DNA of 44,552 nucleotides. Origin: a virus. This document shows, one piece after another, positions 1 through 44,552 of this stretch (positions within the stretch are counted from its first letter, which is position 1; every line of letters begins with the position of its first letter). The stretch lies in the IMG/VR virus record IMGVR_UViG_3300049846_003143, positions 1 to 44,552 of that record, one strand, 5' to 3'. The notes beneath the pieces were generated by a model. It did not search any database, was not told the origin of the DNA, and saw only the letters and a list, made by a program, of their open reading frames with translations. A program made the position numbers and the translations under genes.

Positions 1-126
1 ACGGCGACTGACATTTTCACGCTCACTGGAAGTGCCACAAAAACAATTCGCATCACAAAGGTTGAGTTGAGCGCGACGCAGACAACGGCCGCGGCGAATA
101 ACATTGTGATGCTTAAGCGCTCAACT
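1..126. repeat. Terminal direct repeat, left copy
   Basis: Bases 1-126 are identical to 44426-44551; the next base differs (G at 127, C at 44552). The repeat lies inside one open reading frame that continues in frame across the junction, so it is best read as end overlap of a circular or circularly permuted contig and not as two biological copies. A true terminal redundancy of this size is possible but less likely. Confidence 0.9.
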
Positions 127-435
127 GCAAACACTGGCGGCACGTCTTCGACTCCAACTGCGGTGCCGCTTGATTCTACAGACGCCGCTGCAACGGCTGT
201 GTGCCGAGCCTATACGGCCAACCCAACAGCAGGAACTCTGGTTGGAAACTTGCGAGCGCATAAACTTTTTATTCCGACAACGACCGGATCTCCTGGACTT
301 CTCGCTCAAAAGTTTGGGGAAAATAATAAGGAAATTGTTCTACGTGGAACGTCCGAAGTGTTTGCGATCAATTTGAACTCGACAACAATTGCCGGAAACA
401 ATTTCGACATTTTTATTGAATGGACTGAGGAATAA
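1..435 (+). CDS. C-terminal part of virion decoration/fibre protein (5' end cut by window start)
   Basis: This is the 3' end of the gene that begins at 42767: frame and sequence continue exactly across the circular junction. The frame is open from base 1 and ends at TAA 433-435 (144 residues here, 697 in all). An internal ATG lies in the overlap but is not the start. This part is Thr/Ala/Asn-rich with alternating hydrophobic residues and ends FIEWTEE, which looks like a beta-sandwich C-terminal domain of a kind I associate with phage surface proteins. The next gene starts one base after the stop, with GAGG upstream, so the two are co-translated. The exact role (head fibre, decoration or tail) is not shown. 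Confidence 0.8.
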   Translation, partial: TATDIFTLTGSATKTIRITKVELSATQTTAAANNIVMLKRSTANTGGTSSTPTAVPLDSTDAAATAVCRAYTANPTAGTLVGNLRAHKLFIPTTTGSPGLLAQKFGENNKEIVLRGTSEVFAINLNSTTIAGNNFDIFIEWTEE

Positions 436-436
436 A

Positions 437-847
437 ATGCCGTCAAATACCGACTTCAACCCGTTGAATGTGTCTGAGTTTGAAAAAAACAAAATGAACA
501 AAGACGCTCGCGGAGTGATTGGGACCGCGACGGCCGGGACAAGTACAAACTTAGACTTCATTTTGACTGACGATATTTTGATGGCCGGAGGACATGCGTT
601 TTTGGCAAAAGGTGCGGCGTGGGGAGATAAGGTTGATTTTCAGGCGGTCCATCCGATAGCCGGAGTAGTCAATCAGTTTATCACCGGCTGGTATTTAAAT
701 CCAGACTCGACTCAACAGCCGCTTCCCCCGTCAAATTATCCAGCCAAAATTCCGGCCGGGTTAACCTTGCGAGTTGTTTATCATTCGGTCGGAGCAACAG
801 ACGTGGAGATTGCAGTGAACTACAATTTTGAAAAGGTCCTGGTTTGA
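437..847 (+). CDS. Hypothetical virion protein, 136 aa
   Basis: I start at ATG 437 because GAGG precedes it and the upstream gene stops at 435; a TTG at 389 would give a 16-residue extension overlapping that gene. There is no membrane segment or known catalytic motif. The sequence alternates hydrophobic and polar residues, has a Pro-rich loop (QQPLPPSNYPAKIP) and ends in a probable beta-strand (EIAVNYNFEKVLV), suggesting a small all-beta structural protein. It lies among fibre-type genes between the 697-aa surface protein and a possible peptidase, in the late operon. Role inferred from position only. Confidence 0.75.
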   Translation: MPSNTDFNPLNVSEFEKNKMNKDARGVIGTATAGTSTNLDFILTDDILMAGGHAFLAKGAAWGDKVDFQAVHPIAGVVNQFITGWYLNPDSTQQPLPPSNYPAKIPAGLTLRVVYHSVGATDVEIAVNYNFEKVLV

Positions 848-1365
848 AAAGCGTAGTCTTTGGCTTTTCCAGGCCAAAGAAATGGAAGCCATTTGCATGG
901 CTGATCATGGCCTATGACAGTACAGACTATGACCATGGATACTTGAGATTTAGCTCTGATCGCTGGCAATCTGACTTCATTTATCAAAGCTCAGGTGAGC
1001 GCACCAACTTTATGGGCGGAGACTATTTCCGCGAGAAAAACATTGTGGTCGAGGAATTTAAGCTTAATGTTCCAGACGAGGTTGAAGGCGCGGTTGGGAA
1101 ACTATGCGTTGACCGCGAGGGACGGCCATATCCGGTCATGACTATAGTCGGAATAATTCTTGTTAAGTTAATGAAATTCATTAAAGTGGAAATGCGCAAT
1201 CCTTGGCCGTCAAAGGATCGATATTGTATTGGGGAACAGGCGGAGATACTATCAAAGGGACTAGGAATTTATTGTCCACTGGACTTAAATGAAATCACGC
1301 CTTTGGAGTTCAGGAATTGGCTCGTTGAAATTCCTGGAATCATAAAGCTTGAGGGGGAAAAATGA
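844..1365 (+). CDS. Possible permuted papain-like (NlpC/P60 / YiiX-type) peptidase or amidase
   Basis: 173 aa from TTG 844, overlapping the previous stop by 4 bases with AAGG upstream. The order of motifs fits the circularly permuted papain-like fold: an early strand (VVFGFSRPKKWKPFAWLI), His31 in DHGYLRF, then Cys128 in RYCIGEQ followed by Glu131. In that family a Cys-His pair cleaves peptide or amide bonds, often in cell wall or lipid substrates. The early strand supports the TTG start over the ATG at 910, which would remove it. The setting among tail/virion genes suggests a virion-associated or entry-related hydrolase. The fold call rests on pattern recognition only; activity is unproven. 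Confidence 0.5.
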   Translation: MKSVVFGFSRPKKWKPFAWLIMAYDSTDYDHGYLRFSSDRWQSDFIYQSSGERTNFMGGDYFREKNIVVEEFKLNVPDEVEGAVGKLCVDREGRPYPVMTIVGIILVKLMKFIKVEMRNPWPSKDRYCIGEQAEILSKGLGIYCPLDLNEITPLEFRNWLVEIPGIIKLEGEK

Positions 1366-1595
1366 TTTCTGATACCGATGCAGACAACTATCTGCAAGCG
1401 CTCCAAAAAGAAATTTGCAAAACAAAAAGTGTTTATGACGGCTCAAACCGTTTGATCACACGTTATGAGGCTTTGGCAAACGCTGAAGACGGCGCTCCTT
1501 GTCTGCGCACCGACTACACTTATGTTGGCGTGACAACGCAAGTTGATGCGACCAAAGAGAGTTTTTCTAATTGGGACTCTAGCTGGGATATCTAA
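1362..1595 (+). CDS. Hypothetical small virion-operon protein, 77 aa
   Basis: ATG 1362 overlaps the preceding stop (ATGA) and follows a GAGGGGGAAAA ribosome-binding site. The protein is acidic and polar, begins with a helical stretch (DADNYLQALQKEICK), contains two Cys and ends in an aromatic tail (NWDSSWDI). No family was recognised. Small proteins like this lie between fibre genes in many podoviruses and often act as connectors or chaperones, but nothing in the sequence proves that. The next gene follows 12 bases later with its own AAGGGGG site. Confidence 0.7.
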   Translation: MISDTDADNYLQALQKEICKTKSVYDGSNRLITRYEALANAEDGAPCLRTDYTYVGVTTQVDATKESFSNWDSSWDI

Positions 1596-1607
1596 GGGGG
1601 AATTGAC

Positions 1608-3428
1608 GTGGGAATTTTTGATAGAACACAGCGTTCGGTTATCGATAGTCCATTAAGTCCCGCGTCTGGCGGTGGAGGCGGAACTCCTGGCGGAGCGAAT
1701 CATGAAATTCAGTACAACAGTTCTGGAGTCTTCGCGGGCTCTGGAAATTTAGTTTACGATTCGGTCAATTCACGATTTGTTTTTGGCGGGCGCGCGGGCT
1801 TTGCAATTGGCGGAACTCCGTTCGAAGTTTGGCACTCAGGCGCCAACGTTGCCGCGTTTGTTCGAAACGACAACATGTCCTATGGCGGGGTGATCATAAA
1901 AGCCGAAACAACTTTCGGCGGAATCCAAGGTCTTCAATCAAACATCAACGCGACAATGGACCTTAAGATCAATTGGGAAGGCGGCGATCTTTATTTAGGA
2001 AACGCAAGTCTCAAGTGGCCAGCGGTTGATGGAACGAATGGACAAGTTCTTTCGACAAACGGAGCGGGTGTTTTAAGCTGGATCAGCGGCGGCGGCGGCG
2101 GCGGAGCGAACCAATCTTTGTCTAATTTAACCGGGCCAACCGCGATCAATGAAGACTTTATTTTTGATACAGGCGCTGATGCGCTGATCAGAACTTCGGG
2201 TTTTCCGGACAATCCATTTTCCCTCACGATTGCGACAGGTGATGGAGATTCTACTACGGGAATAGATGCGGAGTCTGGATGGCTGTATATTCGAACGGGC
2301 AACGCGGGCTCGTGGCCTGGCGGGATCACTATTAAGCCTGGATCTTCGACTGATCAGTATGGTGGTGAGTTGGAGTTACGTGGCGGAGACAGTGCTGGCG
2401 GTGCTGGAGCTGGCTCCGGTGGAGTACTGATAAGCTCGGGATCATCCAGTGATCCTGACGCGGACACTGGGAACATATTAATTACATCACAAACGACTAC
2501 AAATGGTGCCTCTGGATTCGTAAGACTAAAATCAGGAGGTACTACCGATGGATCTTCTGGTCACGTTCAACTAGAAACGGGTGGGGTGTCTGGCGGCGGC
2601 ACACGCGGCAAGATCAAACTAAAAGACGGCTCTGAGGGTACTTCTGGATATGTTTGGACATCGACTGGAACGGACGGCGAAGGCGCTTGGATGCCAGGCG
2701 GCGGATCGCCTAGCGATTTTCTTTTCACAAACACTCAATCGAGTTCTTTTTGGGGAGGAAATATCCCGGCCCTAGTGTTTGATTCCACAGTAGACACTAG
2801 CGGTAACACAGCGGTCTGGTTTGGAAGCTCTGACACGGTAAATGACAACGAAATAAGCGCTCCTATCATTTTTGCCACGGGCACAATGCTCGGAGCAACA
2901 TCAACAACTGATGGAACTTCGTCTGCAATTTACATGACAACCGGAGATAACTATTCTTCGGCGTTTTCTTCGACAACTCAGATCACCGGCAACATAAACA
3001 TCAGTACTGGTTATGCTTATAACAGTGGAAAAACAGGTGGAGTGAACATCTTTACTGGAAATTCTGGCGCGGCACCTGCGGCCGGTGACGTTCGTTTACA
3101 GCCTGGCTCTGGTACAAGTGCAACGGGCGTGATTAAGGCGCGTGCACCACTCGTGTTAGATCCTGATTCTGGTTCATTTGGTCGTCCCGCCGCTGGCTCC
3201 ACTTATCGCGGAGCTTTGTGGTATAACCGAAACGGATCTGGTGTTGCAGATAGTTTAACTATCTGTGTGAAAAATTCGTCTGACACTTATTCCTGGATCG
3301 GAATTCAGCCAGAAAAACTGTCTAGCGATCCTTCGTCTCCTTCGGCTGGAGATATGTACTACAATACGAGCTTAAATAAACTAAAAGTATATAATGGCAC
3401 AGCTTGGGAAACGGTAACATCGTTATAG
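1608..3428 (+). CDS. Gly/Ser/Thr-rich tail fibre-type protein
   Basis: 606 aa from GTG 1608, preceded by AAGGGGG. The N-terminal part has motifs common in phage fibres: NHEIQYNSSGVFAG near residues 32-45 and GTNGQVLSTNGAGVLSW near 140-156. The middle is a long beta-helix-like region rich in Gly, Ser, Thr and Asp with repeated TGG/SGG turns. The C-terminus has RGALWYN and PSAGDMYYNTSLNKLKVYNG, a short module often seen at fibre tips. No enzymatic motif or chaperone domain is visible. It precedes a second large Gly-rich protein, so the two probably form the host-recognition apparatus together. The fibre assignment is from composition and motifs; the receptor is unknown. Confidence 0.75.
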   Translation: MGIFDRTQRSVIDSPLSPASGGGGGTPGGANHEIQYNSSGVFAGSGNLVYDSVNSRFVFGGRAGFAIGGTPFEVWHSGANVAAFVRNDNMSYGGVIIKAETTFGGIQGLQSNINATMDLKINWEGGDLYLGNASLKWPAVDGTNGQVLSTNGAGVLSWISGGGGGGANQSLSNLTGPTAINEDFIFDTGADALIRTSGFPDNPFSLTIATGDGDSTTGIDAESGWLYIRTGNAGSWPGGITIKPGSSTDQYGGELELRGGDSAGGAGAGSGGVLISSGSSSDPDADTGNILITSQTTTNGASGFVRLKSGGTTDGSSGHVQLETGGVSGGGTRGKIKLKDGSEGTSGYVWTSTGTDGEGAWMPGGGSPSDFLFTNTQSSSFWGGNIPALVFDSTVDTSGNTAVWFGSSDTVNDNEISAPIIFATGTMLGATSTTDGTSSAIYMTTGDNYSSAFSSTTQITGNINISTGYAYNSGKTGGVNIFTGNSGAAPAAGDVRLQPGSGTSATGVIKARAPLVLDPDSGSFGRPAAGSTYRGALWYNRNGSGVADSLTICVKNSSDTYSWIGIQPEKLSSDPSSPSAGDMYYNTSLNKLKVYNGTAWETVTSL

Positions 3429-3459
3429 CGCTCCTATGCGTTAAACTAGGGGGAATGAA

Positions 3460-5718
3460 ATGAAGTTATTTGGTCAGCTTGAATCAGCGTGCCTTGAACA
3501 ATTGTCTTCAGATCCTGGGACAAGTGTTCAAGGAAGGTTTTGGGAAAACACAACTGAAGCTAGAATCAAGCATGACAACGGTGTAACGAAACGGGCTTTG
3601 TTTAGAAACGATGACAAAATCATCGTTGGGAACGACGGAACGCCTGCGAATAACGTTCGCATTCACCGCGGCGGCGTTGGTCTTATCCAAGACGTTTTCG
3701 GAGACGATGTAACGTCAGAGGGATCATCGGCTACACTTTTCGCCGAAAGATCTTTCCGTCTAGAAAATAAATTAAACTCTGGATTGCCTGCGGCTGGAAA
3801 TGTTGGCCGCAATATTTTTGTAACCGATCAATATGTTGTTGCCGTTGATGATGGCACAAACTGGCGAAAGGTCATTCCAGAGTTTTCAAATAACGACGCA
3901 ACGACCGGCACAACGGTTCAGCTTGCGGCGATCACGGCGTCTGTTGTTCGTTTAACTGGAACTTTTGCAACACTAAGTATGATTCCAGCGGGATTTGCGT
4001 CCCAGCGCGTGACGCTGATTAACCGAACCGGTGCTGATGTTTCGGTGAGCCATGATTCTGGTGCGACTCCGGCAAATAGAGTTTTGACCGGAACTGGCGC
4101 AAACCTTGTTTTCAAAAACAATTCAAGTTTGCCGCTTTATTACGACGGCACCACGCAAAGATGGCAAGTTGTTGGTGAGGCGTCTGGAGCGGCATCGGGA
4201 GGTGGAGCGCTTCCGAATTCAATGTTCACCTTGATCACGTCTGACTACACGGTTCTTGTAACTGATGACGTGATTTTAGCCGACACAACACTTGGTCCAA
4301 TCAACGCCACACTTCCAAACCCGGTTGGAAACTTCGGAAAAGTTTTGGAGTTTGAAAAAACTGGTCGCCAGAACAATCCTTTGGTTTTGGTTGGAACAGT
4401 TAGCGGAATGGTGAATGAGGAAATTTGGGCGCTAAACGCTCCGCTAAGAATAATTTCTGACGGCTCCACGTGGAAAAAGATTTCTGCAATAAATGGAACT
4501 TTGCTTTTTGAAACGCCAGATCCGAGTTTGTTTGTTCTTTGTGCGGCGACATCGACGGCAAACGTTTCCCTTGAAACAATGTCTGAGGCGTCTTTAACTA
4601 CAATCGACAACATTCGCCCGAAGTCTGGACAAAAAATTCTTCTCAAAAGCCAAACGGCGCCAGAGGAAAACGGCATTTACGTTATGCCCGCGACAAATAT
4701 TGTGATCGCGGCAACGGCTACGGGAAATGAAAATATTGCGACACTCGCAAATGGCTCGGTTGTGAACGCTCACATTTGCTCGACTGGCGAAAAAGTATCT
4801 TTAAGATTCCAGACAAATCCAGCTGAAAATGGAATTTACGTCATCGGCGCCACGGCCGGGACAACGGTTAGGGACACTTCTCAGCGCGATCCATCTTATA
4901 CGACACCGCTATCTTTGCGTGATGCGGTTGTTTGGTCAGATTTTTACAATTATCCAGCGGCATCCGTTGCTCTTTGTGCGACTGAAACAGTCGCTTCGCA
5001 CACAAATGATTTGCAGCTTTGGAGACAAACAAATCAAAATCTTTCGACTTTCACCGGTCAAGGCTGGAGCGGCTCATCGTTTTCATTCAGCATTAAGGTT
5101 CCATCGGGCGTCAGCCTCGTAAAATATGAAGTTTGCGGCACTGGCGGCGGTGGAGCGGGAGCGCTCACAACGCGTGGCGCTGGCGGGGGATGCGGAACGC
5201 TTCCGATTGAATTTTCATTAAAGTATATCGGGCTTGCCGCAAATATCGGCATCGTTTTACCAGTTGGATCTAAGCCTGGAACCGGAAAAACCGGAACCGC
5301 TGGAGCGCAAACAAGCATTCAAATTTCTCAAGACACCAATTCTTATTTGATCACTGGCGGTCTTGGCGCCCTGGCAACAGGTGTGACAACGACAACGCCT
5401 GCGGCACTTCCTGGCGGTCCACTATTCACGGCTGGAGCGATTCCAAACGGAAGCGGAGGATCTACATACTTTGCAGCTGGAGGCGCCGCTGGAACTGGTG
5501 GAGCCGCAGCTGGAGGCGGTGGAGGATCTGGTCAAGGAAATGGTGGAAATGGTGGAAATGGATCTGCGGCCGCGAATTTCCTTGGAGGAAACGGCGGTAC
5601 AGGAACCATACTTAAGTTTGGCGCTGGAGGCGGAGGCGGTGGACAAGGTCCGGCCAGCGGCCGACCTGGACGCGGTGGATTTGGTGGACCTGGATTTGTT
5701 CGGATAACTTGGGCCTAA
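3460..5718 (+). CDS. Large tail fibre / adhesin with Gly-rich tip
   Basis: 752 aa from ATG 3460 after TAGGGGGAATGAA. Two copies of a Q-x-x-P-x-ENGIYV module (QTAPEENGIYV and QTNPAENGIYV, roughly residues 390-470) are typical of phage fibre shafts. The last 220 residues are extremely Gly-rich (runs such as GAGGGGGG and GGNGGNG), resembling the glycine-rich loops of phage adhesins where receptor specificity resides. No signal peptide or protease motif is seen. With the preceding 606-aa protein it probably builds the receptor-binding structure. The Gly-rich tip is the part expected to vary between relatives. Confidence 0.75.
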   Translation: MKLFGQLESACLEQLSSDPGTSVQGRFWENTTEARIKHDNGVTKRALFRNDDKIIVGNDGTPANNVRIHRGGVGLIQDVFGDDVTSEGSSATLFAERSFRLENKLNSGLPAAGNVGRNIFVTDQYVVAVDDGTNWRKVIPEFSNNDATTGTTVQLAAITASVVRLTGTFATLSMIPAGFASQRVTLINRTGADVSVSHDSGATPANRVLTGTGANLVFKNNSSLPLYYDGTTQRWQVVGEASGAASGGGALPNSMFTLITSDYTVLVTDDVILADTTLGPINATLPNPVGNFGKVLEFEKTGRQNNPLVLVGTVSGMVNEEIWALNAPLRIISDGSTWKKISAINGTLLFETPDPSLFVLCAATSTANVSLETMSEASLTTIDNIRPKSGQKILLKSQTAPEENGIYVMPATNIVIAATATGNENIATLANGSVVNAHICSTGEKVSLRFQTNPAENGIYVIGATAGTTVRDTSQRDPSYTTPLSLRDAVVWSDFYNYPAASVALCATETVASHTNDLQLWRQTNQNLSTFTGQGWSGSSFSFSIKVPSGVSLVKYEVCGTGGGGAGALTTRGAGGGCGTLPIEFSLKYIGLAANIGIVLPVGSKPGTGKTGTAGAQTSIQISQDTNSYLITGGLGALATGVTTTTPAALPGGPLFTAGAIPNGSGGSTYFAAGGAAGTGGAAAGGGGGSGQGNGGNGGNGSAAANFLGGNGGTGTILKFGAGGGGGGQGPASGRPGRGGFGGPGFVRITWA

Positions 5719-5750
5719 AACACAAACGGTTTAAAGCCGAATGGTGAAGA

Positions 5751-6002
5751 ATGCTTGATGCAAATGCAGCGGCCACACAAATTCCATCTAGTGTTTATGT
5801 GATAATTGGAACATTGATTGTTGCCAACATCGGAACAGTTGTGACGATATTTTATGGCATCGGAAAAGTAGTTTGGTTTATTTCGAAACTCGACTCTCGT
5901 GTTGAAGTTCTGGAAAGAGAAACGGCGAAGGATATTGATGCCGCTCACCAGGCGATAAGGGACATTAGGACTCAAATTCCAAAATGTGAGTTAACAAATT
6001 AA
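5751..6002 (+). CDS. Small single-span membrane protein with C-terminal coiled coil (holin-like?)
   Basis: 83 aa. One hydrophobic segment lies at about residues 13-42 (VYVIIGTLIVANIGTVVTIF and onward), followed by a charged heptad-like helix (SKLDSRVEVLERETAKDIDAA). The gene directly precedes a second small membrane protein and follows the fibre genes, a usual place for lysis genes in podoviruses. The endolysin, however, is far away at 20445 on the other strand. Holin or spanin-like function is possible, but a virion membrane protein is an alternative. GGTGAAGA lies just upstream of ATG 5751. Confidence 0.6.
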   Translation: MLDANAAATQIPSSVYVIIGTLIVANIGTVVTIFYGIGKVVWFISKLDSRVEVLERETAKDIDAAHQAIRDIRTQIPKCELTN

Positions 6003-6017
6003 ACCAAGGAGCATGAA

Positions 6018-6254
6018 ATGAGTTGGGGTTCGATTTTTGAGTTTTTAAAGGGAATTTTGCCGACAAAAAAGATTGCGGCATGGATTGTTGGAATTTTAGC
6101 CGCGGTTGTCGCATTGTTTATGGGCGTAAATGCGACTGATTTGAAGGCGACTTATTGCGCGACTCCTGGAACGGTTGAGCTTCCAAAGCTCCCGAGCCAG
6201 CCCGCAGCTGCGGCTCCGGCTGTAGCGCCAGCAACGACATCGCCCGCGAAATAG
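6018..6254 (+). CDS. Small membrane protein with Pro/Ala-rich tail (possible holin or spanin component)
   Basis: 78 aa from ATG 6018 with AAGGAG upstream. A hydrophobic segment (AAWIVGILAAVVALFMGV, about residues 20-37) follows a short amphipathic N-terminus with Lys-Lys. The C-terminal third is Pro/Ala-rich and probably extracytoplasmic. It is adjacent to the 5751 membrane protein, 15 bases apart, so the pair may act together. One span plus a Pro/Ala tail would fit a pinholin or an inner-membrane lysis accessory, but no diagnostic motif is present. Confidence 0.6.
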   Translation: MSWGSIFEFLKGILPTKKIAAWIVGILAAVVALFMGVNATDLKATYCATPGTVELPKLPSQPAAAAPAVAPATTSPAK

Positions 6255-6263
6255 GAGTTAAAA

Positions 6264-6650
6264 ATGTCAACGACACTGACCTATGGACAAAAGATTCCGG
6301 ATGCTGGAGACCGCGGAGTTCCGCTTTTTCAGGATCTTGAGGATAACTTTACTCGCATAGACGGGCACAGTCACAACGGAATTGATTCCCCGCTGTTAAC
6401 TGCGCAAGCCTTTGTCGGTGTCGCTGACACAATTTTAGCGGCCAACTGGGTTTCTTATGGCGGACCAATCGGACACTATAGACAACTGGTCACGATGCAC
6501 GTTGGGTTTTTGTTTAACACAACAAAAATCGCGTTTCGCACAACAACCGGTCAATATATTTATCCGACTGTTGAGCGTGTTTCGAATACAACATATTATG
6601 TTTACACAACTGATCCATCACAGGATTTCATAGCGGTTTATGGCGGCTAG
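6264..6650 (+). CDS. Small structural protein with DGHSHNG motif, 128 aa
   Basis: ATG 6264 follows GGAGTTAAAA. The N-terminal half has NFTRIDGHSHNGIDSPLL, a segment I associate with small phage virion proteins near tail genes; the C-terminal half is beta-rich (FRTTTGQYIYPTVERVSN). The 3' end overlaps the tail-nozzle gene by 11 bases, so translation is coupled. No catalytic residues are evident. A role in the tail or as a fibre-attachment protein is inferred from position. Confidence 0.7.
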   Translation: MSTTLTYGQKIPDAGDRGVPLFQDLEDNFTRIDGHSHNGIDSPLLTAQAFVGVADTILAANWVSYGGPIGHYRQLVTMHVGFLFNTTKIAFRTTTGQYIYPTVERVSNTTYYVYTTDPSQDFIAVYGG

Positions 6651-8913
6651 TAACGCACAGCCTTTTGAAGTTAACGATTTTTCGCTCGGTGTAACCGACC
6701 ACGTTTTTGAACAAAAACCTGGAACGGCTGCTGAGCTTATCAACTTTACGATTGGCCATGACAAAAAGCCTATTTCTCGTCCTGGGAGCGACGTCGATAA
6801 TTTATCTTTCGCTGAAATTCCAACCGGTGAAAGAGTCGGCGCGCTCTTTAATTATGCAAATAATGACAAGCTTTTCTATCAATCCGAACGGTCTTTGTTT
6901 TTCCGAAACCCCGGTGTCTTTAATGAAATCGTCGGACCTTCGGGAAACTCTGTTTTTTCAGCTGGAGATTTGTCAGCCGTTCCAAGTTTTGCCCAATGGA
7001 ACAGACAAGTCTATGTGAGCAACGATTCGTTCGCGATTCCAATGAAAGTCTATAAGGATCAGGCCGGAGCGTATCAGGTTCGAAATGCTGGAATGCCTGA
7101 GCTTGCGAGTGAGCCGGTTGTTACAGCCGGAGCCGCGGGCGATCAGTCTTTCATTTATGGATTTTATTGGTCGTATACCTATACGGTTTTCAATCTGACC
7201 TATGAAATGATCGGACCTGTCACGTTTGTTCAGCTTGAAAACTCAGCCGATCCAGTGACGGGACCTATTCAAATTTCAGGAATTCCGGTCATCACCAACG
7301 GTGCAGAAAATAATTATGATACGGCAAATTTAAAACTTAAAATCTTTCGCACCAACAATGGCGGTACATTTCTTCAGCAAGCTGGCGAAGTCACAAATGG
7401 AACAACAACATTTGTGGACTCGATGACTGACGGAACTCTGCAAAACACAGGGATTGATCTATACACGAACGATGGAACCGTGGACTATGATCCACCTCCG
7501 CTTCATAAGTTTAATCACGTTACAAGCAACACTGGTTATTATGCGTATTTGAAAGATGCTGACGGGAATATTTCGCCGTACAAAGTTAGGCAAAGCATTC
7601 CAGGAATTCCAGATACGGCTCCGCTTGATTTTGAAATTGAAGTTGATGACGAAATTCAGGGCATTTCGTCTGTTCGCTCTATGCCAATCATTGCGTGCAA
7701 AAAATATATTTTCAGAATTGATGGAGCCTTTGATCAATTTGGCCGAGGAAATGCCACGCCGATTAGGATTTCGGACCATGCCGGATGTATCGCTCATAAC
7801 AGTTTAGTGCAGGCCGAAAACGGTCTCTTTTGGTTCGGAAATGACGGGATTTACTATTCAGACGGCTATGTCGTTCAAAAAGTTTCTGGCGATAGCGACG
7901 ACAGATATCAGTCTATGCTTCAAAACACGACTCAGGAAAATCGCATTGTCGGCCGGTATTTCGAAAAAGAACGCTTAGTGATTTGGGCGGTTCAGACAAA
8001 TTCTGCAAACCGAGATAACGACACGTTCTTTTTGTTGGATTTGAAGTGGGGAATTTCTGACTCCATGACGATGACCACGTGGAACGGTGTTAGCTTTAGA
8101 CCTTCAGCGCTTGAAGTTTTTGATAAGGCAATATTTAGAGGCGATCCGCGCGGATTCACTATGCGACACGACTATCGCTTGTCGAGCGATAAGAAAATCA
8201 ATCAATATAAAGTCGCATCAGAGTGGGTATTGGAGACAATAATTTGGAAGCTAAAGACCATTCACTATAATTTTGGCGGAACTTTTTTTAGAAAATATCC
8301 GACCAGAATTCTTTTAACCGCGGCCGACATCGGTAACACCACAATTCAAATCACGGCAATCAATGATGACGGAAAAGTCACGAGACAGTGTAAACCAATA
8401 CGGGTTCGAAAGGACTTCATTTGGCGAGACGATGATTTTATCTGGCGGGTTAGCGATTTTATTTGGAGGAACGCTGGTCTCATTGAGCAATGGAGGCGGT
8501 TCCCGGCTGGAGGCTTAAGGTTATCAACGCTTCAGCTTGAAATCACCAACGGGTTTTCTGATATTCAAAATTCGGACACGCTTGGCCTTGCGACATTTGA
8601 TGACACTCTTAAGACCGTGACGCTTGATGAAGCGGAGTCGAAATGGCCGCTTAATTCTGAAGACTACTTTATTGCGACTGAAGCTGATAATTACACCAAG
8701 GAATTCTTGATCACTGAGCGTGATTCTGACGGAGTGCTCGTGATCAATGATCCTCTAAATCAAATGCCATCCGGCGATTTAAAGTGGGTTATTCGCGGCT
8801 TTAAAAAGGATGAAAAGATTCATCTTTTAGGTTTTAACATCCATTGGACAAATGTCTCGGCGACTCAGCAAACATACAGTTCCGATCCCGCATCCACGGG
8901 GGAAAATGCGTGA
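6640..8913 (+). CDS. Tail nozzle / stabilisation protein (T7 gp12-like, P22 gp10-like)
   Basis: 757 aa, overlapping the previous gene by 11 bases. The N-terminus has the signature of this family: a short polar lead, F-x-x-G-x-x-D, then a helix ending in ELINFTIGHDKKPISRPG. The rest is a long beta-propeller-like sequence with many Asn/Asp/Gly turns and an unusual WR-rich repeat (FIWRDDDFIWRVSDFIWR) near the middle of the C-terminal half. In podoviruses this protein forms the distal end of the short tail and seals DNA. It lies next to the adaptor gene (8968), the usual partner. Confidence is good for the role and lower for the named homologue. Confidence 0.7.
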   Translation: MAASNAQPFEVNDFSLGVTDHVFEQKPGTAAELINFTIGHDKKPISRPGSDVDNLSFAEIPTGERVGALFNYANNDKLFYQSERSLFFRNPGVFNEIVGPSGNSVFSAGDLSAVPSFAQWNRQVYVSNDSFAIPMKVYKDQAGAYQVRNAGMPELASEPVVTAGAAGDQSFIYGFYWSYTYTVFNLTYEMIGPVTFVQLENSADPVTGPIQISGIPVITNGAENNYDTANLKLKIFRTNNGGTFLQQAGEVTNGTTTFVDSMTDGTLQNTGIDLYTNDGTVDYDPPPLHKFNHVTSNTGYYAYLKDADGNISPYKVRQSIPGIPDTAPLDFEIEVDDEIQGISSVRSMPIIACKKYIFRIDGAFDQFGRGNATPIRISDHAGCIAHNSLVQAENGLFWFGNDGIYYSDGYVVQKVSGDSDDRYQSMLQNTTQENRIVGRYFEKERLVIWAVQTNSANRDNDTFFLLDLKWGISDSMTMTTWNGVSFRPSALEVFDKAIFRGDPRGFTMRHDYRLSSDKKINQYKVASEWVLETIIWKLKTIHYNFGGTFFRKYPTRILLTAADIGNTTIQITAINDDGKVTRQCKPIRVRKDFIWRDDDFIWRVSDFIWRNAGLIEQWRRFPAGGLRLSTLQLEITNGFSDIQNSDTLGLATFDDTLKTVTLDEAESKWPLNSEDYFIATEADNYTKEFLITERDSDGVLVINDPLNQMPSGDLKWVIRGFKKDEKIHLLGFNIHWTNVSATQQTYSSDPASTGENA

Positions 8914-8967
8914 AACTGATAGCCAACTATATTGGTTCATTTGTAAGATTTGTGAAGCGGGGGAGTG

Positions 8968-9669
8968 ATGGCGTTTAGGACCTTTGGCGACTTAAATGAC
9001 GAGTTGATGAAAGAGCTTGATCTTGAAGGTGAAGAATTCATCGACGCCGAGGAACTGATGCGCCTTTGGAATCGCGCAGTCGGCGTGTGCGAAGGCCATT
9101 TGATCACGCTTGGAATTAAGGACAAATATCTACTTGGCCGCGACACAATTGACATTGTTCAAGGTCAGGAAGCGTACGATTTACCAGCGTCCATTTACGG
9201 CAATAAAATCATGAAAATGATTTATCACGTGGGCGCCACGTTCTACACAATGCTCCCGCTTGAATCGAAAGACATGTTTGAAAACTATGAGTATTTGAAC
9301 AACTATTCGACTACTGACTACTATCGATATTTCATTTTGCACAACACGCCTGGCGAACAAAAGCTGATTCTTGTACCGAGCGCCAGGGAAACGTTGAGCG
9401 GAGCAATTAAGATTTGGTTTTCAAGGGCCGCAAACCGCTACACTCAGGATTCCGATATTTGCGACTTGCCAACTGCGGCTTATGAATTCTTGAATGCGTA
9501 TGTCACAGAAAAAGTTTACAAGAAAGAATCTCATGTGAACTATGAGGAAGCCAAAGCGGATCGAATGGAAAAAGAACAGCTAATGATGTCTGTTCTATCT
9601 GGCCAAATTTCCGACAACGAGCTCACGCTTATCGAAAAAGATTTGTCGGCTTATCAGGAGAGTAGTTAA
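8968..9669 (+). CDS. Head-to-tail adaptor (gatekeeper) protein
   Basis: 233 aa. I start at ATG 8968 because GGGGGAG lies just upstream; a GTG at 8965 adds one residue. The helix-rich N-terminus (DLNDELMKELDLE, LMRLWNRAVG), the central YDLP motif and the mixed alpha/beta body fit podovirus adaptor proteins (T7 gp11 / P22 gp4 type), which form the ring below the portal and bind the nozzle. The nozzle gene is immediately upstream. No other domain is visible. Confidence 0.65.
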   Translation: MAFRTFGDLNDELMKELDLEGEEFIDAEELMRLWNRAVGVCEGHLITLGIKDKYLLGRDTIDIVQGQEAYDLPASIYGNKIMKMIYHVGATFYTMLPLESKDMFENYEYLNNYSTTDYYRYFILHNTPGEQKLILVPSARETLSGAIKIWFSRAANRYTQDSDICDLPTAAYEFLNAYVTEKVYKKESHVNYEEAKADRMEKEQLMMSVLSGQISDNELTLIEKDLSAYQESS

Positions 9670-9670
9670 A

Positions 9671-10411
9671 ATGGGAATCGATCAAACCACGTTAAATAGA
9701 ATTCAAAAAGACGCTGATTTAAAAGCTTTGAAAGACAAGCTTGATTCTCAACAAAAAATGCTTGATGCCAACAAAAGGCATGGCCCTGGTTATGAAGCCC
9801 TAGAGCAAAACGCTTTTGAAAAGCAGGCTGGAGTTACCCCTCCAGGATATGAGGGGACGCGAAACGCTCAGACCGGTGAGCTCCTTGATCAGTACAAAAT
9901 AAATCCAATAACCGGCGAGTTTACCTCAAGCCTTGCAAATGAAGCCAGATCCGTTGGTCCAAGTAAATGGGCGAAGGCGGCGCTTGGACAACAAGGTTAT
10001 GAAGAATCTCAAGCGCGTGCCAACGCTGGCCTTCAACAACAGCAGGCCAATAGTTCGGCAATGGCAAATCTTTCTAGAATGGGCGGTCTCGGTGGAGGCG
10101 CTAGAACTTCGCTTGCCAGATCAGGCGCTCGTGATTTGCTCATGGCAAAACAAGGTGTCGCTAACCAAGGAATTTTGGCTCGCTATGGAATTAACAATCA
10201 AGACCTTCAGCGTAAACAAGAATTGACTGGTCAGCTGGCCGACGTCGAACGCCAGGCGCAGGTCGCAAATGTTCAAACGCTAAAAGACGAATTGAAGAAT
10301 CGCGCTATTTTCGATGCAAACCGGTATAACGAGCAAATGCGAGCATGGGGAGCTAAACAAACCGCCGATGCGACTAGAGCGGCTGGCGGCGGAGGCGGCG
10401 GAAAAAAATGA
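9671..10411 (+). CDS. Internal virion (ejection-type) protein, 246 aa
   Basis: ATG 9671 starts one base after the adaptor stop. The protein is Gln/Ala/Lys-rich and mostly helical, with Gln runs (LQQQQAN), a Gly-rich middle (MGGLGGGA) and a C-terminal GGGGGGKK tail. This composition and the position after the adaptor are typical of proteins packaged in podovirus heads and ejected with the DNA. No enzymatic motif is visible. Its stop overlaps the GNAT-like gene (ATGA). Confidence 0.65.
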   Translation: MGIDQTTLNRIQKDADLKALKDKLDSQQKMLDANKRHGPGYEALEQNAFEKQAGVTPPGYEGTRNAQTGELLDQYKINPITGEFTSSLANEARSVGPSKWAKAALGQQGYEESQARANAGLQQQQANSSAMANLSRMGGLGGGARTSLARSGARDLLMAKQGVANQGILARYGINNQDLQRKQELTGQLADVERQAQVANVQTLKDELKNRAIFDANRYNEQMRAWGAKQTADATRAAGGGGGGKK

Positions 10412-10827
10412 GCCTTTCCCTTGAGCGCTTAACAAAAGAAGAATGGGCCGCGCTAAGTCAGAGCGCTCACAAATATTCTTTTGGAACAGATCGGTCTCCA
10501 GAAATGGACCGCATTGATTTTGCGCTTGTCGTGAGGGAAACGGAACGCGATGTTTTGACGGGGTATATGACCGTTATTGAGTTAGATCAAGAATCGGCAT
10601 ACATCCAGCACGGCGGAAATTTCCACCATTCTGATCGAAACATTTTAACTTTGCGAAGTTACATGATGATGTGCAATTTCATGAAGGAAAAATACAAAAA
10701 CGTTTCGACTAGAGTTTGGAACAAGAACAAAGCTATGCTTAAAATTTCGTGGGCCGCTGGATTTACTGTTGTTGGCTGTGAGGTTGGGAAAAACAAAGAG
10801 CTTTATTTGGTGTTGGATTTAGAATGA
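10408..10827 (+). CDS. GNAT-like acetyltransferase-fold protein
   Basis: 139 aa. The C-terminal half has the GNAT-type pattern NKAMLKISWAAGFTVVG, matching the N-x-x-A-x-x-x-x-x-x-x-GF motif near the acetyl-CoA site, after a long helix (LRSYMMMCNFMKEKY) and strands (DFALVVRETER, TGYMTVIEL). GNAT enzymes transfer acetyl groups to amines. The pyrophosphate loop (Q/R-x-x-G-x-G/A) is not clear, so the enzyme may be degenerate. It is coupled to flanking virion genes by ATGA overlaps; related GNAT-like proteins occur at this place in other podoviruses. Substrate unknown. Confidence 0.6.
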   Translation: MSLSLERLTKEEWAALSQSAHKYSFGTDRSPEMDRIDFALVVRETERDVLTGYMTVIELDQESAYIQHGGNFHHSDRNILTLRSYMMMCNFMKEKYKNVSTRVWNKNKAMLKISWAAGFTVVGCEVGKNKELYLVLDLE

Positions 10828-11324
10828 GCGATTTGATTGTAAACGACATTGTATCCTTGGTTCAAGCTGGTCCCATCATGGACACTGAGCTAAAGGCCAA
10901 ATTCAGAAATAAGCTAGACGAGCTTGAGGAAGCAATGCGCGAGCTTCCGCAAGTTGAAACGTCGCTCAGACATTTTTTCGGAAGCGGCGTTTATGGTCGT
11001 GAAATTTTCATGGAAAAAGGCTCGCTGATTCTAGGGAAAATTCATAAAGGAAAAACCATAAATTTCATCATGAAAGGCAAAGTTTCTGTTGCTTCAATCG
11101 ATGGAATTCAACACCTGGAGGCGCCCGCGGTTTTCGTTTCATCACCAGGCGCCAAGCGCTTGGTGTTTATTCATGAAGACTGTACGTGGGCCACAGCACA
11201 CGCTAACCCGTCCGATACGACGGATTTATCTGAGTTAGAGGAATTCGTCATAGCGAAGAACTATGGCGAAGTTCCTGGAATTGATCCTGAAGAACTTAAA
11301 CTTATCGAAGGAGCTAAAAAATGA
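10824..11324 (+). CDS. Cupin-fold-like virion-operon protein, 166 aa
   Basis: An N-terminal helical part (residues 1-48) precedes a small beta-barrel-like part with repeated short strands: GSLILGKIHKGKTINFIMKG, then APAVFVSSPGAKRLVFIHEDCTWATAH. Cupin-like proteins with a C-terminal HEDCTWAT-type segment are encoded next to internal virion genes in many podoviruses. Possible metal ligands are His near the end of the barrel and the HxD segment, but the canonical cupin His pair is not obvious. It overlaps both neighbours by 4 bases (ATGA). Function unknown. Confidence 0.6.
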   Translation: MSDLIVNDIVSLVQAGPIMDTELKAKFRNKLDELEEAMRELPQVETSLRHFFGSGVYGREIFMEKGSLILGKIHKGKTINFIMKGKVSVASIDGIQHLEAPAVFVSSPGAKRLVFIHEDCTWATAHANPSDTTDLSELEEFVIAKNYGEVPGIDPEELKLIEGAKK

Positions 11325-11683
11325 GTTGGGTTGTAGTCGGAGTCGCTGGAACAACCGCCGCAGTCGGAGCCGTAACCGCGGCGCAACAACGAAAGGCGCA
11401 ACAGCAAGCCAATCAAAAAAATGCCGAAATGGCCGCAGCACAAATGGAATATTCGCCGTGGACCGGTATTAAACCACAATCAGCAGAACAACAGGCTGTG
11501 ACCGCAAGTCCGATGGCTGGAGCTATTCAGGGCGGACTAAGCGGCGCTATGTTTGGAACTTCTCTTAAAAAGGGAATGGCCGAAAACGACAAACTTGCGG
11601 CCGATGCAGCGGCGGCAAAAAAAGCTGAAGAAGAAGCCGCGCAAAAGCAACAATTGGCAAGCTGGAACCCTAACAGAGCTTAA
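11321..11683 (+). CDS. Small Ala/Gln-rich internal virion protein, 120 aa
   Basis: A hydrophobic Gly/Ala-rich N-terminus (WVVVGVAGTTAAVGAVTAA) is followed by a Gln/Ala/Lys helix (QQRKAQQQANQKNAEMAAAQ), a Gly-rich centre (GAIQGGLSGAMFG) and a Glu/Lys/Ala helix. The N-terminal hydrophobic part could enter membranes, as expected for an ejected channel component. It is ATGA-coupled to the cupin-like gene. Assignment is from composition and neighbours only. Confidence 0.6.
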   Translation: MSWVVVGVAGTTAAVGAVTAAQQRKAQQQANQKNAEMAAAQMEYSPWTGIKPQSAEQQAVTASPMAGAIQGGLSGAMFGTSLKKGMAENDKLAADAAAAKKAEEEAAQKQQLASWNPNRA

Positions 11684-11695
11684 GGAGTTTCGACG

Positions 11696-13054
11696 ATGGC
11701 TGACTTTAATGCATGGATGGGAATGCTGACCGGTATGAACGGCAATCAGCAAAATCCAAAATCCATGATGCAAATGGCGAATCAGGCGTCACCAACTCCT
11801 ATTGGTGAAGAACCATCGTCGGACATTCCTTTTTTCTTAAGAGATCCTGGAGCGGCACAACCTCCGCCGAGCGGACCAAAAATCGTCCCTCCGCCTCCAA
11901 CACCTCAGCCGCTTGGAACCGCTCAGCCAACGACGTCTGCGCTCGGAACGCTTCCTCAAGAAATGGTTCCGCAACAGCCTGCGCTTGCTGGTCAACAGCC
12001 GCAAATCAATCCTTATGATTTAATGATGAAAATTGATGCGCTAAAACCTCGCGATAATTCGGCCATGATGCATGAGCTGCGCATGGGCGAAAAGAGTCGA
12101 AACGAAGCGCAGATTCAACATTTATCTGAAATCGATAAGCTTAAGGCTGGACTTGCGAAATATGCTGGCGAATCGCGCGGAATTGATTTTTCGCCGCTCG
12201 CAGCGTTTGCTGATAGCTTGTCACCAAATTCCCATTTGCGTGAAGTCGCAATGGCAATGGCTCCCGAATCGGCCGCGCAAAAGACAAAAAACATGCAAGA
12301 AATGCAGGCCAAAATTGCACAAATGCAGGGCGAAATTCCTGGTCAAGAACTCGAAGCGCTTAAAAATAAACTTGCGCAAATGGGTTACATGGACGAGCGC
12401 CAGAACAAACTCGAAATTGCCAAGATCATGGCTGAGGCGAAGCTCGCAGGATCATCGGCCGGTCAGGGCCGTGCAGGAACGGCTCAAGATCGCTTGGCCC
12501 TTCAGGCAACGACCAGTATTCATAACGATGAAATCATCAAGCAAACTCAGAAACAAATCGCGCAAATGGCGATTGATCGTCACACGATTGAAACGGCAAA
12601 AGAAATTACTCCGCAAATGCTTGATGAAATTCAAAAAGGTATCGCAAACGCAATCTCGGGCGGAAGGTCTGCTTCGGTGTCCGACACTGAGCATATGCGC
12701 ATGACAAACCTTGAAACCGAATACGCAAAATTCATGCAAAAGGTGAAGTCAAAGCAAATCGATGTTAACGCTCCGGAAATGAAGCAATACTTGCGCGATG
12801 TGATTGAGCGCCTTGATGAAGGCTACAAAATCAATGCGTACGCTAGAGCTCAACAAAAAGAAAAAGGTTCTTCGTCGGCGTTTATGCATACCCCTCACGC
12901 GGTTAAAGCTATGCATGAAGCGGTTGAAAGTTACAATCCAGCCAACATGAAAACGAAACACTATTCCAGCGGCGGTGATCTTCCTGACAACTTCGACTCA
13001 ATGAGTGACGAAGAAATAACAAAACTTTACAATGAAAAGTTCGGGGGAAAATAA
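11696..13054 (+). CDS. Internal virion (ejection) protein, 452 aa
   Basis: ATG 11696 has AAGGAG upstream. Residues 1-105 are Met/Pro/Gln-rich and low in complexity; from about 125 on the protein is a long helical/coiled-coil region (DALKPRDNSAMMHELRMG, MQEMQAKIAQMQGEIP, LKNKLAQMGYMDERQ). No catalytic motif is seen. Long helical proteins between the adaptor and the end of the late operon are normally ejected into the host to build the DNA conduit. The stop abuts the next start. Confidence 0.65.
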   Translation: MADFNAWMGMLTGMNGNQQNPKSMMQMANQASPTPIGEEPSSDIPFFLRDPGAAQPPPSGPKIVPPPPTPQPLGTAQPTTSALGTLPQEMVPQQPALAGQQPQINPYDLMMKIDALKPRDNSAMMHELRMGEKSRNEAQIQHLSEIDKLKAGLAKYAGESRGIDFSPLAAFADSLSPNSHLREVAMAMAPESAAQKTKNMQEMQAKIAQMQGEIPGQELEALKNKLAQMGYMDERQNKLEIAKIMAEAKLAGSSAGQGRAGTAQDRLALQATTSIHNDEIIKQTQKQIAQMAIDRHTIETAKEITPQMLDEIQKGIANAISGGRSASVSDTEHMRMTNLETEYAKFMQKVKSKQIDVNAPEMKQYLRDVIERLDEGYKINAYARAQQKEKGSSSAFMHTPHAVKAMHEAVESYNPANMKTKHYSSGGDLPDNFDSMSDEEITKLYNEKFGGK

Positions 13055-14773
13055 ATGGCGACTCGTGAAGAAATGATCGCAGCATTACGTGGAGCACAGT
13101 CCGCTCCAGGCGCTCAGCCTTCGCGAGAAGAAATGATTGCGAATCTAAGGAAAAAAGCCATTCCCGTTGCGGCTGTTCCACCAAGCTTTGAGCCAAAAAC
13201 AAATGCGGCTGAAGCCATGCTTGAAGGATTCGGCCAGGGCGCAACACTTAATTATTTGCCAGAAATTCAAGCCGGTGCCGCATATGGTATGGAGCGCGTG
13301 TTGCCAGAGTCTATGGGCGGAGGCGACACGGCTTATGATGATTTAAAGGCGTATTTCGAAAATAAAAATAAACTGATGAAGGCTGAGCATCCAATTCCTT
13401 CAATGGCTGGAAATCTTGGTGGAGCGCTCGCCACAATTCCGGCCGGTGGACTTGTAACAAAAGGTGTGGGCGCAGGACTTAAAGCCATTCCTGGCGTAAT
13501 GTCAGCCGCAAAGCTCGCATCAGCGGTTCCAGGAGCTCGCGCGGCTGGTGCTGTTGCTCAGGCCGGTGCTGAGGGCGCAGGCTATGGTTTTGCAATGAAT
13601 CCTGAAACACAGCCAGGCGCTGATGAAATGGACGCGCGGCTGAAGAATGCCGAAACAGGAGCCAAATGGGGAGCCGGAATTGGCGCTGGATTCCAAGGCT
13701 TAAAGGCTGGAATCAGCAAATACCTTTCGATGACAAGCGGAGTTCCGAAAAAAGCCATCGAAGGATATATCAAGCATCAGCCTGAAGTTCAGGACATGAT
13801 CAAAACTGAAGGCGGAGCGGACTATGCAACGCAAGTTCACCAAGAACTTCAAGATGCATTCTTCGCCAAAAAACGTGAAATTGGTGAAGCCATCGGCTCT
13901 GCAATTTCAAACGGCAAAGGAACTATTGATCCGAAAAAGATTTTTGCACCGTACGATAACTTGTTGAACAAGCTCAGGAACGAAAAAATACCTGCGTCAG
14001 ACTTAGAGGCTATTGAATCTGAAGTCGCAGAGCTTAAAAAAACATATATGCCGCAAGTTGATCCTGCTGATAAATTAATTGGTCACACTCCGGACACTGC
14101 ACTTAATGCCCAAGATGCATTTAACCTAAAGCAAATAGCCGGTAACAATGCCAATGTTTACAATATATCTGGAACATTTCGGGCGCGATATCCAAAGGCA
14201 TCAACTAACATCGATAAGCTTTGGTCAAATGCCAATCTTGAAGCGCGAAAGATCGCTGATCAAGAAATTCAAAAAGTCGCAAACACCGCAGGTCTAAATA
14301 AACAATATTCTGAATACTCCAGGCTTCAGGACAAAATGGAACGCTATTTCAGCGATCCGGAAAAGACCTTCAAAACGCTCCAGGGCGTTGAAGCTCCGAG
14401 CAAAGAATTCGCCAGAGATACCATGCGCCAGATAAAGCAAAACCTTGGAGTGGATTTGCAAAAACCGTCTGAGGTTTTAGAGGCGTACAGGTATTTCAGA
14501 AAACCAGAAATGATGCCAATTTCGAGCGGCGGAACAACATCGACGTCTAGGTCAGTCGGCCTGTCAGGTCTTGGCGCCTTGCTCGGCGGATCACTTGCCG
14601 GTCCGGCCGGTGCCGCAGTTGGTGCGACCGCAGGCGCCGCCGCTCATTCGCCAGCCATGACGAAAATGTATTTGCGTGGTGAACGAGCTCTTTCGCCGCT
14701 CGCACCGCCAGCCGGAGCCATGCCGTACGTTATGAGTCCTTGGATTGGAATGGGGGAGCAAAATGGAAGGTGA
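13055..14773 (+). CDS. Large internal virion (ejection) protein, 572 aa
   Basis: ATG 13055 follows the preceding TAA directly, with GGGGGAAAA upstream. The N-terminus carries a duplicated short helix (TREEMIAALR and SREEMIANLR, residues 3-34). A Gly/Ala-rich stretch at about 120-185 and another near the C-terminus (GLGALLGGSLAGPAGAAVGA) could insert in membranes; a helical middle (residues 210-470) links them. No lysozyme or protease signature was found. The composition fits a protein that leaves the virion and crosses the host envelope with the DNA. Confidence 0.65.
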   Translation: MATREEMIAALRGAQSAPGAQPSREEMIANLRKKAIPVAAVPPSFEPKTNAAEAMLEGFGQGATLNYLPEIQAGAAYGMERVLPESMGGGDTAYDDLKAYFENKNKLMKAEHPIPSMAGNLGGALATIPAGGLVTKGVGAGLKAIPGVMSAAKLASAVPGARAAGAVAQAGAEGAGYGFAMNPETQPGADEMDARLKNAETGAKWGAGIGAGFQGLKAGISKYLSMTSGVPKKAIEGYIKHQPEVQDMIKTEGGADYATQVHQELQDAFFAKKREIGEAIGSAISNGKGTIDPKKIFAPYDNLLNKLRNEKIPASDLEAIESEVAELKKTYMPQVDPADKLIGHTPDTALNAQDAFNLKQIAGNNANVYNISGTFRARYPKASTNIDKLWSNANLEARKIADQEIQKVANTAGLNKQYSEYSRLQDKMERYFSDPEKTFKTLQGVEAPSKEFARDTMRQIKQNLGVDLQKPSEVLEAYRYFRKPEMMPISSGGTTSTSRSVGLSGLGALLGGSLAGPAGAAVGATAGAAAHSPAMTKMYLRGERALSPLAPPAGAMPYVMSPWIGMGEQNGR

Positions 14774-14915
14774 TGCTGGAAACGTTGGTGCTGACGGCGC
14801 TCAGGTTCCGACCGGAGGAACGAATCGCGATTTCGGTAATATGTTGAATGCATATATTAAAAAAACACCAAAAAAGAAACATAAGGGCTTTAGCGCCTGG
14901 ACGAAAGTTAAATAA
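14763..14915 (+). CDS. Small basic protein, 50 aa
   Basis: ATG 14763 has GGGGGAGCAAA just upstream and overlaps the end of the 572-aa gene by 11 bases; TAA is at 14913-14915. The N-terminal half is Gly/Asp-rich and the C-terminal half strongly basic (IKKTPKKKHKGFSAW). This could bind DNA or fill the head as a minor packaged protein. The strong ribosome-binding site, the overlap and the next gene's own AAGGAG site argue it is translated. No family recognised. Confidence 0.6.
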   Translation: MEGDAGNVGADGAQVPTGGTNRDFGNMLNAYIKKTPKKKHKGFSAWTKVK

Positions 14916-14924
14916 GGAGTTCAC

Positions 14925-15212
14925 ATGAGCAAAGACAAATATTCAGTGCATTGGGATGGATCTGAAGACGAACATCACGGCGAAGTGTTAGCTAAGCCAG
15001 CTGGCCAAGAAAAAGGTTTACCTGAGCATATCTTAGACCAACATCATGAAACCATGATGAAAGCTGACGCCATCAAAGCAAACCCACATATCATGAAGCA
15101 TTTGATGCCTCACATGGAAAAGAAAATGGCGGCCATGAAAAAGACCATGGGCGAACACGAAAAAATCACGAGCATTGATCAGATCAAAGAAAAATCGAAA
15201 AAAATGAAATAG
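14925..15212 (+). CDS. Small His/Lys/Met-rich protein, 95 aa, last gene of late operon
   Basis: AAGGAG precedes ATG 14925. The protein is highly charged, with many His, Met and Lys (PEHILDQHHETMMK, PHIMKHLMPHMEKKM) and a Lys-rich C-terminus. It is probably helical. His/Met clustering may bind metal, but no known motif is present. It is the last gene before the terminator at 15244. Possible roles are a packaged minor protein or a late accessory factor; the sequence does not decide. Confidence 0.65.
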   Translation: MSKDKYSVHWDGSEDEHHGEVLAKPAGQEKGLPEHILDQHHETMMKADAIKANPHIMKHLMPHMEKKMAAMKKTMGEHEKITSIDQIKEKSKKMK

Positions 15213-15243
15213 GGCTCTGTCACCACGTTATGGCTTCAAGTCG

Positions 15244-15269
15244 AAGGGGGAGGGTTTCCTCCCCCTTTT
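15244..15269 (+). terminator. Rho-independent terminator ending the late operon
   Basis: A perfect 10-bp stem (AAGGGGGAGG at 15244-15253 with CCTCCCCCTT at 15258-15267), GTTT loop and a short T run. It lies between convergent genes ending at 15212 (+) and 15275 (-). It should stop plus-strand transcription and may also block the opposite direction, though the T run is missing there. Confidence 0.8.
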
Positions 15270-15274
15270 ACTTT

Positions 15275-15721
15275 TTAATGGGATGTTGGTTGGGTTGGCT
15301 GTGGTTGTTCGGGAACAGCTTTTAGAACCGGCTCTGCGGTTTCATCAAAGGGTGCAAACACCGGCTCCAAAAGCATCAAATCCTGTGGCGAAAACTGAAC
15401 CGTTTCAGCAAGCTTGGAAGCATCAACGCGGTTTATTTTTACGCTGAAGTCATGAGCATCTAGCTTTTCCATTTCGGCCGCGTATTCCTTGCGATATTCT
15501 TCTTTGATTTGATAAAATCCAGGTTTCTTTTCGTCTTCAGTCCCGTATTTTTTCAAAATTCCTAAATGCGTTTCGTCGCAAAGTTTCTGCTGTTTCTTAA
15601 TTTCTCGGCCAAGTAGTGCGAGCTTCATGCCGACATCAAAGCCCATCGCTTGACCATAGATCTTTCCAAGCGATTGCATAAATTCAGAATTGCGCAAATT
15701 TCCCCAAGTTAACTTGATCAT
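15275..15721 (-). CDS. Hypothetical protein of the recombination operon, 148 aa
   Basis: ATG 15721 follows AAGGGGGAACA. The N-terminal half is helical (LGKIYGQAMGFDVGMKLALL, REIKKQQKLCDETH), the middle has KPGFYQIKEEYRKEYAAEM, and the C-terminus is Pro/Glu-rich and disordered. It weakly recalls small phage proteins that follow recombination genes (DUF1617-like), but I do not claim membership. It is the last gene of the exonuclease-Sak4-SSB unit, so a role in DNA recombination or replication is inferred. Confidence 0.65.
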   Translation of the reverse strand: MIKLTWGNLRNSEFMQSLGKIYGQAMGFDVGMKLALLGREIKKQQKLCDETHLGILKKYGTEDEKKPGFYQIKEEYRKEYAAEMEKLDAHDFSVKINRVDASKLAETVQFSPQDLMLLEPVFAPFDETAEPVLKAVPEQPQPTQPTSH

Positions 15722-15730
15722 TGTTCCCCC

Positions 15731-16150
15731 TTAAAACGGTATTTCGTCGGTTGTTGTATCGCCGCCGAAGCCTGATGCGGCCGGAGCGGAATCTGAGTTC
15801 ACAGCATCGGATGACTTTGGCTTATTGTCACCGACAAATTGAACGGAGTGAGCAACAATTTCGGTGCTATATTTTTTGACTCCGTCATCGCCTTCCCAGC
15901 TGCGGGTTTGCAGTTCCCCTTCAATATAGACCTGGCGACCTTTAGCGAGATATTTACCGCAGATTTCAGCTGTTTTTCTAAAAGCAACGATTCGGTGCCA
16001 TTCCGTTTTTTCTTTTTTCTCACCACTATCGTCCTTCCATTCTTTTGATGTTGCGACACTGAAATTGCAGATCGCTACACCTTTGGCGTCTTTCATTTCA
16101 GGATCTTTCCCCAATCGTCCCAATATAATGACCTTGTTTACTCCGCTCAC
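15731..16150 (-). CDS. ssb: Single-stranded DNA-binding protein
   Basis: 139 aa from GTG 16150 with GGAGGGAAAA upstream. The OB-fold signature is clear: MSGVNKVIILGRLGKDPE, then FSVATSKEW, TEWHRIVAFRKTAEICGKYL and GRQVYIEGELQTRSWEG. The linker is Ser/Asp/Ala-rich and the tail ends DEIPF, the acidic tip used by bacterial SSB to dock partner proteins. It coats ssDNA during replication and recombination. It is directly downstream of the Sak4-like ATPase, its usual partner in single-strand annealing. Confidence 0.95.
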   Translation of the reverse strand: MSGVNKVIILGRLGKDPEMKDAKGVAICNFSVATSKEWKDDSGEKKEKTEWHRIVAFRKTAEICGKYLAKGRQVYIEGELQTRSWEGDDGVKKYSTEIVAHSVQFVGDNKPKSSDAVNSDSAPAASGFGGDTTTDEIPF

Positions 16151-16164
16151 TTTTCCCTCCGCTG

Positions 16165-16896
16165 TTATACGGCGCCGGATTTATCCGTTGCCGCGGTTGT
16201 TGAATTAAGGCACCACGCTCTAATTGCAGCGCCAGTTTGTTCGCTAATTTTAAAAGGTTCTTTTCCTTGAAAAAGCCCAATATTGTCCTTCGAAGCCTTC
16301 GCCAGATTGCCGTCCTGATCAAGATCAAACTGAAGCATCCATCGATATTCAACATCCTCCCTTTGAATATCTTTTGTCCCAATTTTTTTAGGCTGTTGTT
16401 TACCGTTAGGCCCAGCTTCCATTATATAGTCCACCTTTTTTCTAACAGTACAAATTATGTGAATGGGGGACGACAATATCTTATTAAAAACAGCATCGTG
16501 CCTTGGCGTAACTTTTTTCCAAGCGGTGAAGGAGTTTTTAACCGTATCGGAAACATCTTGATGGATGTCGAGCGCTCCGCCAATTCCGGCCCATTCGTCG
16601 CTAATTGAATCAATAATTAAACATTTAAGCCCTGCTGCCTCGGCAATTTCTATTATTTTAATAAAACTTTCTGGAGTATAGGGCGGACTCATTTCAACTA
16701 CTTTAAATTTATCTGGAAACATTCCTAAATAGCATTGTGCGCGTCCTGTTTCGGTTTGGGCAACGCCTACGTCCTTCATGTTTTGTACTAATCCTTTGGC
16801 GATCATCAAGGCGCCCAAGGTTTTTCCGGCGCCTGATTTTCCAGCTAAAGCCATTTTAATTCGCACATCTTTTTGTTCCGCAATTTTAAATTCCAC
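16165..16896 (-). CDS. Sak4-like RecA-fold ATPase (AAA_24 type), single-strand annealing/recombination
   Basis: 243 aa from GTG 16896 behind AAAAGGGG. Walker A is GKSGAGKT (residues 19-26) and Walker B-like CLIIDS (92-97), both typical of the short RecA-core recombinases (Sak4) of phages. The domain order (P-loop, central FKVVEMSPPYTPESF, IHIICTVRKKVDY late strand) fits. Sak4 proteins promote annealing with SSB and work with a 5'-3' exonuclease; both are in this operon. The 5' end overlaps the HNH gene by 11 bases. Confidence 0.8.
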   Translation of the reverse strand: MEFKIAEQKDVRIKMALAGKSGAGKTLGALMIAKGLVQNMKDVGVAQTETGRAQCYLGMFPDKFKVVEMSPPYTPESFIKIIEIAEAAGLKCLIIDSISDEWAGIGGALDIHQDVSDTVKNSFTAWKKVTPRHDAVFNKILSSPIHIICTVRKKVDYIMEAGPNGKQQPKKIGTKDIQREDVEYRWMLQFDLDQDGNLAKASKDNIGLFQGKEPFKISEQTGAAIRAWCLNSTTAATDKSGAV

Positions 16897-17530
16897 GATA
16901 ACCCCTTTTTGGAATTGTTAACGCCTCTTCTAAAGTCCAACCCCACGTATATATTCTTCGGTAAACATTTTGATAATCTACTGAGCTATATTCTTCGACA
17001 AGATCGATAAGACTTTTTCTTTTCCCTCGGAAATTAAAATATATCGTTTGTCTACGATTCCTATTTTGAGTTTTTATATTTGCCCATCGGCAATTGGCGG
17101 GAGTGTAGTTTCCTTCTACATCGATTCTGTCTAATGAATGCTTGGGAGACGGCTTTTTTCCCATATCGTTTAAAAAATTTTCGAAAGAATTTTTCCATCT
17201 TTTGCACACAGAAATTCCACGTCCGCCATAGCAATGATAGCTGATGTGTTTCTTGTTTCTGCATCGTTCATTCATTCCTACCCATGACTTATATTCTGGA
17301 CACTTGTCAGCGAGTCCATGTTTTTTATTATGGGTTACCAATCTTTTTATTGCGATTTCGCGAGACAAACAGCCGCAGGACTTTGTTTTACCCTTTATCA
17401 AATTCCAAGAACGTATTTTTTTTGTATTTCCACAAATGCATTCTGCAACAACAAATCCTTTGTTTAAAAGTTTTGTTATTCTAAGCCTAGAAAAACCCTG
17501 TCCTACGAATAGGTCCCGTGGTCTCAGCAT
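16886..17530 (-). CDS. Free-standing HNH homing-type endonuclease
   Basis: 214 aa from ATG 17530 with AAGGGG upstream. A zinc-ribbon-like N-terminal part has CICGNTKKIRSWNL and SCGC. The core is typical of HNH/His-Me homing nucleases: YKSWVGMNERCRN, YHCYGGRGISVCKRW, then LDRIDVEGNYTPANCRWA. A C-terminal DNA-binding part follows. It sits exactly between the exonuclease and Sak4 genes, overlapping them by 7 and 11 bases, and its 3' end supplies the ribosome-binding site of Sak4. This is a mobile selfish gene inserted without breaking the operon. Confidence 0.85.
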   Translation of the reverse strand: MLRPRDLFVGQGFSRLRITKLLNKGFVVAECICGNTKKIRSWNLIKGKTKSCGCLSREIAIKRLVTHNKKHGLADKCPEYKSWVGMNERCRNKKHISYHCYGGRGISVCKRWKNSFENFLNDMGKKPSPKHSLDRIDVEGNYTPANCRWANIKTQNRNRRQTIYFNFRGKRKSLIDLVEEYSSVDYQNVYRRIYTWGWTLEEALTIPKRGYRGI

Positions 17531-18432
17531 TCGAGCCCCTTAGGAATTATTTTGTTAACAGCCCAAGTCGGCGGACTAATTTCCGGAATATCATCGCCTT
17601 GCGGGAAATAGCCCGGCCAAATTCCAGTCTTCAAAGCCGTTTCGAGTTTCATCACTGAATCAAGCCATTTTTGATGACCGGTCTCAAAGCATGAAGCGCT
17701 TGCTTTATAAACTTGAGTTGTATGCGGCTCATCACTTGCAATGCAGATAAAGTTCGCAGGCGATTCAACATCCATCACACGCCTAATAGCTTCGTGATAG
17801 TGATAAAGCGAAAGATCATAATTTTTTTCGTGAATCGCTTTTGAGAAAAAATCAGGGCTCGCATCGCGAGTTGTCTTAAGCTCACTCCACCATTGCGATG
17901 ATGCCTGATCTAACTTCGCTTTGAAGTTTAATCCTGAAAATGGACACGTCCAAAAGAATGCACACTCCTTGCGACCGTGACCAAGAAGTTTCACGATTTG
18001 CGGATTTCTCTCGGCCGCTGATTTCATGTTTTGAGCCGTCGCCAGGAGCTCCGCTGTCACTGGGGTTTTCCCGGCATTTTCGGTGAGAAGTCGTTCTTTT
18101 TCAGCCTTGCCGTCGTTAGTTCTTAAGTTCAGATCCGGCATATAAAAGAATTCTTTTTCATAGTCGTTCGGCATCAAAAGCATGGTGTGAACGAGTGAGC
18201 CAAGAATTTGCTCAGGAGTTTGTTTTATCGGCTCGTCTTTTCCGCGACCGAAATAGTGATAATGGAAAATTTCAGGATTGGTCTTATACATGAATTTTAG
18301 ATCCGATGAAGACCAATAATTTTTCAGCGCGTGATATTCTGAATTGCCAAGATTTTCTACAGCACCTTTAAAGGCGCCAACCGAAGCCGCGGCACGGAAC
18401 GCCGGATCGGATGCGTCGATAAATTTAACCAA
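17524..18432 (-). CDS. RecE/exonuclease VIII-like PD-(D/E)XK exonuclease
   Basis: 302 aa from TTG 18432 behind GGGGGGAG, the best ribosome-binding site available. Motifs match the PDDEXK_12 / RecE-type nucleases: LGSLVHTMLL (77-86), KAKLD (Asp175), SELKTTRD (Glu184 and Lys186) and YDLSLYHY (205-212). These enzymes resect 5' strands of duplex DNA to give ssDNA for annealing. With Sak4 and SSB downstream it completes a recombination module. The usual Gln of the Q-x-x-x-Y motif is not seen. Confidence 0.85.
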   Translation of the reverse strand: MVKFIDASDPAFRAAASVGAFKGAVENLGNSEYHALKNYWSSSDLKFMYKTNPEIFHYHYFGRGKDEPIKQTPEQILGSLVHTMLLMPNDYEKEFFYMPDLNLRTNDGKAEKERLLTENAGKTPVTAELLATAQNMKSAAERNPQIVKLLGHGRKECAFFWTCPFSGLNFKAKLDQASSQWWSELKTTRDASPDFFSKAIHEKNYDLSLYHYHEAIRRVMDVESPANFICIASDEPHTTQVYKASASCFETGHQKWLDSVMKLETALKTGIWPGYFPQGDDIPEISPPTWAVNKIIPKGLEC

Positions 18433-18500
18433 AGTCTCCCCCCGAAGAAATGCTTGCGAGTTCCTAAATTAACCACATAAAATTTTTATTGCAATGTCAA
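18433..18500 (-). promoter_or_regulatory. Divergent intergenic control region between exonuclease and VRR-NUC genes
   Basis: This 61-bp gap must promote the leftward recombination operon and probably the rightward nuclease gene. On the minus strand a TTGACA (18500-18495) is followed 15 bases on by TATGTG, a weak -10. CCTAAATTAACC at 18463-18474 resembles half of the operator-like repeat at 33496. TTTCTTCGGGG lies just before the exonuclease ribosome-binding site. Assignments are by eye. Confidence 0.35.
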
Positions 18501-19036
18501 AACACCGTAGACAATCCACCATTGACGCTATGAACCGTTTTTATCAGCGCCAACTCAATGAGGGTAAACCAAAAGAGTCAAGGGCGCACTATGGCAAACC
18601 GGAAAAAGAAGTCGAAAAAGCTTGCTTGGATTGGATGCGTTCACGCGGTTGGAGTGTTCAAATATTTGAAGCAAAAGCGACATGGAGTCCGGAAGCGGGA
18701 CGCTTTATTCAACAATCGATGAGGGCTGGAACGTGTGATTGTTTAGGAAATACCGATGAGGGAATTGGATGCGCGGTTGAATTCAAAGCGCCTGGCGCAT
18801 TATCAACTTTCAATTCTGAAAAAAGACATTTGCAGCGCGAGTTTATTATTCAAAAAATCAAAACAAACTGTTTCGCGTGTGTTGTTGATTCGGTTGAGCG
18901 ACTCGAATTGATCTACACAGAATGGCTCAAAATAAAAAGTGAAGACAGAGAAAAATCACGCGAGTATCTTATTTCAATGCTCCCGCAAAAATCTTTGAAA
19001 ACTAGACTCAAGGATGAGCGGCTATTTGACGAATAA
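18494..19036 (+). CDS. VRR-NUC-like (PD-(D/E)XK) nuclease
   Basis: 180 aa. The central part fits VRR-NUC nucleases: a leading helix KEVEKACLDWMRSRGW, then TCDCLGNTDEGIGCAVEFKA in which Asp and the E-F-K triplet are the expected metal ligands, followed by KRHLQREFIIQKIKTNCFACVVDSVERL. Family members are structure-selective nucleases, some resolving Holliday junctions. It is the only plus-strand gene between 15275 and 25922, facing away from the recombination operon. No ribosome-binding site precedes ATG 18494; the mRNA may be leaderless or start at ATG 18530. Confidence 0.75.
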   Translation: MSKHRRQSTIDAMNRFYQRQLNEGKPKESRAHYGKPEKEVEKACLDWMRSRGWSVQIFEAKATWSPEAGRFIQQSMRAGTCDCLGNTDEGIGCAVEFKAPGALSTFNSEKRHLQREFIIQKIKTNCFACVVDSVERLELIYTEWLKIKSEDREKSREYLISMLPQKSLKTRLKDERLFDE

Positions 19037-19066
19037 ATTATCGCACGCAATTCCATCTTTAGACCT

Positions 19067-19129
19067 CCGCGGTCCCGAGGGCCAACATGCTCCAACGTGT
19101 GATTGGCTGAACCTAGGCTCGGGACGCGG
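19067..19129. other. Long imperfect inverted repeat (hairpin) between convergent genes
   Basis: CCGC+GTCCCGAG (19067-19079, one bulged G) pairs with CTCGGGAC+GCGG (19118-19129) for 12 bp. Inside, GCCAA (19081-19085) can pair with TTGGC (19103-19107), or ACATG (19085-19089) with CGTGT (19096-19100). There is no T run, so it is not a standard terminator. It lies between convergent genes ending at 19036 and 19139. Confidence 0.6.
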
Positions 19130-19138
19130 CTGGTCGCC

Positions 19139-19531
19139 TCATAACGATGTTACCACGGCGCGACGCCACTGATCAGTGATCCATATTGCCGGAATATTTC
19201 CGTCATAAACCCACCAATTTTCTGGATCACCATATGCGCTTAAGTCCTTTGCGACATCAGGAACCAAAAACTGCATTTGAGTCCACGGCTTGCAATTTTC
19301 CATTCCGTGTTCAGGAATACATATCGTGAGCCGAACTTCGTTTCTCTTATAGGGCAACGTAGAATTTGGATTGAGCCATGACTGATCGAAATCAGGATTT
19401 TTCGTTATCCATTGCTTATTTGGAATTACTGTCAGTGGATTAAGCGTTTTCAGCATACAGCCGCGGGTGAGTCCATTTTTCAATATGGACTTCAAAAACC
19501 TTTGAGCCGTGAAATGATAAAACGTGTTCAA
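19139..19531 (-). CDS. ADP-ribosyltransferase-fold-like protein (DarT/ART-like pattern)
   Basis: 130 aa. I start at TTG 19531, whose TTGA overlaps the stop of the 34-aa gene upstream; a TTG at 19591 would give 20 more residues but overlaps that gene fully. The N-terminal pattern FYHFTAQRFLKSILKNGLTR matches the first motif of DarT/Tpt1-like ADP-ribosyltransferases (aromatic-His, then I-L-x-x-G-L). Then come WITKNPDFDQSW and NEVRLTICIP. A clear catalytic Glu is not identified. If correct it would modify a host nucleic acid or protein using NAD+. It is the last gene of a coupled set with an XRE regulator. Confidence 0.45.
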   Translation of the reverse strand: MNTFYHFTAQRFLKSILKNGLTRGCMLKTLNPLTVIPNKQWITKNPDFDQSWLNPNSTLPYKRNEVRLTICIPEHGMENCKPWTQMQFLVPDVAKDLSAYGDPENWWVYDGNIPAIWITDQWRRAVVTSL

Positions 19532-19632
19532 TTCGGCCCTGGCGGCAAGTTGTTCAAAAGCCAAATGATAGACACAATCATCAGAATCCAAAAGAGCGCC
19601 TGAATTCCGCCTTCGAGAGTCGTTTCACTCAT
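19528..19632 (-). CDS. 34-aa single-span membrane protein
   Basis: ATG 19632 overlaps the stop of the XRE gene (ATGA) and its TGA overlaps the start of the ART-like gene (TTGA). After a polar N-terminus (MSETTLEGG) come about 18 hydrophobic residues (ALFWILMIVSIIWLL) and a short NNLPPGPN tail. Overlap at both ends is strong evidence for translation. The size resembles phage lysis-inhibition, superinfection-exclusion or small toxin peptides; none is proven. Confidence 0.6.
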   Translation of the reverse strand: MSETTLEGGIQALFWILMIVSIIWLLNNLPPGPN

Positions 19633-19868
19633 CGCGCTTTTTTATCCAGCCGCTCGCTCATGTCTTTTTTCATGGCTTTAAGGATGTCTTCTTTGTCAAC
19701 GTTCAGGATGCGCGACAACTTTTCCACGTGACGCGCAGGTAACAAACAATGGCCCGCCTCTATACGGCCCAAAAAAACATTCGTGAAGCCCATATAAGTG
19801 GATACCATTGTTTGCGATAGCTCGCGCTTTTCACGCGCGAGTTTTATTAAGTGACCGGTGTTATTCAT
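19629..19868 (-). CDS. XRE-family helix-turn-helix regulator (Cro-like)
   Basis: 79 aa from ATG 19868; a TTG at 19904 would add 12 residues of non-HTH sequence and overlap the upstream gene. The HTH is clear: IKLAREKRELSQTMVSTYMG (helices 1-2), then NVFLGRIEAGHCLLP (recognition helix), HVEKLSRILNVD. There is no protease-sensitive C-terminal domain, so it is Cro-like, not CI-like. Operator-like TTAACTAAATATGTTAG lies upstream of this gene set (20140-20156). It probably controls its own cassette or early promoters. Confidence 0.8.
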   Translation of the reverse strand: MNNTGHLIKLAREKRELSQTMVSTYMGFTNVFLGRIEAGHCLLPARHVEKLSRILNVDKEDILKAMKKDMSERLDKKAR

Positions 19869-19890
19869 GCCAGGAAACCTATAACAAAAA

Positions 19891-20067
19891 TCATTTGCTC
19901 TCAAACCTTTTGAGCAAATTTTTTATTTGTCGTTTTAGCTTAATATTTTCCGATTTTGTCTTTCTATATTTATCATATGAATCATTAGCTTCGTCCATAA
20001 GAGCTTTTCTCTCCTTGTCCCAGTCACGCATCATAGTTTTGAAATATTCCTCATGAAATGTACTCAT
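19891..20067 (-). CDS. Small charged coiled-coil protein, 58 aa
   Basis: ATG 20067 has AGAGG four bases upstream; ATG 20085 has none. Almost the whole protein is a charged helix (EEYFKTMMRDWDKERKALMD, then DKYRKTKSENIKLKRQIKNL) with heptad spacing. It may dimerise or bind the regulator or nucleic acid. It leads the XRE / membrane peptide / ART-like set and lies just after the candidate operator. No family recognised. Confidence 0.55.
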   Translation of the reverse strand: MSTFHEEYFKTMMRDWDKERKALMDEANDSYDKYRKTKSENIKLKRQIKNLLKRFESK

Positions 20068-20139
20068 GACCTCTAACTCTTTCATTTAAGTGTTGATCAA
20101 GCCGATTTATAGCACCACAATCAACAATGCAAGCGAAAA

Positions 20140-20156
20140 TTAACTAAATATGTTAG
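20140..20156. promoter_or_regulatory. Operator-like element upstream of XRE-containing cassette
   Basis: TTAACTAAATATGTTAG resembles the 17-bp inverted repeat TTAACTAAATTAGTTAA at 33496-33512 (first ten bases identical). It lies in the only sizeable gap of this part of the minus-strand cassette, 73 bases before ATG 20067. It is a plausible binding site for the XRE protein. No clear -35/-10 pair was identified. Confidence 0.35.
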
Positions 20157-20281
20157 ATGTCATCCTTAATTTTTTTACCAGTCAGTTTGCGATAGATCCA
20201 CTTGAACACCGGCCAAAGATTCACGACCACGCGAGTTTCGCCTTTTGCCACAGGTGCTTCAGCAGGTTTTTCATCCTCCAT
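20153..20281 (-). CDS. Small hypothetical protein, 42 aa
   Basis: ATG 20281 overlaps the end of the zinc-ribbon gene by 11 bases. The N-terminus is acidic (MEDEKPAEAPVAKGE) and the C-terminus basic and aromatic (VNLWPVFKWIYRKLTGKKIK), perhaps an amphipathic membrane-contacting helix. Support is the overlap with its neighbour and the match of its stop to the following gap. No family recognised. Confidence 0.45.
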   Translation of the reverse strand: MEDEKPAEAPVAKGETRVVVNLWPVFKWIYRKLTGKKIKDDI

Positions 20282-20441
20282 GTTTCACACAAACCCTTTC
20301 GACTTCTTTCCAAACCGCTCCATGCTGTTCAAGCTTAAGTCTACATCCAGAATCATAATGGATGACGAGCGTTAAAACCTTATCGATAACTCGTCTTGTT
20401 TCAAACTTCCTTGAGCTTTGGCAATCAGGACACTTGTACAT
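20271..20441 (-). CDS. Small zinc-ribbon-like protein, 56 aa
   Basis: ATG 20441 starts just after the endolysin stop. The N-terminus has CPDC (residues 4-7), with Cys33 and Cys51 plus His54 further on, so a zinc ribbon is likely though spacing is unusual. The rest is a helical basic stretch (RKFETRRVIDKVLTLVIHY). It is one of several Cys-rich small proteins in this cassette. Probable nucleic-acid or protein binder; function unknown. Confidence 0.55.
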   Translation of the reverse strand: MYKCPDCQSSRKFETRRVIDKVLTLVIHYDSGCRLKLEQHGAVWKEVERVCVKHGG

Positions 20442-20444
20442 CCA

Positions 20445-20969
20445 TCACACCAATTTCAAAAGCCGATCTGCACGGTTCAGCCATCCATCCAAGAACACGC
20501 GCTGAGACGGATCTTTAAAAACAATCGCCTTAGCCCTGGCTTTTGCGCGGTCAACGAAAGAATAAATAAATCTATTTTTTAACTCAATGTTGATTTCCGC
20601 AATCGACTTTGGACCAAGGTGACCGTCTTCAACAAGTTGAGCTCCAAGGTCGTTACACGCCTGTTGCGCCATTTTTGCCGAAGTGTAAATTCCATAAAGG
20701 ACACCGTGATCAAAAATCGCAATTGCTTTTGAGTTTTCCAAAACCAAATCCATTCCAAGTGCTCGCCAATACCATGCCTCATAAATTGCGTACGCCTCAC
20801 TTGGAAGTAGATTTTTAACATCATCGATAGACACTGGTTTTTTTCGCCAACGAGACAAGGTGGACATCGTGATTCCATATTTCGTTGGCCCGCCATGATC
20901 CTCTGGAATATTTGAAAATTCCCCTTCGTTAGCAATTGTAAAGTCGAATGCTTTTTTGAATTCAGCCAT
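20445..20969 (-). CDS. Endolysin, GH108 N-acetylmuramidase with C-terminal PG_binding_3-like domain
   Basis: 174 aa. The GH108 signature is at the N-terminus: FTIANEGEFSNIPEDHGGPT followed by KYGIT; Glu15 in ANEGE is the expected catalytic acid. The C-terminal half (residues 95-174), with EDGHLGPKSIAEIN and RFIYSFVDRAKARAKA, fits the PG_binding_3 partner domain. It hydrolyses the glycan strands of peptidoglycan at lysis. There is no signal peptide or SAR sequence, so a holin is needed. ATG 20969 overlaps the upstream gene by 8 bases. It lies in the early-type minus cassette, away from the late operon. Confidence 0.9.
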   Translation of the reverse strand: MAEFKKAFDFTIANEGEFSNIPEDHGGPTKYGITMSTLSRWRKKPVSIDDVKNLLPSEAYAIYEAWYWRALGMDLVLENSKAIAIFDHGVLYGIYTSAKMAQQACNDLGAQLVEDGHLGPKSIAEINIELKNRFIYSFVDRAKARAKAIVFKDPSQRVFLDGWLNRADRLLKLV

Positions 20970-21198
20970 ATTTCTTCAGCACTACGCGCGCCTCAAACAT
21001 TCGTTTGTACCAAATGTCCCAATCAATTTTGGTTCCATACTCCATCGACTCAACAAGATTCAAAAGAACGGTTTTCACCTCGTCAAACGCTGTGGCATCA
21101 ACAACTTCAATCGGATATTCACGGTCAAGCGGAGCAGGAGGATCTACTAAAACCTCACGGCCAACGAGTGACTTTGTGATGATCCGACGAAGAATCAT
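20962..21198 (-). CDS. Hypothetical protein upstream of endolysin, 78 aa
   Basis: ATG 21198 overlaps the preceding stop (ATGA) and the 3' end overlaps the endolysin start by 8 bases. The N-terminal half is basic then Pro-rich (RRIITKSLVGREVLVDPPAP), the C-terminal half helical (EVKTVLLNLVESM, WYKRMFEARVVLKKYG). No membrane segment, so it is not a holin. Function unknown; tight coupling suggests stoichiometric expression with the endolysin. Confidence 0.65.
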   Translation of the reverse strand: MILRRIITKSLVGREVLVDPPAPLDREYPIEVVDATAFDEVKTVLLNLVESMEYGTKIDWDIWYKRMFEARVVLKKYG

Positions 21199-21374
21199 TT
21201 TATAACCTTTGCCGTCTTAACGGTCTTCACTGTCTTTGGCGAAGCGCCTGGCGCTCGCTCGGGAATATTCGCTGGTGTCTCGCGGTTCCATTCATCAAAT
21301 TGCGCCTGCGACCATTTGCCGGACTTTACTTGCTCCGCGGCCCATGCCCGCTGGCGTTCAGACTTAAATGGCAC
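21195..21374 (-). CDS. Small basic protein, 59 aa (MPFKSERQR type)
   Basis: GTG 21374 overlaps the end of the upstream gene by 11 bases and the stop overlaps the next start (ATGA). The N-terminus MPFKSERQRAWAAEQVKSGK resembles a small family of phage proteins beginning MPFKS-x-x-QR. A WSQAQFDEWN segment and a basic tail (KTVKTVKTAKVIK) follow. Function unknown. Confidence 0.6.
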   Translation of the reverse strand: MPFKSERQRAWAAEQVKSGKWSQAQFDEWNRETPANIPERAPGASPKTVKTVKTAKVIK

Positions 21375-21585
21375 GTCTTGTCCTATACTCGCGCATAAAA
21401 GCAGTTCCCTTTTGCTTATCCATGTCTGACAAATTCAAATAGGCTTGCATTTGTGGCGGAGCTTGAATCGCAGCAACGTCTGCATCGCTTGCCGATTTAT
21501 CAATCAACATTTGCGCAAACTCTTTTGCCTTCACTTCAGCGTCAGCCAAAGTCACATATTTCTTTGCAAAATCTAATGCCTTCAT
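21364..21585 (-). CDS. Hypothetical helical protein, 73 aa
   Basis: ATG 21585 has a perfect GGAGG upstream. The protein is helical and mildly acidic (DFAKKYVTLADAEVKAKEFA), then AAIQAPPQMQAYLNLSDMDK and a basic end (REYRTRRAI). No family recognised. It begins a coupled run of genes ending with the endolysin. Confidence 0.65.
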   Translation of the reverse strand: MKALDFAKKYVTLADAEVKAKEFAQMLIDKSASDADVAAIQAPPQMQAYLNLSDMDKQKGTAFMREYRTRRAI

Positions 21586-21610
21586 AAAACCTCCATTTGC
21601 TTTATAATAT

Positions 21611-21928
21611 TCAACTTTTCTTGTTAACCGAAGCTCTATTTATCTTTAAAGCTTTGTGAGCGCCTTGAACATCCAAAAGACCGCCAACCAATGTGACGCC
21701 TTCAACCTGTCCTTCGCGCTCAATATTCAAAAATGTCTTTGGGCTAACAAATATTGTGGTTCCATACACGTATGCTTTGGGATCGCATTTAGAATTAAAC
21801 GCCACAAATGGGCGCCATGGAAATTCAAACAAACGCTCAGCCCATGTTCGCTTCACTAAACGAACGTCTGAAACATAAATATTTGCCATAATTTTAAAAC
21901 CGTTAATTTCAATCCATGGCAAATCCAT
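21611..21928 (-). CDS. Hypothetical mixed alpha/beta protein, 105 aa
   Basis: ATG 21928 follows the previous stop by two bases. No good ribosome-binding site is present there or at the internal ATG 21889, so translation may be coupled to the upstream gene. The central part alternates strand and turn (AERLFEFPWRPFVAFN, AYVYGTTIFVSPKTFL, VEGVTLVGGLLDVQG). No family recognised. Confidence 0.55.
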   Translation of the reverse strand: MDLPWIEINGFKIMANIYVSDVRLVKRTWAERLFEFPWRPFVAFNSKCDPKAYVYGTTIFVSPKTFLNIEREGQVEGVTLVGGLLDVQGAHKALKINRASVNKKS

Positions 21929-21932
21929 GGGT

Positions 21933-22169
21933 TTAGAATATCAACTTTTTTGGTCCAACGCGCTCAAAACAATCGGCATAGCCTTTCGCATAGGACAAAG
22001 CCAAAATGCGCCCGATTTCGGCCACAATTTGCGCCCTGGAGTAGACGTGCTGACCGTCCGAACCCTTGATCTTAGACTCAATCTTTTTGATTTCATCGCC
22101 AACTCGCTCCGCGGCATAGCCATTGGCAAGCGTATGCATTTCGCGCATCGTGTGCTGATCGATTCCCAT
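21933..22169 (-). CDS. Hypothetical protein, 78 aa
   Basis: I start at ATG 22169, directly behind GGGAGGGGTAAA and one base after the previous stop; the longer frame upstream overlaps the neighbour and has no such site. The protein is helical (REMHTLANGYAAERVGDEIK, then AQIVAEIGRILALSYAKGY) with a short basic end. No family recognised. Confidence 0.65.
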   Translation of the reverse strand: MGIDQHTMREMHTLANGYAAERVGDEIKKIESKIKGSDGQHVYSRAQIVAEIGRILALSYAKGYADCFERVGPKKLIF

Positions 22170-22170
22170 T

Positions 22171-22449
22171 TTACCCCTCCCGTTGTTCGAATTTTTGAGC
22201 CAGTCGCGCCTCAACTTCAATTTCCCGTAAATCCATCGCCGCATCAGCAACGGCGTGCCAATCCCCGTCTTCAACCTTTGACTGGAGATAACCAATCATC
22301 ACTCGTCTTCGATGATCAGTGTTTAATATTGTTCCGCCTTTTTGTGGCACGGACACGGTCGTCGCCTCACGATGCTCTTTAGAACAATAATAGCAAGTCC
22401 CGCCGTGCGGAATTCCATATCCGTGTTTGTCGCAAGTGTTGTGATTCAT
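22171..22449 (-). CDS. Cys/His-containing small protein, 92 aa (probable zinc finger)
   Basis: ATG 22449 overlaps the previous stop (ATGA). The N-terminal NTCDKHGYGIPHGGTCYYCS has C-x2-H and C-x2-C spacing expected for zinc binding. The C-terminal half is helical (VMIGYLQSKVEDGDWHAVAD, then AAMDLREIEVEARL), a pattern I associate with phage accessory proteins. Probably a small nucleic-acid or protein-binding factor. Confidence 0.6.
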   Translation of the reverse strand: MNHNTCDKHGYGIPHGGTCYYCSKEHREATTVSVPQKGGTILNTDHRRRVMIGYLQSKVEDGDWHAVADAAMDLREIEVEARLAQKFEQREG

Positions 22450-22661
22450 CCTTCATTCCTTCGGATCTTTATTCCCATAATATTTATAAATTTCGCCTGA
22501 TAAATAGCGTCTTGGTTGGTATAGCTAAGCTGTTTACTTAATTCGTGTGCGAAAAAATCGTACACCCTTGTGTCTAAAGAAATTTCGCCGATGGGATCAT
22601 CCTGACCGGTGATCATGACAAGCTTTTCTCGGAAATTACATAAGACAGATTCGATGCTCAC
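22446..22661 (-). CDS. Hypothetical protein, 71 aa
   Basis: GTG 22661 is chosen because GTGA overlaps the stop of the exonuclease gene, matching the coupling used all along the cassette; an upstream start would overlap it by 40 bases. The sequence has a helical N-terminus (SIESVLCNFREKLV), an acidic turn and FFAHELSKQLSYTNQ. No family recognised. Confidence 0.55.
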   Translation of the reverse strand: MSIESVLCNFREKLVMITGQDDPIGEISLDTRVYDFFAHELSKQLSYTNQDAIYQAKFINIMGIKIRRNEG

Positions 22662-23194
22662 TTTTCGGCTCCAGGATTTATTTTCCAATATTCGATCAGG
22701 CACTTGGCCTGATGTCTAGCATCGTCCAGAGCGTCGTGCTTTGTTCCTTCAAATTTCTTGTCCACACCGAAGCAAGCCTTCATCGTCCGGTAACACCGAT
22801 GGTTCCAAAACAGCCAGGGAAACTGAATCCCTTGCTGGCGCAAAACATCCTCTACAATCGGGATATCAAATGAGGCGCCGTTTCCCCAAACTCGAAGCCC
22901 ACGCTGATCCTTCGGACACCATTCAATAAATTGCGTGGCAAACTCTTTAAGATAAATTCCCTCTAACTGAGACTTTTCAAAAACCCGCCTAGCATCATCA
23001 TTTTGTTTGATCCACCAATGAATCGTCTCGGCCGTCGCAAACCGCCTGCGACCGTCCAGCTGCCCGGTTAGCGAAAAGATCCAAAGTCGCTCGTCAATAA
23101 TGCCATCGCTATTGAAATGAGCCGCGCCCAGCGATACGACCGCAGTATCAGGAGTTGTACCTAATGTTTCTAGGTCGATCATTAGGTGATTCAT
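22658..23194 (-). CDS. DEDD-family 3'-5' exonuclease (Rv2179c/DnaQ-like)
   Basis: 178 aa from ATG 23194, overlapping the previous stop (ATGA). The exonuclease motifs are present: MIDLETLG with Asp7 and Glu9, SFDIPI with Asp110, and HDALDDARHQA with His153 and Asp158. This is the DEDDh arrangement. The family degrades RNA or ssDNA 3' ends; phage members are often encoded near replication genes. The HWWIKQ segment is typical of the Rv2179c-like branch. Confidence 0.85.
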   Translation of the reverse strand: MNHLMIDLETLGTTPDTAVVSLGAAHFNSDGIIDERLWIFSLTGQLDGRRRFATAETIHWWIKQNDDARRVFEKSQLEGIYLKEFATQFIEWCPKDQRGLRVWGNGASFDIPIVEDVLRQQGIQFPWLFWNHRCYRTMKACFGVDKKFEGTKHDALDDARHQAKCLIEYWKINPGAEK

Positions 23195-23409
23195 GCACAC
23201 CAACGAGAAAATTTAATTGAGCGCGAAGTTAAAACATATTCGGCCGCGGCTTTTGGATCGCATTCGTCGAACGCTATTTTTCTCAACGCAAGGACAAAAA
23301 GCTCATCCTCGAAGGCATGAGCTTTTTCGTCATCGCCAGCAATTGCCGCGGATTTAATGTTCGACATAAGTTCAATTAAATCAAAGCTAATAAAATCATT
23401 GTTTTTCAT
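23191..23409 (-). CDS. Hypothetical protein, 72 aa
   Basis: ATGA-coupled at both ends. The sequence is helical with a C-terminal DPKAAAEYVLTSRSIKFSRW segment, which recalls small phage proteins often encoded near exonuclease or replication genes. No catalytic motif. Function unknown. Confidence 0.65.
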   Translation of the reverse strand: MKNNDFISFDLIELMSNIKSAAIAGDDEKAHAFEDELFVLALRKIAFDECDPKAAAEYVLTSRSIKFSRWCA

Positions 23410-23759
23410 TTCGGCTCCAATAATTTTTTGGCGCGTTCGATTAGCGTTTGCAAATCTTTGACCTTTATCTCTAGCGGCTCAAACGTAAATACTTCGCGCT
23501 TGTCTTTCGCCAATTCACACAATTCCCTCAGCAAACTCTCAGCGCTGTCCTGCTTGATCGGAGTGATTTGGATTAATAAGGCGGTGTGCGTTGATTCGCC
23601 TGAGTTATGACTAACGAAGCTCCATTCGCCGCCCAAACAATCCTTTCCACCATAAACCACAGTCGCACGCTCACGCAGCAGGCGGTTGGCCTTGTCGATT
23701 GAAATGTAAGCGCTTTTACTGATAAATTCAATATCAGCATCCGTAAAGAACTCGCTCAT
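23406..23759 (-). CDS. Hypothetical protein, 117 aa
   Basis: ATG 23759 overlaps the methylase stop. N-terminal helix (DADIEFISKSAYISIDKANR), then a strand/turn region (VVYGGKDCLGGEWSFVSHNS) and a charged C-terminal helix (LKVKD-type, DLQTLIERAKKLL). Soluble; no domain recognised. Coupled to both neighbours. Confidence 0.65.
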   Translation of the reverse strand: MSEFFTDADIEFISKSAYISIDKANRLLRERATVVYGGKDCLGGEWSFVSHNSGESTHTALLIQITPIKQDSAESLLRELCELAKDKREVFTFEPLEIKVKDLQTLIERAKKLLEPK

Positions 23760-24160
23760 TTGGTTTTCTCCTCGGCTCTGAATACAACCACTACCGAAGG
23801 GAAAGTTGCCCGTCCTGCACCATCATCAAAATACAACCGCCCTTTGATAAATCTAATTTCGTGGGCGTCCGGCAAAATAAATCGGTGCCATGCTTTGGTA
23901 TCGGTACGCGCCGGGATAAGAAATACAACGGTTTTACCTTTACACCATTGCTCATGTCCCTTTTGGATCCACTTTGCTAAGTCACGATATGGCGGGTTGC
24001 AGAAGTTAATCGTGCCCCAGTCGATTGAAAGCCCATCAAAGCCTGGATCAGGTGGACAGGGATCGAAGTCAAAGCCGAATTCGCCATCCAGCGCTTGATA
24101 AAACCCTTTCGGTGTTTTCCAGTCATTGCGTTGAGATAATAATGTAGCCTTAGCTCTCAT
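23756..24160 (-). CDS. Phage DNA N6-adenine methyltransferase (Dam-type)
   Basis: 134 aa from ATG 24160 (ATGA with the previous stop); a longer start upstream overlaps that gene. The motifs fit phage Dam methylases (PF05869): NDWKTPKGFYQALDGEFGFD (residues 12-31), the catalytic NPPY at 55-58, and LPDAHEIRFIKGRLYFDDG. It methylates adenine in phage DNA, probably for evasion of restriction or timing of replication. A full SAM-binding FxGxG is not obvious, as is usual for this compact family. Confidence 0.85.
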   Translation of the reverse strand: MRAKATLLSQRNDWKTPKGFYQALDGEFGFDFDPCPPDPGFDGLSIDWGTINFCNPPYRDLAKWIQKGHEQWCKGKTVVFLIPARTDTKAWHRFILPDAHEIRFIKGRLYFDDGAGRATFPSVVVVFRAEEKTK

Positions 24161-24459
24161 TCCCCACCTCTGAACGCCTTGAGCGCTGTCTTGAGTGCAT
24201 AAGCGCCGCATTCGCAATCATCGTTAGGACCTAAGGTAATGTCATTCTTATCTAAGCAATCTTCGTCGTGTTCGCATCGCAGCACAGCCGCCATAGCCAA
24301 AGCTTCCGCGCGGGAGAGTGATTCATTGCGCTCTTTAATTGTAGCAAGCAAATGTGTGACTTGTTTCATCAGGCTTTCTTTTGAACAATAGCAAAAGTTA
24401 GAACAGCAGAGCGCGCACCAACCAGACTTGTTTATGTTTACAACTTCTCTATCACTCAT
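24157..24459 (-). CDS. Cys-rich protein, 100 aa (probable zinc binding)
   Basis: ATG 24459 overlaps the previous stop (ATGA). Cys clusters at the N-terminus (CALCCSNFCYC) and C-terminus (CEHDEDC, CEC) flank a helix (HLLATIKERNESLSRAEALA). Eight or more Cys plus His suggest two metal sites. No family recognised. It is one of several Cys-rich small proteins in this cassette. Confidence 0.65.
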   Translation of the reverse strand: MSDREVVNINKSGWCALCCSNFCYCSKESLMKQVTHLLATIKERNESLSRAEALAMAAVLRCEHDEDCLDKNDITLGPNDDCECGAYALKTALKAFRGGE

Positions 24460-24536
24460 CCCTCACCCCTAATATCTAACTCCGCAATTATTAATGTTAC
24501 TAAAAGCGCAATCATGAACAGTTCAAACACCTTCAC
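24456..24536 (-). CDS. 26-aa membrane peptide
   Basis: GTG 24536 lies 7 bases after GGCTGGGG and the gene overlaps the coiled-coil gene by 14 bases; its TGA overlaps the next start (ATGA). Nearly the whole peptide is one hydrophobic helix (VFELFMIALLVTLIIAEL) with a short acidic/basic end. A longer frame to 24692 exists but would overlap the upstream gene by 170 bases. Coupling supports reality. Function unknown. Confidence 0.45.
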   Translation of the reverse strand: MKVFELFMIALLVTLIIAELDIRGEG

Positions 24537-25245
24537 CCCCAGCCGACTCCTGCGCGTGGTTGGCGAGGGCTCTTCTCGCTGTGTAACCGCCAAGCCAGTT
24601 GTCTCCCTCGGTATCAAGCGAGCCAATAACCATCCTCTGCCCGCGCCTGCTGTCTGAAAAATCACGTCTAGTCCCATACCAATTTTTTTCATCAGCGTAA
24701 TATTTCAACGCCTCAACCAGCCGCTGCGAACGTTTTTGTTCTAGCTCTAGTGCCTCAGCCGCTTTTAAAGCAGTATTGAAATTCTCACTCGCCCGTTCAC
24801 GCAGAACAGCCACTGAGTCTTCGCGTCCGAATTCTTGCTCAACCATTTGGCCAAGGCGCCTATTCTCAGCCTCAGCGCGAGAGAGCTTTTCTTGAAGCGC
24901 TAACACTTCGTCGTCGAATGTCTTGCCCGATAGCTTGGCTCGCAACTCATCAATCTCCTTCGTGACCTTGCGGGAATACTCAAGCTCGGCGTCGCGTTCT
25001 CTAGTCAGGCGCTTAATCTCTTCGCGCAGATCATAGCGAACGGCGCTTAGTTTCTTCTCGCGCCATTCATCCTTCTCCTTGCGCATCTGCTCGAATGCAG
25101 ACTTCTCTATCATCAAGATAGCTTCTTCTTCCGGCTGTATCGGTCTGCTAAAAAGATTCGCACTTGCGCTTGTTAGGTGAGCGCCAATGTAAAATGCAAT
25201 AATCTCCCTCGCCTCAGCTTTTGGTGCGTCGTCGGGGGAATCCAT
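24523..25245 (-). CDS. Coiled-coil protein, 240 aa
   Basis: ATG 25245 overlaps the previous stop (TAATG) with AGGGA upstream. Residues from about 50 to 180 are almost continuous charged heptad sequence (EEIKRLTRERDAELEYSRKV, LQEKLSRAEAENRRLG). The C-terminal part (ALKYYADEKNWYGTRRDFSD and beyond) is globular and resembles small phage proteins with a YYAD motif. It is the largest gene of the minus cassette. It may scaffold or tether other factors; no enzymatic motif. Confidence 0.7.
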   Translation of the reverse strand: MDSPDDAPKAEAREIIAFYIGAHLTSASANLFSRPIQPEEEAILMIEKSAFEQMRKEKDEWREKKLSAVRYDLREEIKRLTRERDAELEYSRKVTKEIDELRAKLSGKTFDDEVLALQEKLSRAEAENRRLGQMVEQEFGREDSVAVLRERASENFNTALKAAEALELEQKRSQRLVEALKYYADEKNWYGTRRDFSDSRRGQRMVIGSLDTEGDNWLGGYTARRALANHAQESAGGEGV

Positions 25246-25427
25246 TAATAATATCCCTGAAATAACATTGTCGTTCTCCCGTGCTTTTTGCAAATTGCGT
25301 TGTTGCCAATTGGCTGACCTTGATAGTCAAACTTAATCCGTTTATATGCGCGAACAAAGCGATTGCATTTCTCACAACGCGGAATAAAGGTCGCGCCTTC
25401 GCCGTAGACAACTACACGCTCACTCAT
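25245..25427 (-). CDS. Small zinc-finger-like protein, 60 aa
   Basis: ATG 25427 overlaps the stop of the membrane-protein gene (ATGA). CEKC in the middle and CKKH further on form a C-x2-C ... C-x2-H zinc site. The surrounding residues are basic (RFVRAYKRIKF). Nucleic-acid binding is plausible. No family recognised. Confidence 0.6.
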   Translation of the reverse strand: MSERVVVYGEGATFIPRCEKCNRFVRAYKRIKFDYQGQPIGNNAICKKHGRTTMLFQGYY

Positions 25428-25576
25428 AAATTTCGGCACTCCGCTTCAGTCTTTCCAGCCCGCATACATTCCAATTTCATTTTAGACGCTTCATGAACAC
25501 AAAAGCCCATGCCGAATAAACAAATAACTAAAAGAATCATGGCGACAATTGCCACGGTCATATCTGTCCATTTCAT
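25424..25576 (-). CDS. 50-aa single-span membrane protein
   Basis: ATG 25576 and stop 25424 overlap both neighbours by 4 bases. Residues 6-27 form one transmembrane helix (MTVAIVAMILLVICLFGMGF); the C-terminal tail has two Cys (KLECMRAGKTEAECRNL) separated by ten residues that could form a disulfide if periplasmic. Such small membrane proteins are candidates for holin or exclusion functions. Confidence 0.6.
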   Translation of the reverse strand: MKWTDMTVAIVAMILLVICLFGMGFCVHEASKMKLECMRAGKTEAECRNL

Positions 25577-25776
25577 TGCAGTCCCTTCATAATTTTTTCA
25601 TAGCTCACAACTTCAGTGTCCACGCCATTGTCGCGCTCAGTAACAAACCAAATTTGATGCGTCATTTCGTCAAGCGCCTTTTGCGACATAAACGCCCGCG
25701 CCTCACTTAATGAGGGAAAATCAAAATACGCTACAAATGGATTTTGTTTATCTACAACTCTATAATATGATTTCAT
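25573..25776 (-). CDS. Hypothetical protein, 67 aa
   Basis: ATGA-coupled on both sides. The sequence is a small alpha/beta protein (YYRVVDKQNPFVAYFDFPSL, SEARAFMSQKALDEM, IWFVTERDNGVDTEVVSY). No motif recognised. It is the second gene of the cassette, so probably expressed early. Confidence 0.65.
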   Translation of the reverse strand: MKSYYRVVDKQNPFVAYFDFPSLSEARAFMSQKALDEMTHQIWFVTERDNGVDTEVVSYEKIMKGLQ

Positions 25777-25922
25777 GGCTCATTGTCGTATTCATGATAA
25801 ACATCCTTTGATCCGCAGAGCGGGCAACGCATTGGCAAATAATTTCTTGTCCATTGTGCTGAACACGAGCCGCAAACATAGTAAACGCATTGAAATATTT
25901 TAGTGATCCCCCGAAGAAACAT
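25773..25922 (-). CDS. Zinc-ribbon protein, 49 aa, first gene of the minus cassette
   Basis: Two C-x2-C knuckles (CGSC at residues 17-20 and CPLC at 33-36) form a classical zinc ribbon, with a His/Tyr/acidic tail (VYHEYDNE). The TGA overlaps the next start (ATGA). No ribosome-binding site precedes ATG 25922, so the mRNA may be leaderless; TTAATA lies a few bases upstream on the minus strand. Its first codons coincide with the TTTCTTCGGGG element shared with two other transcription-unit heads, so a later start is possible. Confidence 0.55.
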   Translation of the reverse strand: MFLRGITKIFQCVYYVCGSCSAQWTRNYLPMRCPLCGSKDVYHEYDNEP

Positions 25923-26060
25923 TTGGCTATTAACTAAAACCATTCATGCCATAAAGGCAACAATAAAATTTCGGGCCGGATTAAACCATGGGCTCAACCC
26001 GGCCGTACTAACAAACTGAGTTAACAATCTGTTTCTTCGGGTTAGAAGAACGAATAATAT

Positions 26061-26102
26061 ATGGTGGAAATTCAAAAGACACAAAAGAAACTTCGGCCCT
26101 AA
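26061..26102 (+). other. Possible 13-codon leader peptide
   Basis: ATG 26061 to TAA 26100-26102 encodes a Lys/Gln-rich 13-residue peptide (MVEIQKTQKKLRP). Its stop falls within the 5' arm of the hairpin at 26093-26129, an arrangement known from attenuators. There is no good ribosome-binding site, so translation is uncertain. Confidence 0.25.
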
Positions 26103-26148
26103 TAGCCGATCCGTGGCGCCTAGGGCCGATGAATGCAGCTTGTCGGCC
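26093..26148 (+). promoter_or_regulatory. Leader with mutually exclusive hairpins before PrimPol-helicase
   Basis: TCGGCCCTA (26093-26101) pairs perfectly with TAGGGCCGA (26121-26129). The GGCCGA of that second arm (26124-26129) can instead pair with TCGGCC at 26143-26148. So two alternative hairpins compete, as in attenuators or riboswitch-like leaders. No T run follows, so any control would be at processing, translation or DNA level. Confidence 0.4.
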
Positions 26149-26232
26149 GACTGACCTGCAACATCAGTTTATTGACTCAAATTGTTTTTCACAAGTACGG
26201 TTAAAGTTTCAATAGGGTTAGGGGGAGCATCT

Positions 26233-28242
26233 TTGGGCATTTTCAGCGATAACGTACGCAAGTATTTCGAACACGGACTTATAACCATTCCATGTAAAGA
26301 CAAGCGTCCGGTGTTGGGAAAAGAGTGGCAACGCTTTTGCGAGGAAGGTCCAAGCGAAGCCACAATAGAAAAATGGGAAACACAATATCAAGATATTAAT
26401 CAACTCGGACTGGTGCTTGGCGCGTCAACATTAATGTCGGGCTTTGATTTCGACTATGAGTTTAATGAAAGAAAAAGCTCACTCTCAAAATCCGAATTCG
26501 ATAAAGACCGAAAGGCCATTGAAAAACAACTTCTCGCCATTTTGCCGCCAACTCCAGCAATCAAAACTGGAAAAAAAGGATGGACCAGGATTTATCGAAG
26601 CCACGGGAATTTGGAAAACGCTCAATGCGACAGAAATGGCTTAAGACTTTTTGATTTTTTGGCCAGAAACAAACAGACCATTATTCCGCCGTCTATATAT
26701 TCAGATGATAGCGACATGAAATATCGATGGATCGGGCAGCCAATTGAGTCATGCCTCGACGATATTCCCTTCATCACTCAAGACATCGTGAACGAAGCCA
26801 AAATGCTCTTAGCCGATGCGCAAGGCTATGATTTCGCCGCCAACGGGCGGCACGGGCTTTTACTCAAATGGCTCCTTGATGTCGTGAGGATCGAACAAGA
26901 TGAGAAAAAAATCATCCACATGCTCATTCAGCGCGACATCAAAACAAACCCGCATCAGCCATATCTTTCAGATCCAAAACATTTTGCCAAACATCGTGAG
27001 CCTCAAGCCAATGCGCTAGAGTGGATTAAACGAGTTCGAAAATTCGCCAACGCCACAACGAAAACACAAATTCCAATTGGCTCAGACGGTTGGGATTATT
27101 TTTTCGAAAACACGTTTCACCAAACAAGAAAAGATATTATCTCCAAACAATGTTTCTTCAAAATCGACAAAGAGACCGATTGGGATCTAATGGCCAATGT
27201 CGAGGGCGCACTTAGATCCTATGCAAATAGAAAAAGTTTACCAGTGGCCGGAACCAGAGACGAGCTTGAGCGTTGGACTCTAGAGAAAAAAGACTTAGAG
27301 TTTCTTTGTGACCTTCCGCAGTGGGATGGGCAAGACCGCGCAGAACAATTTGGAAAATCAATCAAGTCTCCGAATTTTACAGGTGAGGAAATTTCAGACA
27401 TTTTAAAACATTGGGGATCAAACATCTTTAGACGGGTGAAGTCTCCTGAAAACCAAAACCGTTGCGTGATTCTAAAAGGCGGACAAGGGCTGGGAAAAGA
27501 TTATCTCGTCAGATCGATGCTAAAGGACTTTAAGCCATATTATGAGTCCACAACCATGCCCGGAACACAAAAAGACGCGCTGGAAATCGTGTCTCGCCTT
27601 TTGGCGGTGCACATTGAGGAATTCGACCAGACCAAACATATTGATGTCGCATTCTTAAAATCGCTCATCACTCAGCCGTCTGCATTTTTTCGTGAAAGTT
27701 ACGGATCAAATCCAAATAAAAAGATCACTCGGCCAAGCTTCATTTCAACCGCCAATGTGGATGATATTTTGCGCGATCCCACCGGCAACAGACGCTTCAT
27801 TGTCATACCAGTTGATGGAATTGAATGGAGCTATCCTCAAGACCAATCCTTAGCACTTATGGCTCAATTTAAAGCCCACTCCGACCGCGGTGAATATGAG
27901 CGGCTCAGTGAGGTTTTGGAGGAAAAAATACGCGTCATTATTGACAGTTTTACGCCCGAGGATTTGAGCGTTGGAATTGTGGATTTATACAGTGCGAAAA
28001 TGTCGGCTTTGATGGGCCATAACGGACGATATGCGCACTTGCGTTATTTATCCGCTCAAGACGCCATCGAAACACTAATGGAAATATCGCGTCAAGCCTC
28101 GTGTAGTCTACGCAAAGTTCAGTCATCCGTGAAGTCACAGGGGCTGTCTCACCGGTTCAGAGACGGCATTAGGTACTTCGCGTCAAAGGAAGTGGCGGCT
28201 GAGTTTGTTGCGAAATCTCCGAAAAACCATGACGCATTCTGA
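26233..28242 (+). CDS. PrimPol-helicase (bifunctional primase/polymerase with VirE/SF3-like ATPase)
   Basis: 669 aa from TTG 26233, 5 bases after AGGGGGAG; the earlier TTG 26182 has no such site. Residues 1-185 fit the PrimPol domain: FEHGLITIPCKDKRPVLG, GLVLG, the catalytic FDFD (Asp72, Asp74), and TIIPPSIYSDDSDMKYRW. The usual His of GGxHxYF is replaced (KGWTRIYR). The C-terminal ATPase has Walker A GGQGLGKD (416-423), Walker B HIEE (460-463), sensor STAN (505-508) and GNRRF (518-522). It primes and unwinds DNA at the phage origin. It faces away from the minus cassette, sharing its control region. Confidence 0.85.
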   Translation: MGIFSDNVRKYFEHGLITIPCKDKRPVLGKEWQRFCEEGPSEATIEKWETQYQDINQLGLVLGASTLMSGFDFDYEFNERKSSLSKSEFDKDRKAIEKQLLAILPPTPAIKTGKKGWTRIYRSHGNLENAQCDRNGLRLFDFLARNKQTIIPPSIYSDDSDMKYRWIGQPIESCLDDIPFITQDIVNEAKMLLADAQGYDFAANGRHGLLLKWLLDVVRIEQDEKKIIHMLIQRDIKTNPHQPYLSDPKHFAKHREPQANALEWIKRVRKFANATTKTQIPIGSDGWDYFFENTFHQTRKDIISKQCFFKIDKETDWDLMANVEGALRSYANRKSLPVAGTRDELERWTLEKKDLEFLCDLPQWDGQDRAEQFGKSIKSPNFTGEEISDILKHWGSNIFRRVKSPENQNRCVILKGGQGLGKDYLVRSMLKDFKPYYESTTMPGTQKDALEIVSRLLAVHIEEFDQTKHIDVAFLKSLITQPSAFFRESYGSNPNKKITRPSFISTANVDDILRDPTGNRRFIVIPVDGIEWSYPQDQSLALMAQFKAHSDRGEYERLSEVLEEKIRVIIDSFTPEDLSVGIVDLYSAKMSALMGHNGRYAHLRYLSAQDAIETLMEISRQASCSLRKVQSSVKSQGLSHRFRDGIRYFASKEVAAEFVAKSPKNHDAF

Positions 28243-28469
28243 CGTGTGACTTCACGAAAACCGATGACGCATGGCCAAAGCTTCACACAAATCTTTAATC
28301 ATTTCAAAGTACTTAGTAACGCGTGAAGGATGTGAATAATAAAATCATCATTAAAATAATATTTCTTTTTAAATTTTTTGAACCTCGTACTTATTGAAAT
28401 TTAATAGATGTTTGAAAAATGCCTTCACATCGTTCATCGTTCACAGACGCATCTTGTCACGGGGGGAAA
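28243..28469. other. Intergenic region with CTTCAC-type repeats and AT-rich stretch
   Basis: No gene seen. CTTCAC/GTGAAG occurs at 28250, 28281, 28323 and 28423, and once more inside the helicase end at 28129; two copies share CGTGAAGTCACA. A strongly AT-rich segment lies at 28335-28380. Repeats beside an AT-rich stretch next to a helicase gene could be an origin (iterons plus unwinding element), but this is not shown. Confidence 0.35.
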
Positions 28470-28784
28470 ATGGAGTCTGAAAATGAGTGGAATCCGTATG
28501 AAAATTTGGACGAAAATGAGCTCATGAAAACGCATGGAAAAAAGTACGTTCAAATGGCCGAAATCGAGTGCTCAATTTTTAGGCTACAGGCCAAAATTGA
28601 GGTCGCAAAATCGCGTGGCGCGGATGTCGACAAAAGTGGCGTGATAAAAGCTCTTGAGAAAAAATTGGCGGCCCTTCAAGGCGACTGTGCGGTGATCTGG
28701 AAAGTGCTCAATAAACTTGGCGTAACCGATAATTGGTCGGTTCCTGAGTTTACACCGACTTTGACTCAGCAATCGCTATTTTAG
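28470..28784 (+). CDS. Hypothetical protein, 104 aa
   Basis: ATG 28470 follows CACGGGGGGAAA, a strong site; a frame from 28419 has none. The protein is acidic at the N-terminus (ESENEWNPYENLDENEL), then a long helix (IECSIFRLQAKIEVAKSRGA, VIKALEKKLAALQGD) and ends LTQQSLF, a Q-x2-S-L-F tail resembling sliding-clamp-binding peptides (QxxLF type). It follows the PrimPol-helicase, so a replication accessory role is possible. No family recognised. Confidence 0.65.
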   Translation: MESENEWNPYENLDENELMKTHGKKYVQMAEIECSIFRLQAKIEVAKSRGADVDKSGVIKALEKKLAALQGDCAVIWKVLNKLGVTDNWSVPEFTPTLTQQSLF

Positions 28785-28792
28785 TCTGGTGT

Positions 28793-29014
28793 CTAAGTTT
28801 GATTCCGGATCCAAATGAAAACGTCGATCAAAGCTTTGCCGTCGACGGGCGTATCTGGATGCGAGGCGTTGTATTTATCAATCGCCTCCACCAGTTGGTC
28901 AGCAATCGCTTCAAAAGCGAGATCCCATACTCGGAGGTGGAAAAGCTTGTAGTCGCGCGCTGGCGTCGTTGCTAGCGCCTGTTCAATGCCAAGCCTGAAC
29001 TTGTCCGTGATCAT
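28793..29014 (-). CDS. Hypothetical protein, 73 aa
   Basis: ATG 29014 lies 3 bases after the stop of the upstream gene. The protein is helical (FRLGIEQALATTPARDYKLF, FEAIADQLVEAIDKYNAS). No motif recognised. It converges with the 28470 gene, the stops being 8 bases apart. Confidence 0.55.
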   Translation of the reverse strand: MITDKFRLGIEQALATTPARDYKLFHLRVWDLAFEAIADQLVEAIDKYNASHPDTPVDGKALIDVFIWIRNQT

Positions 29015-29017
29015 CGG

Positions 29018-29260
29018 TTACCGTCCTGCTGGGCCACGCAGGGCAACGGATCTTTCGCGCGCGAAACAATTGTCCCAGGCCTTGTCTTCATCCACCTCGC
29101 GACATTTGTCGAAGGCGGCGTGGTTGGCCTTGAGCTTTAGGTAAAGGTCGCGGTCACCCATCACAATCAATGCATAGTACGGACTTTTGATGAATAGCGG
29201 CGCACCGTAAATTAGGGCTCCAAGAATGCCGAGAAGTAAACTAAGCTTTAAATAACGCAT
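29018..29260 (-). CDS. Small exported or membrane-anchored protein, 80 aa
   Basis: GGAGGAA precedes ATG 29260. A basic start (MRYLK) and a hydrophobic stretch (LSLLLGILGALIYGAPLFI) form a signal anchor or uncleaved signal peptide; the rest is charged, with two Cys (KCREVDEDKAWDNC) that may pair outside the cytoplasm. Spanin-like or exclusion-type functions are possible. Start codons of this gene and the divergent 29284 gene are only 23 bases apart. Confidence 0.6.
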   Translation of the reverse strand: MRYLKLSLLLGILGALIYGAPLFIKSPYYALIVMGDRDLYLKLKANHAAFDKCREVDEDKAWDNCFARERSVALRGPAGR

Positions 29261-29283
29261 TAAATTCCTCCAGGGGTTTGGTT

Positions 29284-29610
29284 TTGAGCGATCCAGTCAG
29301 TCGAAAAACAAGACAAGCGCAGCAAAAATCTATGGCCGATGCGCGCGATACTGGAAGCACGTGGGAAGGACTCACTCGGCAACGCCTTGAAGCTGCGAAA
29401 CGCGGTGAATGGAGTCCGTGGCTCGGAATCAAACAGTGGGCTCAAGAAATTCCGCTCAATATGAACATCCGCGGGTATGATTCCGGCGCGGCCCATACGA
29501 TTGATGCCAGGGAGGCAGCTTTTCAAGCCGAGAAGAAACGCCTCGAAGACGCTGCGGCAGCCGGTGTTGATCCCGGAATGATTCACTTCATTCCAAGCGG
29601 CGTTAAATAA
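29284..29610 (+). CDS. Hypothetical protein, 108 aa
   Basis: TTG 29284 is preferred because AGGGG lies 7 bases upstream; TTG 29278 is too close to it. The product is soluble, Ala/Glu/Lys/Arg-rich (SRKTRQAQQKSMADARDTGS, REAAFQAEKKRLEDAAAAGV) with WSPWLGIKQWAQEIP in the middle. Composition favours this frame over the opposite-strand frame. It lies alone between minus-strand genes, so its promoter must be distant or inside them. No family recognised. Confidence 0.5.
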   Translation: MSDPVSRKTRQAQQKSMADARDTGSTWEGLTRQRLEAAKRGEWSPWLGIKQWAQEIPLNMNIRGYDSGAAHTIDAREAAFQAEKKRLEDAAAAGVDPGMIHFIPSGVK

Positions 29611-29633
29611 AAAATATATATAATACGCGTGGG

Positions 29634-30467
29634 TCATTTCGGGCCTTCCTCAGTCACCACGCGGGTTTTTGAAATCAGGGGAGCACTCTCTGGGCCTTTG
29701 AGATGTTCCGTCACCCAGGTATTTTCCAAGACTCCATAATTTCCATCGCGGTCTTTGCCAACTTTTCCAGCTGGAAGCGAGCGCCAGTGACCGCGCACTG
29801 ACCAACGGTGCGACCAATCTATCTCGCGGCCATCGTCGGTCTTGGTGTCAATAGATACCAGGCGCTTCGGCCTAACGTGGATCACTCTATTAATTTTAAC
29901 GTGTCTCTTGTTTTTCCCAGTTCCGACTTTAATTTTGTGGCGACCTGGTTCAATACCAGTTTTTTCAACATACAAGCGTTTGATTAACTCGTTTGCGACT
30001 TCGTTAAGGGTAACGGTTAGCATGACTTCGCGTTCGAAATTTTTAGAGCCATCACCACGTGGATATTCAACATACATAAAATACATAAAATGACCGGGGT
30101 CTATTTCAACCGCCATAAAGGCAATAACTGAAACCAGCGGCATTCCATCATCAGCGCGCGGAACGGTGATATAGTTTTCTCCAGCAATTTCTGCTGACCA
30201 AACCTTGAAGGGAGCATCTATTTTTGGTATCTCTCGATTTTCATCTTGCTCGAGTTCCAAAATTTTGAGGCCATCTATTTCTTCGGGGCTATTATTCTTT
30301 GGAGAGAAAACAAATGGCTGGCATTGCTCAACGAATTGAAAAAACATATCGGAATGAAATTCTTCAGGATATTTTTCAATCCTCCGTTCTTGAACTTGAT
30401 TTGGAACAATGACGGCGATTTTTGATTGTCTTTTCGCTTGCTCGATCATTTCCAAAAAGCGTCTCAT
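29634..30467 (-). CDS. Hypothetical protein, 277 aa
   Basis: ATG 30467 shares its A with the stop of the lipoprotein gene (TAATG) and follows GGAGG; a start 18 bases upstream lacks this. The C-terminal 90 residues hold HKIKVGTGKNKRHVKINRVI, then DWSHRWSVRGHWRSLPAG and a GKDRDGNYGV...TWVTEHLKG segment, a module seen in assorted phage and mobile-element proteins of unknown role. The N-terminal half is mixed alpha/beta. Function unknown. Confidence 0.6.
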   Translation of the reverse strand: MRRFLEMIEQAKRQSKIAVIVPNQVQERRIEKYPEEFHSDMFFQFVEQCQPFVFSPKNNSPEEIDGLKILELEQDENREIPKIDAPFKVWSAEIAGENYITVPRADDGMPLVSVIAFMAVEIDPGHFMYFMYVEYPRGDGSKNFEREVMLTVTLNEVANELIKRLYVEKTGIEPGRHKIKVGTGKNKRHVKINRVIHVRPKRLVSIDTKTDDGREIDWSHRWSVRGHWRSLPAGKVGKDRDGNYGVLENTWVTEHLKGPESAPLISKTRVVTEEGPK

Positions 30468-30739
30468 TAGTTTCCTCCAACACACTGACGCGAATACTTA
30501 AGAACGGTACCGTCAACGTTGTAAACTGGGCGCTCGATACAGCTGGTGCGAGTGTCTTGCTCAGTCGGTGGAGTGTATGCTTGGTGTTGGCTCACGTTGA
30601 TGATTGGCGTACCCGTTTGAACTATCTCGATGCGACCAGCCTTGTCGACTAATTTCAAGGCGAGTTCGCGGTCCATAGTAGTAGTTTCATGGGCGCAGGC
30701 TGATAAACCTAAAAACATTATCAATGAAAATTGTTTCAT
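30467..30739 (-). CDS. Small lipoprotein, 90 aa
   Basis: A very short signal peptide ends in the lipobox LSAC (Cys15), so the mature protein would be lipid-anchored; Ala at +2 favours outer-membrane sorting. The rest is polar and Thr/Pro-rich with two Cys (TSCIERPVYN and SRQCVGG). It resembles in size the outer-membrane half of a spanin pair, or a surface lipoprotein that blocks receptors. It is followed by the 277-aa gene and preceded by a second lipoprotein gene. Confidence 0.7.
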   Translation of the reverse strand: MKQFSLIMFLGLSACAHETTTMDRELALKLVDKAGRIEIVQTGTPIINVSQHQAYTPPTEQDTRTSCIERPVYNVDGTVLKYSRQCVGGN

Positions 30740-30752
30740 AAATACTCCTTAT

Positions 30753-31391
30753 TTATTCGTTAACAACCGTTAAGGGTTGAGCAATGGTTAAAGGATCTGA
30801 CGAATCAAAAGACGTAGGCTCAATGCGCGCGAGACGATTGAGCGGTGAGATTAAAGCCGTGCATACTCCAGCCTGATAATAAGACCTGATGTTGATATAG
30901 GTGTTGCCGCTTGCTCCGATGATCTTGAATGCTTGAGTATTAGTTGGCCATGCGCTGTCGTTGGACAAAACGGTGTTCTTAATAATAACCGTCGATGGCG
31001 CCGCGTATGCATTGCCAAAACAATTGTCGGCGTCGAAAAGAACCTTAGTTATTTTCACGCGCGCACCGTCTCCATCATACGCTAAAACGTTTCCGCTGGT
31101 TTTATTGAACACCACAAGATTGAACGATGCGTAGTTGGTGAGAAACGTGATGTTGGATAGATCCGCACCGTTCGCGTCTTGCACGTGAAGCGTTGAAAGA
31201 TCGCCTGAAGCTGAGCTTCCGTCAGCACAGTGAATCGACACGACGCCTTTGGTCTTGCTGAGCGAGCACCCTTGCGTCGCGACCATTTGCTGAGGCGGCC
31301 CACCTTTTGGATTCTTGGAGTCTTGATCGGTCGACTCCTGTTCCTTGCAAGCCGTCAAAGCCAGCAAGCTAACTAATATTAACTGTTTCAT
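30753..31391 (-). CDS. Lipoprotein, 212 aa
   Basis: ATG 31391 follows GGGAGGG. The signal peptide (about 14 residues) ends LTAC with Lys at +2. After a polar linker come SKTKGVVSIHCADGSSASGD and a beta-rich domain with scattered Cys. The module C...G-x-V-x-I-x-C-x-D-G is known from bacterial surface proteins, so the gene may have come from a host. Surface display suggests superinfection exclusion or altered adhesion. The leader resembles that of the 90-aa lipoprotein next door, hinting at duplication of the leader. Confidence 0.75.
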   Translation of the reverse strand: MKQLILVSLLALTACKEQESTDQDSKNPKGGPPQQMVATQGCSLSKTKGVVSIHCADGSSASGDLSTLHVQDANGADLSNITFLTNYASFNLVVFNKTSGNVLAYDGDGARVKITKVLFDADNCFGNAYAAPSTVIIKNTVLSNDSAWPTNTQAFKIIGASGNTYINIRSYYQAGVCTALISPLNRLARIEPTSFDSSDPLTIAQPLTVVNE

Positions 31392-31404
31392 TTTCCATCC
31401 CTCC

Positions 31405-31419
31405 CGCGCATCTTGCGCG
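31405..31419. other. Short hairpin abutting the lipoprotein ribosome-binding site
   Basis: CGCGCA TCT TGCGCG is a perfect 6-bp inverted repeat. On the minus strand it directly precedes GGGAGGG (31405-31399), so it could affect ribosome access or act as a recognition site for the recombinase next door. Confidence 0.4.
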
Positions 31420-31443
31420 ATAAATAAAACCTATTTAAACCGC

Positions 31444-31461
31444 GCGTGTCAGCGGACACGC
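31444..31461. terminator. Hairpin at the end of the recombinase gene
   Basis: GCGTGTC AGCG GACACGC, a perfect 7-bp stem, spans the recombinase stop codon. The following minus-strand sequence is AT-rich with T runs at a distance (GGTTTTATTTATC). It may be a weak terminator or a recombination/operator site. Confidence 0.4.
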
Positions 31462-31961
31462 ATTATCCTTTTGAATTCAGCCGCGCTGTACGCGTAGTCG
31501 GCGTACACCATGGTGTTTTGAATATTCCGGTGCCCGAGCGCTCGTTGAGTGAACCGGATGTCCTTAGTCTTGTCGTACACCCGCATGGCGAACGAGTGCC
31601 TAAGCGAGTGAAACGGCTTGTTCACGGGTCGATACAGTCTCCATATTTCGCCGAGCCGGTTGTATGACAAGTCGAACGGGCGCTCGGGACTCAAGTCCTT
31701 AAGGCGCTTCAGCCCGTCGCGCACGAATTTCGGAACCACAACCGCGCGTTCGCGTCCGTGCTTCAGCGTCTCCAGCATGATTTCGCCGCTCGAAATATTG
31801 ATGTCATTCCAGCCGAGCGCTAAGAGTTCACTCGCACGCGCGCCGGAATAGAGCGCGGTTAGAATCATGACGGCGTTTCGAGTATCGATAAGCATCCGCT
31901 CACGCAGTGTCGTCTCAAGGTGAGACCGCTCGTCGGGGCTCAAAAACTTTTTTGAGTTCAT
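31449..31961 (-). CDS. Tyrosine recombinase, catalytic domain only
   Basis: 170 aa. All catalytic residues can be placed: Arg42 (GARASEL), Lys67 (LKHGRERAVVVP), His118-x-x-Arg121 (HSLRHSFAMR), His144 (LGHRNIQNT) and Tyr153 (MVYADY). Typical integrases are 300-400 aa with an N-terminal DNA-binding and core-binding domain; those are missing. It could integrate the phage, resolve dimers or invert a segment. It is coupled (ATGA) to a 79-aa gene that might supply the missing function. Palindromes beside its stop are candidate sites. Confidence 0.8.
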   Translation of the reverse strand: MNSKKFLSPDERSHLETTLRERMLIDTRNAVMILTALYSGARASELLALGWNDINISSGEIMLETLKHGRERAVVVPKFVRDGLKRLKDLSPERPFDLSYNRLGEIWRLYRPVNKPFHSLRHSFAMRVYDKTKDIRFTQRALGHRNIQNTMVYADYAYSAAEFKRIMRVR

Positions 31962-32197
31962 AATACTTGCCCGCCGCGAGTGTTAATTAACATGAGACCC
32001 AAGACGTCTCCCTTGTCTAGACGTTCCGCATCCCTATAGTGCTCGAAACGCGGCAACGTTTTGTGTGGAACCAACACAATCATTCGTTCCCACGCTAACC
32101 AGTCGGCCAACATTTGTGCGTTCACTTTGCCGTCGTATTCAGTGCCCTCAATGAAGCGGAAGTACAGGTCTCGGATGGGTTTCACTTTGGGTTTCAT
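31958..32197 (-). CDS. Hypothetical protein coupled to recombinase, 79 aa
   Basis: ATG 32197 and the stop at 31958 overlap neighbours by 4 bases. Basic N-terminus (MKPKVKPIRDLYFRF), then a helix (VNAQMLADWLAWERMIVLV) and a charged tail. It could be a small DNA-binding partner or an excision factor for the recombinase, inferred only from coupling. No family recognised. Confidence 0.55.
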   Translation of the reverse strand: MKPKVKPIRDLYFRFIEGTEYDGKVNAQMLADWLAWERMIVLVPHKTLPRFEHYRDAERLDKGDVLGLMLINTRGGQVL

Positions 32198-32478
32198 TTT
32201 GCACCGCCCGTGGCTTTTATAATTGCATCTTGTAGACGGGCTAACTCGTCCGCACTATTCAACCGTGCCGCACACTCCGGCGCATATTTAAATATAGCGT
32301 GCATCAATTTTTGTGCCGCCTCTAACAGTTCCGGAGCCGCCGCAATGAGACGGGCGTCCGATTCGCGGTGAACTGCGTTTCCTATTTTTAACATTGATAT
32401 TCGTCTACCATTAACAGCTTGCCAAATTTCCAATCCGTCTGAAGTCCATGGTCCCGGCGTATGTTTACTTTGTTTCAT
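32194..32478 (-). CDS. Phage protein of the KHTPGPW type, 94 aa
   Basis: ATG 32478 overlaps the end of the upstream gene and follows GAGG. The motif SKHTPGPWTSDGLEIW, then DARLIAAAPELLEAAQKL, is characteristic of a common small phage protein family of unknown function. The C-terminal half is helical. The length is normal for the family. Confidence 0.75.
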   Translation of the reverse strand: MKQSKHTPGPWTSDGLEIWQAVNGRRISMLKIGNAVHRESDARLIAAAPELLEAAQKLMHAIFKYAPECAARLNSADELARLQDAIIKATGGAK

Positions 32479-32647
32479 TGTGAACCTCGTATTTAGAACT
32501 AAACTCAATCACTTTAATTAAAGTATCCAGCGAACGGCTCTTAGATCGGATGACCGCGAACTTTTCGCCCGATTCACTCACGGCAAAACCCATGAGTGAA
32601 CCGATGACTTGCTTTGTTTTGATGTCGATGACTTGAGGGCTATACAT
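32465..32647 (-). CDS. Hypothetical protein, 60 aa
   Basis: ATG 32647 overlaps the end of the 253-aa gene; a longer frame begins upstream but would overlap it by 92 bases. The sequence is a small alpha/beta protein (YSPQVIDIKTKQVIGSLMGF, EKFAVIRSKSRSLDTLIKVI). No family recognised. Coupling at both ends supports translation. Confidence 0.5.
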   Translation of the reverse strand: MYSPQVIDIKTKQVIGSLMGFAVSESGEKFAVIRSKSRSLDTLIKVIEFSSKYEVHNETK

Positions 32648-33401
32648 AGAACACCACGCTTCCAAAGCCGTCGCGGCTGAAGCTATGCAAAGCGTTTTCA
32701 ACGTCGCGTTCCATTGATTCGCGGTCCACAACTTGATGTACAGCGACCTTCCGAGCGGCCCAATGATCGGCGTTGCCGAAATGTTTGCGTGGTATAACTT
32801 CGTAGTCTCGAAATGCGACGCTATTTTCTAAATAGTTTTCAAGACGTCGCTTGTCGCGCTTGAATTTATTTTCAGCGTTGCGGTCTTTGCGGTTCTTTTC
32901 GGCATTGATGACCGACATTTCGATCTTGTTTTTGGAAGCACGTTTCCCGAGCTTTGCCAAAAGCTTGAGTTGTCGTTCGAAGTATTGAATAGAACGTTTT
33001 GATTTAATACGAGCGTATTTGTTTTCGACTATAGCCGTTCCAAGCTCGGAAACGACGTGCTCTAAGGCGACATCAAGATTTTGCAAACCCTTAGGGGCCT
33101 CCAATTCAACGTATCTGATGCCAAGCATCGACAAGACCGAGCGCACCTTCGAAATATGTTTACAGGTTGTCGGGCTGTAGTTGTATGAATTCAATACGAC
33201 GCGCCCCTTGAGGGACTTCGTTAGTTCATACCAATCGTACGAATGTCCAAGCATCGTTTCGGCGTTAAAGTCTACGTTGGTCGCTTTGAATATGTTTAGA
33301 GTCTTGCGGTACTGCAAAGCCGGCTTGGTCTTCATATAGCCTTTTGCGGTCCGGGTTTGAATGTATCTTGCGATCTTGTTTAGTACTGTACTTGTCTTCA
33401 T
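32640..33401 (-). CDS. Unknown basic protein, 253 aa, first gene of the leftward unit
   Basis: ATG 33401 has AAGGAG upstream. The protein is very basic, with Lys/Arg-rich helices (TAKGYMKTKPALQYRKTLNI, KNRKDRNAENKFKRDKRRLE), and a central beta/alpha part (LKGRVVLNSYNYSPTTCKHI, SVLSMLGIRYVELEAP). No known domain was recognised. Its place at the head of the unit, next to a large palindrome-rich region, suggests DNA binding, perhaps an initiator or regulator. This is inference. Confidence 0.65.
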   Translation of the reverse strand: MKTSTVLNKIARYIQTRTAKGYMKTKPALQYRKTLNIFKATNVDFNAETMLGHSYDWYELTKSLKGRVVLNSYNYSPTTCKHISKVRSVLSMLGIRYVELEAPKGLQNLDVALEHVVSELGTAIVENKYARIKSKRSIQYFERQLKLLAKLGKRASKNKIEMSVINAEKNRKDRNAENKFKRDKRRLENYLENSVAFRDYEVIPRKHFGNADHWAARKVAVHQVVDRESMERDVENALHSFSRDGFGSVVFYV

Positions 33402-33495
33402 ATATAGTCTCCTTGTTTTAAGTCCCGGTCGGACTGTTAATTAATTTAGTTCACTCAACTCACAATATACTATTCGGCGCACCGCATAAATAACT

Positions 33496-33512
33496 TTAAC
33501 TAAATTAGTTAA
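33496..33512. promoter_or_regulatory. Operator-like perfect inverted repeat
   Basis: TTAACTAAATTAGTTAA: 8-bp arms around a central A. Partial copies occur at 33439-33451, 20140-20156 and 25930-25939, all in gene-free control regions. It could bind the XRE protein (19629-19868) or another phage regulator. Confidence 0.45.
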
Positions 33513-33740
33513 TATTTAATTGAGACATGGCCATGCCGATTCGGCCGCGAAACGAAATAGCGCGGCGCCCCCTCGCGAGTTAGCGCATTAGCTAATAGGC
33601 GCGCCGGCGCGCGCGAACCGTGTCTTTTGTTCAAATCCCACGTACTTAAGTCTAAGTATCTATTGATCTATTTGAAACTGAATGAGTGATTCTCAATTCA
33701 AGTCATCACTTGAGACGTATCATTCCTAAAATCTTTTATA

Positions 33741-33760
33741 GGGGAGGGAGGGGAGGGGGG
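33741..33760 (+). other. Perfect G-quadruplex motif
   Basis: GGGGAGGGAGGGGAGGGGGG has four G runs joined by single A loops. A CCCCTCC at 33777-33783 could pair with part of it instead. It lies just upstream of the terminase operon, where it could affect transcription, replication or packaging. Confidence 0.6.
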
Positions 33761-33837
33761 AGTCAAGTTGACGATACCCCTCCGAGCGTCCAATTTTTAA
33801 ATTTTTTTCAGTCGATCCGTTGACCTAGTACAGCATC

Positions 33838-34455
33838 ATGCCGTCAATTGTACGTATGCTTCCAGCCACATCACTACCGCTAGAGTCTACACGGGAATTT
33901 GCCCTAACTCTGTTGCGTGACGAATTCGCAAACGCAGCGCACTCGATACCTCCAGACATGGCTTCGATGAATCAAGATCAGTTAGAGGAACTGCGAAAAC
34001 CAACCGAAATTGACTATTTTTTGCGTAAAAAGCTGTGGATTTTGGTGAATTCTGCGCAAAACGGCGCGATTTCTGAGATTCACGGCGTCGATGTTTATAA
34101 AGGAGTTTGTTCGAAGCAGTTGTTCTACAACATTTTGAAGGAGCCAAAGCGAGTCGCGTGGCTTTTGACGGTCCCGCACACCGACCAAGAAATGGTTGAA
34201 GCGGCGTTAAACATCGGACTTCGGAACTTAATGAAGTTTGTTTCGAAGGAGCCAACCGCGGAGACGGCCGGACCGTTCATGAAGGCGGTGGAATTCTTGT
34301 ACAACCGCGTCCACGGTCCGCTGGTCCAGACGACTAGAAATCTCAACGTGAATGTAAACAAAAACCAGACGATTCCATCGCCACAAACGCCAGAGGATGC
34401 GAACAAACGTCTAGAAGAAATCAAAGCAAAGCTCGTAATTGAGGCGCCGAAGTGA
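33838..34455 (+). CDS. Terminase small subunit-like protein
   Basis: 205 aa from ATG 33838, the first start after an in-frame TAG; there is no clear ribosome-binding site, and ATG 33856 is an alternative. A helix-turn-helix-like segment (GVDVYKGVCSKQLFYNILKE) and helical C-terminus (PEDANKRLEEIKAKL) fit a DNA-recognition subunit. It directly precedes and overlaps the large terminase gene, the usual order. It would bind the pac/cos site, probably nearby in the region to the left. Assignment mainly from position and size. Confidence 0.65.
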   Translation: MPSIVRMLPATSLPLESTREFALTLLRDEFANAAHSIPPDMASMNQDQLEELRKPTEIDYFLRKKLWILVNSAQNGAISEIHGVDVYKGVCSKQLFYNILKEPKRVAWLLTVPHTDQEMVEAALNIGLRNLMKFVSKEPTAETAGPFMKAVEFLYNRVHGPLVQTTRNLNVNVNKNQTIPSPQTPEDANKRLEEIKAKLVIEAPK

Positions 34456-36002
34456 ATTTGTCGGCGCTGAGTCCGCAGGAGCTCGCGGAATTAGAAGACA
34501 TCTTAAAATTCCGCGAATCGCTCCCCCATCTTTATGGTTTTCCCTGGTACAAATGGGCGTATGAATTCTTCACTTCATACGAGCACGCGAATTTCCTGTG
34601 TGCTGCGAATCAAGTTTCGAAATCATCGACGCAAATTAGAAAGGCCATAGATTGGGCGACGGACCAAAAAAAATGGCGTGAGCTTTGGCCATCTTTGCTT
34701 CCTGGTCAAAAGCCGAATCAGTTCTGGTATTTTTATCCATCAGCGCCTGTGGCCACGGTTGAGTGGGAAACGAAATGGCTTCCAGACTTCATGCCCAAAA
34801 ACCAGAATGATCCTGTTTACGGTTGGAAGGACGTTTGGGATAAAGGGTTTATTAAACAAATCGAGTTTAATTCCGGCGTCACAATTTATTTTAAGACGTA
34901 CGCGCAAAAGTTAATTGATTTGCAGTCTGGTTCAGTTCACGCGGTTTTCCTGGACGAGGAAGCGCCTGAGCATTTGATGCCGGAAATTCAGGCGCGCTTA
35001 AGAGCGGTGAAGGGATATCTCCACGCGGTTTTTACGGCGACGATTGGTCAGGAGTATTGGCGAAGGGTTATGGAGCCCAAAACGGCTGAGGAAACGCTTT
35101 ATCCTCATGCTCTAAAATTATCGGTGTCACTTTATGATTCACAAAAATATATGGACGGCACACCGTCTCGTTGGACGGATGAGCGGATTGCTGAAGTTAT
35201 CGCCGAGTGCTCGTCGGAGGCTGAGGTACAGCGCCGAGTTTTTGGCCGTTTTGTTAAGTCTGGCGGTCTTCGCTTTGAGTCCTTTGATTTTGATCGCAAT
35301 ATGATTCATCCTCAGCCGGTTCAGCGCGTGTGGGAAAAGTATTCGGGCGTTGATCCAGGTAGCGGGGGTTTGAGCGGTCATCCGGCCGCGATCATTTTTG
35401 TAGCGGTTCGTCCGGACTATAAGGAAGGTTACGTGTTTCGCGGTTGGCGCGGCGACGGTATTCCGACTGCGAATCCTGACATTTTGGACAAATACCGTGA
35501 GCTCAAGCGTGACATGCTGATGACCAGTGCGGTTTACGACTATAAGGACAAGGATTTTTTCTTAATTGCGCAGTCAGCGGGTGAGGCGTTTGAAAAGGCT
35601 AACAAGACTCGGGACGAGGGCTATGGTCTGGTCAATTCTTTGTTCAAAAACGGGATGCTTAAAATTTTCCGCGGCGATCCGGAGTTAGATAAGTTGGTGT
35701 CGGAGTTGATGTCACTCTCGGCGACTGGAGATAAGAGAAAAGCGGCCGATGATTTGTGCGACGCCTTGAGATATTGCTGCATGGCAATACCGTGGGATTT
35801 TTCGGATGTCGGCAAGGATGCAGTGTCCAGGCTTCGTCTTGTTGATGATCCACCAGACCTTCGGTCTGAGGAACAGCGCTTGCGTGAACAAATGGTTGAG
35901 GACAGGCGAAAGTTTGCTTTAGGTATAACCGAAAAGGTTGACGATAGTTACGCGTCTGAGATTGAATTCTGGAACGAGTTAAATGGAGCCGGAAATGACT
36001 GA
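34452..36002 (+). CDS. terL: Terminase large subunit (packaging ATPase/nuclease)
   Basis: 516 aa from GTG 34452. The ATPase has a variant Walker A AANQVSKSST (51-60), Walker B AVFLDEE (164-170) and TAT coupling motif (195-197). The nuclease part has Asp301 (GVDPGSGG), Asp363 (YDYKDKD) and Asp433/Asp437 (AADDLCDALRY). It drives DNA into the head through the portal and cuts concatemers. In the Walker A loop Ser replaces the usual Gly before Lys. It overlaps the upstream and downstream genes. Confidence 0.9.
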   Translation: MNLSALSPQELAELEDILKFRESLPHLYGFPWYKWAYEFFTSYEHANFLCAANQVSKSSTQIRKAIDWATDQKKWRELWPSLLPGQKPNQFWYFYPSAPVATVEWETKWLPDFMPKNQNDPVYGWKDVWDKGFIKQIEFNSGVTIYFKTYAQKLIDLQSGSVHAVFLDEEAPEHLMPEIQARLRAVKGYLHAVFTATIGQEYWRRVMEPKTAEETLYPHALKLSVSLYDSQKYMDGTPSRWTDERIAEVIAECSSEAEVQRRVFGRFVKSGGLRFESFDFDRNMIHPQPVQRVWEKYSGVDPGSGGLSGHPAAIIFVAVRPDYKEGYVFRGWRGDGIPTANPDILDKYRELKRDMLMTSAVYDYKDKDFFLIAQSAGEAFEKANKTRDEGYGLVNSLFKNGMLKIFRGDPELDKLVSELMSLSATGDKRKAADDLCDALRYCCMAIPWDFSDVGKDAVSRLRLVDDPPDLRSEEQRLREQMVEDRRKFALGITEKVDDSYASEIEFWNELNGAGND

Positions 36003-36324
36003 AATGAAGTGGAAAGATGCGATCAAAGTCATAAAAACGGCTAAAAAACTTGGTGTCACGAAACTTAAGTTTGGTACACTTGAATTTGAAATTGAAAACG
36101 GCGAACCCTGCGCTCCCCGGAATGCGTCGAAAATTCCGAAGAAAAAAATCGCCGAAGCTGAAGCTCAAAATGCCGCACAGTTGGCGTTTGATGAAGCAAA
36201 GCTAGATCTTTCGGTCATGCATGTTGAAGATCCAGCTGGATTTGAGCAAGCGCTGATCGAAAAAGAGCTTGATGATGATCCAAGCGCAGGGGAACAGCTT
36301 GAAGAAAAAGCATACGTTAGCTGA
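35995..36324 (+). CDS. Hypothetical acidic protein between terminase and portal, 109 aa
   Basis: ATG 35995 is favoured by GGAG upstream; ATG 35983 gives four more residues. The N-terminal half is basic-helical (WKDAIKVIKTAKKLGVTKLK) followed by KFGTLEFEIENGE; the C-terminal half is acidic (EKELDDDPSAGEQLEEKAYV). Genes of this size lie between terminase and portal in related podoviruses; role unknown. Its 3' end overlaps the portal gene. Confidence 0.65.
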   Translation: MTEMKWKDAIKVIKTAKKLGVTKLKFGTLEFEIENGEPCAPRNASKIPKKKIAEAEAQNAAQLAFDEAKLDLSVMHVEDPAGFEQALIEKELDDDPSAGEQLEEKAYVS

Positions 36325-38431
36325 ACTTCGGGAAATGTATAAGGAGTCCGAGCAATGTGACTCCGAAGTGTTTTCCGAACAGCGATCAAATATTTTATTA
36401 GTCACCGGCAATCATTACAACAGAAAACATTCGCTTTATTGGAATAGGATTCGCGAGTCGCGGACGCTGACGAACGAGACTAAATTACGGTTAACGGCGA
36501 ATCATATTTACAGAGTCTCAAAAATTCGAAAGAATTTGATTTTGACTCATGCGCCAGGCGTACAGATCCTTCCGGCTCAAGAACAAGACTCACAATCGCA
36601 AAAATCAGCTGAACTTAACCAAGCGGTTTGGGAATTTTTAAAAGGCCAGCAAAACATGCGGCTTAAGACGCAGCAATTTGCATCGGACTATTTTGATTTA
36701 GGCGAAGTGTGCGCGAAAATCTGGTGGAATCCAAACGGTGGAGCGTTCAAGGGTTATGAGCAAGCGGTTGACGAGGAATCTGGTGAGTTGGCGGTTGATC
36801 CGGAGTCTGGCGAACCGGTTCCGAATAAAGACCGTGCGGTTTTTGAAGGTGCGCTTGAGATTGAGCGGTTTTTTTCGTTCAATTTACTTCGTGATGCGAA
36901 TTCAAAGACAATGGATGAGTCTCCGTTTTTGACTTTGCGAAAAATGACAAAGGTTGATCCTTTGCTCGCGATGTTTGATGAAGAAGACGAGCGCAGACGG
37001 TTTATCACTGAAGGTAAAGACGAAACATTCATCGTATTTGATGCCAACAAGCAAAACTATCAAAAAGAAAAGGGCATCACGACGCTTAAAGAAACGTATT
37101 TCAGACCGTCGCCATGTTATCCGATGGGTTATTACTACATTTGGGTTGATGGCGGAATTTTGTTTGAAGGCGAATTGCCGTTTGGAATTTTCCCGATCAT
37201 TTATGAAGGTCACGATGAGCAAGCAACAACCGCTCGTCACCGCTCACCTATAAAACAATTGAGACCTTATCAGGTTGAAATTAATCGCGCGAAATCTGCG
37301 CAGGCCGAAACACAGGTGACGATGGGCCAGGACAAAATCATTCTTCAGGCTGGTGCAAAGCTGACGCCTGGTGAAATTTTGCCTGGTGTGCGTGCTTATC
37401 ATGCGACCGGACGTGATCCGACTGTTCTAGAGGGCCGAACGGGCGAGCAATGGGTTAATTATATTTCCGCAAATATCTCTGAGCTTTACGACGTGGCGAT
37501 GATTCCTGAAGAACTTCAGGAAAAGGGCCAAATCAGTGATCCTTGGATGGAACTTTTCAAAAACATGAAGCAAAAGAAAAAGTTTGTCATGGACGCTGAA
37601 AAGTTCGAGGGGTTTTTGTGTCGCGTGGTGAGCACAGCTTTGGATTTAGCTCGTCATTATTTCCCTGATGAAATGTTGATTCCAGCGATTGGAAAATCTG
37701 AAGTCATTAACATCGCTGAGTTTAGAAACACGGACAAATTATCGTATAGAATCAAGGCTGAGCCCATGTCGGATGATATGTACTCGGTCATGGGAAAAAC
37801 GTTGATGATCAATCACGTTCTTCAGTATGCGTCTAACGGTTTGGCAAAAGAAGACATCGGTAAACTGGTTCGGTTGATGCCTTTTGCGAACGAAGAAAAG
37901 TCATTTGACGATTTTACTTTGGACTATGACCGTGCGGAAAACATGATTTTGCAGTTAGATCGCGGTGAGGCGCCTCGTCCTTTAAAGACGGACAACGGGC
38001 CTTATATGATTAAGAAATTGTCGGCTCGGACGGCAAAGCCCGATTTTCCGACTTTGCATGATCAGATCCAGGCGAATTATCAGAACATGATTGCGACTTA
38101 TGAATATTTGGAAGCCGAAAAGGCTCGTCAGCTTAAAGCCATGGAGGCGGATTTCATTCCGACCGATGGCCCAATGATCAAGGTCGCGTGGTACATTAAA
38201 GATCCGACCAATCCAGATCGCTCCATTCAAGCGACTTTGCCTGCGAACGCTATTAATTGGCTTGTTCAGCGCTTGAATGATCAAAACGGAGCCACGGCTC
38301 AGCTTATGGGTTTGTCGCAAGGAAATCAGGCTGACATCGCACAATTTTATGAACAGGGAAAACAACAACCGGACGCGGTTAGTGCAGGAATGCCGGGCCG
38401 TGCTCCACAACCAGGGGGAATGCTCCAATGA
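36299..38431 (+). CDS. Portal protein (P22-type)
   Basis: 711 aa from TTG 36299 with CAGGGG six bases upstream; ATG 36272 or 36275 are alternatives that add up to nine residues. The fold pattern of P22-like portals is seen: LTANHIYRVSKIRKNLILTH near the N-terminus, FASDYFDLGEVCAKIWWNPN, and a long helical C-terminal part (IKKLSARTAKPDFPTLHDQI, YEYLEAEKARQLKAMEADF). The C-terminus is Gln/Gly/Pro-rich. The ring sits at one head vertex, docks terminase and the adaptor. Length fits this family. Confidence 0.85.
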   Translation: MKKKHTLAELREMYKESEQCDSEVFSEQRSNILLVTGNHYNRKHSLYWNRIRESRTLTNETKLRLTANHIYRVSKIRKNLILTHAPGVQILPAQEQDSQSQKSAELNQAVWEFLKGQQNMRLKTQQFASDYFDLGEVCAKIWWNPNGGAFKGYEQAVDEESGELAVDPESGEPVPNKDRAVFEGALEIERFFSFNLLRDANSKTMDESPFLTLRKMTKVDPLLAMFDEEDERRRFITEGKDETFIVFDANKQNYQKEKGITTLKETYFRPSPCYPMGYYYIWVDGGILFEGELPFGIFPIIYEGHDEQATTARHRSPIKQLRPYQVEINRAKSAQAETQVTMGQDKIILQAGAKLTPGEILPGVRAYHATGRDPTVLEGRTGEQWVNYISANISELYDVAMIPEELQEKGQISDPWMELFKNMKQKKKFVMDAEKFEGFLCRVVSTALDLARHYFPDEMLIPAIGKSEVINIAEFRNTDKLSYRIKAEPMSDDMYSVMGKTLMINHVLQYASNGLAKEDIGKLVRLMPFANEEKSFDDFTLDYDRAENMILQLDRGEAPRPLKTDNGPYMIKKLSARTAKPDFPTLHDQIQANYQNMIATYEYLEAEKARQLKAMEADFIPTDGPMIKVAWYIKDPTNPDRSIQATLPANAINWLVQRLNDQNGATAQLMGLSQGNQADIAQFYEQGKQQPDAVSAGMPGRAPQPGGMLQ

Positions 38432-39438
38432 TGACAGACATATCATCAGATCCAGCTTCCGCAGCTGGCGCTAGTACAGAAAATGCTGGCGCAAATAGCG
38501 GCTCCGCCTCAAATGCAGGCGACACAAATCAAGCGGCATCAGCTGCACCAACTGTTGCTGATCCAGCGGCCGCGGCCGCAGCATCAGCTGCGACACCTCC
38601 GGTTGTAGATACGCCGCCAGCGTACACTCCGAATTTCAAATACAAGGCGGCATTACAAGAAAAAGAAATCGATAAGTTTTGGCATCCTTTGATTAAGGAC
38701 GCGGACTCTGAGAAAAAAGTGAAAGATCTTTTCTCGAAGGTTGATGCTTTTGATTTCATGAAGGCAAAGCGTGATGAATTAGAGTCTCAGCACGGATCTT
38801 TACTTAACGACTATGATCAAATGTCAAACACGGTGACGAGCTTTAATAAAGCTGTTGCATCGGATGATTTATCAAGCGCCTTTCGCCTGGCCGGAATTAC
38901 CAGGGACCAAGTTTTCAAGTGGGCGCAAAAGCAGATTCAGCTGATGGAAATGCCAGCTGACCAGCGCGCTGAATACGAGCGTCACGAACAAGCTCGTCAG
39001 CAAAACTCTGAATGGGAAGACAAATACACTAAACTTCAAAAACAGTTTGAGCACACAGCGGTCCAGGCCCGGACTACGCAGCTGGATGTTGCTCTCTCTC
39101 AGCCCGAGGTGGCGAAGTTTGCTGAAGTTTGGGATCGGAATTCCGAAACGCCAGGAGCGTTTAGAAATTTCGTTGTCCAGGAAGCGAGAAAAGTTTTTTA
39201 CGAAACGAATCAGGACATCAGCCCGGCCGAGGCTGTTGCAATGGTCATGAAGCGTTTCGGAAAATTTTTACCGATGGGTGATGCCATCACGCAGCCGCCG
39301 CAAGCGGTTTCTGGAAACGGTTCTAGACCAAATCCTCCGGTTATTCCGAATGTCACGGGAAAGGCATCCTCCCCGATTAAGAAGGTGCCAAGAACACTTG
39401 ACGATTTGAAAAAGCTTGCGCGCGAAGCGCGAGACTAA
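38428..39438 (+). CDS. Scaffolding protein
   Basis: 336 aa, ATGA-coupled to the portal gene. The first 65 residues are Ala/Ser/Gly-rich and disordered; the middle is a long charged helix (FDFMKAKRDELESQHGSLLN, DKYTKLQKQFEHTAVQARTT), and the C-terminus is basic (SPIKKVPRTLDDLKKLAREA). Scaffold proteins of podoviruses have this shape, with a basic helix-loop-helix that binds coat. It lies between portal and coat genes. It guides procapsid assembly and then leaves. Confidence 0.8.
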   Translation: MMTDISSDPASAAGASTENAGANSGSASNAGDTNQAASAAPTVADPAAAAAASAATPPVVDTPPAYTPNFKYKAALQEKEIDKFWHPLIKDADSEKKVKDLFSKVDAFDFMKAKRDELESQHGSLLNDYDQMSNTVTSFNKAVASDDLSSAFRLAGITRDQVFKWAQKQIQLMEMPADQRAEYERHEQARQQNSEWEDKYTKLQKQFEHTAVQARTTQLDVALSQPEVAKFAEVWDRNSETPGAFRNFVVQEARKVFYETNQDISPAEAVAMVMKRFGKFLPMGDAITQPPQAVSGNGSRPNPPVIPNVTGKASSPIKKVPRTLDDLKKLAREARD

Positions 39439-39459
39439 TCGTCATATTTTGGGGGAAAA

Positions 39460-40746
39460 ATGAGTACTAATAGAGATTTTAGCTCAATGCTCAATGAATA
39501 TTTGACCATTGATCTAATGAAAGAAGAACTGATCAAGCGCGACTACGTTTTGCAAAAAGTGGATCGCGATGACGGTTGGAAGTCTGGAACAATTCCTGTT
39601 CCGTTCGAAGGCCAACATGCGTCTTCGATCAGCTTTGGTTCTTTGACCGCTGATACTAACGTGTCGAAGTACAAGTACATCCGTGGTCAGTTGACTACAT
39701 ATCGTGAGTTGTGGGGAACACTCCGTTTCGAACACCGCGATTTGATGGAACATGATGGAAAGATCAATGAGAAGTCATTCTTAAAGATCCTCCCCGGTCA
39801 AATCGACGATTTCATCGTCAATTTCAAGATGTCGGCCGCGATCAACATGCTTGATGGCCCGCACTTTGCGAAATTGACTGTTTCTGGAACAGTTGGCGGC
39901 GTGATCGAGGTTGATAAAATCGACCGCTTCACAATTGATCAAGAAGTTCACTTGATCGACGGCAACACCGCTGAGGCGACCTATTTCGTCATCGCAATTG
40001 ACGTAAATGGTGGAACTCTCGGTAAAGGTGCTGTGACATTGTCCGCTTCGCGCGGCGGTGCTGCGGCTGACGTTTCGGCGTACACCACAGGTCAATCTGC
40101 AAAGGTTTATCATCCTGGTGCTTCGACTGAGTCGTTCACTTCGCTTGCAAGCCAATTGCTGAGCGCTGCGAATGGTGGTTCGAGTACGCTCTTTGGTCAA
40201 ACAAAGACCGCGTATCCTTATCTCCAAGCAATTCAGTACGACGGCTCCAGCATTTCGGCGACCAACATTCTTTCGCATATTTTTGCGGCGTACACTCGCC
40301 GTCAACAAACTGCGAAGTCTGGAAAATTGCCTGAAGTGCTCATGAGCTATAAGCACTTTGGCTCTATCTTGGCACTCCTTGAGATGGGCGGCGGCACTAA
40401 CCCCGGCGTTCCCTATAAAGGTGCTTACAACGTAGTTCCTGGCTCGCGCCAAGTTTCTGCGTTTGGATGGCAAGAAGTGTCCATCGGCTCTGTTTCCGGC
40501 GAAGTTCTTAAGCTCGTCGCGATCCAAGAGAAATCTGATGACAACATCATGTTCCTCGATTGGGACTCTATCACTCTGTACACGAATGGTTTCATCCAGC
40601 GTCGTACGGCTCCAGATGGCCTTCAGTACTACCAAATTCGCGCGACAAGCGGTTTCAGCTATTTGCTGGATCACGTTTTGGCGGGCGATATTGTGGTTAA
40701 GGCTCCTTGGAAAAACCTCATCATTCACAGCATTCCGAACTACTAA
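39460..40746 (+). CDS. Major capsid (coat) protein
   Basis: 428 aa from ATG 39460 behind TTGGGGGAAAA. The position after portal and scaffold and the size fit a P22-like HK97-fold coat protein. Visible parts: N-arm (MSTNRDFSSMLNEYLTIDLM), E-loop region (GTIPVPFEGQHASSISFG), a likely inserted beta-domain around residues 160-205 (EVHLIDGNTAEATYFVIAID and on), and a C-terminal part ending PWKNLIIHSIPNY. It should be the most abundant virion protein. A strong terminator follows. Confidence 0.85.
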   Translation: MSTNRDFSSMLNEYLTIDLMKEELIKRDYVLQKVDRDDGWKSGTIPVPFEGQHASSISFGSLTADTNVSKYKYIRGQLTTYRELWGTLRFEHRDLMEHDGKINEKSFLKILPGQIDDFIVNFKMSAAINMLDGPHFAKLTVSGTVGGVIEVDKIDRFTIDQEVHLIDGNTAEATYFVIAIDVNGGTLGKGAVTLSASRGGAAADVSAYTTGQSAKVYHPGASTESFTSLASQLLSAANGGSSTLFGQTKTAYPYLQAIQYDGSSISATNILSHIFAAYTRRQQTAKSGKLPEVLMSYKHFGSILALLEMGGGTNPGVPYKGAYNVVPGSRQVSAFGWQEVSIGSVSGEVLKLVAIQEKSDDNIMFLDWDSITLYTNGFIQRRTAPDGLQYYQIRATSGFSYLLDHVLAGDIVVKAPWKNLIIHSIPNY

Positions 40747-40759
40747 GTTTGGATTTAAG

Positions 40760-40793
40760 CGCGGGCCTTTTTGCGGCCCGCGTTTCCTTTTTT
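40760..40793 (+). terminator. Rho-independent terminator after the coat gene
   Basis: CGCGGGCC (40760-40767) pairs with GGCCCGCG (40775-40782), loop TTTTTGC, then TTTCCTTTTTT. A textbook terminator just after the coat stop; partial read-through would feed the downstream virion genes, whose ribosome-binding site GGAGGGTGA follows at once. Confidence 0.85.
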
Positions 40794-40802
40794 GGAGGGT
40801 GA

Positions 40803-41546
40803 GTGATCGATTTGATTTTGAAGGACATCAGCGACCTTTGGTCTCGCGAAAATTTCTTTCGCCTGATGAAATTCATTAATCAACAAGTGTTGTTTGATGG
40901 AGACTTCAAATTTTTCGACATCACTATTCCAAAAGCAGATTCGAATTATAAAGTTTTGCATGGATTAACGTTCACTCCGGCCGACATCATCCCGCTGGCC
41001 GCGAGTGGAGACCTGAATTATTATTTCAAATATCAATTTTTCGACAAAAACTACATTTACATTTCAACTCACGGCCCGGTTAGGCTCAGGTTTTTAGTCG
41101 GAAAACTTAAAGACCAAATCCGCGGCGGATCACAGTCTGCGCCATATGATTTTGTAGCGCCTGGCGACATTGTCGGCCCGTCTTCGCCTGGATTTGTATT
41201 TGGAGCGGTTGATGCAAAAACAAATTTATTTTGGCTCACTTCGGAGGGCATTCCTTCCAATATTGTGGGCATCCCTGTTTTGTTTGGAGACGCTACTATC
41301 AAACAGGCCGCAGTCGGAACCGAAATTGAGACCGACTACACAGTCGGAATTTATCAGCATGAAGGTTCTGGAGTGAACCTTCAACAACTTGGGACTTTTA
41401 ATGTTGTGTCTGGGGGTTCTAAGCGTATTGATTTAGACTTTCCCGTTCTTTACACTTCGACAAACGTTCAACTCGCTTGTAGGCTTGAAGTTGGAAACAC
41501 ACAAAACCTTAAGGTGTCGCTCGTCGTGAAAGGGACTTCAATATGA
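40803..41546 (+). CDS. Hypothetical virion protein, 247 aa
   Basis: GTG 40803 follows GGAGGGTGA. The N-terminal helix (IDLILKDISDLWSRENFFRL) and beta-rich remainder, with IPKADSNYKVLHGLTFTPAD and TSTNVQLACRLEVGNT, resemble small structural proteins of podoviruses. Overlap with the next gene (ATGA) and its place after the coat gene suggest a head decoration or head-fibre component. No enzymatic motif. Confidence 0.7.
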   Translation: MIDLILKDISDLWSRENFFRLMKFINQQVLFDGDFKFFDITIPKADSNYKVLHGLTFTPADIIPLAASGDLNYYFKYQFFDKNYIYISTHGPVRLRFLVGKLKDQIRGGSQSAPYDFVAPGDIVGPSSPGFVFGAVDAKTNLFWLTSEGIPSNIVGIPVLFGDATIKQAAVGTEIETDYTVGIYQHEGSGVNLQQLGTFNVVSGGSKRIDLDFPVLYTSTNVQLACRLEVGNTQNLKVSLVVKGTSI

Positions 41547-42124
41547 GCAAAATTCTCGTCAACAATAATGCGTTTGACGTTGAAATTGCTGATACTGGAG
41601 TGACCGTTGCTCAATCATCGAGTTACACAATTCCTCCACAGAATTATCCAGATTTTGCAGCATCAAGTGACGTTATTGTCGCAATTGCGAATGGAGTTTT
41701 GGTTTTAAATGACGGTGGAAACGACATCACCGATGTTTCGCGCGCGATTGATATCATAAAGGGTTGGTGTCCTGGCACAGTAGAGCCCGACACGGAGCCC
41801 TTTTTTTTTGATTTTAGTGACGTCATAACTGGCGATGATCCGCAGACGCTATTAACTTATACAGTTCCAGACGGACAAAGTTTGTCATTGTCCCGCCTTG
41901 AGATTTCATGTCGCATTGAATCTTTCATACAAGTTTTTAAAAACGGCGAAGCAATTGGCGATTCCAGAACTGGTGCGGCCAAACCTTCGGCGAGTTTTAC
42001 ATGGTATCCAAATAGGGGTTGTTTGGCCGGAGATATAATTGAAGTCGTACTAACAAAAAGGATAGGGACGTCCGATGTTTCAGTGGGCGCTCACTTAATG
42101 GGCACCACAACATTATCCACATAA
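41543..42124 (+). CDS. Hypothetical virion protein, 193 aa
   Basis: ATG 41543 overlaps the previous stop. Residues 1-65 (NAFDVEIADTGVTVAQSSSY, VIVAIANGVLVLNDGG) form an N-terminal beta module; residues 90-193 look like a jelly-roll-type domain (LLTYTVPDGQSLSLSRLEIS). Such two-part small proteins lie among head-fibre genes. Role unproven. Confidence 0.7.
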   Translation: MSKILVNNNAFDVEIADTGVTVAQSSSYTIPPQNYPDFAASSDVIVAIANGVLVLNDGGNDITDVSRAIDIIKGWCPGTVEPDTEPFFFDFSDVITGDDPQTLLTYTVPDGQSLSLSRLEISCRIESFIQVFKNGEAIGDSRTGAAKPSASFTWYPNRGCLAGDIIEVVLTKRIGTSDVSVGAHLMGTTTLST

Positions 42125-42140
42125 AGGGGGAATAAGAATT

Positions 42141-42752
42141 ATGGCTGACGTACGTGAAAGTTTTCCGACATTAGAGGGCGCATCGCAGGAAGGTTTAGCC
42201 CTTCGCGCGGTTCAGGAGGGTGATAGTCCTTCAGCGATTAATGGTTCACTTGGTTTTGCATTTAAAGACGATGCTGGCAACGCAGTTTTGCCGCAATTGA
42301 ATGCCTCTGGCGAATTGCCTGTTGTTGGTCCGCTGACTGACACTGAACTCAGAGCATCGCCCGTTCCCGTTAGTTTCTCGACTCCCGTTCCTGTTACATT
42401 TACGACAGTCACTGGTGACGGCAAGCGTGCGCGTGGAACCGCAAGCGGAAACGCGTCTTTGGTGACTGTTGCTTCGCTGACTTTGGCAGTGAACAAGATT
42501 TATGAAAATCTTGATGCCGTTGTTTCCTGTTTTCGCGATGCTCTTTTCCAAGTTATTTTGAGCGACAATGGATCTGAAACGATTGTTGCAGAGGCTCTTT
42601 GTGGTCCTGGCCAACTGACATCGAACATTAAGATGCAGGAAGCTGAATTCGCAACGGGCGCGACGGGAACTCAGTTATTGCTCATTAAGGCGCAAAACCT
42701 TAACGCTTTATCTGATTTCCGCGCTGCACTTTCGGTAAAGTTAACTAACTAA
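42141..42752 (+). CDS. Virion structural protein with LTDTELRASPVPVS motif, 203 aa
   Basis: AAGGGGGAATAAGAATT precedes ATG 42141. The motif LTDTELRASPVPVS at residues 65-78, followed by TPVPVTFTTVTGDG, is typical of phage virion proteins, where it forms a flexible Pro-rich linker. The C-terminal part is beta-rich. A similar Pro-rich motif starts the next gene, so the two may share an assembly. Confidence 0.7.
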   Translation: MADVRESFPTLEGASQEGLALRAVQEGDSPSAINGSLGFAFKDDAGNAVLPQLNASGELPVVGPLTDTELRASPVPVSFSTPVPVTFTTVTGDGKRARGTASGNASLVTVASLTLAVNKIYENLDAVVSCFRDALFQVILSDNGSETIVAEALCGPGQLTSNIKMQEAEFATGATGTQLLLIKAQNLNALSDFRAALSVKLTN

Positions 42753-42766
42753 ACGGAAGGTGTTTG

Positions 42767-44552
42767 GTGTCTGACAATCCGCAAACGGAAGTAGAAATTT
42801 CAAATGATAGCGGAAGTCCCGCTCCTGTTTCCGCTACAAGCTGGCCGTTACCTACTGGCGCTGCAACGTCGGCGCTCCAAACGACCGGTAATTCTTCTCT
42901 TTCGTCTATTGATTCAAAGACACCAGCCCTTGTTGGTGGGCGCCAACCAGTGGACGGTTCGGGCGTCACTCAACCTATAAGCGCAGTCTCGTTGCCGCTT
43001 CCCACGGGAGCGGCGACATCTAGTCTTCAGACAACTGGCAACACGTCATTGTCATCGATTGATTCAAAAACGCCTGCACTCGTCGGCGGACGCCAACCGG
43101 TTGACGGATCTGGTGTCACTCAGCCAATTAGTGCGGTGTCTTTGCCTTTGCCAACTGGTGCCGCAACAGCTGCGAATCAATCGTCTGAATTAGTTTTGAT
43201 TGGAGCCGTTAACGAAACGGCTCCTGGAACGGACACAGCATCAAGCGGTTTGAACGGACGCCTTCAGCGGATTGCGCAAAATATCACGAATCTCAATACT
43301 TCCGTTGCGGCTCCGTCTGTTGCAGTATCAACAGGTGATTCGACACCTGTTCCGAGCGGATATCAGCAAATTTCTGATCCTTATGCGGTCACGACGCTTC
43401 AGACTGACTACTATGGAAATTTAAATGTCCGCGGACAAGTTCTAACGGACGAAGGATCTTTTCGCGACGATTTTTCTGGCTCAGGCTTAACGTCAACGCT
43501 GACTGGAACTTTAACGTTTACGGCATCAGGCCAAACGGTCACTGGCTCTGGAACGCTTTTTACTCAAGAATTAAGCACTGAATCATACATAAAAAAGACA
43601 ACTGATGCGGACGCTTTGTTCGTTCAGGTGCTGCAAATTATTTCAGACACACAATTATTGCTCGCTGATCCATATGGTGGAACGACCGGATCAAGTGCCG
43701 CGACTCTATCGTCATGGATTCGTGTTCTTGGCGGTGGAACAGCGAACGTTGCAAACTCCATCGTGTCGATTGCATCAAGTACAAACGCGAATGGAAAAAC
43801 CTATCTCCAGCGTGCGGGCGACTACGGCCCGATGTCGCTTATTGTTTTGGCATCGGTTTCTCAGCGTATTGCTTCGCAGTTTTCGGTCATTGGGTTTAGG
43901 GATGCTTGGAATAACGTAAACGTTCGCGCTGAATTTAATTTTAATGGAACGAACAATACTCAAGTTCAATGTATCACGGCAACGTCAAGTGCCGCGGCCG
44001 ACATACAAACGACAACGGTGACGTTGCCAGGCGGAGTGACAACTGCGACGGCGCAAAAGTACACGGTTGATGTTGGAATTGAAAAAGTCGCATTTTCAAT
44101 CAATGACGAAATTGTAGCCGTTCACTTCACGCATATTCCATCGAGTTATTCTGTCATGGACGTATTCCTCGGTGTTGACAACAACTCTGTTGCGGTGAGC
44201 TCTACAACTTTAGCAGTGGACTACGCTCACTATAAAAACTTCGATGCTGTACAAGTGTATTCGGAAAGCCCTGGAACTCCAGTTAACAATTCGATTGTTG
44301 GAAAAAGCCCTAGTGGAAACACAAAAATTGTTGGTGTCAGCGATGACTACGGCGCGCTGAACGCACCGGTTAATACTCGCAAAGCCAGCTATTCAGCGTC
44401 GATTGTTGGCTTAACTGCGGCAAATACGGCGACTGACATTTTCACGCTCACTGGAAGTGCCACAAAAACAATTCGCATCACAAAGGTTGAGTTGAGCGCG
44501 ACGCAGACAACGGCCGCGGCGAATAACATTGTGATGCTTAAGCGCTCAACTC
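42767..44552 (+). CDS. Large virion decoration/fibre protein, N-terminal part (3' end cut by window end)
   Basis: GTG 42767 with CGGAAGG upstream. The gene runs open to the window end and continues at 1-435 to a total of 697 aa. It contains two full 50-residue repeats plus a partial third (42848-43168), each starting LPTGAAT and including QTTGNxSLSSIDSKTPALVG. Then come a helical/linker part (GLNGRLQRIAQNITNLNTSV), a beta domain with jelly-roll-like spacing (residues 230-480) and the C-terminal beta domain. It probably projects from the capsid or tail. Confidence 0.8.
   Translation, partial: MSDNPQTEVEISNDSGSPAPVSATSWPLPTGAATSALQTTGNSSLSSIDSKTPALVGGRQPVDGSGVTQPISAVSLPLPTGAATSSLQTTGNTSLSSIDSKTPALVGGRQPVDGSGVTQPISAVSLPLPTGAATAANQSSELVLIGAVNETAPGTDTASSGLNGRLQRIAQNITNLNTSVAAPSVAVSTGDSTPVPSGYQQISDPYAVTTLQTDYYGNLNVRGQVLTDEGSFRDDFSGSGLTSTLTGTLTFTASGQTVTGSGTLFTQELSTESYIKKTTDADALFVQVLQIISDTQLLLADPYGGTTGSSAATLSSWIRVLGGGTANVANSIVSIASSTNANGKTYLQRAGDYGPMSLIVLASVSQRIASQFSVIGFRDAWNNVNVRAEFNFNGTNNTQVQCITATSSAAADIQTTTVTLPGGVTTATAQKYTVDVGIEKVAFSINDEIVAVHFTHIPSSYSVMDVFLGVDNNSVAVSSTTLAVDYAHYKNFDAVQVYSESPGTPVNNSIVGKSPSGNTKIVGVSDDYGALNAPVNTRKASYSASIVGLTAANTATDIFTLTGSATKTIRITKVELSATQTTAAANNIVMLKRST
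42848..43168 (+). repeat. 150-bp tandem repeat inside the virion protein gene
   Basis: Copies at 42848-42997 and 42998-43147 plus 21 bases of a third. The encoded 50 residues are nearly identical (two substitutions, Ala/Ser and Ser/Thr) while the DNA differs at many third codon positions. This indicates an old duplication kept under protein-level selection. Confidence 0.85.
44426..44551. repeat. Terminal direct repeat, right copy
   Basis: Identical to bases 1-126; see the left copy. The reading frame of the 697-aa gene continues through it, so removing one copy gives the circular map of about 44,425 bases. Confidence 0.9.

Follow-up and report, generated by a model that had tools for sequence, protein, structure and literature searches.

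The window, which is the whole 44,552-base IMG/VR contig analysed here, carries a gene for a catalytic-only tyrosine recombinase (YR) of 170 aa (31449..31961, minus strand). This raises the question of whether a recombinase of this size is an intact enzyme or the remainder of a longer one, and of which DNA it would act upon. The reading to which we give about an even chance is that it is a catalytic-only YR acting in the manner of Xer/XerH on a dif-like site, most likely for integration and/or excision or resolution in the window phage.

The protein matches Pfam PF00589 (Phage_integrase) at 2.1e-20, which passes the cut-off, and R42, K67, H118, R121, H144, and Y153 are invariant in 24/24 aligned family members. 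The RKHRH pentad and the nucleophilic tyrosine of the tyrosine recombinase superfamily are therefore present. An AlphaFold (AF2) model made from 24 input sequences has a pLDDT of 92.2 and a pTM of 0.86 and shows the catalytic-domain fold of the superfamily, with XerA (5hxy; Foldseek E 5.9e-9) as the best match in the PDB and XerH-difH (5jk0) as the next. The top NCBIfam models are likewise XerA, XerC, and XerD, with the FimB/FimE-type invertases lower, all of them far under their cut-offs. The frame of the gene is 177 aa in total from stop to stop, therefore no in-frame N-terminal or core-binding (CB) domain can precede the catalytic part. The ORF, this frame, the Pfam match, and the 24/24 invariance bear out the preliminary description, which placed all of the catalytic residues within 170 aa and noted that the core-binding domain is missing. 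The simple YRs of Smyshlyaev et al. 2021 (PMC8138268) have the same pentad and tyrosine, however these are defined there by a CB plus a CAT domain, and the CB domain is absent from the window YR and its family.

The same short form is found in the relatives. The YR homologues of the viral loci L005 and L146 are 58% identical to the window YR and both are 170 aa. Among the best 80 of 189 confirmed loci, 20 viral loci (L145–L164) match the family profile at E ≤ 2.2e-46 and all are 171–205 aa from stop to stop, while the weaker matches of the viral scan (E ≥ 2.9e-28) are a mix of full-length and other short recombinases. Throughout the family the catalytic match starts near the N-terminus; the suggestion that this is a 'minimal' recombinase thus fits the family as a whole. 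In the scan of bacterial genomes, short genes 42–45% identical to the window YR were found in four Bdellovibrionales-type genomes, and 78 of 290 Bdellovibrionota genomes match at E ≤ 1e-20, nearly always in a single copy. Most of these are catalytic-only; G030 has a 312-aa frame, G274 a fragment, and G047 an internal stop. In four host genomes examined, the short YR matches at 1e-75 or better and the YRs of 293–318 aa, the size of XerC/XerD, at about 1e-16 to 1e-12.

The catalytic-only family comes out as a single group of 64 rows in a tree of 122 sequences (support 93/91), and an inner set of 60 rows within it has 95/88. The window YR groups with those of L145, which is on the same contig as L005, and L146 (100/100). 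The chromosomal copies (39/40) form one group together with that of viral L149 (100/96), nested among phage copies. Since the tree is rooted by midpoint only, any direction of YR transfer is a deduction. As judged from sequence, the window YR is an intact member of a distinct catalytic-only YR family and not a remnant.

Other observations were made in the course of these comparisons. L149 is an 87.6 kb viral record with its short YR inside the chromosomal clade, for which host-to-virus capture is possible. After the short YR of L157, L159, and L162 come a small HTH gene and a divergently oriented one whose product is RuvC-like by eye. Short YRs near terminases (L003, L007, and kin) were considered as family members and rejected, as the tree places them in its other half and their second catalytic R is replaced by K. 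L003, L007, L010, L014, and L026 make up a separate short-YR group in which the second catalytic box reads HxxK and not HxxR; some of them lie close to terminase-like genes. Matches in Lactobacillales and Clostridia were dropped; nearly all of the 15 loci checked are full-length integrases, and L044 is a fragment. No description of a catalytic-only YR or of its palindrome in Bdellovibrio was found in the open-licence papers that were searched.

The chromosomal members provide a candidate for the recombination site. Upstream of the short YR there is an 11-6-11 palindrome, most often ACTAAAGCTTA-TAGTTA-TAAGCTTTAGT, in which changes in one arm are compensated in the other (e.g. CTAAAG/CTTTAG versus CTATAG/CTATAG). 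A palindrome whose arms match at 8 or more of 11 positions is present at 29 of the 43 chromosomal loci that were retrieved and scored (a set smaller than the 78 matching genomes); among 712 control segments drawn from the same contigs, 3 have one. With an arm match of at least 4 these figures are 34/43 and 32/712. Site-like sequences outside of the 29 are those of L039 (arm 4 of 11) and of L069, L131, L132, and L133 (arm 5–7). In L038 and L094 the site is displaced by a provirus, and in L090 there are just 351 nt that could be searched. The plain misses upstream of the short YR are L106, L074, L107, L126, L119, and L118. At 3 mismatches the palindrome occurs in exactly one place per genome in 15/17 genomes, and this always adjoins the YR gene except in G065, where a provirus lies in between; in G001 and G096 no palindrome was found genome-wide at this setting. 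The chromosomal YR genes have a divergent HTH gene upstream. Separately, the HTH protein of L095:8128–8718 and its homologues, encoded divergently from the YR across the palindrome, has a probable C-terminal membrane segment (by eye); this protein may regulate the chromosomal short YR.

In G065, the YR gene (287745–288281) and the divergent HTH gene (298128–) are parted by an element of approximately 9.5 kb that encodes an SLT transglycosylase, a tail-collar protein, a packaging-ATPase-like protein, and a catalytic-only YR of its own. The left junction is ACTAAAGAATA-TAACTA-GACGGTGCGCG and the right junction is TCTAAAACATA-TAACTA-TAAGCTTTAGG. Without the element the sequence is ACTAAAGAATA-TAACTA-TAAGCTTTAGG, which is identical to the empty site in G090. 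The provirus is inserted precisely in the central hexamer of the host palindrome. A similar element lies beside the YR in G001, with junctions compatible with insertion in the palindrome. A third provirus of the same kind, of approximately 8–9 kb and with its own short YR, was observed away from the palindrome in G090:C3 (L112:1640–11000); neither the 11-6-11 palindrome search nor the site matrices revealed its att site or junctions.

The palindrome is located close to the terminus. The XerCD dif core CTGATAAGTTATATTATGT is found once in each of 14/14 genomes; in all 14 its distance to the gene of the short YR is 11.0–21.7 kb, and in the HD100-like genome it is 12.4 kb. The dif position in G077, which we take to be B. 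bacteriovorus HD100, is the one given for that strain (PMC2731167), and XerC, XerD, and dif of B. bacteriovorus have been predicted in silico (PMC11318664). As YRs of 293–318 aa were present in 4/4 host genomes checked and a dif core is nearby in 14/14, the short YR should be seen as an additional system.

The closest likeness is to the single-recombinase Xer systems. XerS, XerH, and XerA act as single recombinases, and for XerS and XerH the site is near the gene (PMC5357621); XerH/difH, XerS/difSL, XerA/dif, and the XerL/dif of Legionellales resemble the chromosomal family in having one recombinase with an inverted-repeat site of about 28–31 bp near its gene. The terminus location and the presence of mobile elements that mimic and enter the site are also shared (PMC5357621, PMC9765430), and XerA and XerH are the best fold matches of the window YR. 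In contrast, XerS and XerH are about 354–362 aa and XerC/D 298 aa (PMC5357621), whereas the proteins here are about 170–180 aa and have no core-binding domain. The G065 provirus occupies the middle of a dif-like site of its host and has one good and one degenerate attP arm; in this it also resembles the IMEX, elements that rely on the Xer of the host, among them CTXphi and LME-1, the latter of which integrates at the XerL/dif site of Legionellales and thereby brought that system to light (PMC9765430). The provirus differs from these in that it encodes a short YR itself, one that belongs to the host enzyme's family. It is plausible, if somewhat doubtful, that the Bdellovibrionota carry a second, terminus-linked Xer-like system made up of a single catalytic domain and its own palindrome, that its gene was captured once from phages, and that viruses including the window phage retain copies with which they exploit the host site or interfere with it.

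The window itself presents a different picture from the chromosomes, as a cognate inverted-repeat core site is not found near its YR gene. The host 28-mer scanned over the whole window reaches at best 18 of 28, which is not above chance, and neither the half-site and full-site weight matrices nor the 11-6-11 palindrome search gave a convincing att site in the window. The 20-mers common to the flanks of the window, L005, and L146 are at or within two matches of the maximum from 8 shuffles, and a host-like site was also not found in these two closest relatives. Among 21 phages (the 20 viral loci and the window), the host-site model gives an above-chance match within 3 kb of the YR in L151 only.

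Two hairpins at the end of the YR gene had been put forward as perfect palindromes flanking its stop. Both exist. The one at 31444..31461 (minus strand; GCGTGTC-AGCG-GACACGC, 7-bp stem) spans the stop codon (31449–31451); the other, GC-rich one at 31405..31419 (minus strand; CGCGC-ATCTT-GCGCG, 5-bp stem) lies about 30 nt past the stop, just 5' of the ribosome-binding site of the next gene. Neither is beyond chance as a DNA palindrome, since there are 43 perfect 7-bp arms (3–8 nt loops) and 64 perfect 5-bp arms (5-nt loop) window-wide, and the region folds no better than shuffled sequence (z -0.84). The hairpin at the stop codon has a counterpart with a different stem in the same place in L005 and no clear one in L146 (by eye). 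The GC-rich hairpin has counterparts at the same position with different stems and GNRA-like loops in both (by eye). The regions concerned are window 31395–31430, L005 2085–2110, and L146 10555–10585, the window having another type of loop. Conservation of the position and not of the stem sequence suggests that these are RNA elements and not att sites, and the proposal that they are recombination or core sites did not hold up.

The terminal 126 nt of the window (44426..44551, plus strand) are identical to positions 1–126, an assembly overlap, from which it follows that the genome is complete and circularly permuted at about 44.4 kb. The YR gene is part of an apparent minus-strand operon. This begins with a 253-aa protein of unassigned function (32640..33401), which has a homologue near the YR in viral L149, followed by an HTPGPW-type protein, also of unassigned function (32194..32475; phrog_1273, 7.2e-13). 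Downstream of the YR are two genes that are lipoprotein-like by eye, of 212 aa (30753..31391) and 90 aa (30467..30739), with homologues downstream of the YR in L146 and L005, respectively. Divergent from the operon are the terminase genes (33838..36002, plus strand), where 34452–36002 matches phage terminase and 33838–34455 is assigned as the small subunit by position only. The YR gene is therefore located with lipoprotein-like genes beside the terminase and not in a recognised lysogeny module. The window also encodes SSB, an AAA protein, a PDDEXK nuclease-like protein, a GH108 endolysin, Dam, a VapE/prim-pol protein, and one Xre-like regulator. Homologues of its terminase are found in prophages in 5/290 Bdellovibrionota genomes, and G137, G035, G253, and G235 carry prophages with matches to several of its structural proteins; the host of the phage is likely to belong to the Bdellovibrionota. 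The related prophage in G137 has a short YR beside a lipoprotein-like gene and an HTPGPW gene, of which the HTPGPW gene lies two genes upstream of the YR. The primase has a homologue in 1/290 genomes, with a 407-aa integrase-like ORF nearby (by eye), and a search with this primase found no integrated copy of the window phage among the 290.

It is conceivable, on balance rather unlikely, that the YR does not integrate the phage and that, ahead of packaging, it resolves multimers or branched products of replication, as Cre does for the plasmid form of P1. In keeping with this, the YR adjoins terminase-like genes in the window, in L150 (by homology to the window), and in L158, L161, L163, and L164 (by eye), and a separate full-length integrase accompanies the short YR in the G137 prophage, where it is 348 aa, and in 4 of 21 viral records. 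However, the other 17 records, including the complete window, have no other YR, a PF00239 serine recombinase is present in none of the 21, provirus members of the family sit inserted at the host site, and no duplicated resolution site was found. That the gene is a truncated, decaying integrase is scarcely credible. The YR is half the usual length, yet relatives that are 42% diverged have equal length, the catalytic residues are kept in 24/24, and the catalytic-only form is family-wide; the idea of a remnant of full-length relatives is contradicted by the 170-aa homologues and by the tree.

A further possibility is a split integrase, in which the 79-aa protein encoded directly upstream (31958..32197, minus strand) supplies the core-binding domain in trans. 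The overlap of the two genes that was described initially is confirmed at 4 nt, and in L005 and L146 a gene of 77–78 aa is found in the same place, with 23 and 32% identity to the 79-aa protein, whose N-terminus is of the KPxVxPIxxLYxRF type, and M1, P3, L11, Y12, R14, I40, and Y54 invariant among the three. The similarity is weak (E 0.043 by pairwise BLAST with L005). Nevertheless, the split arrangement is very improbable. The 79-aa protein has no match in Pfam or NCBIfam, no significant match in PHROG, and none in the family searches; chromosomal members have the divergent HTH gene upstream instead of a partner; and an insensitive comparison showed, among the matches listed, nothing similar upstream of the other viral members. 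An 80-aa gene in G137 falls in another family. Core-binding domains have an all-alpha fold, whereas the model of the 79-aa protein, unusable at pLDDT 44.6, has a low-confidence shape that is mixed alpha/beta. The protein may be an accessory factor. It is also very improbable that the YR is a FimB/FimE-like DNA invertase with the phage genome as its substrate. FimB and FimE are short YRs, essentially a catalytic domain, and the window YR is near them in size and has weak matches to NF007371 (9.7e-11) and NF007370 (2.8e-8), the NCBIfam tyrosine-type DNA invertases. The two scores, 41.6 and 33.7 bits, fall far short of the cut-offs (222 and 221), the neighbourhood and site architecture differ, and within 29000–34000 no segment is bounded by long perfect repeats in inverted orientation.

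The evidence from the family favours dif-like integration or resolution for the window YR, and we infer its activity, binding mode, and DNA substrate from this. As the sole site-specific recombinase found in the window, it most likely joins the phage circle to a host site and/or excises or resolves it. Protomers would use only their catalytic domain to bind the two inverted arms, of about 11 bp each, of a dif-like core site, and strands would be exchanged in the 6-bp centre through Y153. As suggested by the proviruses, this would amount to an Xer/XerH-like system with a single protein.

Should dif-like recombination be able to do without the core-binding domain, these proteins would be among the smallest tyrosine recombinases for which a natural site is predicted, and a YR this compact would be useful for the study of mechanism and as a compact tool. 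The predatory Bdellovibrionota gain a probable terminus-linked recombination locus that is a landing site for a virus, and the family ties otherwise host-less metagenomic phages to the Bdellovibrionota.
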